This document shows, one piece after another, positions 1-28,322 of a DNA stretch of 28,322 nucleotides. Source of the stretch: a virus. Under the pieces are notes generated by a model. That model had not been told where the DNA came from and ran no database searches. It saw only the letters and a program-made list of their open reading frames with translations. Location of the stretch: IMG/VR virus record IMGVR_UViG_3300028883_000994, positions 1 through 28,322 of that record; one strand, written 5' to 3'. Position 1 is the first letter of the stretch, and each line of letters begins with the position of its first letter. Both the position numbers and the translations under genes were made by a program.

Positions 1-645
1 TCAGTTCTCCAGTTCAAGCTCGTAAACTCGATTCAAGAAATCCAGGCTCAATTCCTTATAACTATTAAATCCCCGAATCAATCCCTGCAAATCTCCAACC
101 GATTCTTTAGGGTGATGATAGTTGAATTCCAATGAAATATTCTCGTTGGCAAGGCTGATATTATCATAAATAACTTTATAGTTAAGTTCCACGTTTTGGC
201 GATGTGACAATAAAAGTTTTCTCGAATATACCTTTTGTTGAATACTCGCGAAATCATTGGTTATCTCACCTTCATCATCATCCTCGAAAAGCTGGATTAA
301 CTTGTCAGGATAATCCTCTTTCAAAACAAACGACATGTTTACACCGGCCGCTGCAATGGGTGTATGTGGAAGTAAAGTAAGTAATTCGCGGGCATAATTA
401 TCGCAAAGATCTAATGTTTCGCTTTCATAATTGAGAGGACGAATCATAACGCGATCCTTGTAGGGGATAATATTTACGTTATTAGCAGTTATTGATACCT
501 GAATACCACCAGGTTGAAGTAATCCCATCTCAATACTTACTGTGTCAACATGAAAAACATTGTTTGACAGCCAATTAGGATTGAGTATCGCTGGATTCCA
601 AGAACCCACGATATTCAAGTTCCATCCCTCAGGTTTAATCTTCAT
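1..645 (-). CDS. Hypothetical protein, 214 aa
   Basis: I do not recognise this protein. It is a complete reading frame whose stop codon is the first three bases of the window. It has no signal peptide or long hydrophobic segment and is acidic in the middle (a run of D and E near residues 121-127). The N-terminus is rich in W, N and P (GWNLNIVGSWNPAILNPNW). Codon use and base composition are much more AT-rich than in the phage genes that start at 1499, so it is probably chromosomal or part of another island. A good minus-strand promoter lies directly upstream (685-712), which suggests it is expressed on its own. The start ATG at 645 follows a GATGG-like weak ribosome site. Function is unknown; it is probably not a virion gene, since it faces away from the phage block. 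Confidence 0.75.
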   Translation of the reverse strand: MKIKPEGWNLNIVGSWNPAILNPNWLSNNVFHVDTVSIEMGLLQPGGIQVSITANNVNIIPYKDRVMIRPLNYESETLDLCDNYARELLTLLPHTPIAAAGVNMSFVLKEDYPDKLIQLFEDDDEGEITNDFASIQQKVYSRKLLLSHRQNVELNYKVIYDNISLANENISLEFNYHHPKESVGDLQGLIRGFNSYKELSLDFLNRVYELELEN

Positions 646-684
646 GAATTACCATCTTTTGTTAAAAAAAGTGTTTTGTTGACC

Positions 685-712
685 AATATATCAGTTTTGA
701 GGAAGATGTAAA
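685..712 (-). promoter_or_regulatory. Sigma70-type promoter for the 214-aa gene
   Basis: On the minus strand a -35 box TTTACA (707-712) and a -10 box TATATT (685-690) are separated by 16 bp. The predicted start is near 678, giving a leader of about 33 nt before the ATG at 645. The surrounding DNA is AT-rich, so chance matches are easier here. Confidence 0.5.
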
Positions 713-938
713 CAACACAAAATATAGGATTACATTAATAATCAAAGACTCCATATGGGTCATTTGAAGTTCCAAATGTTCCTCTCAATAGACCTTTTTC
801 AGTCAAAAAGCAATAGAAATTTTTTACCATGATCACCCAGCGTCGCTTCTTCGCGCATTCAAGCTACGCAATCCACCAGCATGAGCTGAGTATACGAAAG
901 AGGCAGCTCGGATGCAATGCGCTTCAATAATCCACAAG

Positions 939-1097
939 TTATACGGATGATCTGTAGTCCTGTTCCAGCACAGAATTATCAGTCAGTTGACCGAGCTGAA
1001 TGGTATACTCGCCTTCTTCTTGAGGAATCAAACAGATACTTAGGGTGAACCCGATATGTTGAAGAGCCCTCCGAACCTCAACCCAAGATGCTGCCAT
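939..1097 (-). CDS. Possible small protein or gene remnant, 52 aa
   Basis: This minus-strand frame starts with ATG at 1097 and stops with TAA at 939-941. The product begins MAASWVEVRRAL and includes an acidic patch (QEEGEY). No good ribosome-binding site is visible and I recognise no family. It may be the surviving end of an older gene or a chance frame in the junction. Confidence 0.2.
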   Translation of the reverse strand: MAASWVEVRRALQHIGFTLSICLIPQEEGEYTIQLGQLTDNSVLEQDYRSSV

Positions 1098-1403
1098 ATC
1101 CACAAGATATCAATAAGTTAATCCAATCACGTTGACCCCAAGTTATCTTAACCTTCCTAACTTGACCGTCGCAAACCATTGTAAGGTAGTAGGTTAGCCA
1201 TAGCGTCCATATCCTTGCAAACCTATCTCTCCGTCCAATTCGACAAATCTCCCCCATTTCGCATATAACACAGTAGGGGCCATTCGCTTTTACTGGATGA
1301 TCGTGCTCCCCTGGAGTTCGTCATTTCGGGACGTTTTCCGGTAGGTATCCCTTAGAAGCAGGTCTGGTCGCCTTGGTGTAGGGCATTTTCTCCATCGTGC
1401 GAC

Positions 1404-1500
1404 AAAACGACCCCATTCGCGTATGTAATCCTTGAAGCGGGATACTCCCTTTTCCCTCTTCATCGAAGGCAAGCATCCGTTCATGAGATAGGGTTCCAAT
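1404..1500 (-). pseudogene. Possible IS91-type transposase fragment
   Basis: In one minus-strand frame the bases near 1500-1445 read GTLSHERMLAFDEEGKG. In the next frame, from about 1445, they read VSRFKDYIREWGRF. Joined by one frameshift, these recall the IS91/Y2 transposase stretch with the form AIS-x-x-RLLAFD followed by VSFRFKDYR. The next expected block (the MTL and RRFLLHVLP region) is not found. The match is short and comes from memory of the family, so it is weak. It ends almost exactly at the start codon of the phage gene at 1499, where an insertion or deletion boundary would fall. Confidence 0.2.
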
Positions 1501-4500
1501 GTTCGATTCCGACGACACAGCACTGCAGTTCCTCCTGGAAGGCGACGCGCTTCTGGCGGTTGGATCCGCCGAGTCCGATGACTCAACCCAAGACTATGTC
1601 ACCAGCTATATCGGTTCCAAGCGGAAACTCGTCGATTGGATCTGGCAGCACACGCCAGATGGGGTCGGATCGGTGTTGGATGCCTTCTGTGGCAGCGCCG
1701 TTGTCGCGTACATGTTCAAGAAGCAGGGGTTGCGGGTTGTCGCCAATGACCGTCTGAACTTCGCCTGGCACATCGCCAGGGCGATCATCGAGAATGATTC
1801 GGTTACTCTGACGGATGACGACATCGATGCGCTGCTCCAACCCAACGCCAAAGCCGACGATTTCGTGGCCAAGACCTTCGCGGGAAAGTATTTCCGCAAA
1901 GGTGTCCATGAACGGATCGACGAGGTCCGGGCGAACATCGACAAACTGAAGGGCTTCAAGAAGGACATCGCCCTCTTTGCTCTCGGCCGTACCTGCATGA
2001 ACGCTGCCGGGAGTTTCGGGCACTTCGGGTCGACAGTGGTGAAAGGGCCGGAGTTTGCCAAGTCGCCCAGCGAGTTCGACGAGACCTTCCGCAAGACATG
2101 CAACGCGATCAACGGATTGGTCTTTGACAACGGCAAGGAGAACCGTGCGCTCAACCAGGACATCTCCGACCTGCTGCCGGGGGTCAAGGTCGACCTCGCC
2201 TACTTCGATCCACCGTACGCCACCGAGTATTCCACCACGAATTACGAGACCGCCTACCACTTCATCGAGGGACTGATGACGAAGTGGAAGGGTAAGACCA
2301 TCGACACCGACAGCAAGATGTTGAAGTACGAGGAGGTCGGTGAGGCGACGATTACCGAGAAGAACGCTGAGGAGTTCTTCGGTGGCTTTCTTGAGAGCGC
2401 CAAAGCGATCCCCTACTGGCTGCTCTCTTACCGCGACCACGCCTTCCCCACCGAGCCGCAGATCAAGGCGATCATCGAGAAGCAGGGCAAGGCAACTCGG
2501 ATGTTCAGCCAGGACCACGCCTACCACCTCGCTGGGGCAAAGAAGGGCGATACCCCTTCAAAGGCTAAAGAACGTCTCTTTGTTTGCGGACCATCGGAGG
2601 CATCCCTCAAAACCAAGGCTGAAGCTGACCAGGATGCCCTGCTTGCTACCGCATCAGCGACCGCAGGTGATCTCGCTGCGGAAGCGGTGAAGAGCAAGCG
2701 CGTGATGGTGACCGCTTTCATGGGCAGCAAGACCGCGATGCTGGAGTGGATCTGGAAGCATACCCCAGACAACGTCGAATCGGTCCTGGACCTCTTCAGC
2801 GGTGGGTCAAACGTCGCCTACATGTACAAGCTGAAGGGACTTCGGGTCGTCACCAACGACCTGTTGAAGTACCCCTACCACATCGCTCGGGCCGTGATCG
2901 AGAACAGCAGCGTCACCCTGGCCGAGGAGGAGGTGGACGACCTGATGAAGCCCAACTCCAAAGCCGGGGATTTCATTGTCCGGACATTCAACGGCTACTA
3001 CTACACCAAGCCGATCCTTGAGTTCCTCGACAACACTTGGGCGAGCATCCAGGAACTTGCCGGGTACAAGAAGGACCTGGCACTTTTCGCCCTCGGCCGG
3101 ACCTGCCAGATCAAAGCCGCCTTCGGGGAGTTCGCACGGTCTAAGAAGAACCTGACCGAATCGATCAGCAAGTCCAACGACCCCAAGCGATACGAGCATT
3201 CAAGCCTCGGCAACATCCCCCTGTCCGAGTTCACCGACACCTTCAGGAAATGCCTGCAGGACGCCAACTCGCTGGTGTTCGACAACGGCCAGAGCTGCAA
3301 GGCCTACAACGGGGATTCCCTCTCCTTGATGCCACGGCTAAACGTCGACTTGGTTTACGCCGACCCTCCCTACATCACGCAGTTCGGCGCAAACGATTAC
3401 GAATCGAAGATGCACTTCGTCGAAGGGTTGATGACCCGCTGGAAGGACAAGAAACTCCTCGACAACGGGCTGCGGAGCTTTGAGTCACGCACCAAGTACA
3501 CGAAGGAATCCATCACCGAACTGATCCAGGGTGTGGTCGAAGGTTCCTCCCGGATGAAGGCGCATCTGCTGCTCTCCTACCGCGACAAGGCGTTTCCCAC
3601 CGCAGAGGAGCTGAAGGAAATGATGGGGGATCGATACGGCAATGTCGATTTCCGTCGCAAGGGTGTCACCTACCACCTCGCCCGTTGGGCCGATGAAGAA
3701 GGCGGCAAGAACGCCCAGGAATACCTCGTCATCGGCAGCAAACCGAAGGCGAAGGCTGCCGAAGAAATGCCGGACAACGGACTGGTCGGACACGCAATCG
3801 AAGTCAGCGATGTCCACTTGACCGCCTTGGCAGAAGCGGACGATGCGGCCGAACCCACCTTCGAGTTCATCCTCGCCCATGTCGGCACGAACAAGAACGG
3901 CGATGTCTTCCTGGCCGACGAGCTGAAGAAAGCCGTTCGGACGATCATCGACAAGAAGATCAACCTGCAGCATGACCAGTACCTCGGTGCGGTGGTCGGC
4001 AAGGTCACCGACGCCAAGTGGGAAGACGACGAGGGTGGTCGCATCCGCTGCACCGGCGTGCTCTTCACAGAGGATGTCGAGGCAGCACGGTCGGCTTACC
4101 GCCTGCTGAAAGAAGGATTCATCCCCGTGGTCTCAATGGAATGCCGCATGGAAAAGGCGCGGTGTTCCTATTGCGGCAAAGAAGCAGTTGGTGAAAGCGA
4201 CCTCTGCATTCACCTGAAGAAACACCACAACCGAGAATTCAAGGGCAAACGCGTAACGCGCGAGATGGTCGGGATCACGTTCACCGGCGTCGGTCTGCTT
4301 GAAGGCACTCCCGCCGATGACCGCGCTTTGATCACTCGTGTCGCACAAAAGGAAGGACAAAAAACATCGATGAAGTACAAACGGTTCCGGGAAACTACCC
4401 CAAGCGGGATTGAGAACGCCGCCAAGCTGGCCGAAGCGTTCGCCTCCTACCTGGACGGCTTGCTGGAAGAGCATGACGATCCGGACGTCAAGGAGTTGGT

Positions 4501-5011
4501 AAAGCAATCCACCGGCGACTTCACCGCCATGGCAAGTGACCTGATCACCGAGGCGGCGAAAAAGCCGTTTAAGGATGACCTCGTCAAGGAAAACGAGGAC
4601 CTGAAGAAGCAGGTGGAAACCCTGACCAAGGAACTCGACGAAATCCGCAAAGCCGAGAAGACGAAGGCGAAGGCGGAGGCTGCCCTTGAAATCCTCGAGC
4701 TGATGAAGAAGACGGGACGGGCGTTCGAGAACGAAGCCGCCGAAAAGGCCGAGCTGAAACGCTTGCAGGATCTGTCCGAGGAGACGCTCGCTGAACTGAA
4801 GGGCAGCCTGACCACGCTGAAGGCGGCAGCGGAGATCGTCGAACCGAAGGGTGTCACCCGCACCAACGGTGCGAACCGGCCACAGCTGCAGCCGGATGAA
4901 CCTCCGGGCAACCTGACCGAGCTGCGCGGCACGATCCGTGAGGGACTGCAGATTTCTTACGCCCGCTACAAGTCCGCAGATGTCGAAGAAGACTTCGAAG
5001 GAAAGGATTAA
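1499..5011 (+). CDS. Fusion of two DNA adenine methylase domains with prohead protease and scaffold
   Basis: A 1170-residue, four-part protein. Residues about 30-365 and 395-745 are two D12/COG3392-like adenine methylase domains. Domain A has YIGSKRKL, motif I D61-AFCGS and DPPY at 237-240; domain B has FMGSK, motif I D431-LFSGGS and DPPY at 622-625. Both keep the catalytic DPPY. Residues about 760-945 resemble an S78/HK97-type prohead protease: FEFILAHVG, His825 in LQHD, Ser879 in VVSMEC, and the closing GVGLLEGTPADDRA that matches the usual EVS-V-PAN-A region. A C889/C892/C903/H905 zinc-knuckle-like insert lies between. Residues about 1030-1125 are a highly charged coiled coil typical of scaffolds. 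The gene sits directly before the decoration and capsid genes, as a protease/scaffold should. An in-frame stop at 1484 fixes ATG 1499 as the first start, with AGGG upstream. The protease and scaffold roles are confident from context; the reason for the fusion is inference. Confidence 0.85.
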   Translation: MFDSDDTALQFLLEGDALLAVGSAESDDSTQDYVTSYIGSKRKLVDWIWQHTPDGVGSVLDAFCGSAVVAYMFKKQGLRVVANDRLNFAWHIARAIIENDSVTLTDDDIDALLQPNAKADDFVAKTFAGKYFRKGVHERIDEVRANIDKLKGFKKDIALFALGRTCMNAAGSFGHFGSTVVKGPEFAKSPSEFDETFRKTCNAINGLVFDNGKENRALNQDISDLLPGVKVDLAYFDPPYATEYSTTNYETAYHFIEGLMTKWKGKTIDTDSKMLKYEEVGEATITEKNAEEFFGGFLESAKAIPYWLLSYRDHAFPTEPQIKAIIEKQGKATRMFSQDHAYHLAGAKKGDTPSKAKERLFVCGPSEASLKTKAEADQDALLATASATAGDLAAEAVKSKRVMVTAFMGSKTAMLEWIWKHTPDNVESVLDLFSGGSNVAYMYKLKGLRVVTNDLLKYPYHIARAVIENSSVTLAEEEVDDLMKPNSKAGDFIVRTFNGYYYTKPILEFLDNTWASIQELAGYKKDLALFALGRTCQIKAAFGEFARSKKNLTESISKSNDPKRYEHSSLGNIPLSEFTDTFRKCLQDANSLVFDNGQSCKAYNGDSLSLMPRLNVDLVYADPPYITQFGANDYESKMHFVEGLMTRWKDKKLLDNGLRSFESRTKYTKESITELIQGVVEGSSRMKAHLLLSYRDKAFPTAEELKEMMGDRYGNVDFRRKGVTYHLARWADEEGGKNAQEYLVIGSKPKAKAAEEMPDNGLVGHAIEVSDVHLTALAEADDAAEPTFEFILAHVGTNKNGDVFLADELKKAVRTIIDKKINLQHDQYLGAVVGKVTDAKWEDDEGGRIRCTGVLFTEDVEAARSAYRLLKEGFIPVVSMECRMEKARCSYCGKEAVGESDLCIHLKKHHNREFKGKRVTREMVGITFTGVGLLEGTPADDRALITRVAQKEGQKTSMKYKRFRETTPSGIENAAKLAEAFASYLDGLLEEHDDPDVKELVKQSTGDFTAMASDLITEAAKKPFKDDLVKENEDLKKQVETLTKELDEIRKAEKTKAKAEAALEILELMKKTGRAFENEAAEKAELKRLQDLSEETLAELKGSLTTLKAAAEIVEPKGVTRTNGANRPQLQPDEPPGNLTELRGTIREGLQISYARYKSADVEEDFEGKD
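4370..5011 (+). CDS. Possible internal start giving scaffold alone
   Basis: Within the fusion gene, GGAAGGA (4351-4357) precedes an in-frame ATG at 4370 (Met958) by 12 nt. Starting there would give 213 residues that hold only the coiled-coil scaffold and tail. Lambda C/Nu3 and related head modules make scaffold this way. The spacing is longer than ideal, so this is a candidate only. Confidence 0.3.
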   Translation: MKYKRFRETTPSGIENAAKLAEAFASYLDGLLEEHDDPDVKELVKQSTGDFTAMASDLITEAAKKPFKDDLVKENEDLKKQVETLTKELDEIRKAEKTKAKAEAALEILELMKKTGRAFENEAAEKAELKRLQDLSEETLAELKGSLTTLKAAAEIVEPKGVTRTNGANRPQLQPDEPPGNLTELRGTIREGLQISYARYKSADVEEDFEGKD

Positions 5012-5014
5012 CCC

Positions 5015-5434
5015 ATGGCCAACCTGGTCAATGCAACCTACCCGGGGATCGAGTATCCCTATTTCAAGGTGGTCGGCCCGGCGGCGGACGGGACGTTCGT
5101 CAAGATGACCGCCAGCGACGAAGTCGCCCAAGTCAGCGATCAGGCCGATGAAGCGATCGGCGTGATGATCGAAACCTTCTTCCCCCACGACTACTACGTG
5201 CAAGCAGTCGACGAGAAGCTGCGCTGTGCCGTAATGATCGGTCAAAGCGCGCTCGACTTCACCTCCTGGTCCGGCACGATCGTCACCGGCAACGATGTCT
5301 CGTTCGATCCAACCGACGGACATCCTCGCGCCGCCATTGCGGGCGATACGATCTACGGCAAGTGCGTCCAGCATGGCGACAGCAAGATCCGTGTGCTGCT
5401 CTACGGCCACGGCATCGGCGTGGTGGCGGCCTGA
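5015..5434 (+). CDS. Capsid decoration protein (probable)
   Basis: A 139-residue, beta-rich, soluble protein that begins 3 nt after the protease/scaffold stop and 32 nt before the major capsid gene. That is the usual slot of the lambda gpD-like or DUF2190-type head decoration protein. The sequence has the features expected of such small beta-barrel proteins: an N-terminal extended arm (NATYPGIEYPYFKVVGPA), an AIGVMIE strand, and a glycine-rich end (YGHGIGVVAA). The ribosome site GAAAGG lies in the end of the preceding gene, which suggests translational coupling. I assign the role mainly from position and fold-like features; no catalytic motif is present. Confidence 0.65.
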   Translation: MANLVNATYPGIEYPYFKVVGPAADGTFVKMTASDEVAQVSDQADEAIGVMIETFFPHDYYVQAVDEKLRCAVMIGQSALDFTSWSGTIVTGNDVSFDPTDGHPRAAIAGDTIYGKCVQHGDSKIRVLLYGHGIGVVAA

Positions 5435-5466
5435 TCCCCTTCTTCGATTGAAAGGAACAACCTGAT

Positions 5467-6357
5467 ATGAAGACTCGCAAAGGAATCCTCACCCAAATGG
5501 ACGTTGAACGGATGGACGCACTGGGTAAGGCGATGCAGCGGGCGCTCTCCAGCGACGACGGGCTTGTCGCCCTGGCACAGGAGATGGTGCCGGAGATCAC
5601 TCGCGAGCTGGAAGAGAAGTTCTGGGTGCCGTTGGTGTTCCGTGAGGACCCGCTCCCGGCAGGCAAGGTACCGAAATACCGGGTGAAACAGGACGTCGAA
5701 GTCCACTGGATGGCCCCTGGCGGCGAACCCGCCCGCCAACGCATCCGCAAAGGGCAGGAGATCCAGTTCCCGCTGGAGATGGTGGAATCGTTCATCATCG
5801 TCAAGGCGCGTGACCTGAAGATGGGGTACGTCTCCGACCTGACCACGCAGCAGGCCGAAGCGGGCCGCAAGATGCGCAACAAGATCAATGCTGCGGCTGC
5901 AGCCGTGCTCAGCGCGGCCGCCGATGCGGCCAATGCGGAAGGCAGCCAGAACATCTTCGAGGTCACCTCGGGCGGCAAGCTCACCCTCGATGCGGTGAAG
6001 GCATCGCTGCGTTTCTACGAAGACCAGGAGATGTCGATCAAGCAGATGGTGATGCGCGGCGCACGCCTGGTGGACATGTACGACTGGACCCTCCCCACCG
6101 AGGTGCAGAGCGAACTGCTGCGTGCAGGCGTGTTGAAGAAGCTCGGCACAGCAGGGTTGATCGGCACGTCATCGGCTAATTCGTCGGAGGTGATCTGCTC
6201 CCCGGACGAGGAGATCGGCGTCTACGCGATCGGCAGCGCGCTGACGGTTGAGCCGTGGCGCGATGTGCCCAAGGATGAGGTCGGGTTCGTCGCCCGCATG
6301 GAGGTGTCGCTGGGCGTTCTGCATCCCTCCCGGATTTTCAAGATCACCATCACGTAG
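5467..6357 (+). CDS. Major capsid protein, HK97-fold
   Basis: A 296-residue protein placed directly after protease/scaffold and decoration genes. It has an N-terminal charged helix (about residues 10-50), a basic extended-loop-like segment (PKYRVKQDVEVHW to RIRKGQEIQFP, about 70-105), a long helix rich in alanine (about 130-160, the spine helix), and a C-terminal beta segment ending in LGVLHPSRIFKITIT. This layout matches HK97-type major capsid proteins. The short N-terminal part suggests that the scaffold is the separate C-terminal domain of the protein encoded at 1499 rather than a delta domain here. AAAGGAAC lies about 12 nt before the ATG. The identification is based on position and layout, without a search. 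Confidence 0.75.
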   Translation: MKTRKGILTQMDVERMDALGKAMQRALSSDDGLVALAQEMVPEITRELEEKFWVPLVFREDPLPAGKVPKYRVKQDVEVHWMAPGGEPARQRIRKGQEIQFPLEMVESFIIVKARDLKMGYVSDLTTQQAEAGRKMRNKINAAAAAVLSAAADAANAEGSQNIFEVTSGGKLTLDAVKASLRFYEDQEMSIKQMVMRGARLVDMYDWTLPTEVQSELLRAGVLKKLGTAGLIGTSSANSSEVICSPDEEIGVYAIGSALTVEPWRDVPKDEVGFVARMEVSLGVLHPSRIFKITIT

Positions 6358-6368
6358 GGGATGCCAGC

Positions 6369-6674
6369 ATGAAACGCTACAAGAACGTCTCCAACCGTCA
6401 CCTGCAGTTCTTCTATGCAAAGGTCGAAATGGCGCCTGGTCAGGAAGCCTCGGTACCGGACGGTGCAGTGAAGGAAGACCCTGGGATTCAGAAGTGCATC
6501 GAACAGGGCTACCTGGAAGAAGTCGGTACCACCAGACGTACCAGACAGATGGCATCGAAGCAGACTCAGGTCGCGAAGAAGACGGAACCGTCGACCGCCT
6601 CCAAAGAAAACCTGTTCGATCAGGACAGCCCGAAGGAGACACAACCGTCAGAAGCAGAGAAGCAGGACAAGTAA
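6369..6674 (+). CDS. Small head-associated protein, unknown
   Basis: This 101-residue protein has a short folded N-terminal part (to about residue 52, including QFFYAKVEMAPGQEASVP). A hydrophilic, probably disordered tail of K, E, S, T and Q follows. Many phages carry a similar small protein between capsid and connector genes. It is often a minor capsid or stabilising protein, but I cannot assign a specific family. The gene starts 11 nt after the capsid gene and ends 3 nt before the connector gene, so it belongs to the head operon. Confidence 0.6.
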   Translation: MKRYKNVSNRHLQFFYAKVEMAPGQEASVPDGAVKEDPGIQKCIEQGYLEEVGTTRRTRQMASKQTQVAKKTEPSTASKENLFDQDSPKETQPSEAEKQDK

Positions 6675-6677
6675 CCC

Positions 6678-7100
6678 ATGGCCATCTCCCTCGACACGCT
6701 GATCATTGACCTCCGGCGCAGCTACGCCGACGATTTGCCTGACACCGAGCAGGCGTTGTCGGCGGATCAACTTCGCCGGTCGCTTACACGAGCGGTCATC
6801 ATGGTCAATCGCGACTTCGCCAAGGCATATGCCATCGAAGCGGAAGCGCTGATGCCGGACCCGCCCGCAAGCGACCGCGAGATGCTGCTGCTGGCGGCGA
6901 TGGTCAGCGTGTCGGAGATGATGCTGGCTCGATATGCCCGGTATCCCTCGGTCAAGAGCGGGGACAAGAGCGTGTCGCGGGATGGCCAGGTGGACGCCTG
7001 GTCGCGGCTACACGCCCGCTATTCCGAACTGTACCGGGACAGTGTGGCCGCTTACATCGCCAATCGGCAGGACAACGTCGACCCCTTGCTCTACGGATAA
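6678..7100 (+). CDS. Head-tail connector (gp6-like adaptor)
   Basis: The 140-residue protein is almost wholly helical, with the pattern of phage DNA-packaging/adaptor proteins that form a ring under the portal (HK97 gp6 or SPP1 gp15 type). An N-terminal TLIIDLRRSYAD helix is followed by DREMLLLAAMVSVSEMMLARYARYPSVKSGDKSVSRD and DAWSRLHARYSELYRDSVAAYIA. The phrase with VKSGDKSVSRD followed by an aromatic helix is typical of this group. It lies in the expected position between capsid and head-closure genes. The family call is from layout and position rather than a search. Confidence 0.6.
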   Translation: MAISLDTLIIDLRRSYADDLPDTEQALSADQLRRSLTRAVIMVNRDFAKAYAIEAEALMPDPPASDREMLLLAAMVSVSEMMLARYARYPSVKSGDKSVSRDGQVDAWSRLHARYSELYRDSVAAYIANRQDNVDPLLYG

Positions 7101-7103
7101 GCG

Positions 7104-7472
7104 ATGCTACTCGAAGAAGAGAAACGATTGTCACAGGATGACATACGGAGCCTGATCGAAGCTTCGGGTAGCACGGGACGATTGCTGCGGCCCGTGAAGT
7201 CTGGAGCCGGATCTTTTGATGGTCCCGTCGAGGCGGATGAGCAGGTCGTGATCGAGGCCTTCCCGCTTGAATGGCGCCCGCTTTCGCCTGGTGATTTGAA
7301 ACAGATGGACCACAGCGGCCTCGCTCATGTTCTGCCTGACCTCGAGGTGCAAGATGGGGACATCGTCGAGTTCAACGAGCACCGCTACCGCGTGACCGAT
7401 GTGAGACCCGTTGATCTGTTCGGTACACCCGTCTACCAGATCCTTCAACTGGAGAGAGAATACCGTGGCTGA
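7104..7472 (+). CDS. Head closure protein (probable)
   Basis: This 122-residue, mainly beta protein contains DGDIVEFNEHRYRVTDVRPVDLFGTPVYQILQLE. That segment resembles the compact beta barrel of head-completion/closure proteins (SPP1 gp16 or HK97 gp7 type), which often read as I-x-V-NG-x-x-Y-x-V. Its place after the adaptor and before the gp10-like gene fits that role. Its stop overlaps the GTG start of the next gene by 8 nt. I am fairly sure it is a neck protein and less sure which ring it forms. Confidence 0.55.
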   Translation: MLLEEEKRLSQDDIRSLIEASGSTGRLLRPVKSGAGSFDGPVEADEQVVIEAFPLEWRPLSPGDLKQMDHSGLAHVLPDLEVQDGDIVEFNEHRYRVTDVRPVDLFGTPVYQILQLEREYRG

Positions 7473-7962
7473 GCCACTGTTCACCGTGAAGGTGGATCAC
7501 AACGCCATCACCAGAGCGCAGAGGGTGTTGAACCGTTACCCCGCTGCACTTTTGGCAGTCCTTGAGGAGGGGATGAATGCCATCGCGCTGGAGGTGCAAC
7601 GAACGGCGGTTGTCAAGCTCACCGAACAGGGCGCGGTGGACACAGGGCAATTGCGTGCCTCGATCACGATCCATCCGATCTCCGATACCGAACTGGTGGT
7701 CGGTACAAACGTAGCCTACGCGGCTGCCGTGGAGTTTGGGGCAAAGGCGCACTGGATTCGCATCGACAAGACACCCGGCTTTCGCGCCTGGCTACGACAT
7801 CACGGCATCGACCCCAAGGGAGAGTTGGCCTATTTCCGAGTCGCTCCGAAGCCAAAACCCTACATGGAACCGGCGTTCGAAGCTGGTCGAGATCTGGCGT
7901 CCAGAGAAATCCCCAAACGAGTCGAACAAGCGTTGAAGACTGTCACTGGAGGTTCGGGATGA
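7465..7962 (+). CDS. HK97 gp10-like tail completion protein
   Basis: A 165-residue neck protein. I choose GTG 7465 because it follows GGAGAGAGAA at a good distance, overlaps the previous stop and gives an N-terminus (VAEPLFTVKVDHN) typical of the family. An ATG 54 nt upstream in the same frame would overlap the closure gene much further. The family signature is visible: a long helix with LEEGMNAIALEVQRTAVVKLTE, then GAVDTGQLRASITIHPI, ELVVGTNVAYAAAVEFGAKAHWI, and finally KPKPYMEPAFEAG. These match HK97 gp10 and related proteins, which join head and tail. Confidence 0.8.
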   Translation: MAEPLFTVKVDHNAITRAQRVLNRYPAALLAVLEEGMNAIALEVQRTAVVKLTEQGAVDTGQLRASITIHPISDTELVVGTNVAYAAAVEFGAKAHWIRIDKTPGFRAWLRHHGIDPKGELAYFRVAPKPKPYMEPAFEAGRDLASREIPKRVEQALKTVTGGSG

Positions 7963-8489
7963 GGCTGGAAGCGGCGCTGGCACAGCATCTCGGGACTGTC
8001 ATCACAGGCCTGTACATGTTCCGCGACGACCTGGCGTGGAACGCGGCAGGGAATCCCTATCCCTACCTGCTGATCGGGGAGATCTCGCGTAACCGGCGGT
8101 CACTGGGGACGGGAAGGTTCGACGGTTACCAGGGCGGCAGTACCCCTATGAAGCTGGTCAAGGAGCGTCGAGTACTGCGCTTTACGCTACGTGCCGCTGG
8201 CGACCGGCAGCACAGCGGCGGCCGCCTCGCCAGCGACCTTGCCGAGCGAGTGATGGCCGAGTTGGACCGATTGTGCCAAAACGGAAGTGTCGATCTGCCG
8301 ATCCCCGATACGACCGAGACCGTGCACATCGAACGGGTCGTGTTCCAGGGCCGGAATGACCTGCCGCCGATGGACAGCGGCGAGCCCTTCGTGCACCAGG
8401 TGGCGTTCAGCTACGCGTTCACGATTCACCGTGTGACCGAGGGTGAACCGACTGAATCGCTTCAAACCCTCCAAATCGACAAGGAATAG
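7959..8489 (+). CDS. Tail terminator-like protein
   Basis: This 176-residue protein starts with ATGA, overlapping the stop of the gp10-like gene. It has the layout of tail terminators: an N-terminal helix (RLEAALAQHLGTVI), a YPYLLIGEI strand, a segment with LRFTLRAAGD, a helix (LASDLAERVMAELDRLC) and C-terminal strands (HQVAFSYAFTIHRVTE). Terminators cap the tail tube and dock to the head. The position between gp10-like and sheath genes is that of P2/Mu-type contractile tails. Family membership is inferred, as the class varies greatly in sequence. Confidence 0.6.
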   Translation: MRLEAALAQHLGTVITGLYMFRDDLAWNAAGNPYPYLLIGEISRNRRSLGTGRFDGYQGGSTPMKLVKERRVLRFTLRAAGDRQHSGGRLASDLAERVMAELDRLCQNGSVDLPIPDTTETVHIERVVFQGRNDLPPMDSGEPFVHQVAFSYAFTIHRVTEGEPTESLQTLQIDKE

Positions 8490-8491
8490 AC

Positions 8492-8734
8492 ATGACAGGT
8501 GAAAAGAAAAAACTGGATGTGTCGGCCGAGGATAAAGCACCGACTCCAGTCCGAAACACCGAGCAATCCCTGCGGCTGGCGACGCTGCTGAAGCTGGAAA
8601 AGATCCCCGAGATTGAGGCGAAGGGATTCCTGGCGGGCACGGGACTGAAGTCCTCGGACAAGATGACTCGGTCGGCGTTCGTGAAGCGTTTCAACGCGTG
8701 GCGTAACCAACTCGCCGGGAAGGAGACTCGATGA
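8492..8734 (+). CDS. Small conserved-position protein, 80 aa
   Basis: This charged 80-residue protein begins 2 nt after the terminator gene and its stop overlaps the sheath start (ATGA). It has a disordered lysine-rich N-terminus and a helical C-terminal half (IPEIEAKGFLAGTGLKSSDKMTRSAFVKRFNAWRN). Contractile phages such as Mu also have a small gene in this slot, but I see no DUF2635 signature here. It may help sheath or neck assembly; that is inference from position only. Confidence 0.6.
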   Translation: MTGEKKKLDVSAEDKAPTPVRNTEQSLRLATLLKLEKIPEIEAKGFLAGTGLKSSDKMTRSAFVKRFNAWRNQLAGKETR

Positions 8735-10125
8735 CCCAGGTGATCAAGGATGTCTATACCAGCTACCTCTCCGGCGCAGTTGTGGTGACGCCACCACCGA
8801 ACAATGTCGAGTTCGTTGCCGCTCCGGCCATGGGTGGACCCGTATTGCAGAAAGTGACCATTTCGGACAAGATGACCGCCAAATCCGTGTTTAAGGGCGG
8901 CGAAATGCTGAAGGCCCTCGAGGAACGGATCGATGCGGGAAGCCAGGTGATCTACGCCGTGCGTATGGCCTCAGACAACGCCGCCTATGCCACCGTGGCG
9001 TTCCTCGCATCCGCCGCTCCCTCCTTGACGATCCGGGGAAAGGAGAAGGGAACCTGGTGGAACGATATCGAGGTTGATATCACAGCCGATGGCGAAAATC
9101 GCACCGTGGAGATCATCGATCCAGGCACAGACGATGTCTACGCCTTCACAGCCTCGACGCTGGATGCACTAGTCGATGCGATCAACGCTGGACAGAATCT
9201 GGTCACCGCCGTCAAGGATGGCACAGCCCTCCCGGATGCCGTGAGTGGCCAGGCACTCAGCGATGGAAACGACGGCAATGACCTGGCCAACGCCGACTAC
9301 CTGGCGGCGATCACCCTCTCCGAAGATTACCCGGATGTGAACTGGGTACACTTCGTCGGAGCGGCCGATGCCGGGCTATGGGCCTCGATCCTGACTTCCT
9401 GCGATCACATGATCGAGGACGGCATCGGGGAACGATTCGCCTTGTTGGACTTGCCCGTTTTCAATCCAGCTGACCCTGAGCATCCGACGACGAATGAGAT
9501 CGAGAACTATAAGAGCGCCGTATTTGCCCTCGGCGCGACGGCGAAGAACCGCAACGCAGTATTCATCGCGGGCAACGGTCAATTCACCGGATCGGACGGC
9601 ACAGTCTATTGGAATCGCCTTACCTCGACTTTGTCGGGTGTCCTGGCATCGTCAACCGTGTCGCGTTCGTTGCTCGGGCAGGTGCCGGTGAACGTCTCGG
9701 CAATCTCCCCCGAGTGGTCGCGTGGTTCGCAAGTCGAGCTGGTCACCAACCACGTCAACCACCTGCGGTTCCAGCCGGGTGTCGGGTTCATCTTCGCGCT
9801 GTCAGAGAACAATCCGCCCACCGGTGACAGCTACAACCGTGTCGAAAAACTCCGTGCGGTCTACAGCGCGGGCAAGCAGGTGCGTGCGGCGGCGATCCCC
9901 CACCTCGGGCGACCCAACGACAGCGCGGGTGAAGGGCTAAAGATCCTCGAAGAAGATCTGAAGCGCCCCCTTGACCTGATGATCCAACAGGACGAGATCG
10001 ACAGCTACGAGCTGACCGTGTCTTCGACGTCTGAGCAGCGCGCCCAGGGACTGGCCGTAGTCACCCTGCAGGTGAACAGCCTGAAGGCGTTCGAGATCAT
10101 CCTCGAGAACATCCATCTGGATTAG
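8731..10125 (+). CDS. Contractile tail sheath protein
   Basis: The 464-residue protein is the outer, contracting layer of the tail. Visible features are the N-terminal PPPNNVEFVAAPAMGGP, a beta insertion domain with RGKEKGTWWNDIEVDIT (a phrase typical of sheath proteins, where GxWGN-DI-V recurs), a middle domain with VNWVHFVGAADAGLWASILTSC, and a conserved C-terminal domain with NPPTGDSYNRVEKLRAVYSAGKQVRAAAIPHLGRPNDSAGE. The end is strand-forming, as in sheath handshake strands. The gene overlaps the preceding stop by 4 nt and is followed 10 nt later by the tube gene, the standard sheath-tube pair. The presence of a sheath places this phage among contractile-tailed (myovirus) types. Confidence 0.85.
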   Translation: MTQVIKDVYTSYLSGAVVVTPPPNNVEFVAAPAMGGPVLQKVTISDKMTAKSVFKGGEMLKALEERIDAGSQVIYAVRMASDNAAYATVAFLASAAPSLTIRGKEKGTWWNDIEVDITADGENRTVEIIDPGTDDVYAFTASTLDALVDAINAGQNLVTAVKDGTALPDAVSGQALSDGNDGNDLANADYLAAITLSEDYPDVNWVHFVGAADAGLWASILTSCDHMIEDGIGERFALLDLPVFNPADPEHPTTNEIENYKSAVFALGATAKNRNAVFIAGNGQFTGSDGTVYWNRLTSTLSGVLASSTVSRSLLGQVPVNVSAISPEWSRGSQVELVTNHVNHLRFQPGVGFIFALSENNPPTGDSYNRVEKLRAVYSAGKQVRAAAIPHLGRPNDSAGEGLKILEEDLKRPLDLMIQQDEIDSYELTVSSTSEQRAQGLAVVTLQVNSLKAFEIILENIHLD

Positions 10126-10135
10126 GAGATAGAGA

Positions 10136-10606
10136 ATGGCCGACTGGATAGAAGATCTCGGCACTGCCGACGGCATCGCAGGCAACAGTGTCAAGCTGAT
10201 CCTGGATGGCGTGCCGGTGCTTGCCCTGCAGAACTTCAACTGGAAGATCAAGAAGGACAAGAAGCCGCTGTTCGGGGCTGGCTATCCCCAGGCGCACGGC
10301 GTCACACGCAGCATCCACAAGACCTACGAGATCGATTTCGAGGTCAAGGAAGTGTTGGTCAACAGCGCGATCAACGCCGCCCAGGGCGCGAAGAACGCCG
10401 GTCTGCTCGCCCCCTACGAAGACTGGACGGATGTCCGCAACGGCACCATCATCGTCCTCTATCCAGGTGCGGCTGCAACGAGGTCAAAGACGTTCAAGGG
10501 AGTCGAGATCACAGGCTGTGACGGAGGATTCGCGGACGGTGAGGATGCCGATCCCATCGGGATGAAGATGACAGGCTTCGCCACATCAGCGAGCGGCCTG
10601 TTCTAA
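10136..10606 (+). CDS. Tail tube protein
   Basis: This 156-residue protein follows the sheath gene with a clear AGGAGA ribosome site 5-10 nt before the ATG. It has an all-beta layout with one helix: VKLILDGVPVLALQNFNWKIKKDKKPLFGAGYPQAHGVTRS, YEIDFEVKEVLV, a helix at about residues 85-95, and IGMKMTGFATS at the end. These match the P2/Mu-type tube fold, in which the hexameric rings form the inner channel that the sheath drives through the envelope. Its position between sheath and chaperone genes supports this. Confidence 0.75.
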   Translation: MADWIEDLGTADGIAGNSVKLILDGVPVLALQNFNWKIKKDKKPLFGAGYPQAHGVTRSIHKTYEIDFEVKEVLVNSAINAAQGAKNAGLLAPYEDWTDVRNGTIIVLYPGAAATRSKTFKGVEITGCDGGFADGEDADPIGMKMTGFATSASGLF

Positions 10607-10621
10607 CCAAATGAGGAAACC

Positions 10622-10960
10622 ATGTCGGATACGAAGACCAACGAGTTCGAACGCATCATCGAACGACTGAAGGAGCAGTACAAACCACACAACCTCTTCC
10701 TGATCGAGGACGGTCGCAGCGGTGAGAGGTACATCGCACGCGGATCAAACTGGACCGAGTTCAGCGAGATCATGAAGTCCCCCGCGAACCGGATCCCCTT
10801 CGAATTGGTACGACGATTGATCGTCTGGCCTGAAATCGACGCCGTCGACTTGGACACGAACGCCTCCGGCAAATGGCAACCAGGCCGGATCACAGCACTG
10901 GCCGAACAAATCCAGGAAGCCCTCGGCTACACCCGGAGCTACACGGTAAAAAACGTGTAG
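10622..10960 (+). CDS. Tail assembly chaperone, zero-frame product (gpG-like)
   Basis: The 112-residue helical protein lies between tube and tape measure genes, the fixed place of the lambda gpG/P2 E class of tail chaperones. These bind the tape measure during tail assembly and are absent from the virion. It starts after ATGAGGAAACC with a good GAGGA site. The reading frame ends at TAG 10958-10960, just after the slippery sequence A AAA AAC. That arrangement shows that most ribosomes stop here while some move to the -1 frame and make the long form. Residues NRIPFELVRRLIVWPEIDAVDLD and the helix ITALAEQIQEALG are the best-folded parts. Confidence 0.75.
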   Translation: MSDTKTNEFERIIERLKEQYKPHNLFLIEDGRSGERYIARGSNWTEFSEIMKSPANRIPFELVRRLIVWPEIDAVDLDTNASGKWQPGRITALAEQIQEALGYTRSYTVKNV

Positions 10961-11157
10961 GGCGGTCCAAGGCCGCAATCGACCGTACCGCGTACCTGCA
11001 AATGCGGGCGGTAATCTGTTCACATTTCGGTGGGTACTCGTTCGAGAAGCTAGACGGTCTCCCGCTGGACCAAGTCATCGATATCTATGCCGCAGCCGAG
11101 TGGTTGGCGGAACAGGAACGTAAGTCGGTAAAAGCCAAAGGAACCTTGAACCGATGA
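10622..11157 (+). CDS. Tail assembly chaperone, frameshifted long form (gpGT-like)
   Basis: Predicted product of the -1 shift at 10954: 111 residues from the zero frame joined to 67 residues of the -1 frame, 178 in all. The base C at 10954 is read twice. The downstream part (AYLQMRAVICSHFGGYSFEKLDGLPLDQVIDIYAAAEWLAEQERKS) is helical and resembles the second domain of phage tail chaperone long forms. It has no start codon with a good ribosome site of its own in the right place, so frameshifting is the best explanation for its conserved look. The stop TGA 11155-11157 overlaps the tape measure ATG (ATGA). Confidence 0.75.
10948..10954 (+). promoter_or_regulatory. Programmed -1 ribosomal frameshift site
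   Basis: The heptamer A AAA AAC (zero-frame codons GTA AAA AAC, then GTG TAG) is a canonical -1 slippery site. A stem can form 7 nt downstream between GCGGTC (10962-10967) and GACCGT (10981-10986), with one G-U pair. Slip-back joins codon 111 to the -1 frame reading RVGRSKAAIDRT. Confidence 0.8.
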
Positions 11158-13460
11158 GTCTGCTGCAGGGATTCACTCAGGCGATTCGGATCGATCTGCA
11201 GGGATCGTCCAACCTCGATTCGACTGTCGGGAGTGCGACAACCGAACTCGACCGTTTCGCCTCTTCGGCGAAAAGGCTGGGTGTCCTTGGCGGCATACTC
11301 ACGGGCATCGGTGTCGCCCTGACTGGTTTCTCGGCCATGACTGCCTCATCCACAATCCGTTCCCAGGAAGCTTTGGGCGAGATGGCATCACTTGGTTACC
11401 AAGACCTGAACCTGCTCGAGCGTGCAGCCTCCAATTTCTCCAGCCGCTTCGCCGGAACCACGAAACCTGAATTCATCCGTGCCGCCTACGACATCAAATC
11501 CGGTATCGCTTCTCTGTCCGACGAAGGTGTAGCGGACTTTACCCGGCTCTCGGCGATGACCGCACGGGCAACACGCTCGACTGTCAGCGAGATGACCTCG
11601 CTATTTGCCACGGCCTACGGGATCTACAAGGGATTCTATAGCGAGCTGACCGATGCCCAGTTCGGGGAGTTGTTCAGTGGCGGGCTGGCGGCGGCTGTGC
11701 AGCAATTCAAGACAACCGGGCCGGGTATGGCGAGGGCGATCAGCAACCTCGGTGCGACGGCGACGACTTCCATGGTACCCATGGAAGAGCAGTTGGCCAT
11801 TCTTGGCATGCTGCAGGCAACCATGTCCGGCGATGAAGCGGGCACCAAGTACCGTCAGTTCATGCTTACTGCCGCACGAGCAGCGCAACAACTCGGCCTC
11901 AACTTCAGCGATGCTCACGGACAGCTGCTCCCGATGGCGGACATCCTCGACACCCTCAAATCTCGATTCGGTGAAACCATCGACGCTGCCGAAAAACTGC
12001 AGATTCGGGAAGCATTCGGGACGGTGGAAGCCCTGGCTGTCGTGGACCTGCTGATCGGCAAGACCGGCGATCTGCGAAACAACGTCAATGCGATGGCTGT
12101 TGCCATGGGCGGTGGTTCAGCACTCACCCTTGAAATGGCACAGGCCATGGACAGAGGGTTGGGACCTGTGCTCACGCTGACAAAACAGCGATTAGCGAAT
12201 GCGTTCGAAGCGCTCGGCAAGCCAATGGCAGAGATGATCGGACCGGTGTTCGATAGGATATCAGGCATCGTCGGAGCATTTCGATCCTGGGCTGAAACCC
12301 ACCCGGGCCTTATCAAACTGGGCATGGGCATCACGCTGATGAGTGGCGTGGTAATGACCCTTGCAGGCGGATTACTCCTGGCGGGTGCAGGGTTCGGTAC
12401 TCTCGCGACCGGTCTGATTGGTGCTGCGACGGCGATGGGCATTGGTACTGCGAGCTCTCTCACTTTGAGCGGTGCTGTCGCAGGGCTGGGAACGGCGGTA
12501 TGGACCGCACTGGCCCCCGTTCTTCCCATCATCGCATCCGTGACAGCCGTTGCGGGCGTCCTCTACCTCGCGTGGAAGGGAAACCTCTACGGGCTGCGTG
12601 ACGCTGTCACAGTCACATGGACCAACATCCGTGCGGCGTTCGAAGCGGTGAAACGTCCTCTGATGATGCTCTGGAATATTGCCAAGATGGTATTTGACGG
12701 CTGGATTGTGAAAGTGCAGGAATGGTACGACACATGGAACGGCACCTTCACCGGCGCAGCATCGCCGCTGGTTCGTTTCGTCGAGATCGCCTCGTATTCA
12801 ATCGGCTACATCTGGGGTGTCCTCCTTCGCTTTGTGGAGTGGGTGCAACCTGCCATGCAGGCAGCATTCGAGGTCGCAGCTACCGCCATGACCACCCTGT
12901 GGCACACCGTTTCGGGAATTTTCAAAATCGGACTCGCCCTGATTCAAGGCGATTGGGTAGGCGCATGGCAGGCAATGAAGAACACTGCTGTTCAACTCTT
13001 CGGTGATCTTCGTTCACTGCTCGCTGCCTACGGACGCTTCTTCATCGAAGTGTGGGATCTGCTGTCAGGTGTTGTCGGTCGAGTCTTCTCCGGTGTTTGG
13101 ACCACGATCAAGAACGGATTCTTTGGTCTGCTCAACTTCATGATCGAGCGGATCAACGGCCTGATCGGTGTGATCAACCTCGTGCCGGGGATCGACATTC
13201 CGAACCTAGAGAGTTTCAGCCAGATCGATGGTGGAAACATTACTGGTGAAACAGGTACCGTCGTTAGCAACGCGATCAGTTCCACAGACCGCACCAGCAG
13301 GTCCGTCAGTGTCGATCGGTCCATTCATGGCATCACGCTCAACGTGAACACGCCCTCCGGTTCGGACATCGGCACAATCCGCCAGGCGTTCCTGGAAGCC
13401 CTCGAGGAAATCTCCGGACAGTCGGACGGCATCGAGGAGGCGGTGCTCAATGCCGGATGA
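11154..13460 (+). CDS. Tail tape measure protein, TP901 type
   Basis: This 768-residue protein sets tail length and is expelled ahead of the DNA. The first 350 residues match the TP901 tape-measure core: the segment around SFSAMTASSTIRSQEALGEM, LAAAVQQFKTTGPGMARAISNLGATATTSMVPMEEQLAILGMLQATM, and AGTKYRQFMLTAARAAQQLGLNFSDAHGQLLPM. Hydrophobic segments occur at about 41-65, 388-430 and 447-475, followed by alternating amphipathic helices and a Trp-rich part. The tail of the protein (residues about 690-768) is soluble and may be the end that docks to the baseplate hub. It is short for a tape measure, which implies a fairly short tail. The start overlaps the chaperone stop, and its own stop overlaps the next gene by 11 nt. 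Confidence 0.85.
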   Translation: MSLLQGFTQAIRIDLQGSSNLDSTVGSATTELDRFASSAKRLGVLGGILTGIGVALTGFSAMTASSTIRSQEALGEMASLGYQDLNLLERAASNFSSRFAGTTKPEFIRAAYDIKSGIASLSDEGVADFTRLSAMTARATRSTVSEMTSLFATAYGIYKGFYSELTDAQFGELFSGGLAAAVQQFKTTGPGMARAISNLGATATTSMVPMEEQLAILGMLQATMSGDEAGTKYRQFMLTAARAAQQLGLNFSDAHGQLLPMADILDTLKSRFGETIDAAEKLQIREAFGTVEALAVVDLLIGKTGDLRNNVNAMAVAMGGGSALTLEMAQAMDRGLGPVLTLTKQRLANAFEALGKPMAEMIGPVFDRISGIVGAFRSWAETHPGLIKLGMGITLMSGVVMTLAGGLLLAGAGFGTLATGLIGAATAMGIGTASSLTLSGAVAGLGTAVWTALAPVLPIIASVTAVAGVLYLAWKGNLYGLRDAVTVTWTNIRAAFEAVKRPLMMLWNIAKMVFDGWIVKVQEWYDTWNGTFTGAASPLVRFVEIASYSIGYIWGVLLRFVEWVQPAMQAAFEVAATAMTTLWHTVSGIFKIGLALIQGDWVGAWQAMKNTAVQLFGDLRSLLAAYGRFFIEVWDLLSGVVGRVFSGVWTTIKNGFFGLLNFMIERINGLIGVINLVPGIDIPNLESFSQIDGGNITGETGTVVSNAISSTDRTSRSVSVDRSIHGITLNVNTPSGSDIGTIRQAFLEALEEISGQSDGIEEAVLNAG

Positions 13461-14058
13461 GTTGCTGCAGACCATGACCAACAACCTCGCGGTCGAGGTG
13501 ATGCTGGGCGACCTGGTGCTGCCGGTGCCACCGCGTCGAATGCGCATCCGCCAGGCGGCGAAGGTGGATGAGGTTGATGTACCCGGCCGCAACGGCAAAG
13601 TGAAACAGGCGGTGGGCTACGAATCGGCAGACATCACCCTGCAGCTCGAGATTTGTGATCGGGAAGTCGGCGGCAAAGTTGTCGAGACGGCACGAGAACG
13701 TGTGCGGACACTGACTGCCTTGTTCAAGCCCGAACAGACGGCAATTCCCCAAGTGGTGCCCATCGTCTCGGAATTGACCGAGCTGCTCCGTGTGCGGGAC
13801 GTGCTGATCCGGGATGTCGAAGTGGCGGAAAATGCCGACTACGGCCACTACGACATGACGATCACCTTGGCCGAGTTCGAGTCGCGGGAGAACGAAGCAT
13901 CGGGTACCCTGGCTGGCGGCAGCAGTGGTGGCTCAGGCACAGATGGCACGGATGGAGAATCCGGCGGTTCAGAGGACTCGGAAGTCTCAGCCTTCGAACG
14001 AGGATTTGAAGCGGGTCACGGCAGTGCTCCCTTCAGCCCGGGAGTGGATGGTGGCTGA
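13450..14058 (+). CDS. Baseplate or tail-tube initiator-type protein
   Basis: A 202-residue protein between tape measure and hub genes. The first 140 residues form a beta-rich domain (VEVMLGDLVLPVPPRRMRIRQAAKVDEVDVPGRNGKVKQAVGYESADITLQLEI) that looks like tail-tube-related baseplate proteins (DUF6046-like or gp53/DNA-circularisation N-domain type). The remaining 60 residues are a Gly/Ser/Asp-rich linker followed by SAFERGFEAGHGSAPFSPGVDGG, likely flexible. I see no LysM motif. It probably joins the tube end to the hub. The exact family is uncertain. Confidence 0.55.
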   Translation: MPDELLQTMTNNLAVEVMLGDLVLPVPPRRMRIRQAAKVDEVDVPGRNGKVKQAVGYESADITLQLEICDREVGGKVVETARERVRTLTALFKPEQTAIPQVVPIVSELTELLRVRDVLIRDVEVAENADYGHYDMTITLAEFESRENEASGTLAGGSSGGSGTDGTDGESGGSEDSEVSAFERGFEAGHGSAPFSPGVDGG

Positions 14059-14815
14059 CATGACGATGCAGCGACCCGCCATTGAGGTGCTGACGGGTGA
14101 CAGGAACTTCTCATCCAGAACGCTCGCCTTCGAGGTGCTCTCGGACCTTCAAGCCACTGCCGATACGGCGACCGTTCGGCTTGAAGATCTGCTTTCCGAG
14201 ATCAGCGGGACCATCCATCGTGGCGATCCGATCACACTTGGATGGGGTACCAATTCCTCCAACAAGTTCGAGATCTTCGCGGGAGTCGTGCGGGATGTGG
14301 ACAGCAGCCGCGATCCTCTGATCCTGCGATGCATCGACTACAACACGATCCTTGCTTCGCGCCGTGTCAGCATCACTTTCCAGGACGAGACCGCGGAGGG
14401 CATCGTTCAAGCGCTGCTGGCGGACACAGGATTGACTGTCGAAGCGGAAGACTCAGGGATCGAGTTCGAACGGCTGCCCCTGTTCAACGTCACTCTCCGT
14501 GAGGCCATTGACTCGATCAGCAATTCTGTGCGTCGAAAGACTGGAGTTCAATGGTATGACTACATCCGGGAAGGTGTGTTTCACTGGGGTCAAGCGGACC
14601 ACGAACAAGACCCGGTGCATTCGTTTCGTTCCGGCGTGGATGTGATCCGCTTCGATCGGTCGATAAAGGGATTCTCCACCTTGGCAAGCCTGATAGTCCC
14701 GGTTCGGCACAGTGAAACGGTCTTGGTCGATGGAGAAAAGTACTTCGTTATGAATGCACAATACCGCTGGCAGGACGGCGGTCGAACCACGCTCGGCCTG
14801 GAGAAGTGCGGATGA
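14048..14815 (+). CDS. Baseplate hub, late control D-like (gpD)
   Basis: 255 residues from ATG 14048, chosen because GGGAG lies just upstream and the start overlaps the previous stop; the open frame itself extends further back to 13925. The sequence has the gpD/gp27 hub pattern: RPAIEVLTGDRNFSSRTLAFEVL at the start, DLLSEISGTIHRGDPITLGWG, FAGVVRDVDSSRDPLILRCIDY, TAEGIVQALLADTGL, a helix, and TTLGLEK at the end. In P2 and Mu this trimer holds the spike and the tube. The next gene is a gpV-type spike, which confirms the setting. Confidence 0.75.
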   Translation: MVADMTMQRPAIEVLTGDRNFSSRTLAFEVLSDLQATADTATVRLEDLLSEISGTIHRGDPITLGWGTNSSNKFEIFAGVVRDVDSSRDPLILRCIDYNTILASRRVSITFQDETAEGIVQALLADTGLTVEAEDSGIEFERLPLFNVTLREAIDSISNSVRRKTGVQWYDYIREGVFHWGQADHEQDPVHSFRSGVDVIRFDRSIKGFSTLASLIVPVRHSETVLVDGEKYFVMNAQYRWQDGGRTTLGLEKCG

Positions 14816-15390
14816 GTGCCCGTTCGATGATGTCCGCGATGAAAAGGATCGTCGAGATGGTGCGGCCCGATCTGTCGACCTACATGAGGTTTCCGCTGCA
14901 GGCCGTGGTCACTTCGGTGGATGTCGATCACTACACATGCGACGTACAGCCGTTGGACGAAGCCTTGCCCCCGCTGCCCCACTGCCGTGTGCTATCGCCT
15001 TGGGCGACTGCGACCAGGCGGCTGGTGGTGTTGCCCGCCGAAGGCGATCAGGTGCTCGTGGGATTTGAAAACGGAGATCCAGACAAGCCCTTTATCCTTG
15101 GCTTCATGCCCGACCAGGGACCGGAGGGGACGCTGCTGATCGAAGCGGAAACAGCAAGAATCATGATAAACCAGGATGGAAACGTCGCTGTCGAATCCGA
15201 CACGAAAGTATCTGTGAACGCACCCGAAATCGACCTGGGAGTGAACGCCGCCGAAGCGGTGATCAAGGGAGAGACGTTTCAACAGTTGTTCAACGCCCAT
15301 CAGCACATCGGCAACCAGGGTGCCCCAACCTCGACGCCGGTTCAGCCGCTGGACGGGTCGGAATTATCTGAAGTCGTCAAGACGGAGTAA
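14812..15390 (+). CDS. Baseplate assembly protein V, membrane-piercing spike
   Basis: 192 residues from ATG 14812 (ATGA overlap with the hub stop, GGAGAA upstream); a GTG 6 nt earlier in frame is less likely. The N-terminal half is an OB-fold (YMRFPLQAVVTSVDVDHYTCDVQPLDE ... RRLVVLPAEGDQVLVGFENGDPDKPFILGFM), as in P2 gpV and Mu gp45. The middle (LLIEAETARIMINQDGNVAVESDTKVSVNAPEIDLG) is a beta-helix repeat. It ends in HQHIGNQGAPTSTPVQPLD, the usual HxH-containing tip region that may bind metal in spikes. The protein pierces the outer membrane when the sheath contracts. Confidence 0.8.
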   Translation: MSARSMMSAMKRIVEMVRPDLSTYMRFPLQAVVTSVDVDHYTCDVQPLDEALPPLPHCRVLSPWATATRRLVVLPAEGDQVLVGFENGDPDKPFILGFMPDQGPEGTLLIEAETARIMINQDGNVAVESDTKVSVNAPEIDLGVNAAEAVIKGETFQQLFNAHQHIGNQGAPTSTPVQPLDGSELSEVVKTE

Positions 15391-15393
15391 GCG

Positions 15394-15651
15394 ATGGCAT
15401 TGAATGCGGAAGGTTTGAAATCCCTGATCCAGCAGAAGAAGCAGCAGCACATGGCGGGCATCGAAGTGTCCGATCCTGCGAATGCCGATCAGGTGCGGGA
15501 TGCGAATAACCTCGCATTGGCCGAGGCGATCTTCGAGCACATCCTGTCCAGTCTGACGGTCACCCTCCCAGTACAACAGGTGATTACGAGTGTAACCGGA
15601 CAAGCTGTCGGAATGCCGAATCCCGCACCGATCGATTGCGAGGTAGAATGA
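15394..15651 (+). CDS. Small baseplate-associated protein, 85 aa
   Basis: This 85-residue, mostly helical protein begins 3 nt after the spike gene, with GGAG in the spike stop region as ribosome site. The helix EGLKSLIQQKKQQHMAGIEVSDPANADQVRDANNLALAEAIFEHIL is followed by a short strand-rich end with GQAVGMPNPAPIDCEVE. Small proteins in this position are common in related prophages but I know no tested role. Its stop lies 2 nt from the convergent stop of the Fic gene. Confidence 0.6.
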   Translation: MALNAEGLKSLIQQKKQQHMAGIEVSDPANADQVRDANNLALAEAIFEHILSSLTVTLPVQQVITSVTGQAVGMPNPAPIDCEVE

Positions 15652-15653
15652 GA

Positions 15654-16676
15654 TCAGGGGAGCAGATAATGGGAACCTCGGCCTTTGCCATGCTGCACGA
15701 TCTTTCCATCCGCCGCAAGTCGACGCAGATGGGCTTTAATCGTGTTGCGATTGAAGCCGCTGGCTTTGACGATCTCCGCTACGCCGACTTGGCCCCGTTG
15801 CCTCATGAGGTCGAGGATTGCACGCGACACGGGCAGCAATTCCTCAAGAGCAGCCTCGCGCCGAATGGCTTCTTCCAGCAAGTCCTTCTGCTTCTTCATC
15901 ATCTCGAAGAAGAAGAGGTTCCACGGTTCAATATCCGGATTGTCCTGTCCGAGGGTTTTCTGGGTGGAGCGAAGCGCCCGATAGTAATCCTCCTTGTTCG
16001 CTTCGACCAGCCGCTCCAGGGAGCTGTACGGCACATACTCATACCCTGCGCGAAGCAACTGAAGGTTCGTCAGGATACGCGCCTGCCTGCCGTTCCCATC
16101 CTGGAAGGGGTGTATTGCCAGGAAGCGGACGATGAACTCTCCTACCGTAAGGAGCGGATGGACATTCTCGCTCCTCAATTCGTCTCGTGTCCTGGCGACG
16201 AGATCTGTCATCGCCGGGGGAGTCTCAAACGGCGAGGTTGTCTCGAAGACGATTCCAATCTGGCGACCATCCGCATCGAACGCCGCGACGTGGTTGGGGT
16301 GCTTCTTGTAATCACCCCGGTGCCAAGCGTCCTTATCCGAATGCTGCAACAGCTGCTTGTGCAATCCCTTGATCATCGATTCGGTCAGATCCATATCCTG
16401 CCAGGCCTCGTAGACCAGACGGATGGTTTCGGCGTACCCGGCGACCTCCTGTTCGTCCCGGCTGCGAAACGAACGGACTTCGAGGTTGGAGAGCAAAGCT
16501 TCCACTTCGCTGTCCGACAGTTTCGCCCCTTCAATACGGGTCGAAGAACCGATGGATTCAATCGTAGCAAAGCGTTTCAGAGATGCAAGTACCTGTTCTG
16601 GAAGTCCTTGCGATCCACGCCAAAGACCCTTAAACTCGTCAATCTCTGCGATCAGCCGAATAATTCTCTGGTTCAT
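15654..16676 (-). CDS. Fic family AMP-transferase-like protein with winged-helix C-terminus
   Basis: 340 residues, the only minus-strand gene inside the phage block. The catalytic Fic motif HPFQDGNGRQ is intact (His189 to Gln198). An N-terminal inhibitory helix has the S/T-x-x-x-E-G motif (Ser45, Glu49, Gly50 in SSTRIEG), so this is a class II, self-inhibited Fic enzyme that would transfer AMP from ATP to a target hydroxyl. Residues about 283-340 form a winged helix (VSRAILDLMRQRGQVGVAEIVKASGFNRNTIKAHLRRLAADGKI). I choose ATG 16676: GGGAG lies 5 nt upstream, and an earlier ATG at 16703 would fall at or before the predicted transcription start. It separates baseplate genes and has its own promoter, so it is a cargo gene (moron). 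Target and role (toxin, defence or regulator) are unknown. Confidence 0.85.
   Translation of the reverse strand: MNQRIIRLIAEIDEFKGLWRGSQGLPEQVLASLKRFATIESIGSSTRIEGAKLSDSEVEALLSNLEVRSFRSRDEQEVAGYAETIRLVYEAWQDMDLTESMIKGLHKQLLQHSDKDAWHRGDYKKHPNHVAAFDADGRQIGIVFETTSPFETPPAMTDLVARTRDELRSENVHPLLTVGEFIVRFLAIHPFQDGNGRQARILTNLQLLRAGYEYVPYSSLERLVEANKEDYYRALRSTQKTLGQDNPDIEPWNLFFFEMMKKQKDLLEEAIRREAALEELLPVSRAILDLMRQRGQVGVAEIVKASGFNRNTIKAHLRRLAADGKIVQHGKGRGSHYLLP
15665..15673 (+). repeat. Left copy of 9-bp direct repeat flanking the Fic cassette
   Basis: GATAATGGG occurs here, inside the last codons of Fic, and again at 16758-16766 inside gp25. The pair brackets the whole Fic gene and its promoter. It could be a target-site duplication or chance. 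Confidence 0.25.
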
Positions 16677-16703
16677 GTTTTCTCCCGACACCCAAAAGAA
16701 CAT

Positions 16704-16753
16704 CCGATAATACCCAATTACAGGAGAGGAGTCAAGTAAATGGGTATTATTGG
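16704..16753. promoter_or_regulatory. Inverted-repeat operator around the Fic promoter
   Basis: Two 16-bp arms, 16704-16719 and 16738-16753, are inverted copies with 14 of 16 matches. The core is GGGTATTAT. The left arm covers the -10 box of the Fic promoter and the right arm abuts its -35 box. The gp25 ribosome site (AGGAGAGGAG, 16722-16731) lies between the arms, and the gp25 ATG is inside the right arm. A third GGGTAT lies at 16764-16769. The likely ligand is the winged helix of Fic itself, which is inference. Confidence 0.55.
16707..16735 (-). promoter_or_regulatory. Sigma70-type promoter of the Fic gene
   Basis: On the minus strand TTGACT (16730-16735) and TATTAT (16707-16712) are separated by exactly 17 bp, each box 5 of 6 to consensus. 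The start site would be near 16700, leaving a 24-nt leader with GGGAG before ATG 16676. This would allow expression in a silent lysogen. Confidence 0.65.
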
Positions 16754-17153
16754 ATACGATAATGGGTATCTGCGTCTGGGTGTGGATCTGGTGTTTGACG
16801 AGGACGGCGACCTGCTGGTGACACCAACGGGTGATCTGTCAATGGCGTCCGGCGTTGACTGCCTGCTGCAGGACGTGCAGGACCGTCTGCGCACCATGCC
16901 CGGCGATCTCTGGAAACACGCCGATTTCGGATGCGAGGCGAACCTTCTGCTCGGCGCTCCTGATACTCCGCTGAACCGGGCGTTGGCCCAGCGGGCGATC
17001 CGCATGGCGCTGGAGGATGAACCGAGGATCGACAGCAAGACCATCCGGATTGAAGCCGATAAGTTCACAGCCGAAGAGAAGACTTTCGAGGTTCACTTCC
17101 GTGCGAAAGGGGTTGATGTCGAAGAGCAGATAGTCATTGGACTAGACAACTAA
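16740..17153 (+). CDS. Baseplate wedge protein, gp25/gpW-like
   Basis: The 137-residue protein has the gp25-like lysozyme-fold wedge pattern: LVFDEDGDLLVTPTGDLSMASGVDCLLQDVQDRLRTMPGDLWKHADFGCEANLLLG, then ALAQRAIRMALEDEPRID and a C-terminal strand pair. In P2 (gpW) and T4 (gp25) this protein begins sheath assembly on the baseplate. The order V - W - J is standard, but here Fic is inserted before it and a 283-bp element after it. The start at 16740 has a strong AGGAGAGGAG site that lies within the Fic operator region, so its translation start shares sequence with the Fic control region. Confidence 0.75.
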   Translation: MGIIGYDNGYLRLGVDLVFDEDGDLLVTPTGDLSMASGVDCLLQDVQDRLRTMPGDLWKHADFGCEANLLLGAPDTPLNRALAQRAIRMALEDEPRIDSKTIRIEADKFTAEEKTFEVHFRAKGVDVEEQIVIGLDN

Positions 17154-17293
17154 AACAAGAAGTCATAGGCTTTAGTAGGCGGACACAGCAAGCAACCGAC
17201 CACAAGGACAGCCCTTAAGAGTTCAACTACTTTCAACTTAAGGTTAATGCTGACATGCGTAGATCGGCTTTCAACGACCGTTCTGACCTTCAT
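17150..17293 (-). CDS. Possible small hydrophobic protein in the inverted-repeat element
   Basis: On the minus strand a strong AAAGGAG site lies 8 nt before ATG 17293. The 47-residue product has a basic N-terminal half and a hydrophobic segment (VVELLRAVLVVGCLL, about residues 22-36). The same frame is open further upstream to a GTG at 17404 (84 residues). The last codons lie in the left inverted-repeat arm. Size and hydrophobicity recall small type I toxins such as Hok, but there is no sequence match I can claim. It may be a chance frame in a structured RNA. Confidence 0.3.
   Translation of the reverse strand: MKVRTVVESRSTHVSINLKLKVVELLRAVLVVGCLLCPPTKAYDFLF
17162..17185 (+). repeat. Left inverted-repeat arm
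   Basis: Pairs with 17416-17439, 22 of 24 positions. It begins 8 nt after the gp25 stop codon and overlaps the end of the minus-strand small open frame. Confidence 0.8.
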
Positions 17294-17415
17294 AGGCTCA
17301 TCTCCTTTCCTCTCGAATGTCCTTTCGAGATAGGTCGCAGAATAATCTGCGAATACTTCTACTGCGAAAGGCTGTTCCTCATGGTCAGAATACTTGTATG
17401 TCACGCCCCTCAGGC

Positions 17416-17439
17416 TGTCCGCCTGCTAAAGCCTACGAC
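17416..17439 (-). repeat. Right inverted-repeat arm
   Basis: Partner of 17162-17185. The predicted transcription start of the minus-strand promoter (about 17440) falls exactly at its outer end. Confidence 0.8.
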
Positions 17440-17446
17440 CAGAACA

Positions 17447-17475
17447 AGTATAGACATACTCTCTCATTATTGCAA
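17447..17475 (-). promoter_or_regulatory. Minus-strand promoter reading into the inverted-repeat element
   Basis: On the minus strand TTGCAA (17470-17475, 4 of 6) and TATACT (17447-17452, 5 of 6) are spaced by 17 bp. Transcription would begin near 17440, at the edge of the right arm, and run toward gp25 and Fic. Confidence 0.45.
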
Positions 17476-17503
17476 TCCTGCAACAAACAAGTAGACCCCT
17501 GAT

Positions 17504-18724
17504 ATGCCTGATCCCATTCCCCCGACCAAAAGCCTGTCCGAGATCGAGAACGACCTGTTCACCGAGGTTGCGGACAAGACCGCGTTCACCAACTTCAACC
17601 TCGGCACGGGCATCCGTCACCTGCTGGAGATTCTTGCCAAGGTGATCTACGATCTGTACGGGCTGTTGGCCACGGTCACAAACCAATCCTGGGTGACCAC
17701 CGCCACAGGCAAGTGGCTCGATCTGAAGGTGCGCGAGGTCGGCATCCAGCGCCGTCCTGCAGTCAAGGCACAACTGAAGCTGACGTTTCGCACGGCGGCA
17801 CTCGCGGCCAGCGACATTGCCATTCCCGTTGGCACCATCTGCAAGTCCCGCAAGGATCAACAGGGTAACGAATATCGTTTTCTCACCACGGAAGCTGGCC
17901 TGATCGAGCAGGGATCTAGCGAGACGACGGTACTGGCGGAAGCAGAAAAGCCGGGAAAGATCTGGAACGTTGCGACGGGCACGGTCACTCGAATGGTGAC
18001 CAAGATCAACGGGATCGCCTCGATCTCGAACGATGAACCGCTGGTTCGCGAAGGATCGGACGGGGAGACCGACGAAGCGCTCCGTCAGCGAGCGATCCTG
18101 ACCTGGGAGACACTTGGCCTCGGTGGGACTCGCAAGGCGTATGAAGCGTGGGCGATGTCGGTACCCGGTGTTCGCGCGGTCAGCATCCTCGACGATTTCC
18201 CCTTCGGGCCAGGAACGGTGGGCGTGGTCATTCTCGGTGACGCCGGCATGCCCTCCCTTACCTTGATCGCAGATGTGCAAACGGCCATCGACTCCCGTAA
18301 GCCGCTCACTGCTGATGTACGAGTCCTGGCACCGGAAATCGTCGAAATGTCGCTCTCGCTCCGTATCACGCACTATGCAGATGCCGACACAACTACCCTT
18401 GATGAGGAGATACGTTCACGGATCTCCGGTTTCAATGCAGCGCTCCAGCTCGGCGAAGGCTTGTTGTTGGCAAGGATCGTTCAGCTGATCTTCGCCATCC
18501 CAGGCATTTACAACGTAGAGGTGCTCACTCCGACAAGTGACCTCGCTCTGCCACCCAACCAGTTCCTCGACATCACACAGGTAAGCACCACGATGCAGGT
18601 CAAGGGCCGCGCTTACCAGGACAGCCTGATCCAGGGCGGTGGTGGGGATCTCGATTCGGAAGGCAGCTCGATCCCTCCGGTCTCGCGTGACCGCTTCACC
18701 CTTCTGTCGGAGGAGCCATCATGA
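17504..18724 (+). CDS. Baseplate J-like protein
   Basis: This 406-residue wedge protein has the J/gp47 pattern: helices at the start (LSEIENDLFTEVADKTAFTNFNLGTGIRHLLEILAKVIYDLYGLL), TATGKWLDLKVREVGIQRRPAVKAQLKLTFRT, a beta region with IPVGTICKS, the conserved DGETDEALRQRAILTWETLGLGGTRKAYEAWAMSVPGVRAVSILDD block, and a C-terminal helical/strand part with LLLARIVQLIFAIPGIYNVEVL. It forms the inner wedge of the baseplate with gp25 and gpI-like proteins. The ribosome site before ATG 17504 is weak, possibly because the inserted element upstream has displaced the original leader. Its stop overlaps the next start (ATGA). Confidence 0.85.
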   Translation: MPDPIPPTKSLSEIENDLFTEVADKTAFTNFNLGTGIRHLLEILAKVIYDLYGLLATVTNQSWVTTATGKWLDLKVREVGIQRRPAVKAQLKLTFRTAALAASDIAIPVGTICKSRKDQQGNEYRFLTTEAGLIEQGSSETTVLAEAEKPGKIWNVATGTVTRMVTKINGIASISNDEPLVREGSDGETDEALRQRAILTWETLGLGGTRKAYEAWAMSVPGVRAVSILDDFPFGPGTVGVVILGDAGMPSLTLIADVQTAIDSRKPLTADVRVLAPEIVEMSLSLRITHYADADTTTLDEEIRSRISGFNAALQLGEGLLLARIVQLIFAIPGIYNVEVLTPTSDLALPPNQFLDITQVSTTMQVKGRAYQDSLIQGGGGDLDSEGSSIPPVSRDRFTLLSEEPS

Positions 18725-19455
18725 GCAGGATCGGATCCTACCTTTGGTACCTCTCGGCAGCAGTCCGCAAACGGAAGCCGGTCGAGGAGAGCGTGTGGGG
18801 ACAACTCCTCGATGCCATTGGCGGCGTCCTAGACGTCACCTACGACTCGATCCTCGTCTCCCGTCGCCGCCGATTTCTGCTCAATCCAGACCAGGCAGCG
18901 ACATTCGGTGTGAACTATGTCGACGTTGAACCGTTGGACCCCGAAACGCCGACTCCCATGGAGACGTACTACCTGTCCGAAGATCGCACGCTGGATCTTG
19001 ACCGGCATGGCCGTGATCGTGGCCTTTCGCGGCGATCCGGGGAATCCAACTCAGCGTATGCCTGGCGAATCGCTACGCATCCCTACCGAGCAGGATTTCT
19101 CGGAACGGCCAGTGGGCTGAAGTCCATCATCGAAGAGTCTTTCGGATTACTCTGCGACCGGATCGTCGAGTATTACCGCGACAAAAGGCGTTGGCTGCTC
19201 GCTTCCGATGCGGGCACCTCCGGAAGACTGTCCTCGGATCGGACCCACCTGGTCAGCGATGCCGACCTCGCGGCAGCCCAGGCGAGCGGTCAACGATTGA
19301 CACGTATCTATTCCGACCAGGATCTCTCCCTGCAATTCCACTTCTGGGTACGAATCTCAAATCCCAACGGCGTCGTCTTCGACCCTGACACCCTGACTGA
19401 GGCAATCAATGCGATCAAGCCCGCCCACACCCGGGCAGTGATCGCCCTGGTATAG
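18721..19455 (+). CDS. Baseplate protein I-like
   Basis: The 244-residue protein follows J with an ATGA overlap, the standard J-I order of P2-like baseplates. It is helical at the start (YLWYLSAAVRKRKPVEESVWGQLLDAIGGVLDVTYDSILVSRRRRFLL), has a middle segment with YAWRIATHPYRAGFLGTASGLKSIIEESFGL typical of tail protein I/Mu gp48-like proteins, and ends in a beta domain with SLQFHFWVRISNPNGVVFDPDTLTEAINAIKPAHTRAVIAL, a close fit to the I-type C-terminus. It would connect the wedge to the fibre proteins encoded next. Confidence 0.7.
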   Translation: MSRIGSYLWYLSAAVRKRKPVEESVWGQLLDAIGGVLDVTYDSILVSRRRRFLLNPDQAATFGVNYVDVEPLDPETPTPMETYYLSEDRTLDLDRHGRDRGLSRRSGESNSAYAWRIATHPYRAGFLGTASGLKSIIEESFGLLCDRIVEYYRDKRRWLLASDAGTSGRLSSDRTHLVSDADLAAAQASGQRLTRIYSDQDLSLQFHFWVRISNPNGVVFDPDTLTEAINAIKPAHTRAVIALV

Positions 19456-19464
19456 GAAAAATCC

Positions 19465-21705
19465 ATGGACCGCTACACACCCTTCTCCGGCGACCTGCCG
19501 ACCCTCGAGGATCTGAACTTCCTGATGGACGCCTATGAAAACGGCATTCTCCATCGCTTCCGCGAGATGTTCAGCGATGGCGTCGTCCAGGGGCTGGATT
19601 TGTACGAGGACACCGGAAGCTATTTCATCAATGCCGGGACCGCCTATGTGGATGGGGAACGCATTCACCTTGCCGATCCAGTCGAAGTAGCCGATCTGAC
19701 GCCGCCAACATCAGGTTCCAAGTACCTTTTCATCGGCCACACGACTACCACCAGTCGTCCGAAGACGCACGAGGTCACGGCGGTCACGACTGATGTCTGG
19801 CGCTCGGACAGCTACCAGGTGCGGATTGGCGATGATTCCACCTCCCAGTCCAACGAAATCCTGGTGGGACGGCTTGACAGTGTGGGCGACATCCACGACG
19901 AACGAACGTTTGTCACCTTTGCCCACGACATCTCGGGCGATGGGACTACGGCGGATGAGTTCTACGTCGGCAAAGGAACCTCCGCCCCTCGCCGTGTCCT
20001 TGCCGAATCCATCGCTCCGGTGCAGCCGCTCAACGTCCGACTGGCTGAAGTCCGTCCTGAACGTGTATCAGGCATCGAGGTCGATTCCACCTACCGTGAT
20101 GCTAACCTCTCCCCCGCCGCGCAGGGCGGCAGCGTGCAGCAGTCAGCCGTCGCCGTGTTCAAATGGGGCTGGGACGACATCATCGGAAGCGGTGGCGCGG
20201 ATTCGGTGTTCACCGCCACCAACCTCTCGGGCGTCACTGAAGATCTGTTGATGGGACACCACCTGTACATTCCAGGCATTTCAAGCGACTTCATCATCAC
20301 CGCCAACAGTGCTTCTTCAAGTGGCAACGTCCTCATCACTGTCACCGACCTCGCAGGCGATTCGGTGGACCTGTCCGGGATCGTTGTCGTCTCCGGAAAT
20401 CCCGCGATCATCCACGCCAACGCTGCCGAATACTATGTCGAAACACACCAGCACACCGACGATGGGAATGACCGGGAACTTCCGGGACGTACCCGGACCG
20501 GTGCCGTCGCCATCGGGGCGTCACCCGTTCCCCAGTTCTTCGAAGTCGTGTTGCCGCTTGGATCACGCTACCGTGCCTACGTCGTTGCCAGGAACGGCAC
20601 GGCAAAAAGCGAACCAGCCTCTTCCCCCATCTCCCGCATCGAGTTCTCACCGACTCTCACACCCGGTTATCCTTCCGCATGGGTGGACGCTTCGATCACG
20701 GCAGTCGCCACCGAGTACGGCATGGAGATCGAGGTCAATGCTACCCAAGGGGTGCTCGACGCACTGAGCGGGTTCGCCTATGGCTACGTGTTGACATCCA
20801 TTGCCTCGGAGGTCAACCTGACCAATCCAGCCCACAATCCCACCACGACTTCCGGTGTGCAGACGTCGATCCGCATCCCGATCGAAACGCGCGGGACCTA
20901 CGCAGTGGCCGTTCGACCTTTGATGTCGGGCCAATACGTGGGTGAGTACAAGCGGGCACGTGTCACCGTTGGTGGCGGTGGACATCTGCCAAATGACAAG
21001 GCTTTCCCCGGTATCGAGGTGGACATCCGTCCTGGTAACCAAGGCATCCAGTACGACGCTGCCACCGGTCTTTTCCTGGTTCGCGCCGAAGGAGGCACAC
21101 CCATCGGCAGCAGCAATCCGGCCCGCGTTCGTCGAGGTCAGCAGTTCATAGTCAATTACGGCGGCGTCGATCATGTCTATGTCGTCACCGACCAAGCCCC
21201 TGCCATGGATGGTGGCCAACTCTCCGCTGCTGTGGAGATGGAAGAGATTTCCTCCCATGGCACCGACAAAGCCACCCTGTTCGCCAGCGAGACTGTCGTC
21301 GAGTTCTCCGGTGGGGACAACGTTAACCCGGCAACCCAAACCGCCCGACACATTTGGGGATTGTCCCTCTCTTCGGAGATCATCGTCACCGGCCTTTCGC
21401 TCAACTGCAGCTACACCGACGGCATTCCGTCCGATCCCGGCATCATCCGTGTCTATCAGAAGGGCAACAGTGGATTGGCGACCTCGTTGGAAGTGAACCG
21501 GTACGGCGGTTCTCCCCTGTTCAACGAGGCGAACCTCGAGATTCTCCGCGCCAACGGCGAGCTGGCCCTCGAGGTAGATGCCTTTGACCCGAACGTCCCT
21601 TCGCGCAACCGGAAGAAGATCGTCGGTAAGCTGACGATCTATTACCGCGACAAGGCACAGCAGGATGCAGGTCGCACCCGGTCCGGCAACCTGTCGGTGA
21701 TGTAG
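19465..21705 (+). CDS. Large tail protein, DUF4815-like
   Basis: A 746-residue protein between baseplate I and the tail fibre. Its N-terminus (DRYTPFSGDLPTLEDLNFLMDAYENGILHRFREMFSDGVVQGLDLYEDTGSYFINAGTAYVDGERI) resembles DUF4815-type phage proteins that attach fibres to the baseplate. The middle is beta-rich, with Ig/fibronectin-like stretches: about residues 345-400 with VLPLGSRYRAYVVARNGTAKSEPAS, and about 400-510 with TRGTYAVAVRPLMSGQYVGEYKRARVTVGGGG. The C-terminal 150 residues include a stretch on sheath-like beta sandwiches and a run ending in KLTIYYRDKAQQDAG. I see no enzyme motif. Likely role: fibre network or baseplate periphery. Confidence 0.6.
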   Translation: MDRYTPFSGDLPTLEDLNFLMDAYENGILHRFREMFSDGVVQGLDLYEDTGSYFINAGTAYVDGERIHLADPVEVADLTPPTSGSKYLFIGHTTTTSRPKTHEVTAVTTDVWRSDSYQVRIGDDSTSQSNEILVGRLDSVGDIHDERTFVTFAHDISGDGTTADEFYVGKGTSAPRRVLAESIAPVQPLNVRLAEVRPERVSGIEVDSTYRDANLSPAAQGGSVQQSAVAVFKWGWDDIIGSGGADSVFTATNLSGVTEDLLMGHHLYIPGISSDFIITANSASSSGNVLITVTDLAGDSVDLSGIVVVSGNPAIIHANAAEYYVETHQHTDDGNDRELPGRTRTGAVAIGASPVPQFFEVVLPLGSRYRAYVVARNGTAKSEPASSPISRIEFSPTLTPGYPSAWVDASITAVATEYGMEIEVNATQGVLDALSGFAYGYVLTSIASEVNLTNPAHNPTTTSGVQTSIRIPIETRGTYAVAVRPLMSGQYVGEYKRARVTVGGGGHLPNDKAFPGIEVDIRPGNQGIQYDAATGLFLVRAEGGTPIGSSNPARVRRGQQFIVNYGGVDHVYVVTDQAPAMDGGQLSAAVEMEEISSHGTDKATLFASETVVEFSGGDNVNPATQTARHIWGLSLSSEIIVTGLSLNCSYTDGIPSDPGIIRVYQKGNSGLATSLEVNRYGGSPLFNEANLEILRANGELALEVDAFDPNVPSRNRKKIVGKLTIYYRDKAQQDAGRTRSGNLSVM

Positions 21706-21715
21706 GAGACGATTG

Positions 21716-24700
21716 ATGGGGATCATCGAGTCGAGGATATTCGATGGACTTGGCCGTGAGCTGCCTGGCGTGCGCGTGGACCTTTATAACGAAAACGGCA
21801 CACGCATCGACACCGATGTCACGCCGACACAGGACGGACGGCCGACGACCCCCGGAAGGTTCCGTTTCGAAGGGCTCGATCCGGGCAAATACACGATCAA
21901 GGCGGTGGGACGTGGACTTGACGGCTACAATCGTCCCGATGAATTCTCCCTCCAGGAATTCACGATCATCGACGACCTCGCCTCCATCGGTGAGGCACAG
22001 ATCCTCGCAAAGATCAACGACGGCACCCTCGAAACCCAGGATGGTGCGCGGATCAAAGCCGAAGCGGCTCGCGACGAAGCCAAGGCTGCCTCACGTCCTG
22101 CAACATGGACGCCGACCGCTGGAGAAATCGGTGCACGACCGAACGATTGGACACCGACCGCAGCAGAAGTTGGGGCGCGCCCTGATAGCTGGACGCCGAC
22201 CAAGACAGATGTCGGACTGGGCAATGTCGAGAACAAGTCCTCGGCTACGATCCGTTCTGAAATCACCAAGGCGAATGTTACATCAACCGGTCTTTCTGCG
22301 GATGATGTCGGCGCGGAAACTCCCACTGGCGCTCAGGCAAAAGCTGATGCCGCTGAAGCCGGTGCCAAGGCGGCCTCCCGCCCCTCGACGTGGACGCCGT
22401 CTGCGGAAGAGGTCGGTGCACGCCCTGGCAACTGGATGCCATCTGCCCTGGATGTCGGTGCCGATTCTGCTGGTTCAGCGGCTGTCGCAGAGGCAAACGC
22501 CAAAGCAGCGTCACGTCCGGTCACATGGACACCTACAGCAACCGACGTGGGTGCCCGACCCGATTCATGGATACCATCGAAAGCGGATGTGGGACTTGGC
22601 AACGTCGAGAATAAGTCATCGGCCACCATCCGTTCTGAAATCACTAAGACTAATGTCACGGCGACGGGGCTGTCCGCTGATGATGTGGGTGCTGAGACTC
22701 CCACCGGCGCTCAAGCAAAGGCAGATTCGGCTGAGGCGAGTGCAAAGGCTGCTTCTCGCCCTTCGACATGGACTCCGACCAAAACGGACATCGGACTGGG
22801 GAACGTCGAGAACAAGTCCTCCACGACGATCCGCTCCGAAATCACCAAGGCCAACGTAACCGCCACAGGCATATCCGCTGCCGATGTCGGAGCCGAAACT
22901 CCTGCAGGTGCCCAATCCAAAGCCGATGCTGCTGAAGCCGGTGCGAAAGCTGCATCTCGCCCCGCCACCTGGATACCGTCTGCCGAAGACGTCGGTGCCG
23001 ATCCCGTCGGATCAGCGGCTTCGGCTGAAGCAAACGCAAAAGCTGCCTCCCGGCCTATGACTTGGACACCTACCTCAGCTGAGGTCGGCGCTCGTCCGGA
23101 TTCGTGGACTCCAACGAAAGCGGAGATCGGATTGGGGAATGTCGAAAACAAGTCATCTGCTGCCATCCGATCCGAAATCACCTCGTCGAATATCCCTCTC
23201 GATAGCGATCTCGATCAGTATGCTGGGAATACCCTGAGCGGCCGGGTAAGCCGTATCCCGTTTCAGGTTGACGCTCGTGACAATGGCGGTATAGGAGGTT
23301 ATCACTTCTGGAAGTTTATTGAGGTTCGACTCCCCACCTCCTACGACGGTGTCTCCTTCACAGGAAACCTGCTGACGGGTTCCGATGATGGGCGACAGAC
23401 AGATCACGCCGTCCTGCAATTCACCATCAATACTGGTAATGATCCGACTGCCCTGTCCAATCAGAAATTCAATCTCGATGGCGAGATGAGTCTGGTCAAC
23501 GGCGAGAACCTTCTCCGGATATTCCGCACGTATGACGGCACCGACTACACCTATGCGTTTTATGCTTACTGCTCCAACTGGTATGGACTCCGGGGCGATC
23601 TCGAAATCACACGCAGCTCGCAAGCCATTGTGAAAGCGTGGCAGCGTGGGACAGATACCGGCACAACGGCACCATCGGGTGACGAAATCACTCCCGGCAA
23701 CAAGTTCGCGGATCGTAGCCTGACACATGCCGATATCGCTGCTGCTCGGGCAAACCTGAATGTCGATCAGGTCGAGAACAAATCCTCTGCGACAATTCGT
23801 TCTGAGATTACCAAAACCAATGTGACGGCCACTGGCCTAGCCGCTGGCGACATCGGAGCAGAAACACCCGCCGGTGCCCAGACCAAAGCGAACACTGCCG
23901 AGACCAATGCGAAATCGGCCTCAAGGCCAGTCACATGGACACCTTCCGCAGCTGAGGTCGGCGCAAGACCCGAAAACTGGATGCCCAGCGCGAATGACGT
24001 TGGGGCACGACCCAGCACATGGCTTCCGACGAAATCGGACATCGGCCTCGGAAGCGTCGAGAACAAATCTTCGGCAACAATTCGCTCGGAAATCACCAAA
24101 GCCAACGTAACGGAGACTGGACTCGTTGCAGCGGACGTCGGAGCCGAAACTCCGGATGGAGCCCAGACCACAGCGGACAGCAGGATTGCAGCGAAGGTGG
24201 GAACCTCGTACGAAATCCTCGCGATGAAGAAGGGAAACCTAGTCAACAATCCCGAGTCAAGTTATGATACTGGCGGATGGAGCAAAGAGCAGTCAGGTAG
24301 CGGGTCCGCGTACCTGTCCTATTCTTCTTCGATTGGATTTCGGTTTACGTGCACAGTAAGCAACGGAACACTAATCGCAAGAGCAGTCTCTAATTCAGTC
24401 AAAATCGACGGATCACAGCTTTACCGTCTTATGATGCTTTTCGCCTTTGCCGATGGTGCCCCAAGCGGCAACATTACGGATCCGCATTTTCGAGTCCACC
24501 TTCGATTCTTTGACGTAAACTCGACAGAGATCGGGTATCGTCTATATAATCCGACAACCGCAGCCTATGTAACCGCTGCAACACGAGCGCCGCTTTCAGC
24601 CTGGAAAACTCCAACCTCCTCCGACCAACGGTTCGGTTCGTTCCTGATCCCGGCCTCAATCAGCACCGCTGAAATCCCTGATAAGGACGGTGCAGATTAT

Positions 24701-25201
24701 CTAGCGGAAATTCCCTCTACAGCCGTTTCTGTTCAGATGGTCTTTGAATGGGAGTTCACCGCCCAGGGCGGTACGGTTGAATATCTCGAAGCTTACATGG
24801 CGAAGCCCGTCCTCGTTGCCACCTCCGGCGGACCACGTCCGGTGGAAACGGTGGACCCCGCGAACATCGCATTTCGCTCAGTCACCTACTCATGCTGGAT
24901 GACCGGTGACAACTACGTCAACGTCAGCGAGAACTACGAACTCGTTCTGTTCAATTACGGATACCAGGGACAAACCGCCAACATCTACCTGAAGCTTCCA
25001 AGTGCCGCCAATATGAAGGGCCGTGTTTTAACGTTCCGCGCAAATGGCAGTATGGGGCCTGGTAATGCCTATCTCGATCCCGACGGCCAGATCTCAGGTC
25101 AACGTTTGAACGGAAGCACGGCCACTGTGACCCTATCCCTGTCAGCATACAACTCCTTTTTGATCCGCTCAGACGGACTCCATTGGTATCAGGTCAATTG
25201 A
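21716..25201 (+). CDS. Tail fibre with tandem repeats and receptor-binding C-terminus
   Basis: 1161 residues from ATG 21716 (AGGAG 7 nt upstream; a TTG one codon earlier is less likely). The first 80 residues resemble a carboxypeptidase regulatory/prealbumin-like beta domain (LPGVRVDLYNENG ... GRFRFEGLDPGKYTIKAVG). Residues about 115-840 hold repeats of two kinds: ASRPxTWTPTxxEVGARP and LGNVENKSSATIRSEIT. The second recurs six times, near residues 171, 297, 365, 478, 686 and 782, and is a trimeric-shaft pattern common in fibres. An unrelated beta domain (about 490-680) sits between repeats 4 and 5. The last 300 residues look like one or two beta-sandwich modules rich in Tyr, Trp and Asn (NNPESSYDTGGWSKEQSG; SFLIRSDGLHWYQVN) and probably bind the host surface. 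No fibre chaperone gene or alternative end is visible. Confidence 0.8.
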   Translation: MGIIESRIFDGLGRELPGVRVDLYNENGTRIDTDVTPTQDGRPTTPGRFRFEGLDPGKYTIKAVGRGLDGYNRPDEFSLQEFTIIDDLASIGEAQILAKINDGTLETQDGARIKAEAARDEAKAASRPATWTPTAGEIGARPNDWTPTAAEVGARPDSWTPTKTDVGLGNVENKSSATIRSEITKANVTSTGLSADDVGAETPTGAQAKADAAEAGAKAASRPSTWTPSAEEVGARPGNWMPSALDVGADSAGSAAVAEANAKAASRPVTWTPTATDVGARPDSWIPSKADVGLGNVENKSSATIRSEITKTNVTATGLSADDVGAETPTGAQAKADSAEASAKAASRPSTWTPTKTDIGLGNVENKSSTTIRSEITKANVTATGISAADVGAETPAGAQSKADAAEAGAKAASRPATWIPSAEDVGADPVGSAASAEANAKAASRPMTWTPTSAEVGARPDSWTPTKAEIGLGNVENKSSAAIRSEITSSNIPLDSDLDQYAGNTLSGRVSRIPFQVDARDNGGIGGYHFWKFIEVRLPTSYDGVSFTGNLLTGSDDGRQTDHAVLQFTINTGNDPTALSNQKFNLDGEMSLVNGENLLRIFRTYDGTDYTYAFYAYCSNWYGLRGDLEITRSSQAIVKAWQRGTDTGTTAPSGDEITPGNKFADRSLTHADIAAARANLNVDQVENKSSATIRSEITKTNVTATGLAAGDIGAETPAGAQTKANTAETNAKSASRPVTWTPSAAEVGARPENWMPSANDVGARPSTWLPTKSDIGLGSVENKSSATIRSEITKANVTETGLVAADVGAETPDGAQTTADSRIAAKVGTSYEILAMKKGNLVNNPESSYDTGGWSKEQSGSGSAYLSYSSSIGFRFTCTVSNGTLIARAVSNSVKIDGSQLYRLMMLFAFADGAPSGNITDPHFRVHLRFFDVNSTEIGYRLYNPTTAAYVTAATRAPLSAWKTPTSSDQRFGSFLIPASISTAEIPDKDGADYLAEIPSTAVSVQMVFEWEFTAQGGTVEYLEAYMAKPVLVATSGGPRPVETVDPANIAFRSVTYSCWMTGDNYVNVSENYELVLFNYGYQGQTANIYLKLPSAANMKGRVLTFRANGSMGPGNAYLDPDGQISGQRLNGSTATVTLSLSAYNSFLIRSDGLHWYQVN
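22200..24130 (+). repeat. Coding tandem repeats in the tail fibre gene
   Basis: Six imperfect copies of a module that encodes LGNVENKSS followed by xTIRSEIT lie near 22228, 22606, 22807, 23146, 23770 and 24058. DNA between copies is similar but not identical, so they are diverged rather than fresh duplications. Copies 4 and 5 are split by about 570 bases encoding a different domain. Confidence 0.85.
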
Positions 25202-25216
25202 ACAAGGAAGAACCGC

Positions 25217-25507
25217 ATGGCACTCGTTAAATCCTACACGAATCCGCAAGGGTTCACACACGACGAGGCGTATTGGAAGGTGGTCGACTTCAGGATCGAT
25301 ACAGTGCGTGATGTAATCACCTTCACTGTCGCACCCTATCCGGAGGCAAGGATAAGAGAAAGAAATCCAAATGGGTATTACAGGGATGGTGCATGTCGAG
25401 GCGAATACCCACTAGAAGTTGTTTCAGGATACGCGGATCCTCGCGATGCTTTGTATACACAACTCAAGGCAGGCTGGTCTGAGTTCTCGGATGCCGTCGA
25501 TGTTTGA
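25217..25507 (+). CDS. Small tail-fibre-linked protein, 96 aa
   Basis: The 96-residue protein follows the fibre by 15 nt, with AAGGAAG as a ribosome site. It is a single beta-type domain (HDEAYWKVVDFRIDTVRDVITFTVAPYPEARIRE ... YADPRDALYTQLKAGW) with no hydrophobic segment. Small proteins of this look follow fibre genes in several phages and might be assembly helpers or tip proteins. I do not recognise its family with confidence. It ends 107 nt before the lysis cassette; the gap between holds nothing clear. Confidence 0.55.
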   Translation: MALVKSYTNPQGFTHDEAYWKVVDFRIDTVRDVITFTVAPYPEARIRERNPNGYYRDGACRGEYPLEVVSGYADPRDALYTQLKAGWSEFSDAVDV

Positions 25508-25614
25508 TGCTTCTGATTTGTGAACTCAAGACGAATAAGCATGAAAACGAGTAGCGCGAGATTCACTGACCGTCTCAAACCAACACGCCTCATCCGATTT
25601 GCGTAGGTGAAAAC

Positions 25615-25923
25615 GTGAACCAACAGGATCATCCACTTGAGAAACAGACGTTGCTCATCAACCGGATCATCGAGGACATCCGTGATCTGAAAGACGAGAT
25701 CCGCACGATGCAGGTCGATGCAAAGGAGGATCGGAAGGAGTTCTACAAAGCCCTCGGTCTCCTTCGCGACTCGATCACCGGCAATGGCAAGGAAGGTCTC
25801 GCCGTGCGCGTCGACCGGAACACTTCGTTTCGCAAGTCGATGTCCAGACTGCTCTGGGTACTGTTCACACCGGTTTATGGAGTGATGATCACACTCCTCA
25901 TAAAGATGCTGTTCAACGGATAA
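25615..25923 (+). CDS. Coiled-coil membrane protein, holin-like accessory
   Basis: 102 residues from GTG 25615, with AGGTG 6 nt upstream. Residues 1-45 form a charged coiled coil (LLINRIIEDIRDLKDEIRTMQ...). A single C-terminal membrane helix (LLWVLFTPVYGVMITLLIKMLF, about 78-99) follows. This layout is that of XhlA-type holin accessories, which pair with a holin to permeabilise the inner membrane. It lies two genes before the amidase. I see no second membrane segment, so it may be an accessory protein or an unusual single-span holin. Confidence 0.6.
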   Translation: MNQQDHPLEKQTLLINRIIEDIRDLKDEIRTMQVDAKEDRKEFYKALGLLRDSITGNGKEGLAVRVDRNTSFRKSMSRLLWVLFTPVYGVMITLLIKMLFNG

Positions 25924-25973
25924 CAAGGCTGGCCAGCCATCTTACAACCCAACAAACAGAAAGGAAGTATTAC

Positions 25974-26354
25974 ATGAGTGAGAGCAACCCCTACCTCGAT
26001 CAATTGATCGAAGATGCCCGCCAGCTCGAAAAAGACTGGGACCAGCTGTTCACAGGCAAATTCGAGGTCAAGGAAATCTTTGATCTCGTTGCAACCCTCG
26101 TCCGTCTGGCCGAAGCGATCATCACCGCACCCGAGAGCGGTTCGGACAAGCACCAGCTGGTGCGCGACGCCTTCTACTGGTTCGACGAGAAGTTCAACAT
26201 CCTCGACCGCGTTGATGACCTGATCCCTCTTCCCTTCTTCCTCGAGCCATGGGATGGTCCCTTCATCCGGAAAGTCGTGGACTTCCTGATCAGCCAGGCC
26301 GTAGCAGTCTTCAATGCCACGATCTGGAAAGAGGACGCTCCGGTGGCAGCGTGA
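25974..26354 (+). CDS. Unknown protein in lysis cassette, 126 aa
   Basis: A 126-residue helical, acidic protein that begins after a strong AAAGGAAG site. It includes LIEDARQLEKDWDQLFTGKFEVKEIFDLVATLVRLAEAII and, near the end, a moderately hydrophobic helix (FIRKVVDFLISQAVAVFNATIW). Its stop overlaps the GTG start of the amidase (GTGA), which suggests coupled translation and a role in lysis or endolysin control. I do not recognise a family; it lacks clear membrane spans, so I do not call it a holin. Confidence 0.55.
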   Translation: MSESNPYLDQLIEDARQLEKDWDQLFTGKFEVKEIFDLVATLVRLAEAIITAPESGSDKHQLVRDAFYWFDEKFNILDRVDDLIPLPFFLEPWDGPFIRKVVDFLISQAVAVFNATIWKEDAPVAA

Positions 26355-27046
26355 GATCAGAGATGATCGTTCATGCAACCAAGATCCTCTCGTACCTGAG
26401 GCGGGCGCTGGCGTGGATCAGCGCCCGTTTCTTCAAACGCAAGTGTGTGCGAGATGCTCCTGATGGCAAGTCTGAGACTGGAGTTGTGGCAAGTCACCCA
26501 CGCCTCGTCATCATCGACAAACCCGCGCATCCAAACAACTACGGTGACCGGCCAGTCGGCATCGAGATCTCTTTGATTGTCCTCCACTACACGGCGAGTG
26601 GCTCACTGGATGCCACCGTTCGCTGGTTTCAGGATCCGGAAGCGAAAGCCTCGGCGCACTACGTGATTGGCCGGGATGGAACGATCGTTCGCATGGTGCC
26701 CGAGGAGAAGAAAGCCTACCATGCTGGTGAATCAGAATGGAATGGTCGCAAGGATGCCAACCAATTTTCAATCGGTATCGAGCTGGTGAATTGGGGCAAG
26801 CTGGAAAAACGGGACGATCGGTTCTTTACCTGGCCGAAAGAATATACGAATCCCTACACTGGTCTCGAACCGGTGTTCCTCGAGAACGCTTGGTGGGAAC
26901 CCTATCCTGACGCGCAGATTGCTTCGCTCGAACCATTGATCGATGACATCAAACAGCGCCACCCAATCAATGCAGTAGTCGGCCACCGCGACGTCTCGCT
27001 TGGACGGAAGCTCGATCCGGGGCCTATGCTTAAAAAGCAGGTTTAA
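26351..27046 (+). CDS. Endolysin, N-acetylmuramoyl-L-alanine amidase (Amidase_2)
   Basis: 231 residues from GTG 26351 (overlaps the previous stop); ATG 26363 is an alternative start. It cleaves the bond between MurNAc and L-alanine in peptidoglycan. Zinc ligands are visible: His79 in VLHYTASG, His212 in GHRDVS, and Asp222 in LDPGPM. The core SAHYVIGRDGTIVRMVPEEKKAYHAG and SIGIELVNWG is textbook Amidase_2. The first 40 residues hold a basic, amphipathic stretch (ILSYLRRALAWISARFFKRK) that could associate with membrane, though it is not a clear signal peptide. No spanin gene follows. Confidence 0.85.
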   Translation: MRSEMIVHATKILSYLRRALAWISARFFKRKCVRDAPDGKSETGVVASHPRLVIIDKPAHPNNYGDRPVGIEISLIVLHYTASGSLDATVRWFQDPEAKASAHYVIGRDGTIVRMVPEEKKAYHAGESEWNGRKDANQFSIGIELVNWGKLEKRDDRFFTWPKEYTNPYTGLEPVFLENAWWEPYPDAQIASLEPLIDDIKQRHPINAVVGHRDVSLGRKLDPGPMLKKQV

Positions 27047-27278
27047 CGTTTTCGGTTCTGCGCGGCTTCTCTCCCTCCGAGCAAATGAAAGCTCTGGCAC
27101 TTGGACGCAAGGCTCTACTGCTTATCCTCGTCGGTCACAGAGTCTTACTTCGAATTGACTTAGAGCGGCTTCCTATAGCTGGTCTGTGAACTGTGGACTT
27201 GCATGTATGATGGTTTGAGTATTACTGTTTGACGCGCGACGGAGTGTCTTTTTACCTAACTCTCAAAGGAAAATATTG
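27047..27278. other. Right junction, no gene seen
   Basis: These 232 bases lie between the endolysin and the methyltransferase gene. No convincing gene, tRNA or rho-independent terminator is visible. A TATGAT at 27206-27211 could be a -10 box for the next gene but has no good -35. AAAGGA (27265-27270) is the ribosome site of the gene at 27279. Confidence 0.5.
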
Positions 27279-28322
27279 ATGCAGCCTGATCCGGGACTTT
27301 TTGATGGCAGAATTGATGCTGACTCTTACGCTGCCAGAGCTAGGCAGATAGTTGGTTCTCTGTCAGACCCTGAGCAATTCTACCCAAGTGAATCCACTGA
27401 TGTGAGTTCATGGATTCAGGAATGGGACTTCCGCAAAGCAAAAATTGACGTCTACACACATCAAATTCATCGCTACCCTGCGATGTTCATTCCGCAGCTC
27501 ATTCGAAAGATTCTTCTCGCCTATTCCCAAGTGGGTGATACAGTAGTAGACATATTTAATGGATCAGGTACTACTACTGTAGAATGTCTCTTAACTGACA
27601 GAAACGGTATTGGAATTGAGATAAACCCTTTAGCTGTAATGATCTCTCGCGTAAAGACCACTTTAGTTGATCCACAGTTGTTAATCGCAGGCTTTGAACG
27701 TATCGTATCACTCTACGGAGATAGTGACTTCGAGTATCATCTAGTTGATTTTCCTAACATAGATAAGTGGTTTGTGCCCAGCAGTATCAGATGGCTATCT
27801 AAACTTCTCGCTGCTATAGAGGATCAGGATAACCCTACAGTTTCTGAAGCATTTAAAGTTGCTTTTAGCGACATCATCCGCTATGTATCTGTTGTTCGAC
27901 ACAATGGGTTTAAACTACATGCCGACCCTAAGAAGAAAAGCAAGGAATGGACAAACATAGACATATTAGATAGGTTTTCTGAATCCGTTGCTACACTGAT
28001 ACGAGCTTTGACTGACTTGTGGAATAAGGGAATTTCGACAGAAAGCAAAATCCTAGCTCAGGATTCAACAACAAAGATTCGTGAATTAGCTGAAGTGGCA
28101 GATCTTGTACTCACCTCTCCACCCTATGGTGATTCACACACTACGGTCGCATATGGGCAGTTCTCTCGACTCTCTGCACAGTGGCTGGGCTTAATAGGAA
28201 CAACCGAAAGAGGGGGAATCCGGAACGTAGACAGTGAACTTCTCGGAGGTGTGTATAAGGGGATCGACATAGAGGATCCAATCTTGGGTCGGTCAATCAC
28301 CCTGAACACCTCGATAATGGGC
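27279..28322 (+). CDS. DNA methyltransferase, SPPY type, 5' part
   Basis: The reading frame is open from ATG 27279 to the end of the window (348 codons), so the gene is cut off at the right edge. AAAGGA lies 8 nt upstream. It has the N-terminal phrase THQIHRYPAMF (60-70) found in a group of SAM-dependent DNA methylases, motif I DIFNGSGTT (91-99) and motif IV TSPPY (279-283). SPPY usually marks N4-cytosine methylases; motif I before motif IV with a large gap is alpha-like order. Codon use is more AT-rich than in the phage genes. It is probably part of a chromosomal or island modification system whose partner gene may lie beyond the edge. Confidence 0.8.
   Translation, partial: MQPDPGLFDGRIDADSYAARARQIVGSLSDPEQFYPSESTDVSSWIQEWDFRKAKIDVYTHQIHRYPAMFIPQLIRKILLAYSQVGDTVVDIFNGSGTTTVECLLTDRNGIGIEINPLAVMISRVKTTLVDPQLLIAGFERIVSLYGDSDFEYHLVDFPNIDKWFVPSSIRWLSKLLAAIEDQDNPTVSEAFKVAFSDIIRYVSVVRHNGFKLHADPKKKSKEWTNIDILDRFSESVATLIRALTDLWNKGISTESKILAQDSTTKIRELAEVADLVLTSPPYGDSHTTVAYGQFSRLSAQWLGLIGTTERGGIRNVDSELLGGVYKGIDIEDPILGRSITLNTSIMG

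What the first reader, a model, noticed from the sequence alone, without database searches (positions are those of the whole stretch)
1499..5011. Two DNA methylases fused to the capsid protease and scaffold: possible packaged anti-restriction cargo
One uninterrupted frame joins two adenine-methylase domains (both with intact DPPY) to a prohead protease (His825, Ser879) and a coiled-coil scaffold. Scaffold domains are built into the procapsid, so the fusion would place methylases inside the head. Self-cleavage by the protease could then free them there. P1 DarB is a known virion-packaged methyltransferase-like protein that protects injected DNA from restriction. The inference is that this phage delivers or uses methylases inside the capsid through scaffold fusion, for example to modify DNA during packaging or just after entry. 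I know of no described system built this way.
Basis: partly seen in the sequence, partly recalled or inferred. Interest (0 to 1): 0.85.

Follow-up and report, generated by a model that had tools for sequence, protein, structure and literature searches.

The report
DNA methylases fused to phage head protease
In a widespread, unnamed family of tailed phages, one or two DNA-modifying enzymes are built permanently into the protein that cuts and scaffolds the growing virus head, which would place them where the viral DNA is packed, though nobody has yet looked for them inside the particle.

Summary
Window 1499-5011 is one open frame of 1170 aa: two D12 N6-adenine methylases, a T4-gp21/assemblin-type prohead protease (His825, Ser879) with a zinc finger, then a coiled-coil scaffold, just upstream of the major capsid gene. 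It is neither an artefact nor a local deletion. The same fusion, with one or two methylases, occurs in 99 distinct loci (40 clusters at 90% identity). A search by the protease alone found the methylase in the same frame in 79 of 80 loci; the other was cut off by its contig end. Every complete methylase keeps DPPY, and dN/dS is 0.03-0.21. A ribosome-binding site plus in-frame start at the protease/scaffold border (29 of 40 clusters), and none in the methylase/protease linker, suggests that scaffold is also made alone but protease only with methylase. So whatever brings the protease into the procapsid should bring the methylases too. Encapsidation and action on phage DNA in or from the head is the best reading (about 55%); no virion data exist. 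The nearest functional precedent is P1 DarB, but this is not a DarB homologue. I found no description in the open papers searched; PHROGs holds the family labelled only "DNA methyltransferase".

The parts
1499..5011 (+). whole fusion gene, 1170 aa: MTase1-MTase2-protease-scaffold
   Evidence: open frame; same architecture in 99 distinct loci
1583..2602 (+). MTase1, D12-class N6-adenine methylase domain (residues 29-368), SAM motif DAFCGS and DPPY intact
   Evidence: PF02086; profile coordinates; Foldseek E. coli Dam
2603..2692 (+). linker MTase1-MTase2, low-confidence in the model
   Evidence: in other lineages holds a ~90-aa insert
2693..3751 (+). MTase2, D12-class domain (residues 399-751), DLFSGG and DPPY intact; absent in one-methylase relatives
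3752..3859 (+). linker MTase2-protease, no internal start signal in any cluster
3860..4369 (+). prohead protease domain (residues 788-957); His825 codon 3971-3973, Ser879 codon 4133-4135
4163..4213 (+). zinc-finger-like insert in the protease: Cys889, Cys892, Cys903, His905, all invariant
4353..4357 (+). candidate internal Shine-Dalgarno (AAGGA), 12 bases before the in-frame ATG
   Evidence: stronger forms in relatives
4370..5008 (+). coiled-coil scaffold domain; candidate internal start codon ATG 4370-4372 (Met958)
5015..5434 (+). 139-aa gene between fusion and capsid gene, possible decoration protein (by position only)
   Evidence: no family match
5467..6357 (+). major capsid protein
   Evidence: phrog_2522, E 7.9e-29

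Best explanation
The gene encodes a head-assembly precursor in which one or two D12 N6-adenine DNA methylases are obligate N-terminal domains of the prohead protease-scaffold protein. Free scaffold is also made from an internal start at the protease/scaffold border. The scaffold end of the long form carries protease plus methylases into the procapsid core as a minor component. The protease then cuts the linkers, leaving folded methylases in the head, where they act on the phage's own DNA during packaging, or leave with it and act at entry, most simply to protect it from restriction. Shown here: architecture, wide conservation, intact catalytic motifs, purifying selection, conserved start signals for the scaffold only. 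Inferred: internal initiation itself, co-assembly, cleavage, retention in the head, methylation of phage DNA.
For: Fusion in 99 distinct loci, generally just upstream of the capsid gene. A protease-only search found the methylase in the same frame in 79 of 80 loci, the last being truncated. SD of 6 or more bases plus in-frame start at the protease/scaffold border: 29 of 56 starts, versus 38 of 2583 out-of-frame starts and 0 of 92 in the methylase-protease linker, so protease appears to be made only with methylase. DPPY in every complete methylase domain; dN/dS 0.03-0.21. Folds match Dam and T4 gp21. P1 precedent for packed and co-ejected Dar proteins.
Against: No virion proteomics or methylome. 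Cleavage could happen before assembly, or destroy the methylases. Lineages that lost MTase2 show that the second enzyme is dispensable. Low dN/dS is not what a changing arms race over restriction sites would predict. The internal-start signal is weak in the window itself (AAGGA).
Confidence: 0.55

Rival explanations
1. Ordinary cytoplasmic methylation: the methylases act in the producing cell late in infection, before or without entering the head. The fusion only guarantees late, protease-matched expression, and the methylases are trimmed off outside the capsid.
For: Many phages make free methylases that modify their DNA in the cell (general knowledge). Free D12 methylases also occur in related hosts.
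Against: In mosaic phage genomes a mere expression link should often break, yet 79 of 80 loci stay fused, and no start signal lets the protease be made alone. The window phage also has a separate N6_N4 methylase at its right end.
Confidence: 0.25
2. Packaging control: methylation marks or licenses phage DNA for packaging by the nascent head, as Dam methylation controls cutting of P1 pac, rather than protecting against restriction.
For: P1 pac precedent (PMC12707154). Strongly conserved methylases with no sign of changing specificity fit a fixed internal target. Location in the head module.
Against: No pac site or terminase link was shown. Loss of MTase2 in several lineages needs explaining.
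Confidence: 0.13
3. The methylase domains serve mainly as DNA-binding or structural parts of the procapsid core; catalysis is incidental.
For: Permanent fusion to assembly proteins; domain number varies from one to two.
Against: DPPY is kept in every complete domain across 40 clusters and the domains evolve under strong purifying selection.
Confidence: 0.05
4. Artefact: chimeric assembly, sequencing error or a one-off local deletion.
For: A few loci (L005, L064, L119, L132) have a broken frame, so errors or decay do occur.
Against: The same frame occurs in many independent assemblies, including closed chromosomes of Desulfosarcina alkanivorans, D. widdelii and Sulfidibacter corallicola.
Confidence: 0.01

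Closest known systems
Phage P1 Dar system, DarB (virion-packaged methyltransferase-helicase)
   Same: A methylase-bearing protein linked to head assembly and, if the inference holds, packed with DNA.
   Different: DarB is a separate 250-kDa protein with its own N-terminal packaging signal, an EcoKI/TaqI-like MTase and an SF2 helicase. Here the MTases are D12/Dam-like, without helicase, and are part of the protease-scaffold protein.
Polyvalent proteins and MuF fusions (Iyer et al. 2017, PMC5512222)
   Same: Effector or enzyme domains fused to head components in phages.
   Different: The prohead protease/scaffold is not a carrier in the passages I read; 'scaffold' does not occur in that paper and 'protease' occurs once.
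Lambda C/Nu3-type protease-scaffold genes and T4 gp21
   Same: Protease followed by scaffold in one frame, with an internal scaffold start; gp21-like fold.
   Different: Those have no enzyme cargo. MTase-free relatives such as L024 and Bacillus phage G gp19 show the plain form.
AlwI-type type IIS restriction-modification methylases
   Same: Two D12 domains in one protein; the nearest free two-domain relatives that I found.
   Different: They sit beside an AlwI-like endonuclease and carry no protease or scaffold.
phrog_27806, annotated 'DNA methyltransferase'
   Same: Its 798-position profile spans MTase, protease and coil: it is this family in its one-MTase form.
   Different: The label does not record the protease or scaffold.

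Membership tests
D12-class N6-adenine DNA methylase (PF02086) | Profile match over cut-off with SAM motif and DPPY | tested here: met
   150 bits against a cut-off of 22, both motifs in both domains; Foldseek Dam
D12-class N6-adenine DNA methylase (PF02086) | Methylates adenine in a specific site | not testable with these tools
   needs expression and methylome
Prohead (head maturation) serine protease, gp21/S78/assemblin group | Catalytic His and Ser, gp21/assemblin fold, gene beside the major capsid gene | tested here: met
   His825 and Ser879 invariant; Foldseek 5jbl and herpesvirus assemblins; capsid gene downstream. Pfam S78 itself only reached E 0.005 in relative L031
Protease-scaffold gene with internal scaffold start (lambda C/Nu3-like) | SD and in-frame start at the protease/scaffold border | tested here: met
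   29 of 40 clusters with SD of 6 or more bases; window weaker, AAGGA
Protease-scaffold gene with internal scaffold start (lambda C/Nu3-like) | Free scaffold protein actually made | not testable with these tools
   needs ribosome profiling or N-terminal sequencing
P1 DarB family | EcoKI/TaqI-like MTase fused to an SF2 helicase | tested here: not met
   D12 MTases; no helicase domain found in the 1170 aa
P1 DarB family | Packaged in the virion and protects DNA in cis | not testable with these tools
   no virions available
AlwI-type R-M methylase | Two D12 domains in one protein | tested here: met
AlwI-type R-M methylase | Adjacent AlwI-like endonuclease | tested here: not met
   Right-hand neighbours are head genes and the window's left neighbour has no family match
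Polyvalent protein | Several enzyme domains in one polypeptide encoded among head genes | tested here: inconclusive
   Architecture fits loosely; the family's own linker domains were not searched

The most novel reading that the evidence does not exclude
An old phage lineage builds its DNA methylases as parts of the prohead protease polyprotein. Every head is loaded with self-released methylases that modify the genome as it is packed or as it enters the next cell, a head-encoded protection system that may help explain how near-identical prophages cross bacterial phyla.
Probability: 0.42. Interest if true: 0.88.

Novelty: new variant of a known kind. Interest (0 to 1): 0.72.

Why it matters
Packaged anti-restriction enzymes are best known from P1, where they are separate, separately targeted proteins. 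Here methylation is tied to the one enzyme that must enter the procapsid, in a family found in isolates and assemblies assigned to several phyla. Several isolate genomes carry it, so it makes a clear, testable model for whether phages methylate DNA inside or from the capsid, and gives a candidate natural scaffold-protease cargo system.

Tried and rejected
Local deletion or misassembly: rejected by conservation. MTase-less close relatives: only one contig-truncated frame (L148) and a decayed fragment (L218); a genuine MTase-free protease-scaffold appeared only at about 22% identity (L024). Independent translation of the protease from a start in the MTase-protease linker: no signal (0 of 92 starts). 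Repeated acquisition of MTase2: not favoured, since all MTase1 domains form one clade and all MTase2 another, meaning one old duplication (or two related domains at the origin) and later losses. A candidate self-cleavage consensus [LM]x[ASTC][EDQ]A is enriched in the N-terminus, linkers and C-tail and not in MTase1, protease or coil, and occurs in 28 of 38 capsid-protein N-termini. But I chose it after seeing the linkers, it also occurs in MTase2 loops, copies are related by descent, and it is poor in the window's own clade, so it stays a hypothesis. Literature: searches combining methyltransferase with prohead/maturation protease, fusion or scaffold, with virion-associated or ejected methyltransferase, and with Desulfosarcina prophage gave no paper whose title or abstract describes this; subscription papers and bioRxiv are not held. 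The first genome scan with the full protein found nothing because its peptide patterns were too specific.

Full report
Observation. The window is a 28,322-base virus record. The frame 1499-5011 is open over 1170 codons. Pfam finds two MethyltransfD12 domains, E 1.3e-43. The C-terminal half is a prohead protease and a coiled coil: phrog_2774, tblastn hits to Bacillus phage G gp19, which lies downstream of its portal gene, and to the annotated capsid maturation protease of Gordonia phage Pupper, invariant His825, Ser879 and a Cys-Cys-Cys-His zinc-finger-like insert. An AlphaFold model from a 38-sequence alignment (mean pLDDT 75) shows two well-predicted methylase domains joined by low-confidence linkers. 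Foldseek matches it to E. coli Dam and T4 gp21, and the protease alone (pLDDT 89) to T4 gp21 and herpesvirus assemblins, with query TM-scores of about 0.5 and 0.3-0.45. The major capsid gene follows at 5467-6357, then head-closure, sheath, tape-measure, baseplate, fibre and lysin genes: a contractile-tailed phage.

Conservation. Six other virus contigs carry close relatives. Three hold the full two-methylase frame at 85-86% identity, one holds it with a single frameshift, and two hold a 797-aa one-methylase form. A search with a methylase alignment found 29 loci in bacterial genomes and 120 in virus contigs, of which 80 were kept. In all, 104 fetched loci, 99 after removing repeats, hold methylase and protease in one frame, in 40 clusters at 90% identity, generally just upstream of the capsid gene. 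Searching by the protease alone, which is not biased towards methylases, returned 80 loci: 79 have the methylase in the same frame and the last is cut by the contig end. phrog_27806, named only DNA methyltransferase, is this same fusion in one-methylase form. In 395 genomes drawn from the phylum of Desulfosarcina, about 9 carry a full-length fusion; the other hits there are free-standing methylases or fragments.

Evolution. In the tree all first methylases form one clade and all second methylases another, so a single old duplication most simply underlies the two-methylase form, and one-methylase lineages (window relatives L006/L007, the Desulfofustis-type clade, L049/L050) have lost the second copy. 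Every complete methylase domain keeps DPPY, and nearly all were scored with the SAM motif. Pairwise dN/dS is 0.03-0.15 for MTase1 and 0.05-0.21 for MTase2, similar to the protease and usually lower than the scaffold. Free-standing two-domain relatives in Erysipelothrix phage phi1605 and in a genome of the Desulfosarcina phylum sit beside AlwI-type endonucleases, suggesting a restriction-modification ancestry and, as a lead only, an AlwI-like target.

How it is probably made. At the border of protease and scaffold, 29 of 40 cluster representatives have a Shine-Dalgarno of at least six bases at proper spacing before an in-frame ATG, GTG or TTG. Counted over starts this is 29 of 56, against 38 of 2583 out-of-frame starts in the same genes, none of 92 starts in the methylase-protease linker and none of 136 in the linker between methylases. 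In the window the signal is weaker (AAGGA, Met958). So scaffold is probably also made alone, as in lambda C/Nu3 (general knowledge), while the protease is made only as a methylase fusion. Since the protease must be inside the procapsid to mature it, the methylases should go there too, at protease copy number. This is the main inferential step; cleavage before assembly could break it.

What it does. P1 shows that Dar proteins, one of them bearing a methylase domain, can be packed in a head and co-ejected (PMC9024508, PMC12810830). The fused methylases are therefore best read as enzymes acting on phage DNA in or from the head, most simply for protection from restriction. The low dN/dS, with no sign of changing specificity, leaves room for packaging-linked marking, as adenine methylation controls P1 pac (PMC12707154). 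Plain cytoplasmic action before assembly is the main rival.

Host range. A prophage segment of about 57 kb is roughly 96% identical between Desulfosarcina alkanivorans (closed chromosome) and Ectothiorhodospira shaposhnikovii (Gammaproteobacteria), with 100% identical capsid proteins and a 308-aa-frame tyrosine recombinase at the same relative position. Desulfofustis, Desulfocarbo, Desulforhopalus and Desulfobulbus isolates carry near-identical copies. The Ectothiorhodospira contig begins with a repeat shared with many other contigs of that genome and with family members, which argues against contamination. Host assignments that rest on metagenome bins are less certain.

Novelty and limits. 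None of the literature searches turned up a description, but only open PubMed Central papers were searched and most hits were judged by title and abstract. The architecture is a new variant of head-linked methylase cargo, not a DarB homologue. Virion presence, cleavage, ejection, activity and target sequence are all untested.

Noticed in passing
L002-L007 between the MuF gene and the fusion (L003:3875-5344, L002:516-1724, L004:3300-4472, L005:1-1938, L006:2224-3540, L007:2262-4104): A variable minus-strand cargo slot: each relative carries a different gene (caspase, HSDR_N/DUF5655, Fic, GmrSD_N, AAA_14/DUF4143, nucleotidyltransferase), most matching PADLOC defence models. The window's 1-645 minus-strand ORF lies in the same place but has no family match.
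   Followed up: partly
L030, L031, L032, L034, L035 and flanks L206-L209: Near-identical prophages (about 96% over the 17 kb compared, and over about 57 kb for one pair) in isolates of different Desulfobacterota families and a gammaproteobacterium, with identical capsid proteins and a tyrosine recombinase: recent transfer across phyla.
   Followed up: partly
L030:2305-6894: A 1529-aa ORF begins with a MuF domain and continues with over 1200 residues without a clear Pfam match, just upstream of the fusion; possibly a MuF polyvalent protein. Similar 1500-aa ORFs lie upstream in other loci.
   Followed up: no
window 27276-28322: A second, separate methylase (N6_N4_Mtase family) at the right end of the record, running off the contig.
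   Followed up: no
fusion linkers and capsid-protein N-termini in L031-L135: A pentapeptide [LM]x[ASTC][EDQ]A recurs at domain borders and in capsid N-termini; a possible protease cleavage consensus, chosen after the fact.
   Followed up: partly
L039, L043, L086 and similar, between MTase1 and MTase2: About half of the two-methylase lineages carry a ~90-aa conserved insert (pattern WEETENEIRYRVRDP...WTLEKAKEWI) between the two methylases, with no Pfam match.
   Followed up: no
L004:2870-3337: A 155-aa ORF repeats the first 99 residues of the fusion at 77% identity, upstream of the full gene: a remnant of a past recombination in the cargo slot.
   Followed up: no
L005, L064, L119, L132 fusion genes: Frame breaks within the fusion gene in four records; sequencing error, decay or frameshifting not distinguished.
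   Followed up: no
L221:5379-7190: A bacterial 603-aa protein joins RadC to a D12 methylase.
   Followed up: no
Foldseek BFVD hit A0A6J5N5R9: A 679-aa uncultured-phage protein with this protease fold is annotated as containing a ferritin/DPS domain, hinting at other cargo fused to prohead proteases.
   Followed up: no
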